DNA of 64,000 nt from Marixanthomonas spongiae (GTDB lineage: Bacteria > Bacteroidota > Bacteroidia > Flavobacteriales > Flavobacteriaceae), in NCBI RefSeq assembly GCF_003095375.1, contig NZ_QEHR01000004.1, positions 1 to 64,000 on the forward strand, given 5' to 3'. The notes under the pieces are model-generated. The model made no database searches, was not told the origin of the DNA, and saw only the letters and a list, made by a program, of their open reading frames with translations. Positions 1 to 64,000 of this stretch are shown piece by piece. Positions within the stretch are counted from its first letter, which is position 1, and each line of letters starts with the position of its first letter. The position numbers were made by a program, and so were the translations under genes.

Positions 1-2
1 CT

Positions 3-95
3 TTTAATGCAAAAATTAAAGCATTTAGAGCACAATTAAGAGGCGTAAGAAGAACTGAATTCTTCCTGTACAGACTTGAAAAATTATTTGCTTAA
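3..95 (+). mobile_element. C-terminal end of an ISAon1-family transposase (partial at window edge)
   Basis: The first 30 codons end in TAA and read FNAKIKAFRAQLRGVRRTEF followed by a hydrophobic FFLYRLEKLFA tail. This is the very end of the DDE transposase carried by ISAon1-like elements, which are common in Bacteroidota. The rest of the gene lies outside the window, so intactness cannot be judged. The right end of the element probably lies within the next 30-40 bases (around 100-130), but no inverted repeat can be confirmed without the left end. Family assignment rests on recognising the conserved C-terminus. Confidence 0.75.
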
Positions 96-149
96 AAACT
101 CAAAAACCCAGAAAATGTTCTTGATCCTATAAAGGTAGTACCCCATATT

Positions 150-176
150 AAAAAAGCCACCTTTTATATGGGTGGC
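150..176 (-). terminator. Rho-independent terminator of tRNA-Asn
   Basis: Read on the minus strand, GCCACC and GGTGGC form a 6-bp stem around a 9-base A/T loop, followed directly by a run of six T. It sits about 10 bases past the 3' end of tRNA-Asn, in the right orientation to end that transcript. Confidence 0.75.
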
Positions 177-185
177 TTCATTAGC

Positions 186-258
186 TCCTCCAGCTGGACT
201 CGAACCAGCGACACCCTGATTAACAGTCAGGTGCTCTAACCAACTGAGCTATGGAGGA
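186..258 (-). tRNA. tRNA-Asn (anticodon GTT)
   Basis: The reverse complement folds into a standard 73-nt cloverleaf: acceptor TCCTCCA/TGGAGGA, D arm GCTC/GAGC, anticodon stem CCTGA/TCAGG around loop CTGTTAA (anticodon GTT), and T arm GCTGG/CCAGC around TTCGAGT. CCA is not encoded. A TATATTTG promoter element lies upstream at 327-334 and a terminator downstream, so it is a single-gene unit. tRNA 3' ends are frequent insertion targets, and an IS end lies only about 90 bases away, but no duplicated tRNA fragment is visible. Confidence 0.97.
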
Positions 259-287
259 ATTTAATTTTTATATCTTTTTGAACGTTT

Positions 288-322
288 CGCCTAACACATA
301 CTGTGATAAATATCGTTAGGCG
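288..322 (-). promoter_or_regulatory. Perfect hairpin in the tRNA-Asn leader
   Basis: CGCCTAAC (288-295) and GTTAGGCG (315-322) are perfect 8-base inverted arms around a 19-base A/T-rich loop. They lie between the putative promoter (327-334) and the mature tRNA, so the arms would fall in the 5' leader of the precursor. It could be a processing signal or a protein-binding dyad; function is unknown. Confidence 0.4.
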
Positions 323-326
323 GGTG

Positions 327-334
327 CAAATATA
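327..334 (-). promoter_or_regulatory. Bacteroidota -7 element for tRNA-Asn
   Basis: The minus strand reads TATATTTG, an exact match to the Bacteroidota primary sigma -7 consensus TAnnTTTG, about 70 bases upstream of the tRNA. No clear -33 TTG was identified at the ideal distance. Confidence 0.5.
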
Positions 335-432
335 CCTAATTTTTATATTCATCAAAATAAAACTGAAAACTTTTTCGATGAAATTTCAACTTTAAAATTA
401 AACAGGAATAAGCCCCAGGTTAATTTTGACTG

Positions 433-1758
433 TTATTCAAACAGCCAACGGTAAATATCGTTTCCGTTGGCGAACAGCACCAAGGCGATCAATAGGAAAA
501 AACCGACCATTTGGGCGTACTCCATAAATTTGTCGCCCGGTTTGCGGCCGCTTACTATTTCATATAACAAAAACATCACGTGGCCACCGTCTAATGCTGG
601 AATGGGAAGGATGTTCATAAATGCCAGAATAATAGAAATCAACGCTGTGGTTTCCCAAAAACTCAACCAGTTCCACGTATCGGGGAAGAGGCTGCCTATC
701 GCTCCAAAACCACCTACTTGCGTGGCGCCTTTTGCGGTGAACACATATTTAAATTGGGTAACGTAATCTTTAAGCACATTGTACCCGTAGCCTATACCGC
801 CCGTAATACTTTCAGCTAAGCCATATGTGATTTTGGTACCCTTGCCCAAATATTCTTTTCCGTAGTTGTTAACACCAATTTGACCTTTTTCATTTGGCGT
901 GACGGTTAAGGTGTCATATTCGTTATTTCGGGAAACAACAATGGTATTTTCGTTGTCTTTGTTTGCCGTGACCAAGGCCGTAAATTCGTGCCAATGTGCC
1001 ACATTTTGGCCATTTACCGAAACAATGCTATCGCCGTTTTTGAATCCCGCCGCCATGGCTGGATAGTCGGCTACCACGGTGTCAATCACCGCATTGCGCA
1101 TCGGGCTGAAAGGACGCAATACATCTTTTTGAAACATTTTGGTGCCAATATCTTCAGGAAGTGCGATAGTTTCGGTTGTGCCGTCGCTGTGTTTAACAGT
1201 AATGCTTTGGACATCACGCAAAAACAGGTACTTGTTTATCAAGCCAACGTCTTCAAATTGCTCTCCGTTCACTTGTAAAATATGATCGCCGTCCTGAAAG
1301 CCCATTTCCTTGAAGGTTTCAGCTACGGCATAGCCTTTTGGCAAATCGTCGTTGGTGGTAATGGTGGTCCCGTTAAAATACAGAATACCCATATAAATAA
1401 CGAATCCAACAATAATGTTAACCGTAACGCCGCCCAACATAATAATCAATCGCTGCCAAGCCGGTTTGCTCCTAAACTCCCAAGGCTCTGGCGGTTTGGC
1501 CATTTGTTCCTTGTCCATGCTTTCGTCGATCATTCCGGATATTTTTACATATCCTCCCAGTGGCAACCATCCTATGCCATAAACGGTTTCGCCTATTTTC
1601 TTTTTGAAAAGGGCAAATTTCACATCGAAAAAGAGGAAAAACTTCTCAACCCGGGTCTTAAACAACTTTGCTGGGATAAAGTGCCCCAGTTCGTGCAACA
1701 CGATCAATAGAGATAAGCTTAATAAAAGCTGGATTGCTTTAACGGCAAATGGACTCAT
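433..1758 (-). CDS. rseP: RseP/site-2 protease family zinc metalloprotease
   Basis: A 441-residue polytopic inner-membrane protease that cuts substrates within the membrane; the family is best known for releasing sigma factors from anti-sigma proteins. The first membrane helix holds the zinc-binding HELGH at residues 22-26, and the third ligand is in the C-terminal LDGGH (Asp390). Between them lies a PDZ-like periplasmic region (about 205-280) in which GFKNGDSIVSVNGQ is recognisable. A TACTTTTG promoter element sits 21 bases upstream, so it is probably monocistronic. The ECF sigma/membrane partner pair at 36.8-38.9 kb is a conceivable client, but that is speculation. Confidence 0.93.
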   Translation of the reverse strand: MSPFAVKAIQLLLSLSLLIVLHELGHFIPAKLFKTRVEKFFLFFDVKFALFKKKIGETVYGIGWLPLGGYVKISGMIDESMDKEQMAKPPEPWEFRSKPAWQRLIIMLGGVTVNIIVGFVIYMGILYFNGTTITTNDDLPKGYAVAETFKEMGFQDGDHILQVNGEQFEDVGLINKYLFLRDVQSITVKHSDGTTETIALPEDIGTKMFQKDVLRPFSPMRNAVIDTVVADYPAMAAGFKNGDSIVSVNGQNVAHWHEFTALVTANKDNENTIVVSRNNEYDTLTVTPNEKGQIGVNNYGKEYLGKGTKITYGLAESITGGIGYGYNVLKDYVTQFKYVFTAKGATQVGGFGAIGSLFPDTWNWLSFWETTALISIILAFMNILPIPALDGGHVMFLLYEIVSGRKPGDKFMEYAQMVGFFLLIALVLFANGNDIYRWLFE

Positions 1759-1778
1759 AAACTTTAAAAATTAGCGTA

Positions 1779-1786
1779 CAAAAGTA
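1779..1786 (-). promoter_or_regulatory. -7 promoter element of rseP
   Basis: The minus strand reads TACTTTTG (TAnnTTTG consensus) 21 bases before the rseP start codon. No convincing -33 TTG is present at 17-23 bases upstream. Confidence 0.45.
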
Positions 1787-1911
1787 ATCTTTTATACTTG
1801 CTTATAAAAATTAATGCCGAACAACCGAAAAACATCTTGTAAAACATTTAACGCTTCCTGCTTTACCGTTTGTATTATAGGCAGTAATTTTGCGGAAATC
1901 AGTATAACAAT

Positions 1912-2583
1912 ATGCTCCGGTTTTTTGCAAAGTATAAGTTTTTTGGGATCGTTATGCTCGTTCTTTCTGCAATTATCATTACCATCATTTATAATGTGTA
2001 CACCATAGACGACGAAAAAACCCTACCCATTTACCAACCCCACGATGTTACCGCCCAACTAGTTGATACTACCGTGCAGCACGTGAAAAAATACCATAAA
2101 ATTGCCAATTTTTCATTGACAAACCAAAATGGCGAGACCATCACACAGGACGACTATAAAGATAAAATCTATGTGGCCGATTTCTTTTTTACCACCTGCC
2201 AGACCATCTGCCCAATTATGACGGACCATATGGTGAATATTCAGGAAAAAGTGAAAAACGACCCTGAAATCATGCTCCTCTCCCACACGGTCACCCCAGA
2301 AATAGACACCGTAGCCCAACTTAAAAAATATGCCCAAGAGAAAGGCGTGGACGACACCAAATGGAACCTGGTCACCGGCAATAAAAAACAAATTTACGAC
2401 CTCGCCCGAAAATCGTACCTCGCAGCCAAAGACACCCCTTATACTGAGTATGATCTAATCCATACCGAAAATTTTGTGCTGGTCGATAAAAAGAAACGCA
2501 TCCGTGGCTTTTATGACGGCACAGACCCCAAGGCGATAGAAGAACTAATGACCGATATCAAAGTCTTGAAAAAGGAGCGCTAA
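1912..2583 (+). CDS. SCO1/SenC family copper chaperone
   Basis: A 223-residue membrane-anchored thioredoxin-fold protein of the SCO family, which delivers copper to the CuA site of cytochrome c oxidase. A single membrane helix (about 10-30) is followed by the domain with the copper-binding pair in FFFTTCQTICPIM (Cys96 and Cys100) and the conserved histidine in DLIHTENF (His184). All three ligands are present, so it should bind copper. It is transcribed alone; the next gene, feoA, has its own promoter. In many flavobacteria this gene lies next to oxidase assembly genes, but none is seen here. Confidence 0.92.
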   Translation: MLRFFAKYKFFGIVMLVLSAIIITIIYNVYTIDDEKTLPIYQPHDVTAQLVDTTVQHVKKYHKIANFSLTNQNGETITQDDYKDKIYVADFFFTTCQTICPIMTDHMVNIQEKVKNDPEIMLLSHTVTPEIDTVAQLKKYAQEKGVDDTKWNLVTGNKKQIYDLARKSYLAAKDTPYTEYDLIHTENFVLVDKKKRIRGFYDGTDPKAIEELMTDIKVLKKER

Positions 2584-2669
2584 CGAAGAACTGAAACGCC
2601 TGTAGCAGCCCAACCATTACAAAAATTACTTTATCATCTTAAAACCTTGCAAGGCAAACCTAATTCCCT

Positions 2670-2677
2670 TATTTTTG
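2670..2677 (+). promoter_or_regulatory. Promoter of the feo operon
   Basis: TATTTTTG (TAnnTTTG) lies 20 bases after a TTG at 2647-2649, matching Bacteroidota -33/-7 spacing, and about 30 bases before feoA. The spacer holds a half-site (TTAGGTTTGC on the minus strand, 2654-2663) like the TTAG-N6-CTAA motif found at the two DtxR genes. The second half is degenerate, so regulation by the same factor is possible but weakly supported. Confidence 0.5.
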
Positions 2678-2707
2678 CGTTGTTTAAAATCAATCTAAAT
2701 TAATATA

Positions 2708-2932
2708 ATGATTACGATCGCCACACTTAAAAAGGGACAACGCGCCATTATCAAAGAGTTTTCGGTAGAGCACGTTCCTTTAAAATTATTGGAAATGGGC
2801 TGCCTCCCAGGCAACGAAGTGGCATTGGTACAACTGGCCCCTTTTCACGATCCACTTTACCTCAACATCAACGGCAGCCACTTGGCCATACGAAAAGAAA
2901 CCGCCGAACGTATTGAAATTGAATTGGTTTAA
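2708..2932 (+). CDS. feoA: FeoA family ferrous iron transport protein
   Basis: A 74-residue cytosolic SH3-like protein that assists the ferrous iron transporter FeoB. The whole length matches the FeoA domain: it begins with a basic KKGQRAIIKEF strand, has the conserved LLEMGCLPGNEV turn in the middle and ends with LAIRKETAERIEIEL. It is separated from feoB by only 3 bases, so the two are surely co-transcribed from the promoter at about 2647-2677. Confidence 0.93.
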   Translation: MITIATLKKGQRAIIKEFSVEHVPLKLLEMGCLPGNEVALVQLAPFHDPLYLNINGSHLAIRKETAERIEIELV

Positions 2933-2935
2933 GCT

Positions 2936-5035
2936 ATGGCAAGGCAGATAAACGTTGCGCTTATTGGCAACCCAAATACCGGAAAAACCTCGGTGTTCAA
3001 CCGCTTAACGGGCTTGAACCAAAAAGTGGGCAACTATCCCGGCATTACCGTTGAAAAAAAGCAAGGGGTTTGCAAATTAGACCGCGGATTAAAAGCCCAC
3101 ATAATCGATCTTCCCGGCACGTACAGCCTTAATGCCTCTTCAATAGATGAAAATGTAGTGATTGAGTTGTTGCTCAACAAAAACGACAAAGATTTCCCCG
3201 ATGTTGCCGTGGTTGTGGCCGATGTGGAAAACCTAAAGCGCAACCTGTTGCTGTTCACACAAATAAAAGATTTGGGCATCCCCACCATTCTGGCAGTGAA
3301 CATGGCAGACCGCATGAAACGCAAAGCCATTTCACTGGATATCGAAAAGCTGGAAGCACAACTGGAAACCAAAATAGCCTTGGTAAGCTCCCGTAAAAAC
3401 GAAGGCTTTGACCATCTTAAAGAATTGATCAGCAACTACAGCTTGCTTTCCACAAAACCTTGCGTCAACGCTTCCCGAATGTCTCCAGATTATTTTGATA
3501 GACTTCGCAAAGCATTTCCCAATCAAGATCTCTACAAACTCTGGTTGGTCATTACACAAGACGTGAACTTCGGAAAACTGAACCGAAAAGAGCTAAAAGA
3601 AGTAAACGGGTTCCAGACCGAATCCAAAAGCAACCTGAAACGGCTTCAGCAAAAAGAAACCATTGCCCGGTATCAATTTATCAACAATGTTTTAAAAGAC
3701 ACCCTTACCATAGACACCGCTAATGCCAAAGACTTCAGGAGCCGGGTGGACCGGGTCTTGACGCATAAAGTGTGGGGATACGTTATTTTCTTTGCCATCC
3801 TATTGCTCATATTCCAAGCGATTTTCGACTGGAGCAGCTATCCCATGGATTTTATCGATACCACTTTCGCCTCCTTGAGCGAATGGGTTAACGAAACCTT
3901 GCCACCAGGGGATTTTACCAGTTTAATTGCCGAAGGGATCATCCCAGGTATTGGCGGTGTGGTCATTTTCATTCCGCAGATTGCTTTTCTGTTCCTTTTT
4001 ATTTCCATTTTGGAAGAAACCGGCTATATGAGCCGCGTGGTCTTCTTGATGGACCGCGTTATGCGCCGGTTTGGCCTGAGCGGGAAAAGTGTGGTACCGT
4101 TGGTTTCGGGTACTGCCTGTGCCATCCCAGCGATTATGGCCACGCGAAACATTGAAAATTGGAAAGAACGATTAATCACCATCTTGGTGACACCCTTCAC
4201 CACCTGTTCGGCACGGTTGCCGGTGTACCTCATCATCATTGCTTTGGTTATCCCCGATGAGCGTGTTTTGGGGATATTCAGCCTACAAGGGATTACATTA
4301 ATGATTATGTATTTAATAGGTTTTGGTGCTGCCATAGGTTCGGCTTGGCTCTTGGATAAGTTTATGAACATTCCGGGACGTTCCTTTTTTGTCATCGAAA
4401 TGCCCAATTATAAAATGCCGCTTCCCAAAAACGTGTTGATTACCGTAGTGGAAAAAACAAAAGCCTTTGTATTGGGCGCTGGTAAGATTATCTTGGCCAT
4501 TTCCATCATTCTTTGGGTGCTGGCCTCGTACGGTCCAGGGAGATTTGATCAAGCCGAAGAAATAGTTGCTGCCGAAAACAGCGGTCAAAACCTCACCGAA
4601 GACGAATTGGACACCAAAATCGCTTCTTTTAAGCTGGAACACTCGTATATTGGCATTATGGGAAAAGCCATTGAGCCTGCGGTACGGCCCCTGGGCTACG
4701 ATTGGAAAATCGGGATCGCCATTGTGAGCTCGTTCGCTGCCCGTGAAGTATTCGTGGGGACGCTTGCCACCATTTACAGCGTGGGGAGCGATGAAGAAAA
4801 AACCATTAAAAACCGAATGGCCGCCGAAACAAACCCCGTTTTGGGAACCCCATTGTTCAATTTCGCCAGCGGCGTGTCGTTATTGCTCTTTTATGCTTTT
4901 GCCATGCAATGTATGAGCACCTTGGCCATTGTGAAGAAAGAAACCAACAGTTGGAAATGGCCCCTGTACCAATTAGTTATTATGAGCGGAATTGCGTATA
5001 TTTTAGCCTTGGCAGCTTATCAATTGCTTAAATAA
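2936..5035 (+). CDS. feoB: Ferrous iron transport protein FeoB
   Basis: A 699-residue GTPase-linked inner-membrane permease that imports Fe(II). The N-terminal G domain shows G1 GNPNTGKTS (11-19), G3 DLPG (58-61) and G4 NMAD (122-125). The C-terminal half is polytopic and contains the gate-like motifs PLVSGTACAIPAIMATR and TPFTTCSARLPVY typical of FeoB. It is shorter than the 773-residue E. coli protein, mainly at the C-terminus, as is usual in Bacteroidota. It follows feoA directly and is followed by a small Cys-rich membrane protein, giving a complete feoA-feoB-partner unit. Confidence 0.97.
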   Translation: MARQINVALIGNPNTGKTSVFNRLTGLNQKVGNYPGITVEKKQGVCKLDRGLKAHIIDLPGTYSLNASSIDENVVIELLLNKNDKDFPDVAVVVADVENLKRNLLLFTQIKDLGIPTILAVNMADRMKRKAISLDIEKLEAQLETKIALVSSRKNEGFDHLKELISNYSLLSTKPCVNASRMSPDYFDRLRKAFPNQDLYKLWLVITQDVNFGKLNRKELKEVNGFQTESKSNLKRLQQKETIARYQFINNVLKDTLTIDTANAKDFRSRVDRVLTHKVWGYVIFFAILLLIFQAIFDWSSYPMDFIDTTFASLSEWVNETLPPGDFTSLIAEGIIPGIGGVVIFIPQIAFLFLFISILEETGYMSRVVFLMDRVMRRFGLSGKSVVPLVSGTACAIPAIMATRNIENWKERLITILVTPFTTCSARLPVYLIIIALVIPDERVLGIFSLQGITLMIMYLIGFGAAIGSAWLLDKFMNIPGRSFFVIEMPNYKMPLPKNVLITVVEKTKAFVLGAGKIILAISIILWVLASYGPGRFDQAEEIVAAENSGQNLTEDELDTKIASFKLEHSYIGIMGKAIEPAVRPLGYDWKIGIAIVSSFAAREVFVGTLATIYSVGSDEEKTIKNRMAAETNPVLGTPLFNFASGVSLLLFYAFAMQCMSTLAIVKKETNSWKWPLYQLVIMSGIAYILALAAYQLLK

Positions 5036-5054
5036 TCAAAATAAAAACCTTATG

Positions 5055-5082
5055 TTAGGTTGCAACAGTATATTCGACCTAA
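5055..5082 (+). repeat. Inverted repeat between feoB and the Cys-rich partner
   Basis: TTAGGT (5055-5060) and ACCTAA (5077-5082) are perfect inverted arms 16 bases apart. The same TTAGGT half-site occurs in the operator at 6481-6500, so this may be a weak regulatory dyad or an intercistronic hairpin. Confidence 0.3.
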
Positions 5083-5106
5083 AAGAAAGAAAATAAAAAA
5101 AATTAG

Positions 5107-5271
5107 ATGATGCAGACGATATTGGTAATCATAACATTTTTAATCGCAGCGGGTTACCTGCTAAAGAAATTTATATGGAACCCCTTGACCGAAAAAAGTA
5201 GGCAAACCCCTTCGGGCACACTTGACGGCGGCAACACCAAATGTGGCAAAAACAATTGCGGCTGTCATTGA
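5107..5271 (+). CDS. FeoB-associated Cys-rich membrane protein
   Basis: A 54-residue protein with one N-terminal membrane helix (ILVIITFLIAAGYLLKKF), a short linker, and a cysteine-rich tail CGKNNCGCH containing three Cys and a His. This architecture and its place just after feoB match the FeoB-associated Cys-rich (virK/YoxC-like FeoC-position) small proteins. A role in handing over or sensing iron is inferred from position only. Two ATG codons are adjacent (5107 and 5110), and either could be the start. The gene ends exactly where the convergent gene on the other strand ends. Confidence 0.8.
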   Translation: MMQTILVIITFLIAAGYLLKKFIWNPLTEKSRQTPSGTLDGGNTKCGKNNCGCH

Positions 5272-5694
5272 TTAGTTATAGGCACAAACCAAAAAGGTAT
5301 AGCCGTTCTCTTTTATATCGTTTTCGGATTCTGGATAGGGCGTTACCTTCATTCCTTCTAATTTGATATCTTCGGAAATGTAAAATACGTGGTTTTTATC
5401 TTCCCCAGACCTTACCGCTCCAAAAATCAATTCTTCGGCAACGGTTGCTTTACCCTTTTTTTCAACTTTCACTTTTATCTTGACCCTTCCTTGCCACACA
5501 CAGGTAACACTGGTGGGACAACGGGAATCTTCCACTACTTCTGAAAACGTTACGGAATGACCGTCTATTTCCACTGTTTCCCCCAAGGGAACTTTTATGG
5601 CTATTTTTGGCGTTTTCAAGGGTTCGTCTGGTTTATTTTGGGCAAAAGCAGTAGTTGAAACTGTTAGCAACAACAATATAAATACACGTTTCAT
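5272..5694 (-). CDS. Secreted protein of unknown function
   Basis: A 140-residue exported protein if started at the ATG whose product begins MKRVFILLLLTVSTTAFAQ, a clean signal peptide; an in-frame upstream start would add 14 residues ahead of it and is unlikely. The mature part is a compact, Lys/Glu-rich beta protein with one conserved-looking cysteine pair in SRCPTSVTC. This resembles small flavobacterial proteins with a signature of the form GETVEIDGHSVTFSEVVEDSRCP, but no function is known to me. It is convergent with the feo operon and has no obvious operon partner. Confidence 0.75.
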   Translation of the reverse strand: MKRVFILLLLTVSTTAFAQNKPDEPLKTPKIAIKVPLGETVEIDGHSVTFSEVVEDSRCPTSVTCVWQGRVKIKVKVEKKGKATVAEELIFGAVRSGEDKNHVFYISEDIKLEGMKVTPYPESENDIKENGYTFLVCAYN

Positions 5695-5797
5695 GGAAAT
5701 CTTTTTTTCGTTTTTTAAAGGTAAAAGAAAAAACAAAGCTTAACAAACCAATAAATCGAGCCCACGTCTGTAATTTTCACAGCATCATTCCCAAACC

Positions 5798-6457
5798 TTA
5801 TAACGTTTGAACATACAGGTTCTCGGCTGTCTTTTTTGAAATGAACGATTGATCCTTTCCTACCAAAATAACCATGGAGCCATCGAAAAACTCCTTGCCC
5901 AGCACTTTAATTTTAGTGCCAATGGTGATGTTCTTCTTGTCTAAATACTGCAGGAATTCTGGGCTGGATTCTTTCACGCCAACGCAAACCCCGCCTTGGT
6001 TTTTCTTTAGTTCGGCCAATAGTTTTTTCGCTGTTTGCTTGATGGTTCCATCCTTACTGGGAATGGGTTCGCCGTGGGGATCAAAATCGGGCTCCCCTAA
6101 AAACCGTTCCAGCCGGGCAATAAGTTCTTCGGAATGCACATGCTCCAACTGTTCGGCTATTTCGGCAACTTGGTCCCAGTGAAAGTGCAGCTTTTCCACC
6201 AAAAAAACTTGCCACAAGCGATGTTTTCGTATAATTTGTAAGGCCGATTTGGTTCCTTCATTCGTAAGGGTAACGCCGCGGTACCTTACGTAATGCAGCA
6301 GCTCTTTTTCAGCCAAACGTTTTACCATGTCGGTGGCCGAAGAAGGTTTGGTCTCCATCCGTTGCGCCAAGGCATTAGTGGTAACGCCTGTATCGGAAGC
6401 TTGTTCTAAGTGATAGATTGCTTTTAAGTAATTTTCTTCGGAAGGGGACAATTTCAT
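5798..6457 (-). CDS. DtxR/MntR family metal-dependent transcriptional repressor (paralogue 1)
   Basis: A 219-residue repressor. The N-terminal winged helix (about 1-70, MKLSPSEENYLKAIYHLEQ) is followed by a dimerisation/metal-binding domain containing HLEHVHSEELIARLERFLG and DPHGEPIP, which supply the His/Glu/Asp ligands of DtxR proteins, and a C-terminal FeoA-like SH3 domain (about 145-219). The first ATG is chosen; a TTG two codons earlier is possible. A perfect palindrome TATTTAG-N6-CTAAATA lies 23 bases upstream and probably autoregulates it. It shares its plan with the second DtxR gene at 11.1 kb. The metal sensed (Fe or Mn) cannot be decided from sequence. Confidence 0.93.
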   Translation of the reverse strand: MKLSPSEENYLKAIYHLEQASDTGVTTNALAQRMETKPSSATDMVKRLAEKELLHYVRYRGVTLTNEGTKSALQIIRKHRLWQVFLVEKLHFHWDQVAEIAEQLEHVHSEELIARLERFLGEPDFDPHGEPIPSKDGTIKQTAKKLLAELKKNQGGVCVGVKESSPEFLQYLDKKNITIGTKIKVLGKEFFDGSMVILVGKDQSFISKKTAENLYVQTL

Positions 6458-6480
6458 CTGCAACTATTTTACAACATCAA

Positions 6481-6500
6481 TATTTAGGTTGTGCTAAATA
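6481..6500. promoter_or_regulatory. Perfect DtxR-type operator palindrome
   Basis: TATTTAGGTTGTGCTAAATA has perfect 7-base arms around six bases. It lies between the divergent dtxR gene (start 6457) and a small gene (start 6559), and its core TTAG-N6-CTAA is the core of DtxR/IdeR boxes. It likely controls both directions. Confidence 0.6.
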
Positions 6501-6525
6501 ATTTTTTTAATGATTATGAATTTTT

Positions 6526-6533
6526 TATCTTTG
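6526..6533 (+). promoter_or_regulatory. -7 promoter element for the small gene pair
   Basis: TATCTTTG (TAnnTTTG) 25 bases before the small gene at 6559. The operator palindrome ends 25 bases upstream of it, at the expected -33 region, consistent with repression. Confidence 0.5.
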
Positions 6534-6558
6534 AAACTGTACCAATGCTTGACAAGAT

Positions 6559-6732
6559 ATGGATTTCGCAATCGGATTGCTTCAATTTTATAAAAAGAAA
6601 ATAGACCGAACCATTAAAAGTACAAATTTAATGCAGAAAGATAGAACAAAAGCAGCCCGTGAACTGGAAAAAGTGAGCGAGCTTAAAAAAGCGATCCGGG
6701 TTTTAAAAACAAAAAACAGAAATTTATCTTAA
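6559..6732 (+). CDS. Small basic helical protein of unknown function
   Basis: A 57-residue ORF (MDFAIGLLQFYKKKIDRTIK and onward) rich in Lys/Arg, predicted to be almost entirely helical. It is preceded by a good -7 element and followed 12 bases later by another small gene, so it is probably translated. It resembles no family I recognise; the charge pattern would suit a nucleic-acid or protein-binding peptide. It starts divergently from the DtxR repressor across a perfect operator, so it may be metal-responsive. Confidence 0.5.
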   Translation: MDFAIGLLQFYKKKIDRTIKSTNLMQKDRTKAARELEKVSELKKAIRVLKTKNRNLS

Positions 6733-6744
6733 AATCAATATGTT

Positions 6745-7059
6745 ATGAATGACCAAAACCGATTAAAAGCGTTACTCTGGAGCCGCCAATTGGTTGACTT
6801 AGGTGGCTCTTCAGAACAAAAAAGCAGCAGTTACAAACAACTGAAAGCAGAATTGGCCGCGCATCTCGACCGGTTAGTAGCAACAGATTTTAACAAACTC
6901 GTCGCCATATTATACCGCATCGATATTTCTGAAGAGAAGGCAAAAACAGCCTTGGCGGCAAAGGACGCTCATGAAACTGCAGGCGAAATTTTGGCCCAGT
7001 TGATTGTGGAACGGCAAGTGCAAAAAATACAGTTTAGGCAATCTTACGGCCAACACTGA
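6745..7059 (+). CDS. Conserved flavobacterial hypothetical protein, small and helical
   Basis: A 104-residue soluble protein with no signal peptide or membrane segment. It contains LDRLVATDFNKLVAILYRID and a following helical stretch ending ILAQLIVERQVQKIQFRQ, a pattern seen in short conserved proteins of flavobacteria whose role is unknown to me. It follows the 57-residue gene by 12 bases and ends 3 bases from the convergent ABC permease gene. Its place in the metal region suggests, but does not prove, a link to metal homeostasis. Confidence 0.7.
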   Translation: MNDQNRLKALLWSRQLVDLGGSSEQKSSSYKQLKAELAAHLDRLVATDFNKLVAILYRIDISEEKAKTALAAKDAHETAGEILAQLIVERQVQKIQFRQSYGQH

Positions 7060-7062
7060 CTT

Positions 7063-8223
7063 TCATCCCCTAAAAAGGAAAAACCGGTCTTTCAATTCTT
7101 CGATAGCCGTTTCTTTATTGGTGGTAATGTATTTTAAGGCTTCGTCTGTAAATTCCTGTCCTTTTTCGGTAAGGGAAACGATATTTTCTGAAATATGAAT
7201 CAGGTTGTTTTTTGTAGCCAGTTCCAACACCGTTTTGGCCTTAACCTTTTCCCAGTTAATGTGTTCCTGTAAATGGTTCACGTGGCGTTCTTCTTTTTCT
7301 TGATGATTTTGCAAATGCAATAGAAACACCAATAAAGACACTTCTATACGTTGTTGCCTTTCTTTGTAAAATACTGAAAACACGCCTTGTTTAGGCGCAA
7401 AAAGGTACACCAAAAGAAATACAACCCCCAGCATCGTGGTCATAGAACCGGCAATGGAGGCATCAAGCGCATTCGCAACCCAATACCCTGAAATGGCAGC
7501 AAAAATCCCGAAGAAACAACTTAACAATAACATTTTCTTTAGGTCGTCGGTCAATAAATAGGCGGTTGCGGGCGGGGCAATGATAAGTGCAACCACCAAA
7601 ACCGCCCCTACGGCATCGAAAGCGCCCACAATGGTAACCGAGGAGACCGTCATTAACCCGTAATGCAGCAACAAAGGCGAAAAACCAAGGGTAGCGGCAA
7701 GACCTTTATCGAAGGTGCTCAATTTAAGTTCTTTGAAAAACAAAATCAGCAGCGTGAGGTTGATCACCAAGATGGTACCTATCACCCAAAGTGATTTTGG
7801 GCCTATATCGGTATCGCCTACAATAAGGTGGTCAAAAGGGGCAAAAGCCAGTTCGCCCAGCAACACCGCGTCTATATCCAAATGAACGTCATTGGCGTGT
7901 TTTGCAATCAATATCACACCTATGCTAAAAAGAGCGGGGAATACCAAGCCTATCGCGGTATCTTCTTTTACCAAGCCGGTTTTTTGAATGAATTCGACCA
8001 AAATCACGGTGACCACACCAGTTACGGCAGCCAATAAAATTAAAAGGGGCGAATTGAGGTCTTGGGTGATAAAAAAGCCTACCACAATCCCCACCAAGAT
8101 GGAGTGGCTAATGGCATCACTAATCATGGCCATTTTCCGAAGTACCAAAAACACGCCTGGAATGGCACAGGCAACGGCGACCAAAGCGGCGATAAGTTGT
8201 ATTTCCAATTGTGCGTTAGTCAT
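7063..8223 (-). CDS. Metal ABC transporter permease (ZnuB/TroD-like) with winged-helix-like tail
   Basis: A 386-residue protein. Residues about 1-275 form the 8-9 helix ABC-3 permease of zinc/manganese/iron importers (SDAISHSILVGIVVGFF, FDAVGAVLVVALIIAPPATAYLL). The remaining 110 residues are soluble: a charged, histidine-containing helix and then a segment ending NNLIHISENIVSLTEKGQEF that resembles the recognition helix and wing of winged-helix repressors. The start chosen overlaps the upstream permease stop by 8 bases, showing translational coupling; a start 7 codons earlier is less likely. Two different permeases imply a heterodimeric channel. Confidence 0.88.
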   Translation of the reverse strand: MTNAQLEIQLIAALVAVACAIPGVFLVLRKMAMISDAISHSILVGIVVGFFITQDLNSPLLILLAAVTGVVTVILVEFIQKTGLVKEDTAIGLVFPALFSIGVILIAKHANDVHLDIDAVLLGELAFAPFDHLIVGDTDIGPKSLWVIGTILVINLTLLILFFKELKLSTFDKGLAATLGFSPLLLHYGLMTVSSVTIVGAFDAVGAVLVVALIIAPPATAYLLTDDLKKMLLLSCFFGIFAAISGYWVANALDASIAGSMTTMLGVVFLLVYLFAPKQGVFSVFYKERQQRIEVSLLVFLLHLQNHQEKEERHVNHLQEHINWEKVKAKTVLELATKNNLIHISENIVSLTEKGQEFTDEALKYITTNKETAIEELKDRFFLFRG

Positions 8224-9331
8224 GATCGGTTCCCATTTTAACATACATAGATTCGGCTTCTTGAAAGCCTTTTTCGGTTAAAGCCCATTGATTGCCTTCC
8301 ACACGGATTAAGTGTTGCTCTTCCAGTTTCGTCAACGTTTTTCGGGTAAACCCTTGAAAGTTGTTCAAAATACGGATAGCATGAGGGTGCGAAATGTTAT
8401 CGTGCTCCTTGGCAATACGGTACATAAAGGTGAGCGTTTTCTTTAAATGAAGTTCCCTTCGGTTTTTACGGAAACGAAGCTCCCGGAACAACAGTCCACG
8501 CCTAGGCGAAAAAATAAAGGAAAGCAACACAAAAGCCGCGGCCACCAAAACAATAACCGGTCCTGTTGAAAGGTTGTCCTGGCTCGCACTGATGGCGGTT
8601 CCGAAAACCCCTGAAAAAGCCCCGAATATCGATGCCAAAACAATCATCACCCCCAAATTATTGGTCCATTGCCTGGCCGCAGCTGCTGGAGCCAACAACA
8701 TAGCGCTCATAAGTACTACCCCAACGGTTTGCAGGCCAAGCACAATGGCGACTACAATAAAACTGGTAATCAAAATATCGAGAAAACGGGTGTTGAACCC
8801 CAAGGTTTTGGTGTAATCGGGATCAAAGAGCAATAGTTTCAGTTCTTTCCAGAAAAGAAGCAAAACGATAAGACTAACCCCAGTAACAGCGGCCATAACC
8901 CAAACATCCTCTTCTACCAGTGTGGCGGCTTGCCCAAACAAGTATTTGTCCAGCCCGGCTTGATTGGCATTCGGCATTTTCTGGATAAAGGTCAATAACA
9001 GCATCCCCAGACCAAAAAAGAGCGAAAGGATCAATCCCAAGGCCGTATCGTTTTTCAAGCGGGTGCGTTTTACGATGCTTTTAATCCAAAACGTACCGAT
9101 CAAGCCACTTATTAAAGCCCCAACTAAAAACAAATGTTCGTTCTTTACACCAGTAATAATAAAGGCAATGGCAATCCCGGGCAGGGAAGCGTGCGAAATG
9201 GCATCGCCCAAGAGACTCTGTTTGCGCAATACCGCAAAACTGCCCAACATACCGCAAATAGCTCCAAGCACGGCAGTGCCCAAGGTTATCGTGCGCAAGG
9301 TATAATTGGTAAAAAAGTCTGTTAGTTCCAT
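8216..9331 (-). CDS. Metal ABC transporter permease (TroC-like) with winged-helix-like tail
   Basis: A 371-residue partner of the next permease. The ABC-3 membrane domain covers about 1-280 (GDAISHASLPGIAIAFIITG, GLQTVGVVLMSAMLLAPAAAARQ). The C-terminal 90 residues are soluble and look like a winged helix, with TLTKLEEQHLIRVEGNQWAL followed by TEKGFQEAE, close to the pattern in DtxR/MarR proteins. It lies in the order lipoprotein, ATPase, permease, permease, downstream of a DtxR gene, and overlaps the next gene. The tail may sense metal or gate transport rather than bind DNA, since it is tethered to the membrane. Confidence 0.9.
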   Translation of the reverse strand: MELTDFFTNYTLRTITLGTAVLGAICGMLGSFAVLRKQSLLGDAISHASLPGIAIAFIITGVKNEHLFLVGALISGLIGTFWIKSIVKRTRLKNDTALGLILSLFFGLGMLLLTFIQKMPNANQAGLDKYLFGQAATLVEEDVWVMAAVTGVSLIVLLLFWKELKLLLFDPDYTKTLGFNTRFLDILITSFIVVAIVLGLQTVGVVLMSAMLLAPAAAARQWTNNLGVMIVLASIFGAFSGVFGTAISASQDNLSTGPVIVLVAAAFVLLSFIFSPRRGLLFRELRFRKNRRELHLKKTLTFMYRIAKEHDNISHPHAIRILNNFQGFTRKTLTKLEEQHLIRVEGNQWALTEKGFQEAESMYVKMGTDHD

Positions 9332-9366
9332 TTTTTTTATATCAGGCGTTGGGATAATAATTCAAT

Positions 9367-10107
9367 TTATTTATTCACCGCCACCTTGTAATTAATACCA
9401 TAGGTTTTGGTAAGGTTATCGTCGTTAAAAATATCCTTTACAGGGCCCGAGGCAATTCCTTTTACATTTAAAAAAGTTACCCAATCAAAATATTCCGGTA
9501 CGGTTTGCAGGTCGTGATGCACGACAATCAAGGTTTTGCCGGCTTTACGCAGTTCTTTTAAGATATTGATGATTGCTTTTTCGGTAGTAGCATCGACTCC
9601 CTGAAAGGGTTCGTCCATCAAATAAATAGATGCGTTTTGCACCAACGCCCTTGCTAAAAAAATGCGTTGCTGCTGCCCACCGCTCAACTGGCTTATTTGC
9701 CTGTCCCTAAATTCCAGCATGCCTACTTTTTCCAAAGCCTCCAAGGCTTGTTTTTTTTCTTTTTGCCCGGGTCGTTTTATCCAACCCAAGCTTCCGTAGG
9801 TGCCCATCATCACCACATCGAGTGCGATGGTTGGGAAATCCCAGTCCACACTGCCTTTTTGTGGCACGTACGCCACCTTATCCACTTGCTTTTTATACGG
9901 TTTGCCAAAAACTTGTACGCTACCGGCAATGGGTTTTACAATTCCTAAAATTGATTTTATAAGAGTAGATTTACCAGCTCCGTTTGGCCCAACGATTGCC
10001 ATGAGCACCCCTTCGGGGATGACGAGGTCTATATCCCACAAAACCGGTTTATAATTATAGGCTACGGTAAGGTCGTCAATTTTTATGGCGTAGGGTTCCT
10101 CTCTCAT
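9367..10107 (-). CDS. Metal ABC transporter ATP-binding protein (ZnuC/TroB-like)
   Basis: A 246-residue ATPase that powers the two permeases downstream. It shows Walker [10 protein letters not shown], the ABC signature LSGGQQQR, Walker [13 protein letters not shown] and the switch histidine in LIVVHHDL. The ATG giving [13 protein letters not shown] is chosen; an upstream TTG would add 9 residues. It lies 28 bases after the lipoprotein gene in the same operon. Sequence resembles the zinc/manganese/iron class, and substrate cannot be fixed from this subunit. Confidence 0.93.
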
Positions 10108-10135
10108 TATATGGTTTTTTTTTGTGTGCAACAAC

Positions 10136-11047
10136 CTATTTCAATGCTTCCACGATTGTTTTTACGTTATAAGTGAACATTCCTATATAAGTCCCTTCTT
10201 TTGTGCCGGCATTGCCCAAGGCATCAGAATAAAGCGTACCGCCTATTTCCACTTGAAATCCTTCGGCCTTTACTGCTTGTTGTAAGGCTTCGATGGTTCG
10301 CCTTGGCACACTGGTTTCCACAAAAATCGCTTTTACCTTTTTCTCAATGATTAATTGGGCCAAATTTTGCACGTCTTGCACGCCCGCCTCGGTTGCTGTG
10401 GAAAGACCTTGCAGGCCAACGACTTCAAAACCATATTCCCTTCCGAAGTAATTAAAAGCATCGTGGGCAGTGACCAAAATGCGTTTTTCTTTGGGCAAAG
10501 TGGCAATGGTTTCGCGCACCTGTTTATCGAGGGCATCCAGTTTTTTAAGGTAGGCGGTTTTATTTTTTTCGAAATATGCGGCGTGAGCGGGATCCAGTTT
10601 GCTGAGTTCTTGGGTTAGGTAGGTGGTGATTTGTTTCCAGTACGCAATGTTGAACCAAATATGCGGGTCGTAACTGGAAGCAAAATATTCAGAACCTATC
10701 AGCCCTTTTTTGTCCAACACTTCGGCAAGTGCAATGGTGTTGCTGTTTCGGCCCATTTTTTCGAATACGTCGACTAATTTTCCTTCTAAGTGCAGACCGC
10801 TGTAAAACACTACATCGGCACGGGTCAATTTTGAAACGTCCCCTTCGCTGGCTTTATACAGGTGTGGGTCCACCCCGCTGCCCATCAAGCCTTGAACGCT
10901 AATGGAATCACCGCCAATATTTTTTACCAGATCGGTAATCATCGTAGTGGTGGTAACTACATTCAACTTCCCATTGGCACTGTTATTGCTGTTTTTGCAG
11001 CTTACCAACAATGTGAGGCACAATAAAAGCGGAAGTATTTTTTTCAT
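10136..11047 (-). CDS. Metal ABC transporter substrate-binding lipoprotein (ZnuA/TroA/MntC family)
   Basis: A 303-residue cluster A-I binding protein. The start [17 protein letters not shown] gives a lipoprotein signal with lipobox LVSC; an earlier in-frame start would put 24 residues before the signal. Likely metal ligands are in [32 protein letters not shown] and the Asp of GTLYSDALG, the usual three-His-plus-acid set. The His-rich loop typical of zinc-specific ZnuA is absent, which favours Mn or Fe over Zn. It starts 68 bases after the dtxR stop on the same strand and is probably co-transcribed with it. Confidence 0.93.
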
Positions 11048-11115
11048 AACTGAAATTTCAAGTTTTAGTTTAGTATACGTTGAATCAACAGGCGATGGGC
11101 AAATTATCACTAACT

Positions 11116-11769
11116 TCAATCTTCAACATAAATGTTATCGGTCGCGGTTTTTGATAGCAGCACCTGCCGTTTTCCAACTTGTACCGTCATACTTTCATCA
11201 AACGATTGTATTTGCATGACTTTCATCTCGGTATGCATCCCTATATCTTGATCGTCCAAAAATTTCAAGAAGGCAGAAGAAGCATCGTTAAACCCTTTGC
11301 ACACGCCTTTTTGACCTTCTTTTAGCTGTGAAAGTCTTTTTTTAGGTGCCTTGGGCAGGTTTCCACTGGCGTCGGGGATAGGGTCGCCGTGGGGATCATA
11401 AGCAGGGCGGCCCAAAAAACGGTCCAGTTCTTCCACCAATTTTGGCGAACGGATATGCTCCAACTGCTCTGCCACTTCGTGCACCTCATCCCAGTTGAAG
11501 TTTAAGCGTTCCACTAAAAAAGATTCCCATAGCCGGTGCTTTCGTACCACGGTCAAAGCTTGTTTTCTTCCGGTTTGAGTCAATTGCACGCCATAGTATT
11601 TTTTATAGTCAACCAAGTTTTTATTGGCGAGCCTTTTTATCATTTCGGTCACCGATGCGGCTTTGGTTTCCAACAATTCGGCGAGCGCACTGGTGGACAC
11701 CCCTTCTCCAGCTTCTTCCTGCAGATGGAAAATAGCTTTCAAGTAATTTTCTTCAGATTGGGTAAACAT
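11116..11769 (-). CDS. DtxR/MntR family metal-dependent repressor (paralogue 2), first gene of the metal importer operon
   Basis: A 217-residue paralogue of the repressor at 5.8-6.5 kb with the same order: winged helix (MFTQSEENYLKAIFHLQ), metal/dimerisation domain (HEVAEQLEHIRSPKLVEEL, DPHGDPIP) and C-terminal FeoA-like domain. Three in-frame starts exist. A GTG lies inside the -7 promoter element (11787-11794), so the ATG at 11769, or the one at 11778 as a near-leaderless start, is more credible. It heads the lipoprotein-ATPase-permease-permease genes and is divergent from a TonB receptor, with an operator-like site between them. Confidence 0.93.
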   Translation of the reverse strand: MFTQSEENYLKAIFHLQEEAGEGVSTSALAELLETKAASVTEMIKRLANKNLVDYKKYYGVQLTQTGRKQALTVVRKHRLWESFLVERLNFNWDEVHEVAEQLEHIRSPKLVEELDRFLGRPAYDPHGDPIPDASGNLPKAPKKRLSQLKEGQKGVCKGFNDASSAFLKFLDDQDIGMHTEMKVMQIQSFDESMTVQVGKRQVLLSKTATDNIYVED

Positions 11770-11786
11770 ATTTTTCATATACAGCA

Positions 11787-11794
11787 CAAAGATA
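11787..11794 (-). promoter_or_regulatory. -7 promoter element of dtxR paralogue 2 and importer operon
   Basis: The minus strand reads TATCTTTG (TAnnTTTG) 17 bases before the chosen start codon. The adjacent operator-like dyad (11820-11833) is about 25 bases upstream, near the -33 region. Confidence 0.5.
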
Positions 11795-11819
11795 CATTTT
11801 ATCTTTCAAGAATAAAATA

Positions 11820-11833
11820 TTAGCTTTGCCTAA
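11820..11833. promoter_or_regulatory. DtxR-type operator overlapping the receptor promoter
   Basis: TTAGCTTTGCCTAA has the TTAG-N6-CTAA core found as a perfect palindrome at 6481-6500. It contains TAGCTTTG (11821-11828), an exact TAnnTTTG -7 element for the receptor at 11873, so a bound repressor would block that promoter directly. Confidence 0.55.
11821..11828 (+). promoter_or_regulatory. -7 promoter element of the TonB receptor
   Basis: TAGCTTTG matches TAnnTTTG, 44 bases before the receptor start and inside the operator-like dyad. Confidence 0.45.
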
Positions 11834-11872
11834 ATTTTAATTCTAAATTAAAAAATAATATAGTTTAATATT

Positions 11873-14227
11873 ATGAAATATATTTTACATATCATGCTCT
11901 TCATGCCTGTTTATCTTTTTTCCCAAAACGACAAAGCCACTATTTCGGGCACATTTACTTCAAATGGACGCCCAGTTCCTTTCAGTAGTATTTATATTAA
12001 AAACAGTGCTACAGGCACCGATGCCGATATAGACGGGAACTATTCACTTGCGGTTTCCGAAGGCACGTTCACTTTAGTTGTGCAATCGCAAGGTTATAAA
12101 ACCCAAAGAAGAGAAGTAACCGTGGCAGCCGGCGAGCATATCACCTTGGATTTTTCGTTGACCGAAGACACCTTTGGCCTTGATGAAGTTGTGGTGAGCG
12201 CCACCCGAAACCGTATTATAAAACGGGATGCACCCGTGATTGTAAATGTGCTCAGTCCTAAACTGTTCAACGCTACGCAATCTATTTCCCTTGCCGATGG
12301 CCTAAATTACCAACCAGGCGTGCGGATTGAGACCAACTGCCAAAACTGTGGGTTTACACAAGTACGTCTTAATGGTTTGGAAGGACAATACACCCAAGTT
12401 TTGGTAAACAGCCGTCCGGTGTTCAGTGCGCTCAACGGGGTGTATGGCCTGGAACAGATTCCAGTAAGCATCATTGATCGGGTTGAGGTGGTAAGAAGTG
12501 GTGGTTCTGCGCTTTTTGGCTCCAATGCCATTGCCGGAACGGTTAATGTAATAACAAAAGAACCCGTTAACAACAGTTGGGAAATACGTTCCAATTTTGC
12601 CGCGATCGATGGTAAAACGGCAGACCGAACGGTAAATGTGAACGGATCGATAGTGAGCGAAGATTTAAGCAGTGGTGTTACTGTTTTTGGCATGTACCGA
12701 AACCGCAATCCCTATGATGCCAATGGCGACAGGTTTAGCGAAATCACCAAAATGACCAACAACTCGCTTGGCGCAAAAGTATTTTTAAAGCCTAATGACA
12801 ATAGTAAGTTTGGAATCGATTTTACGGCAATACGTGAATTCAGACGAGGCGGGGACCGTTTGAATTTAGCTCCTCAGTTTACCGACATCACCGAGCAACT
12901 GGACCATAACACCGTATTCGGCGGCACCGATTACGAGTGGCATGACGATGCGCGCAAAAATTCGGTGAGCGCCTATGTTTCTGCCCAACATACGGACCGC
13001 GACAGTTATTACGGGGGCTTAGGCGGTGGGCGAACGGCTGCCGACTCTATTGCCGCAAACAACTCCTTTGGTATCACCACCGATTTAGCCGTCGTGGCAG
13101 GAACAAAGTATTCGCATCATTTTATCAACGATGATGTAATTACCACTGGTGCTGAATTTCAGCGTAATGACACCGAAGACGCTATTGCCGGCTACAACCG
13201 CTTGATCGATCAAAAAGTGAACAGCCTTGGCCTTTACGCACAATACCAATGGAAACCCATTGACGATTTCACTGCGCTTATTGGTGCACGGCTGGACCAC
13301 ATAAACGTCGATGGTTTTTATACCATTGAAGATATTGCACGATCATCGCAGGTGAACGAAACCGAAATAAGCCCCCGATTGACCGTGTTGTACAATATTT
13401 CCGAAGCACTGCAATTTAGGGGCGGTTATGCGCGGGGTTTTCGGGCACCGCAAGCTTTCAATGAAGATTTGCACGTATCATCGGTTGGGGGCGAACAGCG
13501 ATTCGTTATCCTTTCCAATAATTTGGAAAGTGAGTTTTCCAACGCATATACCGCCTCGTTTAATTTTACGAAAAATTTCAACAAGGTACAGACCAATGTT
13601 TTGGTTGAAGGGTTTTACACCACCTTAAAGAACCCGTTTACCATTGTGAGCACAGGAACTTCCCTGCCCAACGGTTCCATATTGGAAGAATCCCGAAATG
13701 GTGCTGAGGCGCGTGTTGCAGGAGCTAATTTTGAGCTTTCGGTATCGCCAAGTTCCGATTTGTTTTTTCTGCTTGGGGGCACCATTCAAAAATCGAAATA
13801 CAAGGAAGGTCAAGTACTTTTTGAAGCCGATGGCAGCGTGGCAGGAGAACAAGATGTGGTTTTAGATGAGTTTGTGCGCGCACCAAATTCCTACGGCTTT
13901 TTAAACGCCAACTGGCAACTAAACGAAGCTTTTAAAACAGACGTTACTGGAACGTTTACCAGTTCAATGATAGCGCCGCATGTAGTGAGCGACACAGGGT
14001 TTATGAATTTGATACGCACAAAGCCCTTTTACGATTTAACCGTAAAGGTAACCTACCATTTCGATTTAAAAGAAACATTTCATGTCGAGCTGAGTGGCGG
14101 GGTGCAAAACATTTTTGACAGCTATCAAGACGATTTTGACACCGGAGCCACACGGGATTCAGATTACATCTACGGCCCCAATATGCCCAGAACGGTCTTC
14201 GTAGGGTTACGATTTGGTGATTTTTAA
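11873..14227 (+). CDS. TonB-dependent receptor, metal or siderophore type
   Basis: A 784-residue outer-membrane receptor. A signal peptide (to about residue 17) is followed by a carboxypeptidase-regulatory-like beta domain (about 22-95), a TonB box/plug start at LDEVVVSATRNR (about 103), the plug with IETNCQNCGFTQVRLNG and VEVVRSGGSALFGSNAIAGT, and a 22-strand barrel to the end. The NCQNCG plug motif is common in Bacteroidota receptors for haem or metal complexes. Its promoter overlaps a DtxR-like operator and it is divergent from a DtxR-metal importer operon, so uptake of the same metal across the outer membrane is a reasonable inference. It is followed by a thioredoxin-like gene. Confidence 0.92.
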   Translation: MKYILHIMLFMPVYLFSQNDKATISGTFTSNGRPVPFSSIYIKNSATGTDADIDGNYSLAVSEGTFTLVVQSQGYKTQRREVTVAAGEHITLDFSLTEDTFGLDEVVVSATRNRIIKRDAPVIVNVLSPKLFNATQSISLADGLNYQPGVRIETNCQNCGFTQVRLNGLEGQYTQVLVNSRPVFSALNGVYGLEQIPVSIIDRVEVVRSGGSALFGSNAIAGTVNVITKEPVNNSWEIRSNFAAIDGKTADRTVNVNGSIVSEDLSSGVTVFGMYRNRNPYDANGDRFSEITKMTNNSLGAKVFLKPNDNSKFGIDFTAIREFRRGGDRLNLAPQFTDITEQLDHNTVFGGTDYEWHDDARKNSVSAYVSAQHTDRDSYYGGLGGGRTAADSIAANNSFGITTDLAVVAGTKYSHHFINDDVITTGAEFQRNDTEDAIAGYNRLIDQKVNSLGLYAQYQWKPIDDFTALIGARLDHINVDGFYTIEDIARSSQVNETEISPRLTVLYNISEALQFRGGYARGFRAPQAFNEDLHVSSVGGEQRFVILSNNLESEFSNAYTASFNFTKNFNKVQTNVLVEGFYTTLKNPFTIVSTGTSLPNGSILEESRNGAEARVAGANFELSVSPSSDLFFLLGGTIQKSKYKEGQVLFEADGSVAGEQDVVLDEFVRAPNSYGFLNANWQLNEAFKTDVTGTFTSSMIAPHVVSDTGFMNLIRTKPFYDLTVKVTYHFDLKETFHVELSGGVQNIFDSYQDDFDTGATRDSDYIYGPNMPRTVFVGLRFGDF

Positions 14228-14239
14228 AAATATGAAGTT

Positions 14240-14710
14240 ATGAAAAATATATATTGTTTCGTATTCATTGCTTTAGCAGGGCTCTTTATTACAAAAGCCC
14301 AAAACCCCGATGAAATACAGTGGAAAACATGGCCCGAGCTGGAACAAGCCCTTAAAAAGGAACCCAAACCGGTGTTTATATTTTTCCATGCCGATTGGTG
14401 TGTCTATTGTAAGAAAATTGAGCGGGTTGTATTTAACAAATTGGCCGTAATTCAAAAGATAAACAAGAATTATTATGCCGTTGAAATGAATGTTGAAAGC
14501 ACTGATACTATAACCTTCGATACTGTCGAATTTAAAAATACACAAGCCCGCACCCAGCGCAATAGCGTTCACGAAATCGCCTTATTGCTCGCCTCACGAA
14601 AAGGACAGCCTTTTTCGTTACCGGCAACTCTAATTTTAAATGAAGACTTCACAGTTAAGAAACGTATTTTTGAGTATTACACCGCTCAACAATTGCTGAA
14701 AGTGTTGTGA
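14240..14710 (+). CDS. Exported thioredoxin-fold protein
   Basis: A 156-residue protein with a signal peptide (to about residue 20) and a thioredoxin-like domain whose redox motif is WCVYC (Cys54, Cys57) in FIFFHADWCVYCKKIERVVF. It belongs to the periplasmic DUF255/thioredoxin-7-like group. It starts 12 bases after the TonB receptor stop and is surely in the same transcript, suggesting that it reduces or helps fold the receptor (the plug has a CxxC pair) or handles the imported metal. Those roles are inferred. Confidence 0.85.
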   Translation: MKNIYCFVFIALAGLFITKAQNPDEIQWKTWPELEQALKKEPKPVFIFFHADWCVYCKKIERVVFNKLAVIQKINKNYYAVEMNVESTDTITFDTVEFKNTQARTQRNSVHEIALLLASRKGQPFSLPATLILNEDFTVKKRIFEYYTAQQLLKVL

Positions 14711-14726
14711 GGTACGATATAAGGTT

Positions 14727-15473
14727 TTAAAACCCACGTTCCTTTTGAAGCTGTTCATACGCATCCTGCACCTTCCTGAATTTTTCTTCCGCGCCTTTTC
14801 TATAGGCTTCATCCATATGCTGCAGTTTATCTGGATGGTATTTTTTGGCCATGGTGCGATACGCTTTTTTAATTTCGGCATCGGTGGCAGTACGGTCAAT
14901 TTCCAAAATTTTATACGCACTGTCCGGATTTTTGAAGAACATGGCTTTGATGCTTTCAAAATCACGCGGACTCACCCCGAGGTATCCGGAAATTTCATTG
15001 ATTTTCCGCACTTCAAGCTCGCTCACCCGTCCATCGGCATTGGCAATGCTGAATAAGAAGTGAAGCACTTGCAACCGCGATTCGTAGCGCATGCGTTGCC
15101 GAAACATGGTACCGATTTTCGCTGCCGAAATCTCCCGTTTTTTAATCACGTCGTTAAATACCCGAAACGTGGCATTGGCGCGATCCTTTCCGTAGGCTTG
15201 CACAAAATACTTGCGTACATAGTCCAACTCTTGCTGGCTCACCCGTCCGTCGGCCTTAATGACCAGGGATGCCAACGAAAGCAAATTGAGCTCAAAATCG
15301 GCCGGAGTTACGCGCTGGCTTCGTTGTTGTTGCTGAAAAGTGCCTTGAAACCCCCTTCCAGCACTGGAACCACCAAAGTAATTATCCAACAGGCTTCCTA
15401 TTAAAAACCCAACGATGGCTCCAGGAAACCGGTACACCATATAACCAATAAAAGCTGCAAACCAACGAATCAT
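14727..15473 (-). CDS. TerB-DnaJ (DjlA-like) co-chaperone
   Basis: A 248-residue protein with an N-terminal membrane/glycine segment ([20 protein letters not shown]), a TerB-like helical domain (about 60-165, including [13 protein letters not shown] and [12 protein letters not shown] with paired acidic motifs) and a C-terminal J domain with the HPD signature in [10 protein letters not shown]. This is the DjlA architecture; J proteins stimulate DnaK ATPase. The J domain being C-terminal and membrane-tethered is typical. A TATATTTG element lies upstream (15505-15512), so it is its own unit. Confidence 0.9.
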
Positions 15474-15504
15474 AAACTAAACACTAGCAATTTGTAGAAT
15501 GGTG

Positions 15505-15512
15505 CAAATATA
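15505..15512 (-). promoter_or_regulatory. -7 promoter element of the TerB-DnaJ gene
   Basis: The minus strand reads TATATTTG, an exact TAnnTTTG match, 32 bases before the start codon. Confidence 0.45.
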
Positions 15513-15662
15513 AAGAAAGCTTAGTAAGCAATGTAGCGTTGGTAAATTTAAAAAAGCACAGATCTCAAATCACTAAACCATATCTTATCAATTTTGAAAT
15601 TCGGAGTTTGCAGCTTGTTGTTATTTGTGTATGTTACCTCCTTGATACCGTGTCAAATTTCG

Positions 15663-15670
15663 TATCTTTG
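15663..15670 (+). promoter_or_regulatory. -33/-7 promoter of the bacilliredoxin gene
   Basis: TATCTTTG follows a TTG (15642-15644) by 18 bases, a near-ideal Bacteroidota promoter, 35 bases before the start codon. Confidence 0.6.
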
Positions 15671-15704
15671 CACTAAAATTGTTACACTTTAAAAATAAAG
15701 ATAT

Positions 15705-16115
15705 ATGTATCCACCGGAATTGGTAAAACCTATGCGGGAAGACCTGACCAACATTGGTTTTTCCGAACTGTTCACTGAAGAAGAAGTAACCCAAGCCCTT
15801 AACAAAGAAGGCACCACTTTGGTCGTGGTCAATTCGGTTTGTGGTTGTGCGGCAGCCAATGCGCGCCCTGGTGCCCGTATGTCGTTGCAAAATGCCAACA
15901 CGCCAGACAACTTAGTAACCGTATTTGCAGGTGTGGACCGGGAAGCGGTCGATGCCGCCAGATCGCATATGGTCCCGTTCCCTCCAAGTTCGCCATCTAT
16001 GGCCTTGTTTAAAGACGGGGAATTAGTGCATATGCTGGAACGCCACCACATTGAAGGTCGTCCGGCCGAAGCTATTGCCGAAAATTTAAAAGGAGCGTAC
16101 GACGAGTATTGTTAG
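15705..16115 (+). CDS. BrxA/BrxB family bacilliredoxin
   Basis: A 136-residue YphP/YqiW family protein, full length. The active site CGC (Cys46-Gly-Cys48 in [14 protein letters not shown]) is intact. The family removes bacillithiol from S-bacillithiolated proteins in Firmicutes, and Bacteroidota also make bacillithiol, so a disulfide-reductase role is expected. The protein also ends in a Cys. It has its own promoter and no operon partner. Confidence 0.93.
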
Positions 16116-16200
16116 TCCCCTTTTTATTTAGAGGTTAAAATCTAAAAAATGCTTGTCCGTAAAAAAACCAAGCGCCAAATATGACATCAGAGAAGAACGT

Positions 16201-16275
16201 ATGACGTAATACTTGTTTCATTTTTATGAAATGGAAATTAGTTTCATAATCATTTTGTTCTATGTTTTACGTCAT
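16201..16275. repeat. Perfect 9-base inverted repeat in an intergenic region
   Basis: ATGACGTAA (16201-16209) and TTACGTCAT (16267-16275) are exact inverted copies 57 bases apart. The space contains a smaller hairpin (TTTCAT with ATGAAA) and a second GTTTCAT. They lie in the 257-base gap before the acyltransferase gene; no ORF is visible there. Confidence 0.35.
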
Positions 16276-16357
16276 TCAGTTCTAAGTCAAATTTAGGTTT
16301 CTATACGGATAATCATAAAATAATTCCGTTTCTGAAAATTTTTGGAAGCGGATTTTT

Positions 16358-16365
16358 TACTTTTG
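16358..16365 (+). promoter_or_regulatory. -7-like element before the acyltransferase
   Basis: TACTTTTG matches TAnnTTTG but lies only 7 bases before the ATG at 16373, implying a nearly leaderless transcript or chance occurrence. Confidence 0.3.
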
Positions 16366-16372
16366 ATACACT

Positions 16373-17125
16373 ATGAAACTACTCTCCAAAATATTGAGCT
16401 ACCCGCTTTCGGTTATTTTTTACCTTTTTTTTGGATTGAATTTAATTGTTTTCCACCCCATACAGTGGGTTTGTTTCAACGTTTTTGGTTACCAAGCCCA
16501 TAAGAGAAGTGTAGATGTCTTCAATTGGTTTATATTAAGGTGTTTGAATATTTTGGGGACCTCTTTCAAAGTTACCATTAACAGCAGCATCCCAAACAAC
16601 GTGCCCATCATCATCGTTTCAAACCACCAAAGCATGTGGGACATCCCGCCCTTGATCTGGTTTTTGCGCAAATACCACCCCAAATTCATCTCCAAGATCG
16701 AATTGGGCAAAGGCATCCCTTCGGTTTCCTATAATTTAAAACGTGGAGGCAGTGTTTTAATAGATCGTAAAAACCCAAGACAGGCCACTGGGGAAATTAT
16801 AAAAATTGCCAAATACGTATCAAAATACAACCGCAGCGTGGTCATTTTCCCTGAAGGAACCCGAAGCAAAGACGGCAACCCGAAACCCTTTCGGAAAACT
16901 GGCTTGCTTACCCTATTTAGAAAAGCACCCGATGCCTATGTGCTTCCGGTGAGCATTAGCCATTCTTGGAAACTGCAAAAACACGGCATGTTCCCTATTC
17001 CATTGGGCGTACGTTTAGAATTAATAGTACATTCTTCTTTAAAAGTTTCAGAACATGAGCCAGATGCCTTAATCGATCTGGTGGAAACGCAGGTAAAATC
17101 GAGTATAACAGTGGATGAGACTTGA
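16373..17125 (+). CDS. 1-acyl-sn-glycerol-3-phosphate acyltransferase (PlsC family)
   Basis: A 250-residue membrane-associated acyltransferase that makes phosphatidic acid or a related acylated lipid. The catalytic HxxxxD is in SNHQSMWDIPPL, and the substrate-binding FPEGTRS is present near residue 163. An N-terminal hydrophobic region (10-40) anchors it. A second, divergent PlsC paralogue is at 39.0 kb; this one has the canonical EGTRS, the other has EGHVP, so they may differ in acceptor. Confidence 0.93.
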   Translation: MKLLSKILSYPLSVIFYLFFGLNLIVFHPIQWVCFNVFGYQAHKRSVDVFNWFILRCLNILGTSFKVTINSSIPNNVPIIIVSNHQSMWDIPPLIWFLRKYHPKFISKIELGKGIPSVSYNLKRGGSVLIDRKNPRQATGEIIKIAKYVSKYNRSVVIFPEGTRSKDGNPKPFRKTGLLTLFRKAPDAYVLPVSISHSWKLQKHGMFPIPLGVRLELIVHSSLKVSEHEPDALIDLVETQVKSSITVDET

Positions 17126-17337
17126 GATGTGAGATTTGAGAGGTTAGAGGTTTAGAAATAAATTTTGTATCAAAGGTGTTTGAGCCTGTCTGCTGGTTTT
17201 TTAGGCAGATGAATTCGAGAGATTTATAAGGATCACTAATTTACCCGCCTGCCAACATCTGTTAAAATTCGGGCAGGTCGTAAATACCTACGCTGGATGC
17301 TGTTAAGGTTGAAAAATGAAATATTTAAGGTAAAACT

Positions 17338-18000
17338 ATGGCTGAAAGATCTTCGGAAATACTCATTAACAACACCATTGCCTTTGTAAAAAAAGAACTG
17401 AAAGATGCCGAAGGCGGTCACGATTGGTTTCATATTGAGCGGGTCTATAAAAATGCGCTGCTTATTTCAGAAACCGAACAAGCGAATGCTCTGGTGGTTG
17501 CCTTGGGAGCGTTGTTGCACGATATCGCCGACTCCAAATTTCACAATGGTGATGAGACAGTTGGACCCAAAAAAGCAGTGGATTTTTTAACTTCGGAAGG
17601 TGTTTCCGAAGAAATTATTGAGCACGTAGTGCAAATAATCAAAAATATTTCATTTAAAGGAGGAAATAAAGAACAAGCCTTTCATTCTAACGAATTAGCA
17701 GTTGTTCAAGATGCCGATCGTTTAGATGCCTTGGGTGCTATTGGCATAGCCCGCACCTTCAATTACGGCGGCTTTAAAAACAGGGCGCTATACGACCCTA
17801 AAATCAAGCCTAATTTAAATATGTCCCCTTCAGAATACAAGGCGTCAACCGCCCCGACCATCAATCACTTTTACGAAAAACTATTGCTTTTAAAAGACCG
17901 AATGAATACTGAAACTGGGCGGCGTATCGCCACAGATAGACATGAGTTTATGGAAACGTTCCTGAAACAGTTTTATGCGGAATGGGAAGGTGAAAAATAA
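17338..18000 (+). CDS. HD domain phosphohydrolase
   Basis: A 220-residue YedJ/HDIG-like phosphohydrolase. It shows the HD-domain metal ligands: a first His in GGHDWFHIERV, the HD pair in ALLHDIADSKF, and the distal Asp in VQDADRLDALGAIG. Such proteins hydrolyse phosphomonoesters or nucleotides, with substrate unknown here. The ATG chosen is the first in frame. It is convergent with the S9 peptidase across a long inverted repeat. Confidence 0.9.
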   Translation: MAERSSEILINNTIAFVKKELKDAEGGHDWFHIERVYKNALLISETEQANALVVALGALLHDIADSKFHNGDETVGPKKAVDFLTSEGVSEEIIEHVVQIIKNISFKGGNKEQAFHSNELAVVQDADRLDALGAIGIARTFNYGGFKNRALYDPKIKPNLNMSPSEYKASTAPTINHFYEKLLLLKDRMNTETGRRIATDRHEFMETFLKQFYAEWEGEK

Positions 18001-18002
18001 AA

Positions 18003-18062
18003 CTCTGTGTTCTCTGTGCCTTCGTGGTGAATAGTTACCACAGAGGCACAAAGGACACAGAG
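18003..18062. repeat. 60-base inverted repeat between convergent genes
   Basis: CTCTGTGT with an adjoining TCTCTGTGCC arm (from 18003) pairs with GGCACA and GGACACAGAG (to 18062), with GTGGT/ACCAC around a short A/T loop. This long imperfect stem resembles intergenic repeats that recur in Bacteroidota genomes, and it lies where both transcripts would need to end. Confidence 0.5.
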
Positions 18063-18112
18063 AAATAAAAACCTATCGAGTTTGATGCTTGATAGATTTG
18101 TAATTTAGTAGT

Positions 18113-20410
18113 TTATCCTTTTACAGGATTTGTCTTCTCGACTTTTAGGTGCTCTGCAAAAAAGCCCATCATGGCTTTGTAAAGGTCCAATCGATTTTCC
18201 TCTTTACCAAATCCGTGACCTTCGTCATACTTAACCATATAAGGTACTTCAACACCTTTTTCCCGTAGCGTTTCCACAATTTGGTCGGCTTCATTGATGT
18301 TTACGCGGGGGTCGTTGGCCCCTTGCACCACAAACAATGGGTTTTTAATCTTATCTACGTGCAAGGCCGGGGAAATTTCGTCCATAATGGCCTTCTCTTC
18401 CGGGATATTGGGGTTGTACCAGATTTTATACAACAGTTCTCGGTATTTTTCCCAATATGGTGGAATGGTTTCCATAAAAGTGCTCAAATTGCTTACTCCT
18501 ACATAATCCACGCCACAGGCGTATTTATCAGGGGTTTTGGTCATTCCGCGCAACACGGCATATCCGCCGTGGCTACCGCCATAAATGGCAACCCGGTCTT
18601 TGTCCACCCAACCTTGTTCAATTACATAATCCACGCCATCTTCTACATCGTCCATCGCTTTACGGCCTATTTGCCCAAAACCGGCTTTTAAAAACTTTTT
18701 ACCGTACCCTCCGGAAATCCTAAAATTAACGTGCAAGGTTGCGTATCCACGGCTGGCAAACAATTGTGCTTCTGGGTTAAAGCCCCAATTATCTCGAATA
18801 CCTTGTGGTCCACCATGCGGATTTACAATTAAAGGCAGTTTTTGTCCCTTTTTATAATCACTCGGCAATGTAATATATCCGTGGATGGTAAGCCCATCAC
18901 GGCTTTTAAAGGTTATGGGCTTCATATTGGCCATATCTTCGGCTTTAAGCTGTGGCAATAGCTTGTATAACAATGTCACGCTATCCTTTTCTACATCGTA
19001 CAGGTAGTATTCCCCTACAATTTTATCACTGGTAACAGCTACCATATACTTGGACTCATCATCGGTTTTGCCAACCGTGAAAAACTGCTTGTCGCCAAAT
19101 TCTTTTTGAAGTCGGTTATAGATTTTTTTATAGGTATCGCTTACTGGAACAACTACAGATTTTTCGCCAGTATAGCTGAAATAGTCTATTTCGTAATTGC
19201 GTTTTCTGGAAAGCGATATCCCAGAAACATCAAATGTATCATTGCTGAAAACCGTTTTTATTTTTTTGTCCTTCTTTAGGTCATACAATTGGATTTCGAT
19301 TTTATCACCATCCAGATTGGAAACCACGTAAGCATCATCTGGGTTTTCGGTATTTGGATTGAACGAAGAAATGCCAAATGTATCGCCAAACTCGGTAAGC
19401 TTTACTTGTTTAAATTCGCCATCGATCTTGTAGAGCAACTCCGTTTTAACCCCGTCCACAATGCGGGTAATGGCGCGTAAATTGCCTTTACGGTCAAAAT
19501 TATAACCAGCAACTGGCGGATCACCTTTTTTTACGGTGTACAACTTGGTCACCTCGCCTGTATTGATATTAAGGCGGTAAGGTTCTTCCTGTTGAGGGTT
19601 TTCCTTGTTCATCTGCACAATCACATAGTCTTCGTCTTCCTTTAACGGTTCGATGATGTTGACCCGGACGCCTTCGAAAGGGGTGAGTTCTTTGTCGTTT
19701 TCGCCGGTAACATCCACGCCATAGACATGGTAGTTTTCATTTCCGCCTTTGTCTTGCAGGTACAGAATACGATCGTTGTTGGCCCAGAAAAAACCTCGAA
19801 TCAAATCTTCACCTTGTTTTTTCAACAAAGTTTCTTTTTGGGTTTCGGTTTCCTTTAAATACAGATCGCGTTCTCCAGATTGACGCCGTTTCATATACGC
19901 AATGTACTTTCCGTTAGGGGAAAGTTGAAACGAAAAGGCTTCGGGGGTTGTAAAATAATCTTCCACCGAATATTTGTAATCGCCGGTTTCCTGTGCCGCG
20001 AGTTTCTCCAGTTCGGCTTCGGTGGATGGCAATGCGGTGTTTCCCGGTTTTTTCTTTTCTGTTTTCGTAAATGTAAGTGGTAGTTCTTGTCCCATTTGTT
20101 GGTAGGTTCCTTTTATGCCATCACCAGTCAACGTGCCTGTGTAGGTCATTTGCAGTTTGGCCGATTTAATGGTTACTTTGTTATCCTGCAAAACTACCGA
20201 ATCGAGTTCGATTCCCGAAGCGCCTTGGGCAGGAACATCCAAGGTTCCTTCGTAACCGTCTTCGGTTGGGGTGATGTTAACAATAAGCTCCAGTTGCATG
20301 CCTTGCACATCCAAAGTCCCGCTATAAGAGCCGTTTAATTTTTGCGCTTGTACCGATGTCCCTAAGCACAGTACCGCCAGTAGAATAATGTGGTTTAAAA
20401 ATGTTTTCAT
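18113..20410 (-). CDS. Secreted S9 family prolyl oligopeptidase-like peptidase
   Basis: A 765-residue exported serine peptidase. A signal peptide (to about residue 22, ending VQAQ) is followed by an unusual N-terminal beta domain of about 110 residues (SGTLDVQGMQLELIVNITP), then a beta-propeller region (about 160-490) and the alpha/beta hydrolase domain with the nucleophile in YGGSHGGYAVL, Asp in GANDPRVN and His in DEGHGFGKEENR. It should cut short peptides in the periplasm. The N-terminal domain is not part of the core family and may bind lipid or protein. Confidence 0.92.
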   Translation of the reverse strand: MKTFLNHIILLAVLCLGTSVQAQKLNGSYSGTLDVQGMQLELIVNITPTEDGYEGTLDVPAQGASGIELDSVVLQDNKVTIKSAKLQMTYTGTLTGDGIKGTYQQMGQELPLTFTKTEKKKPGNTALPSTEAELEKLAAQETGDYKYSVEDYFTTPEAFSFQLSPNGKYIAYMKRRQSGERDLYLKETETQKETLLKKQGEDLIRGFFWANNDRILYLQDKGGNENYHVYGVDVTGENDKELTPFEGVRVNIIEPLKEDEDYVIVQMNKENPQQEEPYRLNINTGEVTKLYTVKKGDPPVAGYNFDRKGNLRAITRIVDGVKTELLYKIDGEFKQVKLTEFGDTFGISSFNPNTENPDDAYVVSNLDGDKIEIQLYDLKKDKKIKTVFSNDTFDVSGISLSRKRNYEIDYFSYTGEKSVVVPVSDTYKKIYNRLQKEFGDKQFFTVGKTDDESKYMVAVTSDKIVGEYYLYDVEKDSVTLLYKLLPQLKAEDMANMKPITFKSRDGLTIHGYITLPSDYKKGQKLPLIVNPHGGPQGIRDNWGFNPEAQLFASRGYATLHVNFRISGGYGKKFLKAGFGQIGRKAMDDVEDGVDYVIEQGWVDKDRVAIYGGSHGGYAVLRGMTKTPDKYACGVDYVGVSNLSTFMETIPPYWEKYRELLYKIWYNPNIPEEKAIMDEISPALHVDKIKNPLFVVQGANDPRVNINEADQIVETLREKGVEVPYMVKYDEGHGFGKEENRLDLYKAMMGFFAEHLKVEKTNPVKG

Positions 20411-20535
20411 GTGTCGTTAGTTTTAAAATAGTAAATTTACTGCTAAATAAAGTATCGTACTAATAAAGTTATGACAATCAAGTGTTTGAACTGAAGCAAG
20501 GGTTAATCTTAAAACCTCACCAAAAACAGTATTTT

Positions 20536-21612
20536 TTAAAACAAACGCATCTGGGGATTTTTAAGTTGAAGGTAATGTTTCCCGTCCAATGCAGGCATTT
20601 TGCTGTTTTTAAGGTATTTTTTTTTGGCGATTTCCATCGTATTTTTAATTTGTGTTGCGATGGTTCCTTCGCCTTTCATGCGCCGTCCCCATTGACTGTC
20701 ATTTAACCTGCCGCCATGGCATTCGGCTATTTGATTGAGAATGCGATCGGCACGGTCTGGGATGGTTTTTCGTGCCCAATCTTCAAAAATAGTAGCTATT
20801 TGCCCGTTAAGCCGTACAATGGTGTACGAAACGTTTTTGGCGCCCAATTCTGAAACTTTTTTAACTAACGGAAGGATTTCATGACTGTTCAACGACGGGA
20901 TAATCGGTGCCATCATCACCCGTACCGGAATTCCGTTTTCTGAAAGCACCTCAACTGCTTTTAAGCGTTGCTTGATACTGGCCGTTCGGGGCTCCAATAA
21001 CCTTCGGGTGGCTTCGGAAAGGGATGTAATGGATATATTTACTGAAATAATATTCAGTTGTGCCATTTCCTTCAGAATATCCAAATCCCGCAACACCAAA
21101 GCGTTTTTCGTGATAATGCCCGTTGGATGTTTCCATTGTAACATGGTTTCCAAGCATTTCCGTGTTATTTCAAGTTTGCGTTCTATGGGTTGATAGCAAT
21201 CGGTATTTCCGCTGAAAATGATAGGGTTGGGTTCCCAAGATTTACTTTTTAATTTTTTATTCAACAGTTCTGGGGCGTTCTTTTTAACCAGAATGGTACG
21301 TTCAAAATCGAGCCCGGCACCATAGCCCCAATATTCATGGCTGTTGCGTGCATAACAATAGACGCAACCGTGTTCACAACCTTGATACGGATTGGCCGAA
21401 TATCCCATTCCCACATCGGGGCTATCTACTTTATTGACAAAAGTTTTAGGAAACACATCAATGTACTTGGTTTTATTGGCATCGGCTTCCTCGCCTTCGG
21501 CTTCGCAGTAGTTTAAAAAGTCGTCCCGAAGTTCGTGGCTTAACTCAAAAAACCGATTGTGAACACGCTTTTGTGCGCCACGACCTTTGATATGATTTTC
21601 AGCATTGGACAT
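20536..21612 (-). CDS. PA0069 family radical SAM protein
   Basis: A 358-residue radical SAM protein. The iron-sulfur motif CEHGCVYC (Cys79, Cys83, Cys86) is intact. The N-terminal NANRFE-like stretch and NPYQGCEHGC followed by YARNSHEYWG match the SplB-like PA0069 group, whose substrate is not established, although it is related to spore photoproduct lyase. It has no operon partner and its promoter is unclear. Confidence 0.9.
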   Translation of the reverse strand: MSNAENHIKGRGAQKRVHNRFFELSHELRDDFLNYCEAEGEEADANKTKYIDVFPKTFVNKVDSPDVGMGYSANPYQGCEHGCVYCYARNSHEYWGYGAGLDFERTILVKKNAPELLNKKLKSKSWEPNPIIFSGNTDCYQPIERKLEITRKCLETMLQWKHPTGIITKNALVLRDLDILKEMAQLNIISVNISITSLSEATRRLLEPRTASIKQRLKAVEVLSENGIPVRVMMAPIIPSLNSHEILPLVKKVSELGAKNVSYTIVRLNGQIATIFEDWARKTIPDRADRILNQIAECHGGRLNDSQWGRRMKGEGTIATQIKNTMEIAKKKYLKNSKMPALDGKHYLQLKNPQMRLF

Positions 21613-21684
21613 AAAAAAACTTTGAAGTGTTTGAATACTTCAAAGTTAATTTATTTAATGGAAATAATCCTTTTTAAATTGGAT

Positions 21685-23514
21685 TTATTCCTTTTTTTCA
21701 ATTGCTTTCTCAAAAACTTTCTTTCCACCCACCACTGGAATTTCAATACTGGTATTATCCAGATCGATAGTCAGTTCTGTACCTGGTTTTGGTAAAAGTG
21801 TGAACTTATTATCGCTTGAAAAAATCATCAACCCAATTTGCTGTCCGGCCGGAATTACTTGGTCGTCCGGGATAAGGTTGAAGGACATTTCATAAAACTT
21901 GCCCGGTTTTAAGGGCTCGCTTTCAGTAAGGGATTTATAGTTCTGCGGGTCGGCCCAACCTCTGGTGATGATATTGTCGGTCATTTTAGCGTTCTTTTCT
22001 TTATTCCATGGCAAGGAAACCATCCAAACCGAAAGATTTGCCGCCGGCTTGCTGCTCGCCAACTTTATATTTAGGGTTGATAGCCCCGAAAGATGGATAT
22101 CTTCTTTTAAAACAGGCGTTACAAATAATAATCGATGGTTAGAACTTGGCAGTTGCGCCAATGAATCTCCAGAAAGTGTGTAATCATCTATCAAAGTTTG
22201 CTTGCCTTGGTTTTTTACTTTTTTGCTTGTTAAAGCTCCTGTTTTAAGACCGTCTTTTTGTAAAAACAAGGTAACATCTTTAGCTTCCGGATTTGGGTAA
22301 TTAGCATAAGCTGTTGGGTCGTCGTTTTTATCATTTTCACGAACAATGTAGGCTTTCGGGCCTTTTTCGGCTCCATTGTCAATCCCGAAAAGGTATTTGG
22401 TAAACCAACGGTTCATCATCGATAATGGTGGCGGGCCACCATGACCGTATTGATGGTAATAGATTTTAACAGGCAGCCCCATTTCTTCCGCCTTTTTATA
22501 AATACGGTAACTGTGCTCGGGCATTACGTTCCAATCGTTAAAGCCGTGCGACATAAACAAGGCGGCTTTCATGGGTTTCATATCGTTTAGATAATCACGT
22601 CCAGCCCAGAATTCATTATAATCACCGGTTTTACGATCAATGCCGTTTCTTATTTCGGTATCACGATACACAGAATCGGCATACGCCCGCTTCGATTCGT
22701 CGCCGCTATGGATAAAGTTGTACAGCACATCCACATCTTCACCCAAATAACCACCGGGCGAACGCACCAGCCCATTCGACCTATAATAATGGTAATATGA
22801 GGTGTTTGGTGCAACAGGGATAATCGCTTCTAAGCCTTCAACGCCTGTGGTTGCAGCTGCAAGTGGCAATGTTCCATTGTATGAAGTTCCCGTCATACCT
22901 ACTTTCCCTGTGGCCCAATAGGCTTTTACTTCTTCATCACCATAAGGCGTTGTGTATCCTTTTGCTCGGCCGTTAAGCCAATCGATCACCGCTTTTGGGG
23001 CTAATGATTCATTCTCGCCACCCACGGTTGGCGATCCTTGTGAAAGTCCCGTTCCCGGTGATGAGGAATGTACCACGATAAATCCTCTTGGCACCCACTT
23101 TTTTATCTTTGAATTCGAAATAATAGGTCGCTCGCCCCTTCTGGTAACCGAAGGATGTACGATTTCTTTTCCGGTAGCTCCCAATTCATGGTACACATCG
23201 TGAAAAGCACCCTCAACATTTGGGGCCACACCAGCAAAATACGGACTCGACTCATAGATAACAGGTAATTTCAACCCTTGGGTTTCGGTTTGTTGGGGCC
23301 GTGTTACCGCGACGTGCATGCGATCTGGTTTGTTATCGCCATCGGTATCGAAGGTGGTTTCGACCCAAAGGTCTTCCCGAATCCAGTCTTTTGGATCATT
23401 AAAAGCCGGAACCACCTGTGCTTCGCCGTCTTTAAATATGGGTTTTGCTTTTTCTTGGGCAGTCAAGGAAATCGTGACGGTCCAAATAATAAAAAAGAGG
23501 ATGTGTTTTTTCAT
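21685..23514 (-). CDS. Secreted CocE/NonD-type X-Pro dipeptidyl-peptidase (S15)
   Basis: A 609-residue exported hydrolase. Signal peptide MKKHILFFIIWTVTISLTAQ; alpha/beta hydrolase core with the nucleophile Ser in GMTGTSYNGTLPL, acid in GFNDWNVMPEH and His in HQYGHGGPPP; and a C-terminal jelly-roll domain (about 400-609, LSGLSTLNIKLASSKPAANL) typical of CocE-like esterase/peptidases. Likely trims X-Pro dipeptides in the periplasm, complementing the S9 peptidase nearby. Not in an operon with it (the radical SAM gene lies between). Confidence 0.9.
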   Translation of the reverse strand: MKKHILFFIIWTVTISLTAQEKAKPIFKDGEAQVVPAFNDPKDWIREDLWVETTFDTDGDNKPDRMHVAVTRPQQTETQGLKLPVIYESSPYFAGVAPNVEGAFHDVYHELGATGKEIVHPSVTRRGERPIISNSKIKKWVPRGFIVVHSSSPGTGLSQGSPTVGGENESLAPKAVIDWLNGRAKGYTTPYGDEEVKAYWATGKVGMTGTSYNGTLPLAAATTGVEGLEAIIPVAPNTSYYHYYRSNGLVRSPGGYLGEDVDVLYNFIHSGDESKRAYADSVYRDTEIRNGIDRKTGDYNEFWAGRDYLNDMKPMKAALFMSHGFNDWNVMPEHSYRIYKKAEEMGLPVKIYYHQYGHGGPPPLSMMNRWFTKYLFGIDNGAEKGPKAYIVRENDKNDDPTAYANYPNPEAKDVTLFLQKDGLKTGALTSKKVKNQGKQTLIDDYTLSGDSLAQLPSSNHRLLFVTPVLKEDIHLSGLSTLNIKLASSKPAANLSVWMVSLPWNKEKNAKMTDNIITRGWADPQNYKSLTESEPLKPGKFYEMSFNLIPDDQVIPAGQQIGLMIFSSDNKFTLLPKPGTELTIDLDNTSIEIPVVGGKKVFEKAIEKKE

Positions 23515-23599
23515 TGTATTACAATTTTAGCTTTGTAAAATATTTCAAAAAAATGCTTTTTAATAAAAGAGTGGGTAATCAGTACCGGAGTCTTCGATA

Positions 23600-23645
23600 C
23601 ACTTCGACACGCCTGTCTACGACAAGGCAAGCTCAGCACAACGCA
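23600..23645. repeat. Intergenic repeat with internal palindrome
   Basis: A stretch resembling the widely dispersed CTTCGACA-AGCTCAGC repeat of Bacteroidota, but interrupted by about 20 bases containing a GCCT-TACG-AGGC-like palindrome. It lies between two minus-strand genes and may be a decayed transcription-end signal. Confidence 0.35.
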
Positions 23646-23730
23646 ATTTTCGTTTAATTTACAAAACTGCTTTTGTTTCTAACCCAATGAGAAACGGAAC
23701 TCACTCAGATACCTTTATTTTCACTTTCCG

Positions 23731-24513
23731 TTATTGCCCCGGGAAATTCGGTTTGCGTTTTTCCAGAAAGGCGCTGGTTCCTTCTTTAAAATCGGCGGTG
23801 CCAAAGCATTTCCCGAATTCGGTTATTTCGGTTTCAAAACCATTTTCGCCTTCTTCAAATCCGGCGTTGATCGAGGCAATGGCCGAGGCTATCGCTACCG
23901 ATGAGTTTTTCATGATTTTTCCAGCAATTTTTTCGGCTAACTCCATGAGCTCTTCTTGCGAGGTAACATGGTTCACCAATCCGTACTCCAATGCTTGTGC
24001 AGCGTCGATCATTCCAGCGGTCATAATCAGTTCCATCGCACGGCCTTTTCCTACCAATTGTGGTAAGCGCTGTGTACCACCGTAACCAGGAATTACACCT
24101 AATGAAACTTCCGGAAGGCCCATTTTAGCATTGTCGCTGGCTATCCTGAAATGTGCGGCCATCGCCAGTTCCAATCCACCGCCTAATGCAAAACCGTTTA
24201 TCACGGCGATTACAGGAGTGGACAGATGTGCCACAAAATCGAACAGCTTCGCTTGTCCTTTTGCAGCCAGTTGTTGCCCTTGAGCCACCGAATAGTCGGC
24301 AAATTCGCTGATGTCGGCCCCAGCAACAAAAGCTTTTTCACCGCTTCCAGTAATAAAAATCACTTTGGTGTCAACATCATCTTCTGCTGTTTTAAAAGCT
24401 TGATGAAGTTCCTGAATGGTATCTTGGTTAAGTGCATTCAGTTTTTTGGGGCGATCAATGGTGATTGTTGTAATCCCGCTGTCGTGTTCGTAGGTAATGT
24501 TTTCAAAATTCAT
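23731..24513 (-). CDS. Enoyl-CoA hydratase/isomerase family protein (crotonase)
   Basis: A 260-residue crotonase-fold enzyme for fatty-acid or butanoate metabolism. The oxyanion-hole segments GSGEKAFVAGADISEF and NGFALGGGLELAMAAHF are present, as are the two catalytic acids (Glu in GGGLELA and Glu in KMGLPEVSLG) expected for hydratase activity. It has a -7 element TATTTTTG (24549-24556) upstream. It is transcribed next to, but separate from, the histidine kinase. Confidence 0.93.
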   Translation of the reverse strand: MNFENITYEHDSGITTITIDRPKKLNALNQDTIQELHQAFKTAEDDVDTKVIFITGSGEKAFVAGADISEFADYSVAQGQQLAAKGQAKLFDFVAHLSTPVIAVINGFALGGGLELAMAAHFRIASDNAKMGLPEVSLGVIPGYGGTQRLPQLVGKGRAMELIMTAGMIDAAQALEYGLVNHVTSQEELMELAEKIAGKIMKNSSVAIASAIASINAGFEEGENGFETEITEFGKCFGTADFKEGTSAFLEKRKPNFPGQ

Positions 24514-24548
24514 GGTAAAGTTTTCTTTTTCCGGTTTTTTTGTTAGCG

Positions 24549-24556
24549 CAAAAATA
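24549..24556 (-). promoter_or_regulatory. -7 promoter element of the crotonase gene
   Basis: The minus strand reads TATTTTTG (TAnnTTTG), 36 bases before the start codon. Confidence 0.4.
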
Positions 24557-24565
24557 CGAAAATGG

Positions 24566-26026
24566 CTATGAATGTCTTCTAAACCGAACAGTAAAAGTAG
24601 CGCCCTCTCCTTCTTCAGAGTTCAAGGTTATGGTGCCACCATACGTTTCCACGATGTTTTTTACCATTGCCAAGCCCAATCCCATCCCACTGTTTTTGGT
24701 GGTGAATTTAGGTTCAAACACTTTTTCTTTGTTTTTTTCTGAAATGCCCGGTCCGTTATCGCAAATGCGGATGCATACCTTTTGGCCTTCTGAAGCAACA
24801 ACCACTTTAACGTGTGGACTTTCCGGCTTGTGTTGCTCTATTGCCTGAATGCTGTTTTTTACTAAATTGGTCACAATGCGTATGAGCTGTGTTCGGTCCC
24901 ATTTAGCGATGATCTCTTCTTCTTCGGAATGAAACTCAATATAATCTTCGTTAAAGATATCGAGTGCCAATTTGGTTATTTTAACCACATTGAGTGTTTC
25001 ATCTTGTTGAGCGGGCATTTTTGCATAGTTTGAAAACGCTTCGGCAATCGAGCTCATGGTATCGATTTGCTGAATGAGCGTCTTGCTGTATTCGTCCAAC
25101 CGTGCTTCGATATCTGGGTCGTCTTGGTTAAATTTCCGCTGAAAGCTCTGTACCGTCAACCGCATGGGCGTCAAAGGGTTTTTAATCTCGTGCGCCACCT
25201 GTTTGGCCATTTCGCGCCAAGCTGCCTCGCGTTCGCTGGTGGCCAACTGGGCGGCACTGTTTTCCAGCTCCTCGATCATCCCGTTGTAGGCATTGACCAA
25301 GGTGGAAATTTCTTCGGTAGTAGAGTCGATCACTATTTTTTGGTTGCGTTTGTTCAAGCGGGTATCGGTTATTTTCTCACTAATGGTGTTCAATGATCTT
25401 GTAATGTATTTTGAAAGGAAATACGCCAAGGCAATGGCGATCAACAACATTAAAAAATAAGCCATCCCCAAACGGGTAAGGTTTTGTTTCAGTTCTTTTT
25501 TTATAAAACCGTCGTCTTCAATGTACGGCAGGTTCAAAATGGCCAGGGGCTTGAAATATTTATCGGTTATATAGGAATAAGACGATTGGAACTCCTGTCC
25601 ATCCTCGGTAAAGTTTTTCACAAAATGTTTATCGGGCGAGTTGCGGAGGGCCCGTAAGGCAGAATCGGGCATTTTTTGATTGGCAGTATCCTTTAAAAAA
25701 GAGGCTTTGGAAGATTTTAAAAGGTTTCCGTCCAGATCGTACAGATAAATTTGAAGGTTATGTATCTCCTTGATTTCGTATATTTTATCTTTAAAAATAA
25801 GCGGGATTTTATCGGTTTCAACCGGGTAGGTGGTCTCCCTTAATACATAATTAATGTTTTCCCTGATGGCGGTTTCCTTGCGCTCCAGACGGTCCCGATG
25901 GTAATCTGCTGCCTCTTCGCGATACTGGTAAACGGTAACCAACGCTATTAAAATAGACGCGCCTATAACCAGCAAAAGCATGGAAAAGAAAATACGATTG
26001 CGCAACGAATGCCTGAAGATTTTCAT
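24566..26026 (-). CDS. Membrane-bound sensor histidine kinase
   Basis: A 486-residue two-component sensor with two membrane helices (about 14-33 and 188-205) enclosing a 155-residue periplasmic sensor region, then a HAMP-like linker, a dimerisation domain with the phospho-acceptor His279 in AHEIKNPLTPM, and an ATPase domain with N box LVKNSIQAIEQH, G1 DNGPGI and G2 GMGLGLA. The NPLTP variant after the H box is the NtrY-like form. No response regulator lies beside it, so it is an orphan kinase here. The signal is unknown. Confidence 0.93.
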   Translation of the reverse strand: MKIFRHSLRNRIFFSMLLLVIGASILIALVTVYQYREEAADYHRDRLERKETAIRENINYVLRETTYPVETDKIPLIFKDKIYEIKEIHNLQIYLYDLDGNLLKSSKASFLKDTANQKMPDSALRALRNSPDKHFVKNFTEDGQEFQSSYSYITDKYFKPLAILNLPYIEDDGFIKKELKQNLTRLGMAYFLMLLIAIALAYFLSKYITRSLNTISEKITDTRLNKRNQKIVIDSTTEEISTLVNAYNGMIEELENSAAQLATSEREAAWREMAKQVAHEIKNPLTPMRLTVQSFQRKFNQDDPDIEARLDEYSKTLIQQIDTMSSIAEAFSNYAKMPAQQDETLNVVKITKLALDIFNEDYIEFHSEEEEIIAKWDRTQLIRIVTNLVKNSIQAIEQHKPESPHVKVVVASEGQKVCIRICDNGPGISEKNKEKVFEPKFTTKNSGMGLGLAMVKNIVETYGGTITLNSEEGEGATFTVRFRRHS

Positions 26027-26113
26027 GATTGTTTTTTACAATTGGGAATATAGCAATAATTAAACCAAATTGGGAAAACCAAAAGTATCAATCCACAAAT
26101 TTGATTTTAACTC

Positions 26114-26281
26114 TCACAAAACTTCCAGAACAGTTTGTGCTTTCACTTGCTTGGCCGGCAGCCCGGTTTCAACTTGGTTAAAACCCATAGCTTTTAAAAT
26201 TGACCTTTCAGGGCTTTCCCGTGCAAAACCAACAAATGAAGCTAACCACAACACTATTGCCACAGCACGAATTTTATCCAT
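26114..26281 (-). CDS. Possible small secreted or membrane-anchored protein
   Basis: A 55-residue ORF reading MDKIRAVAIVLWLASFVGFA and then a charged tail that ends KAQTVLEVL. The hydrophobic N-terminus could be a signal peptide or a single membrane helix. It occupies a 367-base gap between the histidine kinase and the peptide ABC gene, on the kinase strand and 88 bases upstream of it, so the two could be co-transcribed. No family is recognised and no strong promoter is visible; it could be chance. Confidence 0.35.
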   Translation of the reverse strand: MDKIRAVAIVLWLASFVGFARESPERSILKAMGFNQVETGLPAKQVKAQTVLEVL

Positions 26282-26380
26282 AATCTATTATGCCAATAGC
26301 GTTCATTTTTTAAAGGAGTAGGCAAACTCGAAACTAGGTATGTAGGGCAAAAACCCACCCCATTCTAATGTTAAAATTGA

Positions 26381-26388
26381 TACCTTTG
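26381..26388 (+). promoter_or_regulatory. -7-like element before the peptide ABC ATPase
   Basis: TACCTTTG matches TAnnTTTG, only 6 bases before the start codon, so transcription would begin at or within the coding start. Confidence 0.35.
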
Positions 26389-26393
26389 GAAAT

Positions 26394-28079
26394 ATGAAAA
26401 ACGAATTGCTTTCGGTAACCAATCTGTCCATTTCATTTGGCACGAAAAAAGATCGGGTTGAAATTATCCACGGGGTTTCCTTTTCCATTGCCAAAAACGA
26501 AATCCTGGGCGTGGTCGGGGAGTCCGGCTCGGGAAAATCGGTCACCGCCATGGCTATCATGGGGTTGTTGCCCAAACAGAACGCCCATATTGAAGGTACT
26601 GTAAATTTTCAGGGCAACGATCTTCTGAAATTAGATTCAAAAAAAATGCGCAATCTCCGCGGAAAAGAGATCGCCATGATTTTTCAGGAACCGATGAGCG
26701 CCTTGAACCCGTCGTTAAGCTGCGGTTTTCAAGTTTCAGAAATATTACAGCATCACTTGGGCCACACGGCTTCCGAAGCAAAAAAAGAAACGCTTTCCCT
26801 TTTTAAAAAAGTAAGGCTTCCAAGACCCAAAGAACTGTACAACAGCTATCCGCACCAAATAAGCGGCGGGCAAATGCAGCGGGTCATGATCGCCATGGCC
26901 ATTGCCTGCAAACCCAAACTGCTCATTGCCGATGAACCCACAACAGCATTGGATGTTACGGTTCAAAAAGAGATTTTGGAGCTATTGAAAGAACTGCAAC
27001 AAGAAACCGGAATGAGCTTGCTGTTCATCTCCCACGATTTGGCTTTGGTTTCAGAAATTGCAGACCGGGTCCTGGTAATGTACCAAGGCGATATTGTTGA
27101 AACAAATACCGTAGCCCAGCTGTTTAAAAATCCAAAAAACGAATATACCAAGGCATTGCTGGCTTCACGCCCCACCTTGGAAAACCGCCTAGAAAAACTA
27201 CCCACTATTGCTGCTATTGCCGATAACAGTTTTGTGCCGAAAATAGAAACCGCGCAAACCCGGGCGAAACGGCATAAAACAATTTATACCAAATCCCCTT
27301 TGCTGGAAGTAAAAAACCTGAAAAAAGAATATTACAGCCATGCCGGGCTTTTTAAACCAAAACAAACCGTAAAAGCCGTGAATGACGTCAGTTTTGCCGT
27401 TTTTGAAGGTGAAACCTTAGGACTGGTAGGCGAGTCTGGTTGCGGAAAGTCCACCTTGGGAAAAACAATTTTGCAATTGGAAAAAGCCACCCAAGGCCAT
27501 ATTTTGTACCGCGGTACCGATTTGACCAAACTAACTCCTCCTGAAATACGCAAACTGCGCAAAGAGATACAGCTAATTTTTCAAGATCCCTATTCGTCTT
27601 TAAATCCGCGTATTTTAATTGGTGAAGCTCTGGTTGAACCAATGAAGGTCCACGGCATCGGTACTTCAAAAGAAGAAAGACAGAAAAAAGCCAAAGCACT
27701 ATTGGAACGGGTAGGGTTAAACGAATCGTATTTTTATCGTTATCCACACGAACTTTCGGGCGGACAGCGCCAACGGGTGGGTATTGCGCGCACCATTGCC
27801 TTGGAACCTAAACTGGTTATTTGCGACGAGTCGGTTTCTGCATTGGACATTTCGGTACAAGCCCAGGTATTGAATTTGCTGAATGAATTAAAAGACGATT
27901 TCGGTTTTACGTATATATTCATCTCGCACGACCTGGCCGTGGTAAAATACATGGCAGATCAATTGTTGGTCATGAACGATGGCAAAATAGAAGAACTTGG
28001 CGATGCCGACGAAATTTATGCCAACCCCCAAAAGGAGTACACCAAGAAACTTATCGATGCGATCCCGAAAGGGATTTAG
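26394..28079 (+). CDS. Dual-domain peptide ABC transporter ATPase (DppD-DppF/YejF-like fusion)
   Basis: A 561-residue protein with two complete ATPase domains. Domain 1 (about 1-265) has Walker [14 protein letters not shown], signature ISGGQMQR and Walker [13 protein letters not shown]. Domain 2 (about 305-561) has [20 protein letters not shown] and [12 protein letters not shown] (Asp-Glu-Ser instead of the usual Glu-Pro). Both have the oligopeptide-type C-terminal extension. The transporter's membrane and binding subunits are not in the window, so this ATPase must work with genes elsewhere. Confidence 0.93.
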
Positions 28080-28307
28080 GTTTCGGTGGTTTCGGTACAT
28101 TTTTTATACCATTGCGCTGCAATGATCCAAAAAACACTCAACCACCTTATGTATTGCTTTTAAATCACCTAAAACATTGATTGGTTCGCTACTACTGTAT
28201 TTTTATTCAAAAACCAACTTTAAGGTGATTGAGTGATTTTAATAACGATACGAAGTAGCAGTTTTAAAATTATACCGAAATCACCGAATTGAAGAAAGTA
28301 AAAACAC

Positions 28308-28343
28308 AAAAAAACCCGTTCTAACCTCACAAAGAACGGGTTT
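28308..28343 (-). terminator. Strong terminator, minus strand
   Basis: AAACCCGTTCT and AGAACGGGTTT form a perfect 11-bp stem around a 10-base loop. On the minus strand it runs into seven T (28308-28314), on the plus strand into only three, so it mainly ends leftward transcripts, fitting the small gene at 28405-28494. Confidence 0.75.
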
Positions 28344-28404
28344 AATATGTTGAATCATTGCAGATTCGGGGAATAATTAGCAACTTGATGGCTGCTAATG
28401 GTAA

Positions 28405-28494
28405 TTAAGCCAGCAAAAAAACTTTCTTTGCTACGTACATTACATTTTTAACCAATTGAAAGGTATCTTTTAGTGTATTAACTGTGTTTTTCAT
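28405..28494 (-). CDS. Putative 29-residue small protein
   Basis: An ORF reading MKNTVNTLKDTFQLVKNVMY and then VAKKVFLLA, with an amphipathic helix pattern and four positive charges in its last 15 residues. It lies alone in a 615-base gap, on the same strand as the strong terminator 60 bases downstream. The strand and distance suggest a small, independently terminated transcript; the peptide may be membrane-active or regulatory, or the transcript itself may be an sRNA. No exact TAnnTTTG element was found upstream, and no family is recognised. Confidence 0.45.
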   Translation of the reverse strand: MKNTVNTLKDTFQLVKNVMYVAKKVFLLA

Positions 28495-28642
28495 AAGTTA
28501 GGTTTTAGTTGGTTAATCACGTTTGGGACAGCTAATATGAACATAAACTTTTAAATAAGTCGATTAAAAACATATTAATTCGATGAAATGCATAAATATT
28601 TAACATTTCATCCTTAGTTGAGTTATTTCTTATCATTAAGCC

Positions 28643-28669
28643 AAAAAAAACCGATGCTCAAGCACCGGT
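28643..28669 (-). terminator. Terminator of the CoA-transferase operon
   Basis: On the minus strand ACCGGTGC-TTGA-GCATCGGT folds into an 8-bp stem with one G-T pair followed by eight T. It ends 25 bases past the subunit B stop. A run of T on the plus side makes it bidirectional. Confidence 0.8.
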
Positions 28670-28694
28670 GATTTTTTTCAATAAGTTGGGTTTA

Positions 28695-29351
28695 TTAAAG
28701 CTCTATTTCCGGGATATCGCCGTTCACCACGATATCACCTTCGGTCGCTTCTTTAATTTCGGCTATGCTCACGCCGGGAGCGCGTTCCAGCACATGAAAA
28801 GCATTGTCCTTAACTTCCAGTACGGCGAGATTGGTTACGATCTTCTTTACGCACGCCACGCCGGTTAACGGCAAGGTGCATTCTTTTAACAGTTTTGAAT
28901 TCCCGGCTCTATTGGTGTGCATCATAGCGACGATAATGTTTTCGGCCGATGCTACCAAGTCCATCGCACCGCCCATTCCTTTTACCATTTTTCCGGGTAT
29001 TTTCCAGTTGGCGATGTTCCCATTCTGGGCCACTTCCATAGAACCTAAAATGGTCAAATCTACGTGCTGCCCCCGGATCATGGAAAAACTCATGGCCGAA
29101 TCGAAAAAGGAAGCGCCCGGCAAGGCAGTAATGGTTTGTTTGCCGGCGTTGATTAAATCTGGGTCTTCTTCCCCCTCAAAAGGGAACGGACCCATGCCCA
29201 AAATACCATTTTCACTTTGGAATTCCACCTGTATGTCGTCACGTACAAAATTGGCAACCAAGGTAGGAATGCCAATCCCCAGGTTTACGTAGTACCCGTC
29301 TTTAACTTCTTTTGCAATGCGCTGTGCTATTTGTTCTTTATTTAATGACAT
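28695..29351 (-). CDS. 3-oxoacid CoA-transferase subunit B
   Basis: A 218-residue beta subunit that moves CoA between succinyl-CoA and acetoacetate (SCOT type). The catalytic glutamate is in QSENGILGMGP (Glu47). Glycine-rich segments GLGIPTLV-like and GAMDLVASAENIIV are as expected. The start codon overlaps the subunit A stop in TAATG, so the two subunits are translationally coupled. The operon ends in a strong terminator. Confidence 0.94.
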   Translation of the reverse strand: MSLNKEQIAQRIAKEVKDGYYVNLGIGIPTLVANFVRDDIQVEFQSENGILGMGPFPFEGEEDPDLINAGKQTITALPGASFFDSAMSFSMIRGQHVDLTILGSMEVAQNGNIANWKIPGKMVKGMGGAMDLVASAENIIVAMMHTNRAGNSKLLKECTLPLTGVACVKKIVTNLAVLEVKDNAFHVLERAPGVSIAEIKEATEGDIVVNGDIPEIEL

Positions 29352-30052
29352 TATTTCTTAGGTCTAACGGTTCGTTGTTCAATTCTTTTTTCATAATCCT
29401 TTCCTTGGAAAATGCGCTGCACAAATATCCCCGGAATGTGAATTTGGTTAGGGTCCAATTCGCCAGCTGGCACCAATTCTTCCACTTCGGCAACGGTAAT
29501 GTTGGCGGCACCACACATAATAGGGTTAAAATTTCGGGCTGTCCCTTTAAAGATCAAGTTTCCGGCCTCATCACCTTTCCAAGCTTTTACAAAGGCAAAG
29601 TCGGCTTTAAAAGCACGTTCCATGACGTACATTTTACCGTCAAATTCTCGGGTTTCTTTACCTTCGGCCACCTCCGTTCCATAGCCGGCGGGGGTAAAAA
29701 ACGCCGGGATTCCGCTTTGTGCAGCTTGGCAACGTTGTGCTAAGGTTCCCTGCGGAATGAGCTCCACTTCCATCTCCCCGCTTAACATTTGCCGTTCAAA
29801 TTCTTTATTTTCCCCTACATAAGAGGAAATCATTTTTTTTATTTGGTGCTTTTTTAAAAGCAGTCCCAACCCAAAATCGTCCACGCCTGCATTGTTGGAT
29901 ATGCACGTTACGTTTTGAACGTTTTTGCGCACTAATTCTTTAATAGCATTTTCAGGGATACCGCTTAAACCAAAGCCTCCGAGCATAAAAGTCATATTGT
30001 CTTCAATACCTTCGCACGCTTCTTCAACGCTTGAAACCGTTTTATTGATCAT
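29351..30052 (-). CDS. 3-oxoacid CoA-transferase subunit A
   Basis: A 233-residue alpha subunit, first gene of the pair. It contains the CoA-binding [15 protein letters not shown] motif near the N-terminus, [15 protein letters not shown] and [11 protein letters not shown], all typical of ScoA/AtoD. It lets the cell interconvert ketone-body CoA esters, linking with the crotonase at 23.7 kb in short-chain acyl-CoA metabolism (inferred). Confidence 0.94.
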
Positions 30053-30130
30053 TGTTTTTTATTTTTCAGAAAATTACAAAATTTGCCGCAGAAAGCCTTC
30101 AGAAGACAGCGGCATTTTTGAAAAAGCATA

Positions 30131-30159
30131 AAAAAACCGACTCCTTATAGGAATCGGTT
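30131..30159 (-). terminator. Terminator of the ricT-gldH-PBP1A operon
   Basis: On the minus strand ACCGATTCC-TATAA-GGAGTCGGT forms a 9-bp stem with one mismatch, followed by seven T. It lies about 10 bases past the PBP1A stop codon. Confidence 0.75.
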
Positions 30160-30169
30160 TTTCAATTTC

Positions 30170-32503
30170 TTAAAAATCGAGCTCATCGGGCACCTCATCG
30201 GTCTCTTGATTATTTTCTTTCCACTGCGAACAATCTGTTTGGATTGACAAGCGGGAAGGCCGCTTAAAGTTTTCATCGGAAACGTTCAACTCGTCATCGG
30301 CGAGGCATTTTTTCATATAAATGGCCCATATAGGTAGGGCCATGGTCGCTCCTTGCCCATAAGCCGTACTCCTGAAGTGCGTGGCCCGGTCTTCACCTCC
30401 AACCCAAACGCCGGTTACAAGGTTGGGCACCATACCCATAAACCAGCCGTCACTGTTGTTTTGAGAAGTTCCTGTTTTACCCGCAATGGGGTTTTTAAAA
30501 TCGTACGGATAACCGGTAATGACATCTTTGTACAAATGTCCGCCACGCCAAGTGCCTCGCAGCCTGCTGCCCGAACCAGATTGCACCACTCCCTGCATAA
30601 GGCTCACGGTTACATAAGCTGTTTCATCGCTGATGACGTCTTTGGTTTCAGGTACATTTTGGAATAGAACAGTTCCGTTTTTATCTTCAATTCGCTGGAT
30701 GAGCGTGGGTTTTACATATACCCCTTCGTTGGCAAACACACTGTAGGCGCCCACCATTTCGTAGAGGGAAACATCGGGGGTTCCCAAGGCGATGGATGGA
30801 GCGGGGGGCATATCTTCAGTTTCCACCCCCATTTTTGAAACCAGCTCGATTACCGGGCTTGGTCCTACCCGGTCTATCAAACGAGCAGTAACGGTGTTGA
30901 TGGAACGTGCCAAAGCTTCCTTTAAGGTGACCATGCCGCCGTATTTTCCACCGGAATTCCTGGGCGTCCACGGTTCTAAAAGGCCGTATTTGCCCGCTTC
31001 AATGGTATATTGCGTATTGGGCAAAGTATCGCAGGGCGACATATGCATCTGGTCTATCGCGGTGGCATACACAAAAGGTTTGAAAGTCGAGCCTATCTGG
31101 CGTTGCCCGGTCTTGACCATATCGTACTTAAAATGTTTGTAATCAATACCGCCTACCCAAGCTTTCACTTCGCCCGTTTGCGGGGTCATGGACATCAGCG
31201 AGGCCCGCAGGAATTTTTTGTAATACCGAATGGAATCCAAAGGCGTCATAATGGTATCGATGGCGTTGTTCTCGGCTGTCCAAGAAAAAACGCGCATAGG
31301 AACCTTTTTCTTGAAACTGGCAATAATTTCTTCTTTGTCCTTGCCTTGTCTTTCCATTTCGCGCCAGCGGTCGCTTCGGCGCATGGCCGAATTCATAATC
31401 TGTTCGGTTTCTTTTTTGGTAATATCACGGAATGGAGCCGTTTTGTTTTTTTTGTTCTGGCTGTTAAATTCTTTTTGAAGGTTTTTCATGTGCATATCCA
31501 CCGCTTCTTCAGCATATTGCTGCATTTTGGAATCTATGGTGGTATATACCTTTAGGCCGTCGCTATAGATATTGTAAAGCGAACCATCGGTTTTTGGGTT
31601 TTCCTTGATCCAGTCTGCCATAAAAGCACGGGCGTATTCCCTGAAATAGGTAGCAATCCCTTCGTCATGGCCTTGTGGCGTATATTGTATGTTTAGTGGC
31701 AAAGCTTGAAGGGAGTCTTTTACGCTTTCGGTAATGTAATCGTACTTTTCCATTTGTGAAAGCACCACGTTCCGGCGTTCTTTTACCAATTGAGGTCTTC
31801 GCAGAGGGTTGTAGAGCGAGGAGTTTTTAAACATCCCGACCAGCATAGCCGACTCTGCCGTAGTGAGTTCGGACGGGTTTTTATCGAAATAGATACTGGC
31901 AGCCGACTCAATGCCCACAGCTTGGTTGAGGAAATCGTACTCGTTAAAGTACATGGTAACTATTTCTTCTTTGGTATAACGGCGCTCCAAACGGGTGGCG
32001 ATCACCCATTCTTTTATTTTCTGTATGGCGCGTTCCAGTTTATTATCTGAAACTTGCTCGGTAAAAAACAGCTTGGCCAACTGTTGGGTAATGGTACTGG
32101 CCCCACCTCTGCTACCCAAAAAAACAGCAGCCCTTACCGTTCCTTTGGCATCGATACCGGAATGTTGATAATAGCGGGCATCTTCGGTTGCAATCAAGGC
32201 GTTTACCAAATGATCCGGCAACTCTTCATATTTAACAGGCGTTCGGTTTTCCTTGTAGAATTTCCCCAATGTTTTGCCATCAGTGGATATAATTTCGGTA
32301 GCGAGGTTTTTTTCGGGGTTTTCAAGGCTGGTTTCATCTGGCAAACTTCCGAAGAACCCCCAAGAAGCGAAGAGAAAAATTAAAATCACCAATAATATGC
32401 CCACACCGAATAGTTTCCAAAAGGTTTTAATGTGCCTTCTGGTATCGTCTTGTTGTTTTTTCGGCTTTTTTGTAGCCGGTTTCTTAGCTTTCTGTTTTGC
32501 CAT
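30170..32503 (-). CDS. Class A penicillin-binding protein 1A
   Basis: A 777-residue bifunctional peptidoglycan synthase. A Lys-rich cytosolic tail (1-30) and one membrane helix (about 32-52) are followed by the glycosyltransferase domain (catalytic Glu in ATEDARYYQHSG, ASTITQQLAKLFF), then the transpeptidase domain with the SxxK nucleophile in GSTFKPF, SxN in RSINT and KTG in AGKTGTSQNNSDGW. Complete, so active in both steps. The gene follows gldH after a single base in a three-gene operon with ricT. Confidence 0.95.
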   Translation of the reverse strand: MAKQKAKKPATKKPKKQQDDTRRHIKTFWKLFGVGILLVILIFLFASWGFFGSLPDETSLENPEKNLATEIISTDGKTLGKFYKENRTPVKYEELPDHLVNALIATEDARYYQHSGIDAKGTVRAAVFLGSRGGASTITQQLAKLFFTEQVSDNKLERAIQKIKEWVIATRLERRYTKEEIVTMYFNEYDFLNQAVGIESAASIYFDKNPSELTTAESAMLVGMFKNSSLYNPLRRPQLVKERRNVVLSQMEKYDYITESVKDSLQALPLNIQYTPQGHDEGIATYFREYARAFMADWIKENPKTDGSLYNIYSDGLKVYTTIDSKMQQYAEEAVDMHMKNLQKEFNSQNKKNKTAPFRDITKKETEQIMNSAMRRSDRWREMERQGKDKEEIIASFKKKVPMRVFSWTAENNAIDTIMTPLDSIRYYKKFLRASLMSMTPQTGEVKAWVGGIDYKHFKYDMVKTGQRQIGSTFKPFVYATAIDQMHMSPCDTLPNTQYTIEAGKYGLLEPWTPRNSGGKYGGMVTLKEALARSINTVTARLIDRVGPSPVIELVSKMGVETEDMPPAPSIALGTPDVSLYEMVGAYSVFANEGVYVKPTLIQRIEDKNGTVLFQNVPETKDVISDETAYVTVSLMQGVVQSGSGSRLRGTWRGGHLYKDVITGYPYDFKNPIAGKTGTSQNNSDGWFMGMVPNLVTGVWVGGEDRATHFRSTAYGQGATMALPIWAIYMKKCLADDELNVSDENFKRPSRLSIQTDCSQWKENNQETDEVPDELDF

Positions 32504-32504
32504 G

Positions 32505-32990
32505 TTATTGTTGTTGCGATGCTTCTTCTATGCTGTAGCCCACATCTGTAATGCCTTTCAATTTGGTAACGCCTTCCACCTCACCGTTATTGCGTACGGC
32601 TTGCATAATGCGAAGTGTGTAGGTTCCTTCCTCAGGAAAACGCACACCTTCCCGGAACCAAAATTTGTTTTCTTTCAAGTTCCCAATGCCTTCGCCCAAC
32701 CACTCGCCGCTTGGTTTTGCCATGCGGTACTCCAACGTGTCTTGTATGGTCTTGCCATGCGGAAACTCCATGGAAACAATTAAAAATAGGTTGTTAAAGC
32801 GATAGTCGTTTGTATTGCGAAGGTGTAAAAACACATTGTACTGCTTTAACGAATCCAACTGTGGAATGGTAAACGAAATGGTATCGTTTTTATCCCAATA
32901 ATTGGGCAACGATTGGGTGTCGCTCATAACGGCATCGGTATTGCACGAGGCCAATGCCACTGCCATTGCAATAAAAAACAGCTTACGCAT
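32505..32990 (-). CDS. gldH: Gliding motility lipoprotein GldH
   Basis: A 161-residue lipoprotein (lipobox LASC, Cys16) matching GldH, needed for gliding motility in Flavobacterium. NYWDKNDTISFTIPQLDS and the YNVFLHLRNTNDYRFNNLFL segment are characteristic. It overlaps the upstream ricT end by 8 bases and is separated from PBP1A by one base (TAA-C-ATG), so the three genes are one operon, an order seen in many flavobacteria. This ties the operon to the cell envelope. Confidence 0.93.
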   Translation of the reverse strand: MRKLFFIAMAVALASCNTDAVMSDTQSLPNYWDKNDTISFTIPQLDSLKQYNVFLHLRNTNDYRFNNLFLIVSMEFPHGKTIQDTLEYRMAKPSGEWLGEGIGNLKENKFWFREGVRFPEEGTYTLRIMQAVRNNGEVEGVTKLKGITDVGYSIEEASQQQ

Positions 32991-34161
32991 TATTTTTTTG
33001 GTTACGGTTTTTACTTCGTTTTTTCCTTTTGTTACGGCTTTTACGGCGTTTGTTTCTCTTTTTTCCTCTTGGTTTATCGAATCGTGTTAAACTATCTTGA
33101 CCTACGACATTGCTGAACAGTTCTTTTTTCGATTCCTGAACCTCGACCACATACTCCTCAAGGCTTGCAACTTTAGTGCCTTTTTTGTTCAGTGCAATAA
33201 TTTTATTTACATTTTCTACGGAAAGTTCCAGCCAGTTCATCCCTTCTTTTACATAAGAAAACCACATCAGTCCTTTAAAAATGTCTATTTTCTGGCATAC
33301 AGCCGGTCCTTTTTCGGTTTGTAGCTTGACGTCGGTTTTGGGAAATTCCTTTAAGGCTTCCAAGTAGGTATCCAATTCGTAATTAAGGCAGCATTTCAAC
33401 TTGCCACATTGTCCGGCGAGTTTTAATGGGTTTAACGACAATTGTTGATAGCGAGCCGCCGAGGTGGTTACCGACCTGAAATCGGTCAACCAAGTGGAGC
33501 AGCACAACTCTCGGCCACAAGAGCCAATTCCGCCCAAACGAGCAGCTTCTTGCCGAAACCCCACCTGTTTCATCTCGATGCGGGTGTTGAAAGTACGGGC
33601 AAATTCTTTGATCAATTGTCTGAAATCCACCCGTTCTTCGGCGGTGTAATAGAAAATAGCTTTAGAGCCATCGCCTTGGTATTCAATATCGCTGATTTTC
33701 ATTTTCAGCCCCAACCGAATGGCAATCTCACGGGATTGCTTTTGAATGCTGGGTTCTTTGTCTCGGCAACTTTGCCATTTATCGATGTCTTTTTGGGAGG
33801 CTTTTCGATATATTTTTGGAAGCGCATCAACGCTTAGGCGTTCGTTTTTCTTCTTCATTTGCACCCGCACCAATTCGCCGGTAAGGGTTACGATACCTAT
33901 ATCGTGACCGGGGGAAGCCTCGGTGGCAACCACATCGCCCATGCTCAAGGAAAGGTTTTCGCTATTTTGGTAAAAGTGTTTCCGTCCATTTTTAAATCGC
34001 ACTTCCACCCCTTTAAAGGGTTCCATATTATCAGGAAGTGACATGTTGGAAAGCCAATCGAACACCGTTAATTTATTACAGCCATCGGTACCGCAAGTTC
34101 CGTTGTTTTTGCATCCCTTTGGCTGTCCGTTGGCGCCCGTGGCACAGCTTGTACAGCCCAT
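32983..34161 (-). CDS. ricT: RicT/PSP1 family iron-sulfur regulatory complex subunit
   Basis: A 392-residue PSP1-domain protein. It starts with a Cys-rich segment (MGCTSCATGANGQPKGCKN, about Cys3, 6, 17, then two more by residue 28), has a PSP1 core with GSCGRELCCSTWL and QCGKLKCCLNYE, and ends in a very basic tail rich in RKKR-like residues. In Bacillus RicT joins RicA and RicF and binds iron-sulfur clusters to promote mRNA maturation; no RicA/RicF genes are visible here. The basic tail could bind RNA, though that is an inference. Confidence 0.9.
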   Translation of the reverse strand: MGCTSCATGANGQPKGCKNNGTCGTDGCNKLTVFDWLSNMSLPDNMEPFKGVEVRFKNGRKHFYQNSENLSLSMGDVVATEASPGHDIGIVTLTGELVRVQMKKKNERLSVDALPKIYRKASQKDIDKWQSCRDKEPSIQKQSREIAIRLGLKMKISDIEYQGDGSKAIFYYTAEERVDFRQLIKEFARTFNTRIEMKQVGFRQEAARLGGIGSCGRELCCSTWLTDFRSVTTSAARYQQLSLNPLKLAGQCGKLKCCLNYELDTYLEALKEFPKTDVKLQTEKGPAVCQKIDIFKGLMWFSYVKEGMNWLELSVENVNKIIALNKKGTKVASLEEYVVEVQESKKELFSNVVGQDSLTRFDKPRGKKRNKRRKSRNKRKKRSKNRNQKNNA

Positions 34162-34468
34162 ATTTATATATATTGTGCCCTTTTTCCGAAGAAAGAGGGT
34201 CGAAAATTAAACAAATGATTCAATAGGTAAAGATACCAATAATAAATTATGAATGCAGAATTCAGAAATATGAATTAAAAAGTTTCTGACCAAATAGGTG
34301 CCTGAGTGTTTTAAAAAAACAGCCGACGTTTAAAATTCAGTTGGATTTTTTACTTTTAAAATGTATAGAATGAATGTTTTAGATTTTAGAAATCCCCTCC
34401 CTAACCCTCCCCAAGAGGGAGGAAACTATTGCGTTGTTCCTCCCTTCCTTTGGAGGGGCTGGGGAGGA
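34162..34468. other. 307-base intergenic region
   Basis: No ORF of note. It holds a small stem (CCCTTTTTCC-GAAG-AAAGAGGG-like, near 34178-34200) and, at its right end, the long repeat described separately. The middle part is A/T-rich with short repeats. Confidence 0.6.
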
Positions 34469-34470
34469 TT
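34391..34470. repeat. Long imperfect inverted repeat with polypyrimidine/polypurine arms
   Basis: Two nested parts, AATCCCCTCCC...GGGAGGAA (34391-34423) and TTCCTCCC...GGGGAGGATT (34438-34470), mirror each other. They include CCTCC/GGAGG stems on each side of a short loop. This resembles the CCCTCCC-type repeat common in Bacteroidota intergenic DNA, here between ricT and trhO. Confidence 0.5.
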
Positions 34471-35500
34471 ATTTCTTAAACTTTAGTTTCTCCGACCGCC
34501 CTTTTTTAAAGATTTTGTTGCTGTTGGGAATGCCTCTTCTAAGTTTTTTCTGCTCTTCATACGGAAGCTGAATGACCTCTTTACACTGGGTACTGCAACA
34601 GGTTTCCATCGCTTTTGAACATGCCTCACATTGGATGAAAAGCAAGTGGCAAGCTTCGTTGGCACAGTTAACATGGGTGTCACAGGGGTTGCCGCATTGA
34701 TGGCAGTTGGCAATGACGTCTTCGGTAATGCGTTCGCCGCGGCGGTGATCGAACACAAAGTTTTTGCCAATGAATTTATTGTCCAACCCTTTGTTTTCCA
34801 CTTGGCGGGCATATTCAATAATGCCGCCTTCCAATTGGTACACATTTTTAAACCCTTTGTGTTTGTAATAGGCACTGGCCTTTTCGCAACGGATACCGCC
34901 AGTGCAATACATCACCAGGTTTTTGTCTTCTTTGTGGTCTTTTAAGTCTTCTTCAATAATGTCCAGTGAATCGCGAAAAGTATCCACATCGGGCGTTATG
35001 GCCCCTTGAAAATGCCCGATTTCACTTTCGTAGTGGTTTCGCATATCGACCAAAACGGTGTTGGGGTCTTCTATAAGTTTGTTGAAATGTTCGGCATCGA
35101 CGTGTACGCCTTTGTTGGTAACATCGAAGGTGTCATCGTTCAAACCATCGGCCACGATTTTTGGGCGTACTTTTACTTTCAGTTTCAGGAACGATTTCAG
35201 GTCGTGCTCTATGGCGATATTGAGCCTGACGCCCTTTAAAAAATAGATGCCATCGATAAATTCCTTAAATTTTCCGAAGTTCTTGGCCGGCACTGAAAGC
35301 TGGGCGTTGATGCCTTCGTGGGCTACGTAAATACGGCCTAAGACGTTTAGCTCGTCCCAAGCGACAAACAAATGGTTTCTGAAAAGTTCTGGATTGCCAA
35401 TTTTGGCATATTGATAAAAAGAGAGGGTCAAGCGGTCTTCTCCGGCTTGTTCCAATAAATCGGCCCGCTCTTTTGCACTTAAGGTATTGTACAGTTGCAT
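34469..35500 (-). CDS. trhO: tRNA uridine(34) hydroxylase TrhO (rhodanese-like)
   Basis: A 343-residue YceA family protein that hydroxylates U34 of tRNAs. The N-terminal ferredoxin-like domain is followed by a rhodanese domain with the active Cys199 in YCTGGIRCEKASA and a C-terminal Cys-rich zinc-like domain (CHQCGNPCDTHVNC, CEACSKAMETCCSTQCKEV). The C-terminal eight-plus cysteines are more than in E. coli TrhO. No operon partners. tRNA modification genes cluster loosely here (tRNA-Asn is far away), so no link is implied. Confidence 0.92.
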   Translation of the reverse strand: MQLYNTLSAKERADLLEQAGEDRLTLSFYQYAKIGNPELFRNHLFVAWDELNVLGRIYVAHEGINAQLSVPAKNFGKFKEFIDGIYFLKGVRLNIAIEHDLKSFLKLKVKVRPKIVADGLNDDTFDVTNKGVHVDAEHFNKLIEDPNTVLVDMRNHYESEIGHFQGAITPDVDTFRDSLDIIEEDLKDHKEDKNLVMYCTGGIRCEKASAYYKHKGFKNVYQLEGGIIEYARQVENKGLDNKFIGKNFVFDHRRGERITEDVIANCHQCGNPCDTHVNCANEACHLLFIQCEACSKAMETCCSTQCKEVIQLPYEEQKKLRRGIPNSNKIFKKGRSEKLKFKK

Positions 35501-35631
35501 GCTATACTTTTTTAGTGAAAAGAATTATAATATAATGATGTGCAAAAATACACTTTCTAACCGTGTTAACAAAAATCAAATTTTCAGGGTTTTTCCCTTT
35601 GTGGCAAAAGCAAAGAAATAGTACCTTAGCC

Positions 35632-35639
35632 TACTGACT
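35632..35639 (+). promoter_or_regulatory. Likely -7 element of recA
   Basis: TACCTTAG matches the TAnnTTTG consensus at seven of eight positions, 24 bases before the ATG at 35663. No clear LexA-like palindrome was seen upstream, in line with weak SOS control in many Bacteroidota. Confidence 0.35.
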
Positions 35640-35662
35640 TATTTACAGCTAAAACACACACC

Positions 35663-36676
35663 ATGAGCAAAGACAAAGACAAAGACGCAAAACTGAAAGC
35701 ATTAAAGCTTACCCTCGATAAAATGGACAAAACCTACGGAAAAGGCACCGTGATGAAAATGGGCGATGCGGCCGTACAGGAGGTCGATGTCATCCCTACG
35801 GGATCGTTAGGGCTAGATGTGGCTTTGGGTGTTGGCGGATATCCGCGCGGACGGGTCATTGAAATATACGGACCAGAATCTTCGGGTAAAACCACCTTGA
35901 CGTTACATGCTATTGCCGAAGCCCAAAAAAAAGGTGGAATTGCGGCTTTTATCGATGCAGAACACGCTTTTGACCGCACCTACGCCGAAAAACTGGGCAT
36001 CGATATTGAAAACCTCATCATTTCGCAACCCGATAACGGAGAGCAAGCTTTGGAAATCGCCGATAACCTTATTAGAAGTGGCGCCATCGATATTATTGTG
36101 GTCGATTCGGTCGCGGCCTTGACTCCCAAAAGCGAAATTGAAGGCGAAATGGGCGATAGTAAAATGGGACTCCACGCCCGGTTGATGTCGCAGGCCTTAC
36201 GTAAACTTACCGGTTCTATTAGCAAAACCCAGTGTACGGTCATTTTTATCAACCAGCTTCGCGAAAAAATTGGGGTGATGTTCGGCAATCCAGAAACCAC
36301 TACGGGTGGTAACGCACTTAAATTCTATTGCTCGGTACGGTTGGACATTCGCCGCTCCACACAAATAAAAGACTCCAACAGCGATGTGCAAGGGAACAAA
36401 ACTCGGGTAAAAGTGGTAAAAAACAAAGTAGCGCCCCCATTTAAAACGGCCGAATTCGACATTATGTACGGCAAAGGGATATCGAAAGTAGGCGAGATTA
36501 TCGATCTGGGCGTCGATTTTGAGATCATCAAAAAAAGCGGTTCGTGGTACAGTTACGACGACACCAAATTGGGCCAAGGCCGTGATGCCGTAAAAACACT
36601 TCTTTTGGACAATCCAGAACTTATGGAAGAGCTGGAAACCAAAATAAAAGATGCCATAAACACCCTTAAGGAGTAA
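35663..36676 (+). CDS. recA: Recombinase RecA
   Basis: A 337-residue recombinase that forms filaments on single-stranded DNA for recombinational repair. Walker A GPESSGKT (70-77), the MAW motif, the DNA-binding loop ending in [21 protein letters not shown], and Walker [14 protein letters not shown] are intact. The acidic C-terminal tail ([15 protein letters not shown]) is short. It is preceded by a likely promoter and not linked to RecX in the window. Confidence 0.98.
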
Positions 36677-36796
36677 AAAGCACCCGCTACACGCAACCTT
36701 TTTAACATCAGGGCATCTACAAGGTGTAGGGCCTTGATTATTAATGCCGTTTGCTTTGTTGAAAACAGTAACCATCGATAACCACGGTACCGCAAT

Positions 36797-37324
36797 TTGA
36801 CTTTAAACGAGCTCATATTAAAATGCAAGGAACAGGACAGTAAGGCACAGGAAGCATTGTACAAGCGCTATTCCGGGGTCTTGTTTTCCATATGTTTGCG
36901 GTATTCGCCCAATAAGGCTGAAGCGCAAGACAATTTACAGGATGCTTTCTTGACCATTTTCAAGAAAATCGGGCAATTTAAAGGCAAAGGTTCTTTTGAA
37001 GGTTGGATAAAGCGCATAACGGTCAATACCGTGCTTCAAAAATACCGGAAGCAAAAAGTTTACCGTATTGAAGATGAAGAACGGATAGAACAGGAAGAAG
37101 AGCTTACAGTAGAAACGGAAACCGTACCCTTGGATTTTTTATTGAAAATCATTCAAGAGCTGCCAGACCGCTATCGGTTGGTGTTTACCTTATATGTGCT
37201 GGACGATTATTCGCATAAAGAAATAGCCGAAATGTTAGGAATAAGCGATGGTACGTCTAAATCTAACCTAGCAAGGGCAAGAGGCATCTTAAAAACCAAA
37301 ATAGACAACTATAACCCACAATAA
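36797..37324 (+). CDS. ECF-type RNA polymerase sigma factor
   Basis: A 175-residue sigma-70 family regulator with region 2 (DNLQDAFLTIFKKIGQFKGKG, GSFEGWIKRITVNTVLQKYR) and region 4 (LPDRYRLVFTLYVLDDYSHKEI, ISDGTSKSNLARARGIL). The only credible start in frame is a TTG at 36797 (an in-frame stop lies just upstream), which gives LNELILKCKEQDSKAQEALY, a typical flavobacterial start. The following gene, 27 bases away, encodes a membrane/beta-barrel protein that is likely its partner. Confidence 0.9.
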   Translation: MTLNELILKCKEQDSKAQEALYKRYSGVLFSICLRYSPNKAEAQDNLQDAFLTIFKKIGQFKGKGSFEGWIKRITVNTVLQKYRKQKVYRIEDEERIEQEEELTVETETVPLDFLLKIIQELPDRYRLVFTLYVLDDYSHKEIAEMLGISDGTSKSNLARARGILKTKIDNYNPQ

Positions 37325-37351
37325 TACGTAGATACAATAGATTCCCCCTCT

Positions 37352-38911
37352 ATGAAAAACAAAAAGCACATAGACGAGCTTTTTAAAGAGCGTTTCAAAA
37401 ACCACGAAACCGCTCCACCTCCACATGTTTGGGACAACATTCAAGCCAAACTGCAAGAGAAGAAAAAAGACCGTAAGGTTATTCCGCTATGGTGGAAACT
37501 TGGCGGGGTGGCCGCACTATTGGCTTTGTTGCTCACCGTGGGCCAAGCTATTTTCAATACGGATAAATCCCAAGATAAATTGGTCATTGAGGATACCACT
37601 ACACGTTCCATAGAACATACTGAAACCGAAAAAGACGGCAAGACAGAAGAAAGCATCGTTAACGATTCGCAAGTGGCTTCAGAAACCGAAGAAAAACCAA
37701 CAGGAGAATCTGGCCAGGATACGTTCAATAACAATCAGACTTTAAAGGTGAATGAGGCTTCAAACCAAAAGTTTAATACGGAACAAAACAATAAAGCTGC
37801 TGTTGCTGTAGCGCACAATAAACAAAGTACCCAGACAACACCTTCTGAAAAAGACGACCAAAAAACCAATTCAGAAACCATTGCAATTGCTTCTGAAACC
37901 GATAACAACACGTTAAAAAACACTTCAAAAGACGAGGGCAGCACCGCTATCGCTTCAGAACAAACCAATTCAAAATCAACCGATCAAGTTAAAGGAGAAA
38001 ACGATGACCTTATCAATAAAGACTCAGCTATTTCAAACAAGGTAGGAAAAAACAACACCGAAATAGCTACTGCCAAGACAAAAGAAGAAACCGATAGGCA
38101 TAAGGACCATAAAGAAACCGGTAAAAAATCCATTTTTGAGGAAATTGAAGCCGCCAAAAAAACAGCAGAAGCCGTTGCCACGACCAACAAACCCGAAAAC
38201 AGATGGGATGTAGCGCCCAATGTTGCGCCGGTCTATTACAGCTCCATTAGTGGCGGTTCGTCCATAGACCCCACGTTTGCCGATAATTCGCAAAGCAGCG
38301 ACATCAACATAAGTTATGGGGTGCAAGTGGCCTACAACATTACCGATAGGTTGAGCGTCCGTTCTGGCATAAACAACGTGAACTTAGGCTATGCAACCGG
38401 CGGCGTGGATATTGGCACTGGGCCCGTTTCTTATGGCCTCAGGACGGTAGATTACAACGAAAGCGGCACCGTTATCGTTGCGGTGGACAAAGGCGCCTTC
38501 AACAATCCCATGGACGGTTTTGGTTCCGTTACCCCAAAGTCCACTGGTGGCAATGCACAGATTATACAGGACATCAGCTATTACGAAGTGCCGTTGGAGC
38601 TGAAATATGCGGTGCTCGACACCCGGTTTGGCATTAATATGATTGGTGGGTTGAGCACGCTCTTTTTGGGCAACAATGAGATTTCAGTAGAAGATGGCGG
38701 GTTTAGGAGCGTACTGGGAGAAGCCAACAACCTCAATCAAGTGAGTTTTACCACGAACGTGGGTGTTGGTTTCGATTACAAAATAAGCAAACGATTAAAG
38801 TTTAATGTTGAACCTATGTTTAAGTATCAGCTCAATCCATATACAGACTCATCGGTAGGGTTTAAACCTTATTATATTGGCCTGTACAGCGGGTTGAGTT
38901 TTAAATTTTAG
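37352..38911 (+). CDS. Sigma-linked membrane protein with a beta-barrel-like C-terminus
   Basis: A 519-residue protein of unusual build. Residues 1-45 are cytosolic and charged, with HETAPPPHVWDNIQAKLQEK, a pattern like anti-sigma domains. A membrane helix (about 49-66) follows (KLGGVAALLALLLTVGQAIF). A 230-residue low-complexity linker rich in Thr, Ser, Asn, Lys and Glu leads to a region (about 300-519) with alternating strands, ending in aromatic YYIGLYSGLSFKF, like an outer-membrane barrel. It lies 27 bases after the sigma gene, so it likely controls it. A protein linking both membranes would be notable; topology is inferred only. Confidence 0.75.
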   Translation: MKNKKHIDELFKERFKNHETAPPPHVWDNIQAKLQEKKKDRKVIPLWWKLGGVAALLALLLTVGQAIFNTDKSQDKLVIEDTTTRSIEHTETEKDGKTEESIVNDSQVASETEEKPTGESGQDTFNNNQTLKVNEASNQKFNTEQNNKAAVAVAHNKQSTQTTPSEKDDQKTNSETIAIASETDNNTLKNTSKDEGSTAIASEQTNSKSTDQVKGENDDLINKDSAISNKVGKNNTEIATAKTKEETDRHKDHKETGKKSIFEEIEAAKKTAEAVATTNKPENRWDVAPNVAPVYYSSISGGSSIDPTFADNSQSSDINISYGVQVAYNITDRLSVRSGINNVNLGYATGGVDIGTGPVSYGLRTVDYNESGTVIVAVDKGAFNNPMDGFGSVTPKSTGGNAQIIQDISYYEVPLELKYAVLDTRFGINMIGGLSTLFLGNNEISVEDGGFRSVLGEANNLNQVSFTTNVGVGFDYKISKRLKFNVEPMFKYQLNPYTDSSVGFKPYYIGLYSGLSFKF

Positions 38912-38915
38912 GTTA

Positions 38916-38944
38916 GTGTCAAGGTTTAAAGTTTAATTTGACAC
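38916..38944. repeat. Inverted repeat after the sigma-linked gene
   Basis: GTGTCAA and TTGACAC are perfect 7-base arms around a 15-base A/T loop containing TTTAAA. The plus strand continues in five T. May be a weak first terminator ahead of the strong one at 38991-39019. Confidence 0.4.
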
Positions 38945-38990
38945 GTTTTTAGTTGGTTAGGTTTGGGTAATGCCAAACATGATTAAGGAA

Positions 38991-39019
38991 ACCGCCCTTC
39001 GCCATAGGGCGGTTTTTTT
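38991..39019 (+). terminator. Terminator after the sigma-linked gene
   Basis: ACCGCCC (38991-38997) and GGGCGGT (39007-39013) form a 7-bp GC stem around a 9-base loop, followed by a run of seven T on the plus strand. It ends the sigma operon and faces the convergent acyltransferase gene. Confidence 0.85.
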
Positions 39020-39758
39020 ACACCGTAGGCTCAAGCAACTCGTCTTTAATAATATTATATGTTGCGTGGTTCAACATGCGCCTATCTTCCATGCTCAAGA
39101 TCTTGGTGGGGAGAATATCGTGCACTTTAACCCGCATTTTACCGGGACTGGCCGAGAAAAACGAATACGAAAACCGTTTTTTAGTGTCGTGAAAGGTCAT
39201 GGGCGCTACGGGTATTTGGTGTGCAATGGCCAATCTAAAGGCACCATCTTTAAAGGGGTCCAGAACCACTGTAAGATCGTCTGGCACGTGGCCTTCAGGA
39301 AAGATACAGACGCTCAAACCCTGGTTGAGTTTGTGTTGTGCCCGTTTAAAGACCGCCATCCGGCTTTTAGGGTTATCGCGGTCCACCAAAATACAGGTAC
39401 GCTTGTAGAAAAAGCCGAACACAGGTATTTTCACCAATTCCTTTTTGCCCACAAACACAAAGGGATTACGGGTTACGTACAGCATCAACATAATATCGGC
39501 CATCGAGGTATGGTTGGCCACAAACAGATAACTTTGCCCTTTCTTATAACGGGTTTCGCGTGTTACCTTAGGAATAAACCCCATCCCAAACAATATGATG
39601 GTCGCCCACATACGGGCCAACCTAAAAAAGAACGGATACCATTTTTCGCGCAAGATGCTAATTAACAATATGGGAAACAATAAAATAATAGGCACCGTAA
39701 CCAGCACATAAAACCAGATACGATACAAAAAAATGAGAATAGCCTTCAGTAGTTTCAT
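39018..39758 (-). CDS. PlsC-family acyltransferase (second paralogue)
   Basis: A 246-residue membrane acyltransferase. N-terminal hydrophobic helices (about 5-30) precede the catalytic HxxxxD in VANHTSMADIML; the second motif is FPEGHVPDD rather than EGTRS, so the acceptor could differ from the paralogue at 16.4 kb. It is transcribed divergently from trpS with about 110 bases between them. Acylation of lysophosphatidic acid or a lipid A-like acceptor is possible. Confidence 0.88.
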   Translation of the reverse strand: MKLLKAILIFLYRIWFYVLVTVPIILLFPILLISILREKWYPFFFRLARMWATIILFGMGFIPKVTRETRYKKGQSYLFVANHTSMADIMLMLYVTRNPFVFVGKKELVKIPVFGFFYKRTCILVDRDNPKSRMAVFKRAQHKLNQGLSVCIFPEGHVPDDLTVVLDPFKDGAFRLAIAHQIPVAPMTFHDTKKRFSYSFFSASPGKMRVKVHDILPTKILSMEDRRMLNHATYNIIKDELLEPTV

Positions 39759-39807
39759 TCAAAAACCAAAAGTAATGATTTGAAGCGTACAGAAAAGGGA
39801 AAAAAAG

Positions 39808-39815
39808 TACCTTTG
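39808..39815 (+). promoter_or_regulatory. -7 promoter element of trpS
   Basis: TACCTTTG (TAnnTTTG), 54 bases before the trpS start, with a TTTG at 39779-39782, 25 bases away and slightly beyond ideal spacing. Confidence 0.45.
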
Positions 39816-39844
39816 CAGAAAATAGAATTGTTAACTTAATAAGA

Positions 39845-39862
39845 TTCCCGCCTTCGCGGGAA
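39845..39862 (+). repeat. Palindromic repeat in the trpS leader
   Basis: TTCCCGC-CTTC-GCGGGAA folds to a perfect 7-bp hairpin ending 6 bases before the trpS ATG. It belongs to the CCCGC-(GAAR/CTTC)-GCGGG family seen also at 49520-49533 and, as a variant, at 53440-53459. A hairpin there could hinder ribosome access. Confidence 0.55.
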
Positions 39863-39868
39863 CTAGAT

Positions 39869-40837
39869 ATGGCCAGAATACTCACAGGAATACAAAGCAC
39901 CGGAACCCCGCACTTAGGCAATATTTTAGGCGCCATCAAGCCCGCGATTGAGATGGCGAACGACCCCAAGAACGAGTCGTTTTTATTTATTGCCGACATG
40001 CACTCCTTAACCCAGATTAAAGATGCCGAAACCCTACGAAACAATACCTACAGCGTTGCGGCAACTTGGTTGGCCTTTGGGCTGGACATAAACCGGGTGG
40101 TTTTTTACCGCCAAAGCGATGTACCGCAAACAGCAGAACTCACTTGGTATTTAAGCTGCTTTTTTCCCTATCAACGATTGACCTTGGCACATTCGTTTAA
40201 AGATAAAGCTGAACGTTTAGAAGATGTAAACGCTGGGCTGTTTACCTATCCGATGCTTATGGCGGCCGATATTTTGCTGTACGATGCCGAAATCGTGCCC
40301 GTAGGGAAAGACCAATTGCAACATATTGAAATGACGCGCGACGTTGCTTCCCGTTTCCATACCAAAATGGGCGAAACCTTTGTGTTGCCAGAAGGGAAAA
40401 TTCAAGAGAATACCAAACTCATTCCCGGTACCGACGGCGCAAAAATGAGTAAATCGAAAAACAATATCATCAATATCTTTTTGCCTGACAAAAAACTGCG
40501 GAAGCAAATTATGGGCATTGAAACCGACAGCACCCCGCTGGAAGCACCCAAAAACCCAGATACCTGCAATGTATTTGCGCTCTATAAATTAATGGCTTCG
40601 GAAGAGCAAATTACTGAAATGCGCGCTAATTATGAAAATGGCGGCTATGGCTATGGCCACGCCAAACAAGCATTATTTGAATTAATAACCGAAACATTTA
40701 AAGAAGAACGTAACAAATACAATCACTATATCGACAACTTAAATGAAATTGATGAAGCCCTAAAAATAGGTGCTAAAAAAGCCGGTATAATAGCAGATGA
40801 TGTATTGAAACGCGTTCGAACAAAAGTAGGGTATTAA
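39869..40837 (+). CDS. trpS: Tryptophanyl-tRNA synthetase
   Basis: A 322-residue class I synthetase that charges tRNA-Trp. The HIGH-like TGTPHLGN (11-18) and KMSKS (GAKMSKSKNN, about 193) are intact, and DAEIVPVGKDQLQHIEMTRDV is conserved. The length is normal for TrpS. Its last bases overlap the end of the convergent dprA gene by 4. A palindromic repeat sits in its short leader. Confidence 0.97.
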   Translation: MARILTGIQSTGTPHLGNILGAIKPAIEMANDPKNESFLFIADMHSLTQIKDAETLRNNTYSVAATWLAFGLDINRVVFYRQSDVPQTAELTWYLSCFFPYQRLTLAHSFKDKAERLEDVNAGLFTYPMLMAADILLYDAEIVPVGKDQLQHIEMTRDVASRFHTKMGETFVLPEGKIQENTKLIPGTDGAKMSKSKNNIINIFLPDKKLRKQIMGIETDSTPLEAPKNPDTCNVFALYKLMASEEQITEMRANYENGGYGYGHAKQALFELITETFKEERNKYNHYIDNLNEIDEALKIGAKKAGIIADDVLKRVRTKVGY

Positions 40838-41940
40838 ACTATTTGAAACAATTTTCCCGGTAAGGGCTGCACCACGCCTTTTAATTCCATATTCAATAAA
40901 ATAGTGGCGGCTTTAAAGGTGGGGATTTGGCATTCCAGCGCAATGATATCCAGCAACTCCTTTTCTTTTTCCTTTAAAAAACGGTATACTTTTTTTTCTT
41001 CATCGGTCAGTTCTACAAAGAGTTGGGTTTGTTTGGGTTTTTCGTCTTTTTTTTCGAGTTCCCAGCCCAAATGATAAATTAGGTCTGCAGCACTGTTGAG
41101 CAAATGCGCCTGTTGTGTTTTTATCAAGTTATTGCACCCTTGGCTTTGTTTGTCGGTACTTCGGCCGGGAACGGCAAAAACCTCCCGATTGTACGAATTT
41201 GCGATGTCTGCCGTAACCAAACTCCCTCCTTTTTCGGCAGATTCTATGACAATAGTGGCTTCGGACAATCCGGCGATAATGCGGTTCCGTTTTAAAAAAT
41301 TATTACGGTCAAAAGGGTCATCGCTCCAAAATTCGGTAATGAAGCCGCCGTTTTCTTCAACTTTTACAACATATTTTTTATGTACTTTGGGATAAATCTG
41401 GTTCAGCCCGTGGGCTAAGCACGCCACCGTTTGCAAACCGTTGTCCATAGCCGCTTTGTGAGCGGTAATATCCACGCCGTAAGCAAACCCTGACACGATC
41501 ACGGGATTGAGCGGGGCCAATTCTTCAATTAAATCTTTACAGAACGTAGTCCCATACGTGGTTACTTTTCGGGTTCCTACGATGCTGATGATTTTCTTGT
41601 GCTTTAAATCGATATTCCCGCTATGAAAAAACAGAATGGGGCCGTCCAAACAATGTTTCAGGCGTTCGGGATAGGTTTTGTCGAGGAAATAACTGTGCTG
41701 AATTTTTTCTGTTTCAATAAAACGGAGCTCAGCTTCAGCTTCGGCAAGTTGCTGGTTTTCGTTAAGGTCTTTCAGCTTAAAGCTTCCTATTCCATCTACT
41801 TTTAGCAAATTGTGTTTTTTCTCCTTGAATATCGCTTCGGCAGAACCTACGGCACGCAATAATTTTTTAGCAGAAGTATCGCCCAAATTCGGGGTACGCT
41901 GCAAAGCAAGGGTATAGAGCAATTCTTTTTGTGACAACAT
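40834..41940 (-). CDS. dprA: DNA processing protein DprA
   Basis: A 368-residue DprA/Smf protein, the recombination mediator that loads RecA on incoming single-stranded DNA in natural transformation. The N-terminal SAM-like helical domain (LQRTPNLGDTSAKKLL) precedes the Rossmann domain with GTRKVTTYG, SGFAYGVDITAHKAAM and PGRSTDKQSQGCNNLI, and a C-terminal winged helix (TDEEKKVYRFLKEKEKELLD). Full length. Suggests, but does not prove, competence. Confidence 0.95.
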   Translation of the reverse strand: MLSQKELLYTLALQRTPNLGDTSAKKLLRAVGSAEAIFKEKKHNLLKVDGIGSFKLKDLNENQQLAEAEAELRFIETEKIQHSYFLDKTYPERLKHCLDGPILFFHSGNIDLKHKKIISIVGTRKVTTYGTTFCKDLIEELAPLNPVIVSGFAYGVDITAHKAAMDNGLQTVACLAHGLNQIYPKVHKKYVVKVEENGGFITEFWSDDPFDRNNFLKRNRIIAGLSEATIVIESAEKGGSLVTADIANSYNREVFAVPGRSTDKQSQGCNNLIKTQQAHLLNSAADLIYHLGWELEKKDEKPKQTQLFVELTDEEKKVYRFLKEKEKELLDIIALECQIPTFKAATILLNMELKGVVQPLPGKLFQIV

Positions 41941-42037
41941 AACGGTATTCTTGCAATCGGGGAGTTGTTAAAAATACACTTTTTTAAGTTGTTGATAAAT
42001 TTTGAGCCTAAGAATTGAAATGTGTTGAAAAAAAATC

Positions 42038-42045
42038 TATGTTTG
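42038..42045 (+). promoter_or_regulatory. -7-like element just before the HU-SPOR gene
   Basis: TATGTTTG matches TAnnTTTG, only 5 bases upstream of the chosen start at 42051, so transcription might be leaderless. Confidence 0.3.
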
Positions 42046-42050
42046 TTGGT

Positions 42051-42998
42051 ATGCAACTGGCCACCTACATAAAAGACTTGCTCTATCGATATGAGTGTGT
42101 TATCGTTCCTGGATTTGGCGCTTTTTTAACGCAGTACCGATCGGCCAGGATCGATGAAGAAACCAATACCTTTTACCCACCCGGGAAATCACTTTCGTTC
42201 AACCGGCAGTTGCAGACCAACGATGGATTGTTGGCCAATTACGTGGCTTCTGTAGAACAGTGCAGTTATGAAACAGCGGTTCAAAAAATCAGGAATTTCA
42301 CGGCTAAAATGTCCCTTCAACTTACGGAAGGCGAAACTGTTTTGCTTAAAAATTTAGGCGAATTTGCCCTGAACACTGAAAATGCGTTGCAGTTTATCCC
42401 TTCGGAAACGGAAAATTTCAGCACGGCTTCTTTTGGCTTAAGTGCTTATATTTCAACAGAAATAAACCGTAAAACCGACAAAGAAACGGTTTCAGCTCTT
42501 AAAAAGGAAGAAAAAACGCCTATCCATTCCATACCGGAGCGTCACACGGCGAGACCGTATTTAAAGTACGCCGCAATTGGTTTAATTGCGCTAACCGTAG
42601 CAGGTTTTGGCGGCATGAAACTGTATGAAAACCAAGTTCAACAACACAATTTTGCTGCAAAGCAAGAAGCAGACAACCGCATTGAAAACCAAATACAAGA
42701 AGCTACCTTTGTTATTGAAAATCCGTTGCCCGCTATAAAAGTTACCGTTCCAAAACAAACTGGAAAGTACCATATTGTAGCCGGGGCTTTTCGATTGGAA
42801 GAAAACGCAAAGAAAAAAATAAAACAGCTTTCAGAAAAAGGCTACACGGCAAAACTCATCGGCGCCAACAGATACGGGCTGCACCAAGTGGTGTACAACA
42901 GTTTTGAAGATAGGCGGGAAGCCCTTCGCGAGTTGCGCACAATAAAACGCACCGAAAACAAAGCCGCTTGGTTGTTGGTAAAAGACCTTGCCAAATAG
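42051..42998 (+). CDS. HU-domain/SPOR-domain membrane protein
   Basis: A 315-residue protein, starting at MQLATYIKDLLYRYECVIVP; an in-frame upstream start adds 12 residues and would overlap the -7 element. It has a bacterial HU/CCDC81-like N-terminal domain in two parts (about 1-75 and 80-140, with GFGAFLTQYRSARID and LLKNLGEFAL), a membrane helix (about 178-196, IGLIALTVAGFGGMKLY), and a C-terminal SPOR domain (about 240-313, KYHIVAGAFRLEENAKKKI) that binds denuded glycan at septa. It may connect division-site cell wall with a cytosolic partner; DNA binding by the HU part is uncertain. It stands alone. Confidence 0.88.
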   Translation: MQLATYIKDLLYRYECVIVPGFGAFLTQYRSARIDEETNTFYPPGKSLSFNRQLQTNDGLLANYVASVEQCSYETAVQKIRNFTAKMSLQLTEGETVLLKNLGEFALNTENALQFIPSETENFSTASFGLSAYISTEINRKTDKETVSALKKEEKTPIHSIPERHTARPYLKYAAIGLIALTVAGFGGMKLYENQVQQHNFAAKQEADNRIENQIQEATFVIENPLPAIKVTVPKQTGKYHIVAGAFRLEENAKKKIKQLSEKGYTAKLIGANRYGLHQVVYNSFEDRREALRELRTIKRTENKAAWLLVKDLAK

Positions 42999-43041
42999 CG
43001 ATTAACTTCCCTACTTAGTTCCATTTCATTAAAAACCAACG

Positions 43042-43049
43042 TACCTTTG
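43042..43049 (+). promoter_or_regulatory. -7 promoter element of the thioesterase
   Basis: TACCTTTG (TAnnTTTG), 17 bases before the start codon. Confidence 0.45.
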
Positions 43050-43066
43050 CAAAAATCAACATTGCA

Positions 43067-43576
43067 ATGGAACCAAGAACCCCGATGGAATCGAGAACCA
43101 TCATCACAGATTTTGTACTGCCCAGTGAAACCAACCCCATAGGCAACATGTTTGGGGGCGAACTGTTGGCCCGTATGGACCGCGCCGCCGGAATTGCCGC
43201 ACGAAGGCACAGCCGCCGCATCGTGGTAACGGCATCGGTAAATCATGTGGCATTTAATAAAATGATCCCGTTAGGAAGCGTGGTAACCGTTGAGGCCAAA
43301 GTGTCGCGCGCCTTTAAAAGTTCCATGGAAATTTATATGGACGTATGGATAGAAGACCGTGAAAGCGGCATGCGCAGCAAGGCAAATGAAGCGATTTACA
43401 CCTTTGTAGCCGTAGATGAAATGGGAAGCCCGGTACCTGTACCGCCCGTAAAACCAGAATCTGAACTGGAACAAGAACGCTATGACGCTGCCCTGCGCAG
43501 AAGGCAGTTGAGTTTGGTCCTTGCCAAAAAAATGAACCCGAAAGATGCCACCGAACTTAAGGCCCTTTTCACCTAA
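43067..43576 (+). CDS. Acyl-CoA thioesterase, hotdog fold (YciA/BACH-like)
   Basis: A 169-residue hotdog-fold enzyme that hydrolyses acyl-CoA. The conserved NMFGGELLARMDRAAGIAA and the ASVNHVAFNKMIPLG segment (with Asp in RMDRAAG) define the group. The C-terminal 30 residues are a charged helix. It is flanked downstream by a decayed TauE/SafE gene and the methyltransferase, with no functional link. Confidence 0.93.
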   Translation: MEPRTPMESRTIITDFVLPSETNPIGNMFGGELLARMDRAAGIAARRHSRRIVVTASVNHVAFNKMIPLGSVVTVEAKVSRAFKSSMEIYMDVWIEDRESGMRSKANEAIYTFVAVDEMGSPVPVPPVKPESELEQERYDAALRRRQLSLVLAKKMNPKDATELKALFT

Positions 43577-43741
43577 CACTGTTCCCAAAATTACCACTGT
43601 AGCACTGGGAACTGATTGTATTTTAATTGTATTTTGATTAAGCCAACCTTCGTCTTTTCGCTTTAGAAAAAATACAACTAAAGTAAATCCAGCTCAGTTT
43701 TATACTGTTTATGATCGGGAGTTGCAATTTAATGCACGATA

Positions 43742-44120
43742 ACATGGCTATAAGTACCAAAATTATCCGGTACTTATTATTGAAGGTATTTTAATAGGCC
43801 TTTTAACCGGAATGGTAGGTGCCGGCGGCGGATTTCTTATTATTCCAGCCTTGGTTTTATAAGCAAAACTACCTATGAAAAAAGCAGTTGCCACCTCGCT
43901 GTTTATTATTTCCGTAAATTCGTTGATTGGTTTTATCGGCGATGTGGAAAACATCGATATCGACTGGACGTTTCTACTATCTTTTAGCGCCATTGCAGTC
44001 GTTGGTATTTTTATTGGGGTTTGGCTCAATAAATTCGTCAACGAAAAGAAACTGAAAACAGGCTTTGGATGGTTTGTCTTGGTAATGGCATTGTATATTT
44101 TGTTTAAGGAGTATTCATAG
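43742..44120 (+). pseudogene. Decayed TauE/SafE family anion permease (N-terminal half lost, internal stop)
   Basis: In one frame the plus strand reads [32 protein letters not shown], then a TAA stop (43860-43862), and continues AKLPMKKAVATSLFIISVNS to the natural end at 44120, KTGFGWFVLVMALYILFKEY. Both parts fit the second half of a TauE/SafE sulfite exporter-like permease, usually about 250 residues, and here about 125 remain. The frame closes upstream at 43739-43741 with another stop. The part after the internal stop could still be translated from ATG 43875 (81 aa) but lacks half the helices. Confidence 0.85.
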
Positions 44121-44139
44121 CTTTAAAAATTTGCAACAA

Positions 44140-44718
44140 ATGTTAAACGAGCACTATTGGGACAATCGCTATAAAAACAACGACATTAAATGGGACATAG
44201 GCTATGTTTCTACGCCCTTGAAAACCTATTTTGACCAATTGACCGATAAAAACCTTAAAATCCTGATTCCCGGCGGCGGTAATTCGTACGAAGCAGAATA
44301 CCTTCACAACATTGGGTTTACCGAGGTTTATGTAGTTGATGTTTCAGAAACCGCTTTACAGAATATTAGAAAACGGGTGCCAACCTTTCCTTCGGAAAAA
44401 TTAATTCATCAAGATTTTTTTAAGTTAGAAGAAACATTCGATCTTATTATAGAGCAAACCTTCTTTTGTGCGCTCGATCCTTCATTACGGGATGATTATG
44501 TTTTAAAAATGCATCAGTTACTGAAACCAAAAGGAAAATTAGTAGGATTGCTTTTCAACTTTCCCTTAACCAAAGACGGTCCTCCTTTTGGAGGAAGCGA
44601 AACAGAATATAAAAAACGGTTTTCACCACTTTTTGATATTAAAATTATGGAAACCTCCTATAACTCTATCCCTCAGCGGCAGGGAAATGAACTGTTTTTT
44701 ATTCTTCAGAAAAAATAG
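44140..44718 (+). CDS. SAM-dependent methyltransferase (TPMT family)
   Basis: A 192-residue thiopurine S-methyltransferase-like enzyme, started at the ATG giving MLNEHYWDNRYKNNDIKWDI; a TTG three codons earlier is possible. The family signature W..RY..N...WDxG at the N-terminus and the SAM-binding LIPGGGNSYEAEYLHNIGF motif are clear, with a later EQTFFCALDPSLRDDYV. Its native substrate is unknown; relatives methylate thiols or selenium and tellurium compounds. It lies 19 bases after the TauE/SafE remnant. Confidence 0.9.
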   Translation: MLNEHYWDNRYKNNDIKWDIGYVSTPLKTYFDQLTDKNLKILIPGGGNSYEAEYLHNIGFTEVYVVDVSETALQNIRKRVPTFPSEKLIHQDFFKLEETFDLIIEQTFFCALDPSLRDDYVLKMHQLLKPKGKLVGLLFNFPLTKDGPPFGGSETEYKKRFSPLFDIKIMETSYNSIPQRQGNELFFILQKK

Positions 44719-45008
44719 TCTGTTGCCCCATAACATAGGTAACCATTACTACTTGTTTGTGTGCATATGCCTGCAAGAAACTTCAAAATAGGTGTTAGAA
44801 ACATTCAGCCATTTGAATATAAACCGCTTCACAATATTCTTACGCCATTGGCAGCAGTATTTTGACGTGGGTAACATTGGCCAAAGCGTGGCCAGACTCA
44901 ATGTATGTTTTGGTTGGTTTGGGCTACCTTTCTATTTGACAGTGATTTTTAGCGCTTTGCTAAGCACATTTTTATACGGAATTTTAAAAGATAAACCGCC
45001 ACATTGAT

Positions 45009-46244
45009 TTACATCCTATAAATCCAATCTGCCGGGTTCATGCGATTGGTATTTTGGTAAATAAGGAATTTTATAGTGGTTTTTCCGGTAGCCGGATTAC
45101 TGAAAACAGTTCCCAAAGGTTGTTTGGTAGCTACTTTGTCCCCTTTTTTTACAGTGACGGTCGCCAAATTGTTATAAACCGTAATATAATTTCCGTGCTG
45201 CACATAAACCGCCTTATTGGAACCTTTTAACTGCTGTATTTCGAGTACTACCCCTTTAAAGACGGCACGGGCTTGGGCGCCTTTTTCGGTGGCGATTTCC
45301 ACTCCGCTGTTAAAAGTGGTCACATTGGGCAATTGTGGATGACGGTGCTTCCCGTATGTTTTTACCACGACGCCCCCTTTGGTAATGGGCCAGGGTAGTT
45401 TTCCTTTGTTGTTCGTGAAATTAGCGGCCAGTTCTTTAGCTTCGGCATTCATGGCAAAAGTGGACTCCCGGGTGTTATCTACTTTGTTGCCCGAAGCTTT
45501 ATTGGACTTTGCAATGGCCTCTCGGATCAATTTTTCTATTTGGCGGTCAATTTCATCGGCTTTGCGTTGTTTTTCCCTTATTTGTGCGGCAAATTTACCT
45601 TCGTCTTTCTTCAACGACGCTACGAGTGCTTGCTGCTGTTTTTTCTCTTTGGCCAGTTCGTTTTTGGTTTTTCGGTTTTGGGCGATGAGCGCTTCCTTTT
45701 TCTTCTTCTGAACAATTAGGTCTTTATTGAGTTGTTGCAATTGGGCCGTTTTTTCTTTAATGCTTTCGCCCTGTTCTTTACGATGCTTGGCATATTGTTT
45801 CATATACTGCAACCGTTTGTAGGCCTGCAAAAAACTTTCCGAAGACAATAAAAACATCACCCTGCTTTGCTGCGATTTGCTTTTGTACGATTTGCGTATC
45901 ATCGCTGCATAATCTTCTTTAAGTTCTTCCAGCTCTGTGCGCAGGTTATCGATTTTGGTAAGGTTGTCGTTAATTTCGCGCGTTAATAGATTGGCTTGAC
46001 GGTTAGTGATGCGTATCAAATTTTCAGTAGCGCTTATACGTTGGTCCAAATCTTCCACTTGCGTCAACACCGATTTTTCTTCTTTTCGGGTTTTGAACAG
46101 CAGCGAGTTGATTTGTTTTATTTCCTGCAAAATGGCTTGCCGTTGCGCTTCCAGTTCTTTTTGTTTTTCAGATTGGGCTGAAACGGAAGCCGCTAAAAAC
46201 AAAAAGCACCCCATTAAAAGGTATGTTGCAAAGTTACTGCGCAT
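45009..46244 (-). CDS. EnvC-like murein hydrolase activator (degenerate M23 domain)
   Basis: A 411-residue exported protein: signal peptide (to about residue 22), a long coiled coil (about 23-245) and a C-terminal LytM/M23-fold domain (about 290-411). The zinc ligands of active M23 peptidases are lost: HxxxD reads NSGVE (NSGVEIATEKG) and the HxH near the end reads IKF. That makes it an activator of amidases, as EnvC is, rather than a peptidase. It overlaps the DUF4292 gene upstream by one base (TAATG) and shares its transcript with that lipoprotein and the TPR gene. Confidence 0.9.
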   Translation of the reverse strand: MRSNFATYLLMGCFLFLAASVSAQSEKQKELEAQRQAILQEIKQINSLLFKTRKEEKSVLTQVEDLDQRISATENLIRITNRQANLLTREINDNLTKIDNLRTELEELKEDYAAMIRKSYKSKSQQSRVMFLLSSESFLQAYKRLQYMKQYAKHRKEQGESIKEKTAQLQQLNKDLIVQKKKKEALIAQNRKTKNELAKEKKQQQALVASLKKDEGKFAAQIREKQRKADEIDRQIEKLIREAIAKSNKASGNKVDNTRESTFAMNAEAKELAANFTNNKGKLPWPITKGGVVVKTYGKHRHPQLPNVTTFNSGVEIATEKGAQARAVFKGVVLEIQQLKGSNKAVYVQHGNYITVYNNLATVTVKKGDKVATKQPLGTVFSNPATGKTTIKFLIYQNTNRMNPADWIYRM

Positions 46245-47020
46245 TATAACTGTATTTTTTCATATCCATCTGGAATGTTGAACGGGAAGCCAATATTTAC
46301 ATCCAAATCTATCTTTTTATAAGTAACGTCAATATTTGTTTTACTGTCTTTTTCAGTAGTATTTATTTTTATTTCCGAAGGATAAAATCCAGTGCCTATT
46401 TTTTGATACCCATTGTACCGAACGCTCAACAACCTTTCATTGTTAGGTTGCGAAAGGCTTTCTGAAGCTATTTTGAAATTTTCAGGATTTAAAAACAACG
46501 AATGAATAAAATTTTGAGGTTGTACCTTGGGTTGCAATTTGTATTTATTTTGAACTACCGTTGACTTATAATCTGCCTTGTTAATATTAAAAATAGATTG
46601 ACCTAATAAGATTGCCTGGGCTTTTTCAAAATTGATTTCAGTGCCCAGCCAATCGCTTAGCAGTGCATAATCCCCGTCAAAATAGGTGCCGCCAATGGTT
46701 TCGTAATATTGAACGCGATCTGGGGTTATATTGGCTTTTACCAACGTAATTCCCAAGAACGAAGCTTTTACCCAAATGGTTTTGTTTTTTTCCATTCGCA
46801 AGCTCACGGTAACACTCTGTTGGGTGTCTTCGTCTTCATACACCACTTGAATACGGGCAGCCATGGTTTTAAAATCTGGCGATGCTGCTTCATGGGAAGC
46901 AATGATGTTTTTAACAGAAAGGTTTTCGTTGGCTGTTTTTGAGCCTTTTATTTCCTTGGCCGCACCACAAGAGGAAAGCGCAATGGCCAAGGCGATAAAA
47001 ATAAATTTAGTGTACTTCAT
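46244..47020 (-). CDS. DUF4292 family lipoprotein
   Basis: A 258-residue lipoprotein (MKYTKFIFIALAIALSSC, lipobox LSSC, Cys18) of the DUF4292 family, whose fold resembles LolA/LolB carriers that handle lipoproteins. Function not known, though LolB-like insertion is plausible. It sits 3 bases from the TPR gene and overlaps the EnvC-like gene, a neighbourhood conserved in flavobacteria. Confidence 0.88.
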   Translation of the reverse strand: MKYTKFIFIALAIALSSCGAAKEIKGSKTANENLSVKNIIASHEAASPDFKTMAARIQVVYEDEDTQQSVTVSLRMEKNKTIWVKASFLGITLVKANITPDRVQYYETIGGTYFDGDYALLSDWLGTEINFEKAQAILLGQSIFNINKADYKSTVVQNKYKLQPKVQPQNFIHSLFLNPENFKIASESLSQPNNERLLSVRYNGYQKIGTGFYPSEIKINTTEKDSKTNIDVTYKKIDLDVNIGFPFNIPDGYEKIQL

Positions 47021-47023
47021 GTA

Positions 47024-48406
47024 TTAGTTTGTCAACTTTATTTGCGCGGCTTTTTTAGCATACTCAGCGGCTTTTTTTGAATCTCCTTTTAATGTGTATG
47101 CTTGCTGTAATTGTTTATAAAAATCCTGTTCCATCGTTGGGTTGTCAAATAGATAATCCAATCCGCTGTTAAGACTTTCAATAGCTTCGTCAGCATTTTT
47201 AAGGTTGTTTTGGGTCACACCATTGATTAAATACAGTAAGGGTTGCGCTGGGAATATTGCCAATGCCTCACTGCTTAATTGTTGGGCAGCTTTGTATTTT
47301 TTTAAATCAATTTGAAGCAACAAGGTGTTTTTTAATAGACTGAAATTATCCGTGTCGCCTTCAATTCCTTTCTCATAAAATTTTAAAGCGGTTTCCTTTT
47401 CCCCTTTTGAGTTATAGTACCCCCCTAATTGTTCGTAGATTTTTCCTGAATTTTCAATGCTGAAATTTTCAACCACCGTATCCAGATCGGCTTCGTATTG
47501 CGGGTTTTTCTCCACGAACCCTACAAAATCGCTCAAAACATTGTACTTGCTTTCTTTTTCTATTTCTGAAGCCGAAAACACGATGTTCATCGATTTAAAG
47601 GCTTCTTCGGTATTGTTTTCATCTAAATAAAACTTGTACAACGCCAAATGAACTTGTTTAGAATCAGGTTGATTTTTCAATAATTCTTTAGCAGTTGCAA
47701 AGGCTTTTTCGGTATTGCCTTCTTCGCTGTACAAATAAATTAAGCTTAGATAATCCTGCTCTTTCTTTGGTTTTTTGTCAATGCGGGTTTCCAGGTTTTC
47801 AATCTGTCCTTCACTATCACCTGTTTGACGGTAAATTTGAGAACGGAGGGCATTTCGATAATCACTTTCACCCCAGATTTCGTCAAGATCGTCCAATACT
47901 TCAATGGCTTTGTCAAATTGACGCGTTCGTGAATATAGATTGGCTAAATCCTCTTTGTAATCTTCGTCAAATTGAATCAGTTTTTTGACCAACGGAATGG
48001 CCGCATCGTAATCCCTTTTTTGATAATAAAGATCGTACAATGACTCTAACACATCCAACCGCTTGGGTTCGGTTTTCAACACTTTATTGAAACTTATCTC
48101 AGCTTCTTCAAACTGCTTGAGTTCGGTGAGGTTTTTGGCTTTTTCAAACGCAACGACAGCTTCTAATTCTGAGTCACCTTTAGCGGCTTTTTCAGCTTTC
48201 CGAAGGGCATCGAGGGCCAATTCGAAATTTTCAATCCCTTTTTGTTTTAAGGCTTCAAAAAAGTTTTCCTGAAAGGCGTCTGTCACATTTCCTAAATCAT
48301 CCGTGGGTTGCTCTGCAGCGGTTTCGGTTTCTTGCGCAAAAGCTTGCTTCGGAATGAAAATGATTCCGAAGAGGAGGAGAAAAAGAATGTGGCTTTTGTT
48401 TTTCAT
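47024..48406 (-). CDS. Exported tetratricopeptide-repeat protein
   Basis: A 460-residue protein with a signal peptide (to about residue 25) and about ten TPR motifs (for example AVVAFEKAKNLTELKQFEEA and AQQLSSEALAIFPAQPLLYL). TPR arrays are protein scaffolds, here probably periplasmic. First gene of an operon with the DUF4292 lipoprotein and EnvC-like activator, so a role in envelope assembly is likely. Confidence 0.9.
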   Translation of the reverse strand: MKNKSHILFLLLFGIIFIPKQAFAQETETAAEQPTDDLGNVTDAFQENFFEALKQKGIENFELALDALRKAEKAAKGDSELEAVVAFEKAKNLTELKQFEEAEISFNKVLKTEPKRLDVLESLYDLYYQKRDYDAAIPLVKKLIQFDEDYKEDLANLYSRTRQFDKAIEVLDDLDEIWGESDYRNALRSQIYRQTGDSEGQIENLETRIDKKPKKEQDYLSLIYLYSEEGNTEKAFATAKELLKNQPDSKQVHLALYKFYLDENNTEEAFKSMNIVFSASEIEKESKYNVLSDFVGFVEKNPQYEADLDTVVENFSIENSGKIYEQLGGYYNSKGEKETALKFYEKGIEGDTDNFSLLKNTLLLQIDLKKYKAAQQLSSEALAIFPAQPLLYLINGVTQNNLKNADEAIESLNSGLDYLFDNPTMEQDFYKQLQQAYTLKGDSKKAAEYAKKAAQIKLTN

Positions 48407-48419
48407 TTTGATATAGGGT

Positions 48420-48461
48420 TTTCCCCCTCTGCCCTGCGGGCATCTCCCCCGAAGGGGGAGA
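48420..48461. repeat. Intergenic hairpin pair
   Basis: GCCCTGCGGGC (48431-48441) and TCTCCCCC-GAA-GGGGGAGA (48443-48461) form two consecutive hairpins. Minus-strand reading has no T tract after them, so they are more likely a dispersed repeat than a terminator. Located between the nucleotidyltransferase stop and the TPR gene start. Confidence 0.5.
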
Positions 48462-48495
48462 AAATGGTTACCTGAATTATTAAAACTTTTGCTTG

Positions 48496-49512
48496 CTATT
48501 CCAATGCTGAATAATCACCTATGCTCACGTTGGTAAACTTGCCGTTGAACGTGGCGTGATTACCAATCATCGCATTATCTAAAATAGCATTTTTAACCAC
48601 TGTATGCGTTTGAATTATACTATTTTTAACGGTACTGTCCTCAATTATTGTGCCTTTGCCAATTGACGCGTATGGACCAACCGTACTGTTTTTAATTACA
48701 ACATCTTCACCGATGAAACAAGGCTCGATAATTTCAGAATTGGTATTGGTGTGTTTTTCTGAAATAAGCCGTTCATTGGTTTCAGCAATAAAACCGAGCA
48801 TTTTTTTGTTGGTGGCGACGGTTACTTCTTTGTTGCCACAATCCATCCACTCGTCAACCGTCCCGGTTTTAAAGACTTTTCCTTCGGCCATCATACGCTT
48901 TATGCCATCGTTGATTTGGTATTCACCGCCGTGTATAATATTGTTATCCAGCACATATTGAAGCTCTTGTTTTAAAACAGCAACATCTTTAAAATAGTAA
49001 ATCCCGATTACGGCTTGATCGCTTACAAACTCGGTTGGTTTTTCTACCAGTTCGGTGATTTCTTCTTTGTCATTCAAGTTCACCACGCCATACGCTTCGG
49101 GGTTTTCCACTTTTTTGGTCCAAATAACGCTATCGGCTTCTTTGTCTAAGTTAAAATCGGCTTTAATTAAGGTATCGGCATACGCAATTACTGCTGGACC
49201 TTCTAGTGACTCTTCAGCACACATAATGGCGTGGCCAGTTCCTTTTGGATCTAACTGACGGTAAATAGTAGGTTTTGCCCCTAAACTATTTGCCAATTCT
49301 TCTAAACTTTCAACGACATCATCCCCAAAAAAAGCGGGATCGCCTAGTATAAAGGCGATTTCATCTACTTTTTCGTCTAAAATTTCGGTAATTTCGGTTA
49401 CTAACCGGTGTACGATAGGTTTTCCTGCCACCGGAATCAATGGTTTAGGGATGGTCAATGTATGTGGACGAAGGCGCGAACCACGTCCGGCCATTGGTAC
49501 AATTATTTTCAT
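48496..49512 (-). CDS. Sugar-phosphate nucleotidyltransferase
   Basis: A 338-residue NDP-sugar pyrophosphorylase. The N-terminal catalytic domain begins MKIIVPMAGRGSRLRPHTLT and continues with IPKPLIPVAGKPIVHR, the nucleotide-binding loop; EWMDCGNKEV and later a left-handed beta helix (about 255-338, isoleucine-rich hexads such as TIIEDSTVKNSIIQTHTVV) follow. It makes a UDP- or dTDP-sugar for envelope glycans, with the exact sugar unknown. A palindromic repeat (49520-49533) lies just upstream of its start. Confidence 0.92.
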   Translation of the reverse strand: MKIIVPMAGRGSRLRPHTLTIPKPLIPVAGKPIVHRLVTEITEILDEKVDEIAFILGDPAFFGDDVVESLEELANSLGAKPTIYRQLDPKGTGHAIMCAEESLEGPAVIAYADTLIKADFNLDKEADSVIWTKKVENPEAYGVVNLNDKEEITELVEKPTEFVSDQAVIGIYYFKDVAVLKQELQYVLDNNIIHGGEYQINDGIKRMMAEGKVFKTGTVDEWMDCGNKEVTVATNKKMLGFIAETNERLISEKHTNTNSEIIEPCFIGEDVVIKNSTVGPYASIGKGTIIEDSTVKNSIIQTHTVVKNAILDNAMIGNHATFNGKFTNVSIGDYSALE

Positions 49513-49519
49513 CTTAGTG

Positions 49520-49533
49520 CCCGCGAAAGCGGG
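49520..49533 (-). repeat. Palindromic repeat upstream of the nucleotidyltransferase
   Basis: CCCGC-GAAA-GCGGG, a perfect 5-bp GC stem 7 bases before the start codon, in the leader of the gene. Same family as at 39845-39862 in front of trpS. Confidence 0.5.
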
Positions 49534-49645
49534 TATCTTTTAAAGGTTTGTTATTCTTTTTTTGTCTTTCCAATGGGTACTTATAAACAAAACCCAAGGG
49601 TATCTTTTTTAATTCAACTTATATTTTACTCTTTTATAAAAGCAT

Positions 49646-50080
49646 TTATTTAGTCCCAGTACTTCCAAAGCCACCGCTTCCGCGGGATGTTTCTTCTAGC
49701 GTTTCCACTTCTTCCCAAACGGCGCGTTCATGTTTTGCAATAACCAATTGCGCAATCCGCTCGCCGTTTTCAATGGTGAAATCTTCATTGGAAAGATTCA
49801 CAAGGATAACGCCAATTTCGCCTCGATAGTCTGCATCGATGGTTCCGGGACTGTTTAAAACGGTAATTCCTTTTTTTGCGGCCAACCCACTTCGGGGTCG
49901 CACTTGGGCTTCAAAACCAATGGGAAGTTCAATAAACAAGCCTGTTTTAACGATAGCACGTTGCAACGGTTTTAGGGTTGAAGGTTCTGAAACATTAGCC
50001 CGAAGGTCCATGCCAGCCGAGGCGATGGTTTCATAAGAAGGAATGGGGTGCTCCGATTTGTTGATTATTTTTACGTTCAT
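49646..50080 (-). CDS. dut: dUTP diphosphatase
   Basis: A 144-residue trimeric dUTPase that hydrolyses dUTP to dUMP and keeps uracil out of DNA. Conserved motifs [47 protein letters not shown] and the C-terminal [10 protein letters not shown] are all present. The short gap to the nucleotidyltransferase (133 bases) suggests possible co-transcription. Confidence 0.97.
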
Positions 50081-50253
50081 GTATGGTAGCTTATTGATTA
50101 TACTGTTGAAATATAAAATCGATTTATCCCTTAAAAGGAATCGAAGGGTTAAAATACAAAATACCCAGCAAAAGTACTAAGCTGAACTGGAAAACGAACA
50201 AAGTAAGGTGTTTATTCAGAAAAGAATAACAGTTAAAGTGTTTAGGCTCATTT

Positions 50254-51156
50254 TCACACCCAATCTTTAGAGTTTTTTAACCGTTCAACCAATTTTTCTT
50301 CTTCGCTACCGGGTTCTGGTTGATAATCGTATCGCCATTGCACATGAGGCGGTAAGCTCATTAAGATGCTCTCAATCCGGCCATTGGTTTTTAAACCGAA
50401 CAACGTTCCCTTATCGTGTACCAAATTGAACTCAACATAACGACCGCGTCTTATTTCTTGCCAATCTCTGTTTTCTTGTGTGTAATCTATATTTTTTCTT
50501 TTTTCAACAATGGGTACATAAGCTTCTAAAAAACTGTCGCCAACTTCGGTGACAAAGTTGTACCAGTCTTGCATGCTCATGGTTTCGGTTTTCTTTAAAT
50601 AATCGAAAAATAAACCGCCAATTCCTCTGCCTTCACCACGATGTGCGTTGTAGAAATATTCATCACAACGGGCTTTGTATTTTGGGTAAAAGTCGGCATT
50701 GTGTTTATCGCAAGCTGTTTTGCACACTTGGTGAAAGTGTTCGGCATCTTCTTCAAATAAATAATACGGGGTAAGGTCTTGTCCGCCACCAAACCACTGA
50801 TCAACGATATTGCCTTCTTGGTCGTACATTTCAAAGTACCGCCAATTGGCGTGAACGGTCGGCACAAAAGGATTTTTTGGATGTAACACTAAACTCAAAC
50901 CGCACGCAAAAAAGTTTGCATCTTGTACACCAAAGTAATTTTGCATGCTTTCAGGCAACTCGCCGTGGACTTCACTGATATTCACGCCTCCTTTTTCAAA
51001 AACGGCTCCGTTTTCAATGACTCGGGTACGGCCGCCGCCACCTTCTTTTCGAACCCAAGGATCTTCTTTAAAGGTGGCTTTGCCATCGATTTCCTCCAAT
51101 TTTGAAGTGATGGTGTCTTGTAATGTTTTTATGTAGGTTACAAATTGGTCTTTCAT
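50254..51156 (-). CDS. hemF: Aerobic coproporphyrinogen III oxidase
   Basis: A 300-residue oxygen-dependent oxidase that decarboxylates coproporphyrinogen III to protoporphyrinogen IX. Signature blocks HPKNPFVPTVHANWRYFEMY, GGGQDLTPYYLFEEDA and RGEGRGIGGLFFDYL are present. It overlaps the upstream EI24 gene by 4 bases and is last in the hemA-C-D-E-x-x-F operon. Needing oxygen, it implies aerobic growth (no hemN/Z is in the window). Confidence 0.97.
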   Translation of the reverse strand: MKDQFVTYIKTLQDTITSKLEEIDGKATFKEDPWVRKEGGGGRTRVIENGAVFEKGGVNISEVHGELPESMQNYFGVQDANFFACGLSLVLHPKNPFVPTVHANWRYFEMYDQEGNIVDQWFGGGQDLTPYYLFEEDAEHFHQVCKTACDKHNADFYPKYKARCDEYFYNAHRGEGRGIGGLFFDYLKKTETMSMQDWYNFVTEVGDSFLEAYVPIVEKRKNIDYTQENRDWQEIRRGRYVEFNLVHDKGTLFGLKTNGRIESILMSLPPHVQWRYDYQPEPGSEEEKLVERLKNSKDWV

Positions 51157-51914
51157 GTTATTTTTGTTTTTTCCGTAAGGTTATTTTCTTTTAAAAGCCT
51201 CACCGTTTCAGTGCTTGCCGCTGTTACCGATAATGGTAAAACCAAAATAATCCCTATAACTGGTATTAAAAGCATGGCCATAAAAACAATGCCGTTTCCT
51301 ATGGCAATGCCCCTATTTTTCTTTACAAAAGAAATGCTTTCCCGATAGCTAAAGTGCCTTTCCAGCGTATAATCCATATTTCCGAAGCCAGCGTAATACG
51401 ATTGTACCAAAAACAGTAAAACCGAAGTAAAAATATTGACAATGGGGATTAAGCTTAACAACAAAATAGGAATGGTAAACAGCAGCTCTAATAATAAATT
51501 TCGGACGTTAATCCTTATGCCTCGCCATAACTGAGCAGTATTCGATGTGTTTCTATGGGTATGCGACTCTCCTATTAAATGATGTTCAATTTTTTCGGAA
51601 ACAGGGCTCATAAAAGGCGCGCTCAACGCCATAATAATGTGTTTATAGAGAATAAGGCCGATGGCAATTATAATGAGAGCCCCCAATACATCGCTAATCG
51701 TCCGGAACGTTTCGGCACCCCATTCCCAAAACCAGATTTTTGAAATGAACGCGCCAATATTATCGCTTAAGCCCCAGGCCAAAAAACCAATGACTGTCGC
51801 TGTTAGCAGGCTTATTAAAATAGGAACGCCAAAATATTTCCATAGCTTCAGCTTTGAGATCAACTGAAACGTTTTAAAATAGGCTTGTATGGCGCTTAGT
51901 ATATTTTTAAGCAT
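51153..51914 (-). CDS. EI24/CysZ-like membrane protein
   Basis: A 253-residue polytopic protein started at MLKNILSAIQAYFKTFQLIS; an in-frame start 18 codons earlier is less likely. Four to six helices (for example VPILISLLTATVIGFLAWGL and LLFTIPILLLSLIPIVNIF) match the EI24 family, which includes the sulfate permease CysZ. Transport role is uncertain. Its last 4 bases overlap hemF; it lies 7 bases after the DUF6973 gene. Being embedded in the haem operon suggests a linked need, perhaps export or uptake of a small anion. Confidence 0.82.
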   Translation of the reverse strand: MLKNILSAIQAYFKTFQLISKLKLWKYFGVPILISLLTATVIGFLAWGLSDNIGAFISKIWFWEWGAETFRTISDVLGALIIIAIGLILYKHIIMALSAPFMSPVSEKIEHHLIGESHTHRNTSNTAQLWRGIRINVRNLLLELLFTIPILLLSLIPIVNIFTSVLLFLVQSYYAGFGNMDYTLERHFSYRESISFVKKNRGIAIGNGIVFMAMLLIPVIGIILVLPLSVTAASTETVRLLKENNLTEKTKIT

Positions 51915-51921
51915 ACTTAAT

Positions 51922-52416
51922 TTATGAAGTTTTTTCAATAAAGACCAACTCTTTTTCAAACACTTCAATTTCGCTTGTTTTTGTCACTTTTTGGGCATTT
52001 TTTGCTTTTTTCTGAAGGAAACTGATCGTTTTTTCTTCTGATAAGTCAGCGATTTCTTTAAAATAGTAGCGACCCATTTCATTGTTGTGCAAATCCATGG
52101 CCGTTTCCAAAGGACTGTTTGGTGCTAATTTTTCATGCAGATCGGTTACTTTTTCTGCCCAATCGACGCTCTTTTCAATATTCTGAAATTTTCTGAACGC
52201 CGCTTTTGCTATCAAAACATTCCACAGCGCATGCCGAAACGCATTCGCCGGGCCGTTTTTATGATGCGCTTTCCCATATAAATCACCACTGATTTGCATG
52301 GTTCTTTTCGTCGCATTTAGCGTTGGAAAAACCAAAAAAGGCTGTTTGATAAACACACCCGACAAATGCCACAATTGCTTGACACTTAATTGACGGATGC
52401 GTTTTATAACATTCAT
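51922..52416 (-). CDS. DUF6973 family protein
   Basis: A 164-residue soluble protein of the DUF6973 family. Characteristic segments are [20 protein letters not shown] and [20 protein letters not shown]; the conserved His/Glu pattern (RHALW, DLHNNE) suggests a metal-dependent hydrolase-like site, but no activity is known. The start codon overlaps the hemE stop by 4 bases, and the EI24 gene follows after 7 bases, so it is translated with the haem operon. Confidence 0.8.
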
Positions 52417-53486
52417 GACTCGGCTTTGTATTCTTTAACCGCTTCAATAAAAGCCCCAGCGTTTTCAATTGGAATATTAGGTAAAATACCGTGGCCTAGA
52501 TTGACAATGTACTTATCTTTTCCGAAGGCATTGATCATCTGGGTTACCATCTTTTTAATTTCAGCTGGCGGACTAAACAACCGCGTAGGATCGAAGTTCC
52601 CTTGTAACGTAATATTCCCTCCGCTCAGTTTTCTAGCTGTTTGCGGATCACATGTCCAATCGACACCCAAAGCGGAAGCACCACTTTTAGCCATCGTATC
52701 CAAAGCAAACCAGCAGCCTTTTCCGAAGGCAATAACAGGTGCTTCGTCTTTTAGGGCATCGATAATTTGCTGTATATACTTCCAACTAAATTCTTGATAA
52801 TCGGAAGGCGATAACATCCCGCCCCAGCTATCGAAAACCTGAACGGCATTTACGCCTGCTCTTACCTTTTCTTTTAAATACGCAATGGTCGTATCGGTAA
52901 TTTTTTGAAGTAGGGCGTGCGCGGCAACAGGTTGCGTAAAACAAAATTGTTTTGCTTTGTCAAAGTTTTTTGAGCCTTGACCTTGCACGCAATAACATAA
53001 AATCGTCCAAGGACTTCCGGCAAAACCAATCAATGGGATTTCGTCGTCTAACTTTTCCTTCGTCATTTTAATGGCGTTCATTACGTAGCCTAGCGTGTCG
53101 TGAATATCAGGTACAATCACGCTATCCAAGTCTTTTTCACTACGAATAGGGTTTGGAAGCCACGGCCCCACGCCTGGTTTCATCTCCACTTCAATATTCA
53201 TCGCTTGCGGGATAACCAAAATATCGCTGAACAGAATAGCCGCATCCATGCCATAACGACGAATGGGCTGCACGGTGATTTCACTGGCAAGCTCGGGCGT
53301 ACGGCAACGGGTAAAGAAATCGTATTTTTTCTTTATCTCCATAAATTCGGGAAGGTAGCGGCCTGCTTGGCGCATCATCCAAACTGGGGGGCGTTCTACG
53401 GTTTCGCCTTTTAAAGCACGAAGAAATAAATCGTTCTTTATTCCTGCGAAGGCAGGAATCTCTTCGTTTTTATTACTATTTTTCAT
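52413..53486 (-). CDS. hemE: Uroporphyrinogen decarboxylase, with an N-terminus altered by a repeat
   Basis: A 357-residue enzyme that converts uroporphyrinogen III to coproporphyrinogen [19 protein letters not shown] and [12 protein letters not shown] are diagnostic. Homologues usually begin near [13 protein letters not shown]; here 15 extra residues [15 protein letters not shown] precede it, and EIPAFAG is encoded by the palindromic repeat at 53440-53459. No downstream ATG exists at the expected start, so the repeat-coded extension must be translated. Active-site regions are unaffected. Confidence 0.95.
53440..53459 (-). repeat. Palindromic repeat inside the start of hemE
   Basis: ATTCCTGC-GAAG-GCAGGAAT is a perfect 8-bp hairpin with GAAG loop. 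It is a variant of the CCCGC-GAAR-GCGGG family and lies in frame, 27 bases into hemE. Confidence 0.6.
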
Positions 53487-53501
53487 ATAACTCTATTATT
53501 C

Positions 53502-53534
53502 AGACCTCAAAGGTTTTTAAAACCTTTGAGGTCT
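53502..53534. repeat. Perfect 15-bp hairpin between hemD and hemE
   Basis: AGACCTCAAAGGTTT and AAACCTTTGAGGTCT pair perfectly around a 3-base loop. A run of T follows only on the plus strand, whereas the hem operon is read on the minus strand. It is therefore probably a dispersed intergenic repeat or an mRNA-processing hairpin, not a terminator. Confidence 0.6.
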
Positions 53535-53541
53535 TTTTTAT

Positions 53542-54198
53542 CTATTTTTTTAATGTTTTAACCGCTTTAGCAATCACGCTTTCAACCGAAGTTGAATTAG
53601 CAATCACTACATTTTCGGTATGTTTTTCTGCTTCTGCTGCCGTTGTGGTGCCAATGCAGAAAGCAATTGAGTTTTTTAGTTTGTTTCCTGAAATAAAACT
53701 TTGCACCCCACTTGGACTGAAAAACAAAATACCATCAAATTGACGGTCAAACTTTATGGGGTTAAGCTCCGTTTTGTACGTTTCTATTTCAGAAAGAGCA
53801 ATATTTGCTTCTTTTAATGCTTCTGGAATAGTGTCCAGGCGTTTATTGCCACAAAAAAAATAAAAAGTGTGATTTTTATGGTTTTTAGTTAAATATTCAG
53901 CCAATTCTACTCCATAATCGGTGGTTTTAATCACTTTTTGACCATTATCCTCTAAAAGTGCCTTTGTTTTTTCGCCTACACAAAAACAATTCTGAGTTTC
54001 AGGCATTTCCTCGGAAGTATTAAAAACAGCCCTCACTCCATTTTTACTGGTGAAAATAGCGTTTTCAATGACCTTTGGAGCTTCAAAAGTCATAAATTCA
54101 ATAGAAATGGCATTGTATTCTACAAACGTTAAACCGGAGTTTAAAAGCAGTTCTTTTTGAGCAAGGGTAAGTTTTTTGGTGGAAAGGATGGATTTCAT
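53542..54198 (-). CDS. hemD: Uroporphyrinogen-III synthase
   Basis: A 218-residue two-domain HemD that cyclises hydroxymethylbilane. The family is poorly conserved; recognised by the order after hemC, by KNGVRAVF, LFFSPSGVQSFIS (for the SPS motif) and CIGTTTAAEAEKH. It follows hemC after 7 bases. A strong hairpin separates it from hemE. Confidence 0.88.
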   Translation of the reverse strand: MKSILSTKKLTLAQKELLLNSGLTFVEYNAISIEFMTFEAPKVIENAIFTSKNGVRAVFNTSEEMPETQNCFCVGEKTKALLEDNGQKVIKTTDYGVELAEYLTKNHKNHTFYFFCGNKRLDTIPEALKEANIALSEIETYKTELNPIKFDRQFDGILFFSPSGVQSFISGNKLKNSIAFCIGTTTAAEAEKHTENVVIANSTSVESVIAKAVKTLKK

Positions 54199-54205
54199 AA
54201 AGCAT

Positions 54206-55120
54206 CTATTTTTCTATTTCAGACTTAATAACTTCCATCAATTCTTTTCCGCCGTTGTCTAAAACTTCTTTGGCACAGCTCGCTCCTAAATCTTTGTAAT
54301 CATTTTTAGGACATTGTTTTGCAATCTCTAATTTTGTTTGTCCATCCAATGAAAACAACACGCCTTTAAATTGAATTTCACCGTCAATACATTCAGCCAG
54401 GGCACCAATAGGCGCGGTACACCCTCCTTCTAATTTTTGAAGAAAGGCACGTTCAATATACGTGCAAATATCGGCTTCGGTGTTATTTAATTTTGAAGTG
54501 GCCTCTTTACTGAAACCATCCTTTTCCAAAGCCACTATCACCATCGCGCCTTGAGCCGGAGCAGGTATCATCCAGTCCAAGTTTTCAAAATTATCGGGTA
54601 ATACGTTTATCCGTTCTAATCCTGCTTTTGCAAAAATGGCACCTTGCCAATCGTTGTTTTGAAGCTTTTGTAAACGGGTGTTGACATTTCCGCGCAAATC
54701 TACAACCTCATGATTGGGGTACCGGTTGAGCCATTGTGCTTTCCGGCGCAAACTTCCCGTAGCAATGGTACATGGTTTTTCGGGTGTAAAGCTGCCTTTT
54801 GTGGCCAAAATATCAGTTGAAGTTGCCCTAGCTAAAACGGCGGTTTGTACAATTCCTTTTGGTAAATGGGTGGGGACATCTTTCATGCTATGCACGGCAA
54901 TATCCACCGTTCCGTTGAGCATGGCGACGTCTAAGGTTTTGGTAAAAATACCGGTAATGCCCATTTCGTACAAAGGTTGGTCCAATACCAAATCGCCCGT
55001 GGATTTCACGGGGACCAATTCGGTTTTATAGCCTAAGTTTTCAAGTTTTCTCTGTACGGTCGTGGCTTGCCATAACGCTAATTCGCTATCGCGTGTGCCA
55101 ATACGGATTGTTTTATTCAC
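54206..55120 (-). CDS. hemC: Hydroxymethylbilane synthase
   Basis: A 304-residue porphobilinogen deaminase. RIGTRDSELALWQA, VDIAVHSMKDVPT, TGSLRRKAQW and the dipyrromethane-cofactor Cys234 in EGGCTAPIGA are present. It starts with GTG, overlapping the hemA end by 8 bases (translational coupling). Confidence 0.97.
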   Translation of the reverse strand: MNKTIRIGTRDSELALWQATTVQRKLENLGYKTELVPVKSTGDLVLDQPLYEMGITGIFTKTLDVAMLNGTVDIAVHSMKDVPTHLPKGIVQTAVLARATSTDILATKGSFTPEKPCTIATGSLRRKAQWLNRYPNHEVVDLRGNVNTRLQKLQNNDWQGAIFAKAGLERINVLPDNFENLDWMIPAPAQGAMVIVALEKDGFSKEATSKLNNTEADICTYIERAFLQKLEGGCTAPIGALAECIDGEIQFKGVLFSLDGQTKLEIAKQCPKNDYKDLGASCAKEVLDNGGKELMEVIKSEIEK

Positions 55121-56384
55121 GTTCGCTTTCTTCTAACTGAAACATAGATTCGAGCATGTGCAGGTGTTGCTCGGTCGAGCCATTGGCTTGTTTCAGGTGG
55201 TTTACAACTTGGGTGGTTATTTTATGAATGATGCGGTCGCTGATAATCTGTGCCTGTTCTTCGTTAAAATCTTCCAATTTTTTACGGTGGTAATCAATTT
55301 CCCCGGCCTTGATTTCGGTAAGTTTCGTTTTTAACGCCTTTACCGTAGGAATAAAATGACGGTCGCGTACCCAGCCAATAAATTCAGATTCGATTTCTTC
55401 GATTATTTTTTTGGCGATCGGCACTTGTTCGGCCCGGTGTTGTAAGGTCTGGTTGGTAACGGAAGACAATTCGTCTAAGTGGACCAAGGTAACCAGCTCG
55501 TTCTCTTTCACATCTTCGGAAACATTCCGTGGGATGGAAAGGTCTAAAATTAGCAACGGTTTTTTAAGGTACAGCAACTCTTTTGAAATGGTAGGCTGTT
55601 GTGCACCGGTAGCGACCACGAGCACATCGGTCTGTGCCAATTCGCTTTGAATGTCGGCATAATCTTTAACCACGAGGTTGAATTTACCGGCAATTTTCTC
55701 GGCCCGTTCTTTGGTTCGGTTAATGAGCGTAATGTGCTCATTTTTAGTGTGCTTAATTAAATTTTCGCAGGTGTTCCTACCTATTTTACCCGTTCCGAAG
55801 AGTAAAATGTTCTTATCTGAAACGTGCGGCACGTGCGCCATAATATAGTGTACGGCCGCAAAACTAACCGAAGTAGCACCTGTTGAAATTTCGGTTTCAT
55901 TTTTAATCCGCTTGCTGGCTTGGATCACGGCATTGATTAACCGTTCCATATACGCGTTGAGCAGTCCGTGTTTTTTAGAACGGCGGAACCCGTTGCGCAA
56001 CTGACTAATAATTTCAAAATCACCTAAAATCTGGCTGTCCAATCCGGTCCCCACTTTAAATAAATGGGAAACTGCTTGATCGTTTTTGTAGACATAAGCT
56101 ACTTTTTCAAAATCATCGATGGTGCCTTCGGTATGTTCGCACAACAATTTAATAAGTTGAAAAGGATGCTGTGCAAAGCCATACAGTTCGGTACGGTTGC
56201 AGGTAGAAATGACCGTTAATGAAGGAACACCGTCTTTTTTTGCCTGCGTCAGGATATTAGTTTGCGCCGTATCTCCAATACTGAAACGGCCACGCATGGC
56301 AGCATCGGCCTTTTTGTAATTAAGACCAATGGCATAGAAATTCCCTTCAAAAGTGGATAGTGATTTATTACTGGTTGTTTTCAT
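55113..56384 (-). CDS. hemA: Glutamyl-tRNA reductase
   Basis: A 423-residue first enzyme of the C5 haem pathway, reducing glutamyl-tRNA to glutamate semialdehyde. AIGLNYKKADAAMR and the catalytic Cys62 in STCNRTELYG, the shikimate dehydrogenase-like NADPH domain (LLFGTGKIGRNTCENLIKH) and the C-terminal dimerisation helix are present. It heads the hem operon; hemL and hemB are not in the window. Its -7 element TACATTTG (56396-56403) and two palindromes with the divergent araC gene lie upstream. Confidence 0.97.
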   Translation of the reverse strand: MKTTSNKSLSTFEGNFYAIGLNYKKADAAMRGRFSIGDTAQTNILTQAKKDGVPSLTVISTCNRTELYGFAQHPFQLIKLLCEHTEGTIDDFEKVAYVYKNDQAVSHLFKVGTGLDSQILGDFEIISQLRNGFRRSKKHGLLNAYMERLINAVIQASKRIKNETEISTGATSVSFAAVHYIMAHVPHVSDKNILLFGTGKIGRNTCENLIKHTKNEHITLINRTKERAEKIAGKFNLVVKDYADIQSELAQTDVLVVATGAQQPTISKELLYLKKPLLILDLSIPRNVSEDVKENELVTLVHLDELSSVTNQTLQHRAEQVPIAKKIIEEIESEFIGWVRDRHFIPTVKALKTKLTEIKAGEIDYHRKKLEDFNEEQAQIISDRIIHKITTQVVNHLKQANGSTEQHLHMLESMFQLEESERE

Positions 56385-56395
56385 ACCTAACGGCG

Positions 56396-56403
56396 CAAAT
56401 GTA
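56396..56403 (-). promoter_or_regulatory. -7 promoter element of hemA
   Basis: The minus strand reads TACATTTG (TAnnTTTG), 11 bases before the hemA start. It would leave a very short leader. Confidence 0.45.
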
Positions 56404-56472
56404 AGGGCAATACCAATGAAAAAATAACGCTTGCGGTATCAATTGTATCGAAAGGTGTTAATTTCTGTCAAA

Positions 56473-56490
56473 ATATGACAAATGTCATAT
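56473..56490. promoter_or_regulatory. Perfect palindrome in the hemA/araC intergenic region
   Basis: ATATGACAAATGTCATAT has perfect 8-base arms around AA. A third half-site TGTCA at 56466-56470 gives the series TGTCA-N5-TGACA-N2-TGTCA. It is a likely operator; the factor (perhaps the AraC protein itself or another regulator) is unknown. Confidence 0.6.
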
Positions 56491-56520
56491 AAATGCCCTA
56501 ATTTCGCATCGTTCGGGCAA

Positions 56521-56528
56521 TAAATTTG
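56521..56528 (+). promoter_or_regulatory. -7 promoter element of the araC gene
   Basis: TAAATTTG (TAnnTTTG), 46 bases before the start codon, just upstream of the second palindrome. Confidence 0.45.
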
Positions 56529-56536
56529 CCTAGTTG

Positions 56537-56553
56537 TTTAGAACAATTCTAAA
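56537..56553. promoter_or_regulatory. Fur-superfamily-like palindrome at the araC promoter
   Basis: TTTAGAACAATTCTAAA has perfect 7-base arms around CAA. It lies 8 bases past the -7 element, so a bound protein would block transcription. The arms resemble Fur/PerR-type boxes (TTAGAAT-ATTCTAA), consistent with iron or peroxide control of the haem locus. Confidence 0.55.
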
Positions 56554-56573
56554 TAAAGTTTAAAAATAGCGTT

Positions 56574-57485
56574 ATGATTTCTGAAAAAAATGTCGCTGAA
56601 AGTTCAGCAGTTGACCATTCCGGTTTTTATGAGGAGACCTCCATTTCGGAAGGGTTTTTTATTCTGAAATTCAACAATGAAACCAATGACAACCAGTCTT
56701 TTAAACGCGAGATTGGGACTAATTTCATTCAGTTTCATTTTTGCATAAAAGGCACTGCCAGCTTTCTTTTCAATGAAGGGAATTACTCCTTGCCCATAAG
56801 CGAAGAAAACTCCCTATTACTCTATAATCCGCAACGGGAATTGCCATTGCACATACATGTAGCACCGCATTCTTGGGTGCTTTCGGTGTTGTTGCCCATT
56901 GAAAAATTCCACGCCTTGTTTTCGAGCGAGGCCAATTACATTACTTTTTTGAGCGAGGAGAACAAAAACCGAAAGTACTACAAAGATGCCCCTATTTCGC
57001 CATCGATGGCCATCGTGCTCAATCAATTGATGAATTACAATTTGCATCCTTCGGTAAAACCCTTGTATTTTAAAGGAAAAGCGTATGAACTGTTGAGCCT
57101 TTATTTTAACCGACCGGCCGACCTTGATGTGGAACAGTGTCCGTTTTTGGCCGATGAAGACAACGTGACCAAAATAAAAAAAGCCAAGCAAATTGTTATC
57201 GCCAATATGGCAGAACCCCCAACCTTGCAGGAATTAGCCAACGAAATCAATTTGCCCCTCAACAAACTGAAAGAAGGTTTTAAGCAGGTGTATGGCGATT
57301 CTGTGTTCAGTTTTTTGTTTGATTATAAAATGGAAGTAGCGCGGCAGCTATTGGCCACTGGATCGCACAATGTTAACGAAGTAGGCTTAAAAGTGGGATA
57401 TAGCGCGGCCAGCCATTTTATTGCAGCTTTCAAGAAAAAGTACGGTACGACGCCTAAAAAATATTTGATGAGCCTCTCAGCATAA
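56574..57485 (+). CDS. AraC family transcriptional regulator of the haem region
   Basis: A 303-residue regulator with an N-terminal sensing domain (about 30-150, IQFHFCIKGTASFLFNEGNY) and a C-terminal double helix-turn-helix (about 205-300: LQELANEINLPLNKLKEGFK and VNEVGLKVGYSAASHFIAAF). It is PchR-like. It is divergent from hemA and followed by hemH, so it is a good candidate to control haem synthesis. Its promoter carries a Fur-like palindrome. Effector not known. Confidence 0.9.
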   Translation: MISEKNVAESSAVDHSGFYEETSISEGFFILKFNNETNDNQSFKREIGTNFIQFHFCIKGTASFLFNEGNYSLPISEENSLLLYNPQRELPLHIHVAPHSWVLSVLLPIEKFHALFSSEANYITFLSEENKNRKYYKDAPISPSMAIVLNQLMNYNLHPSVKPLYFKGKAYELLSLYFNRPADLDVEQCPFLADEDNVTKIKKAKQIVIANMAEPPTLQELANEINLPLNKLKEGFKQVYGDSVFSFLFDYKMEVARQLLATGSHNVNEVGLKVGYSAASHFIAAFKKKYGTTPKKYLMSLSA

Positions 57486-57549
57486 GAAACGTAAATGACT
57501 TTATAGTTTTTATATGTATCAGGTGTTTGACAATTCATTTTAATACAAG

Positions 57550-57557
57550 TAATTTTG
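57550..57557 (+). promoter_or_regulatory. Promoter of hemH
   Basis: TAATTTTG (TAnnTTTG) follows TTTG (57526-57529) by 20 bases, a textbook Bacteroidota promoter, 18 bases before the hemH start. It also shows that an in-frame upstream ATG-like start at 57527 is not the true one. Confidence 0.65.
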
Positions 57558-57574
57558 CAACAGAAAAATTTGAT

Positions 57575-58615
57575 ATGAAAAAAGGAGTCCTCCTTGTAAA
57601 CCTCGGCTCGCCCGATAGTACCAACCCAAAAGACGTTAAAAGGTATTTAGACGAGTTTTTAATGGATCCCCGCGTGATCGATGTACCTCGATGGGCAAGA
57701 ATATTAATTGTGCGAGGTATTATTTTAAATACCAGACCTAAAAAAAGCGCCGAAGCCTACCAAAAAATCTGGTGGGAAGAAGGTTCGCCTTTGATTGTGC
57801 TTTCTGAACGGCTTCAGGAAAAAGTGCAGGAAAAAACCACCTTGCCTATTGGCCTGGCCATGCGCTATGGAAGCAGGTCCCTAAAAAAAGGGCTGCAGCA
57901 ATTGGTTGACCAAGATGTGGACGAGGTTTTGGTAATCCCTTTGTACCCACAGTTTGCCATGGCGACAACCGAGACTATAAATGTTAAGGTAGAAGAACTT
58001 CGCAATGCGTTTTTTCCGCAGTTGAAAATTTCATCATTTCCAGCTTTTTACAACAAACCAGAATACATTGATGTACTTTCCAAAAGTATTGAAGAACACA
58101 TCAAAAACTTGGATTATGAGCATTTACTGTTCAGTTACCACGGGGTTCCGGAGCGGCACATTCGAAAAAGCGACATTACCAACAGCCATTGCAAAATAGA
58201 TGGTTCTTGTTGTATTACGCCTTCAAAAGCGCATGAATACTGTTATCGCCATCAATGTTTTGAAACCACCAGATTAGTGGCCGAAAAACTGGGCTTAAAA
58301 GAAAACAGCTACTCTGTTTCGTTCCAGTCAAGATTGGGCTTCGACCCGTGGCTGAAACCCTATACCGACCGCACCATAGAACGTATGGGCAAAGCGGGCA
58401 TTAAAAAATTGGCGGTCGTCACCCCGGCCTTTGTAAGCGATTGTTTAGAAACCTTGGAAGAAATCGCCATGGAAGGTGAGGAGATTTTCCACGAAACAGG
58501 CGGAGAAGAATTCACGACCATCCCTTGTTTAAACGACCGCGACGATTTTGCCCAATTATTGGCTGGCTGGATCGATAAATGGCGCATTGTCGATGTGGAC
58601 AAAGCAATAGCTTAA
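57575..58615 (+). CDS. hemH: Ferrochelatase
   Basis: A 346-residue enzyme that inserts iron into protoporphyrin. KKGVLLVNLGSPDS, YHGVPERHIRKSD (catalytic His) and SRLGFDPWLKPY are present, with a Cys-rich part GSCCITPSKAHEYCYRHQC that may bind an iron-sulfur cluster. The start is set by the promoter at 57550-57557; an upstream in-frame codon would add 16 residues. It is followed 18 bases later by a MATE exporter gene. Confidence 0.96.
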   Translation: MKKGVLLVNLGSPDSTNPKDVKRYLDEFLMDPRVIDVPRWARILIVRGIILNTRPKKSAEAYQKIWWEEGSPLIVLSERLQEKVQEKTTLPIGLAMRYGSRSLKKGLQQLVDQDVDEVLVIPLYPQFAMATTETINVKVEELRNAFFPQLKISSFPAFYNKPEYIDVLSKSIEEHIKNLDYEHLLFSYHGVPERHIRKSDITNSHCKIDGSCCITPSKAHEYCYRHQCFETTRLVAEKLGLKENSYSVSFQSRLGFDPWLKPYTDRTIERMGKAGIKKLAVVTPAFVSDCLETLEEIAMEGEEIFHETGGEEFTTIPCLNDRDDFAQLLAGWIDKWRIVDVDKAIA

Positions 58616-58633
58616 AACTTAATTCACAATGTA

Positions 58634-59980
58634 ATGGCATTACAAAACCGCTCGGCCAGTTTAGGGACAGAGCCGATTAGTAACCTATTGGTAAAGCAGT
58701 CTGTTCCTGCTTCCATTGGTATTTTGGTCATGTCACTCAACATTCTTGTCGACACTATTTTCGTCGGAAACTGGATTGGCTCTATTGCCATTGCAGCGAT
58801 TAACGTGGTGTTACCGGTTTCGTTTTTTATTGCCGCACTGGGAATGGCAATCGGCATTGGCGGTTCCTCCATCATTTCGAGGGCATTGGGAGCCAATAAC
58901 AAAGAAAAAGCCCTGAAAACCTTCGGAAACCAAATTACCCTTACGCTTTTGATCACCATTTTAATGACAGTGGTCGGCCTTTATTTTGTAAACGATCTTA
59001 TCCCGGCATTTGGTGGAAAGGGGGATATTTTTGAACCCGCTAAAATCTATTATAAAATCGTACTGTACGGCGTTCCCATTTTAGCACTTTCCATGATGGG
59101 GAACAACGTGCTCCGGGCTGAAGGCAAACCAAAAATTGCCATGATTGCCATGATCATCCCATCGGTGGGCAATTTGTTTTTGGATTATATTTTAATTTAC
59201 GTGTTCGATATGGGAATGGCCGGTGCCGCTTGGGCTTCCACAGCTTCCTATGTGCTAAGTTTCTTGTTTATTTTTTGGTTCTTTTTAAGTGATCGGTCGG
59301 AGCTTCGAATTAGTTTTTCACATTTCGGACTTAATATGGCAATTTTAAAAGAAATGACGGCCTTAGGGTTTGTAACCTTGGCGCGGCAAGCGGTTGTAAG
59401 TGTTACCTATTTATTGATGAACAACATTCTCTTTAGTTTAGGAGGGGAGGCATCGGTGACGATGTATGGAATTATTGGCCGTATGCTCATGTTTGCATTG
59501 TTTCCTGTTCTGGGCGTTACACAAGGGTTTTTGCCCATTGCGGGGTATAATTATGGCGCGTATAAATTTCCCAGGGTTCGGGAAAGTATCAATAAAGCCA
59601 TAAAGTATGCCGGGTTGCTTGCTTTGGTGATTTTTGCGTTGATTATGATATTTCCCGAAGCCATTGTTTCGGTTTTTACCACAGATGCTGTTATCTTAAA
59701 AGAAACCCCTTGGGCCATGCGGTGGGTGTTTGCCGCGATACCAATTATCGCCATTCAACTGATAGGTTCGGCTTATTTTCAAGCCATTGGGAAGGCCACG
59801 CCGGCATTATTGCTCACCCTTACCAGGCAAGGATTTTTCTTTATCCCGCTTATTTTGATTTTACCCAACTTTTTTGGCGAATTGGGTGTTTGGATCTCCT
59901 TTCCCATTGCCGATGTGCTGTCAACTATTGTAACGGGATTTTTTCTGAACAGGGAAATTAAAAAGACATTGATCACATAA
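58634..59980 (+). CDS. MATE family efflux transporter
   Basis: A 448-residue inner-membrane exporter with twelve helices in two halves. Typical parts: LLVKQSVPASIGILVMSLNI, GIGGSSIISRALGANNKEKA and GVTQGFLPIAGYNYGAYKF. Substrate unknown. Beginning 18 bases after hemH, it may share its transcript; export of porphyrins or cationic drugs is possible, but not supported by sequence. Confidence 0.92.
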   Translation: MALQNRSASLGTEPISNLLVKQSVPASIGILVMSLNILVDTIFVGNWIGSIAIAAINVVLPVSFFIAALGMAIGIGGSSIISRALGANNKEKALKTFGNQITLTLLITILMTVVGLYFVNDLIPAFGGKGDIFEPAKIYYKIVLYGVPILALSMMGNNVLRAEGKPKIAMIAMIIPSVGNLFLDYILIYVFDMGMAGAAWASTASYVLSFLFIFWFFLSDRSELRISFSHFGLNMAILKEMTALGFVTLARQAVVSVTYLLMNNILFSLGGEASVTMYGIIGRMLMFALFPVLGVTQGFLPIAGYNYGAYKFPRVRESINKAIKYAGLLALVIFALIMIFPEAIVSVFTTDAVILKETPWAMRWVFAAIPIIAIQLIGSAYFQAIGKATPALLLTLTRQGFFFIPLILILPNFFGELGVWISFPIADVLSTIVTGFFLNREIKKTLIT

Positions 59981-60014
59981 TTTTCACTATATTTAAAGTA
60001 TCAACGTGTTAATT

Positions 60015-61124
60015 ATGAATAAAATAGTACTTATTCTCGTATTTTTTATTGGGTATTCTACGCAAGCACAGATTTCTGAAATTACAGCTGAAACCTGGTA
60101 TTTGAGATTTTTAAAACTTGACGGTGAACATAATTACACGCCTTTAGGAGTGGAAAGCAACATCATCTTTGAAGAAAATGGCACGGACTACACAGTATAT
60201 GCAGACGGAGTGGTAAACAACCTATTTGGTGCCGTTTCATTTTCTGGAAACACATTTACCTTTACCGAGGTTGGCATAACACTTCTTTCATGTGATACCG
60301 GCAATTGTTATTTTGAGGATCTTTATTTCGAAGGGCTTTTAAGCTCCGAAATGCTTGATTTAAAGACCTTTACGTATGATTATTTTGCTTCTTCGTTATA
60401 TGATTATAAAAGCCTGCGCTTAACAGACAATGAAGGCAATGTAGCTTTTTATGTAAACACACCTATCGGCTTGCCCGATGCAGCTTTATTGAGAACTTGG
60501 TATCTACATTCAATGGATGCCGACCTTGGTGAAGACAGTGATTATATTGCCAACTACAACCCTCCTATTAACCCAAGCCTAACAATAAATCAAGATTTAT
60601 CATTTACAGGAACAGGTTCCTGTAATGATTTCAGTGGGCAATTTTTTTACACCAATGATAATTTTTCTGGAGCAAGATTGATAGCAAACGATTTTCAGGA
60701 AACCGGAGAAACGTGCGATTACCATAATGGTTTTGAAAACTATTACTTTTCTCAGTTTATGGATGAAAACGGTGAATTATATTTTTGGGTTAATGAAAAT
60801 TCATCCTCTGGAGAAGCTAATTTTTCTTTTGAATTAGCTCCTGGCTTTACATTTAATTTTGAAAATACCCCCGTATTGGGTACTAATGAGGTAATTGAAC
60901 CTAAAATTTCCATATACCCAAATCCTGTGGATGAAAAATTATTCATAAAAATTCCCAATGACACTATAAAAACAGTACAAATTTTTGACTCCCTTGGTAA
61001 ACTGGCTTTTATAAGTGACGATTTTAAAAATGGACTTACTGTTTCAAGTTTGGAAACAGGTATTTACATTATTAAAATTGAATCATTAAATGGACACACT
61101 GTCAAAAAGTTCATAAAAAAATAA
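60015..61124 (+). CDS. Type IX secretion cargo protein of unknown function
   Basis: A 369-residue exported protein started at MNKIVLILVFFIGYSTQAQ (signal peptide). The body has two similar parts, each beginning with a WYLR/WYLHSMD-like strand (residues 29 and 165), with META/HslJ-like character, such as GTGSCNDFSGQFFYTND. The C-terminal 75 residues are a T9SS type A sorting domain (KISIYPNPVDEKLFIKIPND and GIYIIKIES). Cargo role unknown. It is unusually placed within a haem region. The in-frame GTG three codons upstream is not preferred. Confidence 0.88.
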   Translation: MNKIVLILVFFIGYSTQAQISEITAETWYLRFLKLDGEHNYTPLGVESNIIFEENGTDYTVYADGVVNNLFGAVSFSGNTFTFTEVGITLLSCDTGNCYFEDLYFEGLLSSEMLDLKTFTYDYFASSLYDYKSLRLTDNEGNVAFYVNTPIGLPDAALLRTWYLHSMDADLGEDSDYIANYNPPINPSLTINQDLSFTGTGSCNDFSGQFFYTNDNFSGARLIANDFQETGETCDYHNGFENYYFSQFMDENGELYFWVNENSSSGEANFSFELAPGFTFNFENTPVLGTNEVIEPKISIYPNPVDEKLFIKIPNDTIKTVQIFDSLGKLAFISDDFKNGLTVSSLETGIYIIKIESLNGHTVKKFIKK

Positions 61125-61165
61125 TTGCACTAATTACAAAAAGACATTAAAAGTCAATATTTGGC

Positions 61166-61173
61166 TATCTTTG
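61166..61173 (+). promoter_or_regulatory. -7 promoter element of hemJ
   Basis: TATCTTTG (TAnnTTTG), 5 bases before the ATG at 61179, so the true start cannot be the in-frame TTG at 61161. Confidence 0.5.
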
Positions 61174-61178
61174 CCCCG

Positions 61179-61721
61179 ATGGAATACAACTACATAAAAG
61201 CTCTGCATTTAATTTTCGTAATCACTTGGTTTGCTGGTCTGTTTTATATCGTTAGGCTTTTTGTATATCAAATTGAAGCTTCAGAAAAACCATCGCCCGA
61301 AAAAGAGATTTTAGAAAAGCAATTGAAACTCATGGCCAAACGCCTATGGACCATCATCACGTGGCCCTCGGCTATACTTGCCGTTGGCTTTGCGATTTGG
61401 CTTATTTTAATGCGCACTTTCTATTTAACCGATGCGTGGATGCAAGTAAAGCTCGGGTTTGTGTTCCTTTTAATTTTATACCATTTAAAATGCCACCAAA
61501 TCTATAAGCAACTGCAAAAAGGCGTCGTAAAACACTCCTCCAATTTTATGCGATTGTTTAATGAAGGCGCAACCATTATCCTTTTTGCCATTATATTTTT
61601 AGTGATGCTTCGCAATGCTGTAAATTGGATATATGGTGTTTTGGGTCTTATCGCTTTTTCGGTGTTGTTAATGTTAGGCTATCGCTTTTATAAACGGTTG
61701 CGGGAAAACGGTAATTCTTAA
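61179..61721 (+). CDS. hemJ: HemJ-type protoporphyrinogen IX oxidase
   Basis: A 180-residue membrane protein with four or five helices of the HemJ/CopD-like family, which oxidises protoporphyrinogen IX. The conserved His10 (KALHLIFVITWFAGLFYIVR) and Arg/Lys residues in helix 3 (KLGFVFLLILYHLKCH) fit. This completes the end of the haem pathway with hemF and hemH in the window. Its last bases overlap the convergent exonuclease gene by 4. Confidence 0.92.
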   Translation: MEYNYIKALHLIFVITWFAGLFYIVRLFVYQIEASEKPSPEKEILEKQLKLMAKRLWTIITWPSAILAVGFAIWLILMRTFYLTDAWMQVKLGFVFLLILYHLKCHQIYKQLQKGVVKHSSNFMRLFNEGATIILFAIIFLVMLRNAVNWIYGVLGLIAFSVLLMLGYRFYKRLRENGNS

Positions 61722-62431
61722 ACCGACAACACCTCATCCTCCGCCAACAAAGGCTCGTTCCGCAGTTTTAAGAATATCTGTGCCACGGTAATGGTGTCTT
61801 TTTCGCAATAGATGATAATGCGGTCCATATCGTTTTCTTCGTAATACACATCGCGCACATCGCTACCGTCTATATCATCTTTTGGTGAGGGAATGCCCAA
61901 GACATGCGCCATTAATTTTAAGGACGTGAATGTTTTATAATCACCAAATTTCCAAAGCTCTAAAGTATCCAAGTGCGGGACTTCCCATGGTTTTTTTCCG
62001 AAGAGGTTCAGTTTAAACGGCAGGCTTATTCCGTGAATGATCATCCGTCGGGCGATGTATGGAAAATCAAATTCCTTTCCGTTGTGTGCACAGAGTACAT
62101 GTTGCGGTTTATTAAAATGGGTTTGCAAAAGGGTTTTAAACTCCTTAAGCAATGTTGCTTCTTCTCCGTGAAAACTGGTTACCCGAAAGTTTCGGATATC
62201 ACCTTTCATTTTAAAATACCCTACCGAAATGCACACTATCTTCCCAAACTCGGCCCAAATACCGGCACGGTCGTAAAATTCCTCAGGAGTGAAATCCTCT
62301 TTGCGCTGGTAGCGGGTTTTTTGTTCATATAACTGTTTGGCAGTTTCGTCCAAATCATTGTAATCTGGATATTGCGGCACGGTTTCTATGTCCAGAAACA
62401 GGACGTGCTCTGGGTTAATTCGTGTAAGCAT
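61718..62431 (-). CDS. Predicted 3'-5' exonuclease (RNase H-like, PolB-type)
   Basis: A 237-residue DEDD-type exonuclease. Motif 1 is FLDIETVPQYPD (Asp14, Glu16), motif 2 lies in AHNGKEFDFPYIARRM, and motif 3 has YCEKDTITVAQIF. This resembles the group annotated as 3'-5' exonuclease related to the PolB proofreading domain. Substrate unknown. It is convergent with hemJ. Confidence 0.88.
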   Translation of the reverse strand: MLTRINPEHVLFLDIETVPQYPDYNDLDETAKQLYEQKTRYQRKEDFTPEEFYDRAGIWAEFGKIVCISVGYFKMKGDIRNFRVTSFHGEEATLLKEFKTLLQTHFNKPQHVLCAHNGKEFDFPYIARRMIIHGISLPFKLNLFGKKPWEVPHLDTLELWKFGDYKTFTSLKLMAHVLGIPSPKDDIDGSDVRDVYYEENDMDRIIIYCEKDTITVAQIFLKLRNEPLLAEDEVLSV

Positions 62432-62477
62432 ATTTCTGAAATTTTACAATCGGGGAGTGTTTAAAGCTACGAAAAAA

Positions 62478-63617
62478 TTACGAATCCTTGTTCAACATAC
62501 GGTATGCTTCTTCCATATAGGTGTAAAAATCCTTTGTAAACGGATCGTCTTCTTTCTTGGCTCGGTGATGGCCCAAACGCACAATAATGACATCGTCTTC
62601 GGGAACAACAATCACGTATTGTCCCAACATGCCTCGCATGGCAAATACATCCTTGCCCTCATGTTTATTGAGCCAAAAGCCATACCCATACTCCGGGCTT
62701 TCCTCAAATCGTGGTTTAATAGATTTGGCCACAAAAGCCGAATCCAACAGTTGGTTGCCGTTCCACTTCCCAAAGTCTTTGTACAACTTGCCAAAACGGG
62801 CAAAATCGCGGGCATTGCTACCTATGCAACAATAGGCTTTTACCAAGCGGTGCTCATCGTCATCTACTTGCCATAATGCCGGATTTTCGACGCCCAAAGG
62901 TTGCCAGAAACTTTCCGAAAGATAGTTGGACAGTGGTTTTCCTACTGCTTTTTGAATGACCATCGCTAAGAGTTCGGTATCGCCACTCGAATATTTGAAT
63001 GAAGTGCCGGGCGTATCGACCACTTTTAAATTGAGGATGGTTTCGGCCAGGTTATCATCGTAATAGGCACGGGCCGTAACTCCAAAAGGATTTTTGTAGG
63101 ACTCGACCCAGTTTAATCCCGAAGCCATGGATGAGAGATCGCCCACCGTGAGCCCTGTGTTTTTATATTCAGGGTAAAAGTCGCTTACCGGTTGATTTAA
63201 GTTTTTAATATAACCCTCGTCAATCGCTTTTCCCAATAGTGCCGAAACCACGCTTTTGGCCATGGAAAACGAATTGGTCTGTGAGCTGTCGCTATACCCT
63301 TCGGCATAGTTTTCATACCAAATACTGTCGTTTTTAATAATGAGGAACGCTACGGTGCCCAGCTCCTTATTGGTTTCTTTCAATTTTTCGGTTGCTTTTG
63401 CCGTATTGTAGTCGTTTGCTTTTGGCCACGGCTGCGGATTGGTACTGGCCGGAATGGTGTCGCTTTCAAAATAATCGAAATCGTCAATAAAAGCCGTGGT
63501 ATGGCCAGTGAAATAGACTACACGGAGGCCTTTTAAAATGTAGTTGTAATCGGTTATGTACAAAAGCAATACGATTGTTGCAACAATGCCGAGTAGCCAA
63601 GCAAAGAATTTTTTCAT
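62478..63617 (-). CDS. Membrane-anchored serine hydrolase of the beta-lactamase family
   Basis: A 379-residue class C-like (CubicO) hydrolase anchored by one N-terminal helix (about 5-24). The catalytic SxxK is SMAK (Ser118-Lys121) in NSFSMAKSVVSALLG; YSSGDTELLAM holds the Tyr-like motif and the C-terminal HEGKDVFAMRGMLGQYVIVV region the KTG-like part. Likely a peptidase or esterase on cell-wall peptides; no evidence for resistance to drugs. Confidence 0.88.
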   Translation of the reverse strand: MKKFFAWLLGIVATIVLLLYITDYNYILKGLRVVYFTGHTTAFIDDFDYFESDTIPASTNPQPWPKANDYNTAKATEKLKETNKELGTVAFLIIKNDSIWYENYAEGYSDSSQTNSFSMAKSVVSALLGKAIDEGYIKNLNQPVSDFYPEYKNTGLTVGDLSSMASGLNWVESYKNPFGVTARAYYDDNLAETILNLKVVDTPGTSFKYSSGDTELLAMVIQKAVGKPLSNYLSESFWQPLGVENPALWQVDDDEHRLVKAYCCIGSNARDFARFGKLYKDFGKWNGNQLLDSAFVAKSIKPRFEESPEYGYGFWLNKHEGKDVFAMRGMLGQYVIVVPEDDVIIVRLGHHRAKKEDDPFTKDFYTYMEEAYRMLNKDS

Positions 63618-63691
63618 TGAAATTAAATTTGGTTATTCCCAAATATAAATGAAAAAATGGTACTATTTAGACTGTTTTCAACTTACTTAAT

Positions 63692-64000
63692 TTAAAACAA
63701 CTCCCCTTGCTTAACGGGGCTTTCGTGTTGCAACAGCCACTTTTTACGATGCAGGCCACCTGCATATCCCGTTAATGAGCCATCACTGCCAATAACACGA
63801 TGACAGGGAATAATAATGGATATCGGGTTTTTGCCATTGGCCGAAGCCGCAGCACGAATCACTTTTGGGTCGCCCAAGGCATTGGCCATTTTTTGGTAAC
63901 TCGTGGTTTTGCCAAAAGGAATGGACTGTAACTGTTGCCACACTTTTTTCTGAAATTTCGTTCCGTTGGGGTTTAATGGGATATTAAACGTTTGCCTGGA
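63692..64000 (-). CDS. Methylated-DNA-protein-cysteine methyltransferase (partial at window edge)
   Basis: The last 102 codons of a repair enzyme that removes alkyl groups from O6-alkylguanine. The active-site IIIPCHRVIGSDGSLTGYAGG is intact, and the helix-turn-helix part is KTTSYQKMANALGDPKVIRA. The reading frame is open to the window edge (SRQTFNIPLNPNGTKFQKK precedes), so the N-terminal part lies outside. Ogt-like rather than Ada-like, as no other domain is visible. Confidence 0.94.
   Translation of the reverse strand, partial: SRQTFNIPLNPNGTKFQKKVWQQLQSIPFGKTTSYQKMANALGDPKVIRAAASANGKNPISIIIPCHRVIGSDGSLTGYAGGLHRKKWLLQHESPVKQGELF

Follow-up and report, generated by a model that had tools for sequence, protein, structure and literature searches.

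Winged-helix tails on both permeases of a Bacteroidota metal importer suggest a repressor module turned paired regulatory domain

We find that both permeases (P1 and P2) of an ABC-3 metal importer from Bacteroidota end in a tail predicted to fold as a winged helix, and that this design, here called type II, is a variant of the known YtgCR permease-repressor fusions, to which a second wing helix and a set of newly fixed residues have been added. Our best reading is that a repressor module has become a paired cytosolic regulatory domain, probably a metal-sensing one that would bind metal and gate transport. A first-pass annotation of the window (the whole 64,000-nucleotide stretch of DNA analysed) had proposed that about 90-110 soluble residues ending in a winged helix follow the membrane part of each permease, that a pair of such domains is unusual, and that it may sense metal. 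The importer genes and their neighbours in the window are as follows.

8216..9331, minus strand: P1, ABC-3 metal permease with C-terminal winged helix, 371 aa (Pfam ABC-3, 1.6e-75)
7063..8244, minus strand: P2, ABC-3 metal permease with C-terminal winged helix, 393-aa ORF (Pfam ABC-3, 1.4e-47)
9367..10134, minus strand: ATPase subunit of the P1/P2 importer, 255 aa (Pfam ABC_tran, 2.9e-31)
10136..11119, minus strand: substrate-binding protein, ZnuA family (Pfam ZnuA, 1.9e-81)
11116..11787, minus strand: soluble DtxR/MntR-type regulator with complete metal domain and FeoA domain (Pfam Fe_dep_repress, Fe_dep_repr_C, FeoA)
5798..6463, minus strand: second soluble DtxR/MntR-type regulator (Pfam Fe_dep_repress, Fe_dep_repr_C, FeoA)
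2936..5035, plus strand: FeoB

The window comes from Bacteroidota, and close relatives at the importer locus, among the best 80 of 574, are Flavobacteriaceae such as Cellulophaga and Maribacter (P1 identity 84%). P2 probably starts at the eighth codon of its frame (8223), from which relatives align; this start gives 386 aa, a length common in relatives, and an overlap of 8 bases with P1. Residue numbers of P2 refer to the 393-aa ORF and are lower by 7 if that start is used. The top NCBIfam match of the ATPase is a Mn/Fe importer ATPase, at a score under the cut-off of that model.

Both permeases belong to the ABC-3 family, with scores of 254.4 bits (P1) and 162.8 bits (P2) against a Pfam cut-off of 20.1. 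Among 20 representatives sharing <60% identity, window included, an Asp-His-Asp triad (D43, H47, D95) is invariant in P1 and in P2. According to the accessible portion of PMC8487065, this triad has been proposed as the Mn site in B. anthracis MntBC. As it is kept in both permeases, neither P1 nor P2 looks like a dead subunit. Beyond the last membrane helix lie 97 residues in P1 and 111 in P2, close to the lengths first estimated, and the tails follow on directly. Mean net charge right behind that helix is +5.7 in P1 and +3.1 in P2 (115 pairs), which fits the cytosolic side of the membrane, where we infer that the tails are located.

The structure prediction that the first-pass annotation had proposed as a check gave a winged helix for each tail, with DtxR-type and MarR-type structures among the matches.

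8219..8485, minus strand: P1 tail as modelled, residues 283-371, winged helix (AlphaFold2, VIA-align, hhalign)
7066..7374, minus strand: P2 tail as modelled, residues 291-393, winged helix and C-terminal extension (AlphaFold2, VIA-align, hhalign)
8318..8344, minus strand: P1 recognition helix, residues 330-338 (secondary structure of the model)
7210..7248, minus strand: P2 recognition helix, residues 333-345 (secondary structure of the model)

Built with AlphaFold2 from input alignments of 64 (P1) and 42 (P2) tails, both models are compact: three helices lead into a wing of two strands, and one more helix follows. Mean pLDDT is 90.1 for P1 and 80.9 for P2. The elements of the P1 model are helices 2-25, 37-42 and 48-56, strands 60-63 and 66-69, and helix 71-87; those of the P2 model are helices 2-23, 27-30, 34-38 and 43-55, strands 59-62 and 65-68, and helix 70-85, with about the last 20 residues at low confidence. 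The sequence motifs to which the first-pass annotation had pointed fall at the modelled recognition helix and wing. Foldseek alone returned no match below 0.001 for either tail (best E-values 0.012 for P2 and 0.042 for P1). VIA-align was run on the 1000 best Foldseek chains, and among the 50 matches listed for each tail nearly all were winged-helix regulators or proteins containing such a domain, the few non-regulators listed for P1 including a mitochondrial ribosome protein. Against the DtxR-like structure 2h09, the P1 tail scored Z 8.9 (rmsd 2.5, 84 aligned) and the P2 tail Z 10.3 (rmsd 4.3, 97 aligned); against B. subtilis MntR (2f5c), P1 scored Z 8.4 (rmsd 2.4, 75 aligned). MarR and PadR proteins reach equally high VIA-align scores, so structure alone cannot pick the family. 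As a predicted fold, both tails are winged helices, beyond what would be expected by chance.

Relatives were drawn from 198 and 395 genomes (overlapping sets) of the phylum Bacteroidota, which the genome searches covered, from 80 named loci (the best 80 of 574) and from 40 further stretches. The 184 sources retained (183 loci and the window stretch) yielded 146 distinct P1 with complete frames, duplicates being merged by their last 200 residues. Two importer designs are present. In type I (26 of the 146 P1), P1 bears a long tail made of the wing helix and the DtxR metal-binding/dimerisation domain. Pfam recognized Fe_dep_repr_C in all four type I P1 scanned, of the 26 (6.2e-25 to 4.7e-20), and the HRLWE and AE..EH motifs of that domain, whose residues we take to be its metal ligands, occur in the aligned tails of 26/26, with Asp replacing the first Glu in 2. 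No tail was present on P2 in any of the 16 type I importers, of the 26, where P2 was seen; these comprise 11 with 16-38 residues after the anchor, L030 and L031 at 299 aa, and L023, L025 and L027, whose second permease lies in open frames of 303-318 aa. In type II (119 of the 146, including the window), P1 keeps the wing helix only, and P2 has its own wing-helix tail in 115 of the 116 importers with P2 seen to its end; L037, L098 and L143, in which P2 is cut by the end of the stretch, fall outside the 116. One of the 115 with both tails, L107, has P2 split into two reading frames. The exception is L138, where P2 ends without a tail, possibly through damage to the gene, and the P1 tail retains its residues. 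Conversely, in L158 the P2 tail is present with its residues kept and P1 has no tail. With one tail missing in each of these, the paired tails are not strictly obligatory.

Permease-repressor fusions of the YtgCR kind are reported in 11 phyla in the accessible text of a review (PMC5599777), and type I is that design: in Chlamydia YtgC-YtgR (CT069), too, the metal importer operon encodes a TroC-kind permease whose C-terminus is a DtxR-like domain. A repressor complete with its metal domain on a permease, as in YtgCR, was found in the four type I P1 scanned, whereas window P1 lacks the metal/dimer domain, P2 is also tailed, and both have newly fixed histidines. Among the titles and abstract openings listed from the open PMC literature, none describes paired permease tails; the relevant papers there concern YtgCR.

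Family relations were compared by profile with hhalign, the E-values being those of single comparisons. Against type I tails the P1 tail gives 2.7e-13, against soluble DtxR regulators 8.5e-7 and against the wing helix of those regulators alone 2.6e-4; type I tails and soluble DtxR regulators match each other at 1.8e-37. For the P2 tail the values are 1.4e-7 with type I tails and 2.9e-7 with P1 tails; its match to whole soluble DtxR regulators is weak (6.9e-4), and to their wing helix alone 0.43. Of the profiles tried, its strongest match is a family of membrane-anchored DtxR-FeoA proteins (1.9e-9), described below. Four comparisons, each repeated 20 times with shuffled columns as a control, got no lower than 0.01. 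Judged by these E-values and controls, DtxR descent is direct for P1 and runs through intermediates for P2, these being the type I tails and the anchored proteins. Additionally, over the tail region a whole-P1 profile, which includes type I rows, finds DtxR proteins, SloR among them, at E-values from 2.7e-4 to 9.9e-3. Pfam gave no Fe_dep_repress match in whole P1 or P2 and sub-threshold matches only for the tails alone, and NCBIfam on whole P1 and P2 did not recognize the tails; this silence means little, because structure and profile comparison do recognize them. Searches of tail profiles against solved structures were set aside as too weak: the P1 tail found a ribosomal protein first (0.0027) and the metalloregulator ScaR at 0.054, while for the P2 tail the values were 0.048 with a MarR protein and 0.52 with an iron-dependent regulator.

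The P1 tree comprised all 26 type I rows, 26 of the 119 short-tail P1, L158 (no P1 tail) and 4 P2 rows. Type II, L158 included, forms one side of a single branch with support 100/99, and the P2 outgroup rows fall on the type I side; thus, type II is derived and arose once. Paired tails on P1 and P2 therefore count as one event, kept across a large clade, and not as a repeated correlation, and an argument from statistical dependence of the two tails was dropped for this reason. The pair, which had been called unusual, does mark a single importer clade. Nor do the tails look unfolded and non-conserved, the outcome named at the outset as speaking against a winged-helix domain: their models are compact, and they persist in 115 of the 116 type II importers in which P2 could be followed to its end. 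Six type I rows (L033, L163, L164, L165, L166 and L168) cluster with P2 rows and may therefore not be true P1; none is among the 16 with P2 seen, and L165, called P2 by profile, was placed with P1 among type I.

What type II has lost is the DtxR metal-binding/dimerisation domain (Fe_dep_repr_C). P1 and P2 end before it, give no Pfam match to it, and reach hhalign E-values against it of only 0.04 (P1 tail) and 0.09 (P2 tail). Of the two parts that define DtxR/MntR proteins, the tails have the N-terminal winged helix, by fold and by profile, but not the metal/dimer domain with its His/Glu ligands. Nor is conservation concentrated in the recognition helices. Conservation is 0.47 in the P1 helix versus 0.51 over the whole tail, a small difference, and 0.40 versus 0.55 in P2; the opposite trend is seen in the soluble DtxR regulators of these loci (16 diverse ones; 0.68 in the recognition helix versus 0.58). 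The mean charge of the helix is +1.2 in P1 and +0.5 in P2, still mildly positive, compared with +2.1 in the soluble regulators. Poorly conserved recognition helices fit a loss of DNA reading, although operators could also differ among species.

These observations bear on the possibility that the tails are a membrane-tethered or released transcription factor that, like YtgCR, represses the operon promoter from the membrane or after cleavage. Type I relatives are fusions of that kind, metal domain included, and in Chlamydia the repressor part of YtgC is cleaved off and binds its own promoter, according to the available portion of PMC5599777. However, type II is without the domain that senses metal and dimerises in DtxR proteins, and the recognition helices are the poorly conserved part of the tails. 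Additionally, 71 of the 80 named loci (best 80 of 574 relatives) have a distinct soluble DtxR regulator in the flank examined, which covers gene control separately and makes repression by the tails unnecessary. We consider such a factor unlikely. The variable recognition helices, together with P1 tails shorter than those of type I, might also be taken for a decaying repressor remnant with no present role, but tails kept with unchanging residues in 115 of the 116 type II pairs whose P2 could be followed to its end, and a P2 that has a tail in type II and none in type I, make decay highly improbable.

The residues that do not change are the following.

8402..8404, minus strand: P1 His310, His in 115/115 type II pairs, window included
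8381..8383, minus strand: P1 His317, His in 115/115 type II pairs
7315..7317, minus strand: P2 His310, His in 115/115 type II pairs
7303..7305, minus strand: P2 His314, His in 115/115 type II pairs
7288..7290, minus strand: P2 Glu319, Glu in 114/115 type II pairs
7261..7263, minus strand: P2 His328, His in 111/115, Glu in 3 and Asp in 1

Across the 20 representatives, 7 of 97 tail residues are invariant in P1 and 8 of 111 in P2. Histidine accounts for 5 of these 15, against a mean His content of 3.8% and 6.4%. The membrane parts are more invariant than the tails (64 of 274 residues in P1, 57 of 282 in P2). Type I tails have His at the P1-310 column in 1/26 and at the P1-317 column in 0/26, or in 5/26 and 3/26 when three columns on either side are admitted. 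The fixed histidines of type II tails, wanting in type I P1 tails, make a new metal site plausible, and the restriction of P2 position 328 to His, Glu or Asp is a pattern that would be expected of a metal ligand. The suggestion that the tails sense metal is not supported as far as a DtxR mechanism is concerned, the metal site and dimer part being absent, and survives in the form of a candidate new site.

The same residues could instead be structural or form a protein interface. Trp349 (P1) and Trp331 (P2) vary no more than the fixed histidines do, and invariant residues occur in both partners, which are tailed together in nearly every type II importer with P2 seen to its end. All of this would suit tails that join P1 with P2 or brace the ATPases, with the invariant His, Trp and Gln as a metal-free interface. 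Position 328 of P2, with its three acidic or histidine alternatives, is better understood as a metal ligand than as part of an interface, and type I importers do without a P2 tail (16/16 seen). On balance we regard a purely structural or assembly role as rather unlikely, if still credible. Another use of the histidines would be as a metal exit or chaperone site, which catches the ion as it leaves the pore and passes it on while the pump stays unregulated. It draws on the same fixed-His data and on the position of the tails directly behind the last membrane helix. A regulator-derived winged helix would be an odd relay, however, and no result here favours transfer, leaving this option quite improbable.

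We return to a regulatory domain as the preferred reading. The domain fused to P1 would have lost all but its wing helix, and P2 would have gained a wing helix of its own, giving every importer, with one P1 and one P2, a built-in winged-helix pair whose members may touch. Having stopped reading DNA, the pair would bind cytosolic metal through P1 His310 and His317 and P2 His310, His314, Glu319 and His328. The helix joining each tail to the last membrane helix would then lock or free the permease and ATPase, and in a metal-replete cell the effect would be feedback (trans-) inhibition of import. Taken whole, from loss of DNA reading through binding of cytosolic metal to trans-inhibition, this is a plausible explanation that we hold tentatively. 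A narrower version, in which a repressor became a heterodimeric sensor in one event and the P1 and P2 winged helices share or flank a His-rich metal site that switches transport off, is a real possibility but a doubtful one.

Related transporters offer precedents for parts of this scheme. The manganese importers PsaBC (7kyp) and B. anthracis MntBC have the same permease family and the same Asp-His-Asp triad, and in the accessible text of PMC8487065 the last permease helix of MntBC is modelled as reaching into the cytoplasm, an extension whose removal abolished transport. By analogy, the tails sit on a stretch matching that cytosolic extension, and a metal-binding pair there could hold the pump still in times of ample metal. 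The PsaBC and MntBC permease is homodimeric, whereas the window importer has two different permeases with a winged helix after the last helix of each. In MetNI and ModABC, as described in the portion of PMC10710835 available, an added pair of cytosolic domains senses the imported substrate and holds the pump, and we propose a likeness to these in the window importer. There the sensor domains sit on the ATPases; those of the window importer would be carried by the permeases and descend from a DNA-binding regulator, and its 255-aa ATPase carries no Pfam domain beyond ATPase-type matches.

If the regulatory reading is true, a transcription factor has turned into an allosteric transport domain, with a DNA-reading head serving as transport gate. 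To our knowledge, little is known in this importer family about a fast stop of Mn/Fe/Zn import ahead of gene regulation. The lineage is traceable, type I bearing a repressor on a permease and type II a pair of wing helices in which histidines have newly become fixed; the residues to mutate are a handful, and a related importer already has published assays.

Weak matches beyond the permeases led to a further group of proteins (loci L182, L183 and L194-L213). In these, a lone membrane helix and a linker that resemble the end of P1 precede a winged helix, a DtxR metal domain and two FeoA domains. Pfam on two of them recognized the metal domain and both FeoA domains, the winged helix itself giving a weak match. 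They resemble the permease tails in having a membrane helix and linker followed by a winged helix, but are separate proteins that keep the metal/dimer domain and add two FeoA domains. PgMntR of Porphyromonas, which has two FeoA domains, was considered as a member and dropped: in the accessible text of PMC4805248 the gene measures 933 bp, the purified protein is a dimer, the DNA-binding domain spans residues 13-65, and "transmembrane" is nowhere mentioned. Matches of the anchored type at E <1e-57 occur in 25 of 198 genomes, 20 of them spanning the membrane helix and 5 beginning at residue 31-36. In 20 of 20 loci examined, the anchored gene lies directly before a FeoB GTPase-like frame; a second FeoB-like frame follows beyond the first in 18 of the 20, within the stretch examined, and in 19 the anchored gene is flanked on its opposite side by a soluble DtxR regulator. 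Together with the fused permeases, this family suggests that DtxR-like modules seem to have been tied to membrane metal transporters more than once, beside an intact soluble regulator.

Beyond the importers, a DtxR-like arrangement was also found joined to the membrane in a separate protein, recognised at the following loci of Bacteroidota relatives:

L182, 2280-3302: membrane-anchored DtxR-FeoA-FeoA protein
L183, 1165-2244: membrane-anchored DtxR-FeoA-FeoA protein
L194-L213: membrane-anchored DtxR-FeoA-FeoA proteins (L194 and L208 coincide with L182 and L183)

The order of parts is one membrane helix, a linker resembling a permease end, a winged-helix stretch, a DtxR metal domain and two FeoA domains. 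Matches below 1e-57 were present in 25 of the 198 genomes searched, and the membrane helix lay inside the match in 20 of these 25. Directly after the gene, a FeoB GTPase-like frame follows at every locus (20/20), a second FeoB-like frame occurs at 18 of the 20, and a soluble DtxR regulator adjoins the gene at 19. The protein may possibly represent an unrecognised Feo regulator or a substitute for FeoA.

At the N terminus of the importer's second permease (P2), the probable start is codon eight of the listed open reading frame. From this codon, P2 overlaps the end of the first permease (P1) by 8 bases (8216-8223 in the window), and thus coupled translation of P1 and P2 is suggested. At the opposite end, an additional C-terminal stretch closing in FFLFRG was seen on P2 of the window (7066-7125), L006 and L107, and is absent from the seven other P2 sequences in the alignment with the window and L006.

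Two type II importers, the window's class, carry a single tail: L158 is without the P1 tail and L138 without the P2 tail. In both, the histidines fixed in type II tails are kept in the remaining tail, making these loci natural tests of whether one tail is enough.

Permeases at L033, L166 and L168 bear a 223-residue tail that runs on past the DtxR metal domain, and no P2, ATPase or binding protein was recognised in the flanking sequence examined. On the tree of P1 sequences, these permeases sit closer to P2 than to the remaining P1.

Two soluble DtxR/MntR-type regulators flank the importer in the window (5798-6463 and 11116-11787), both with FeoA domains.
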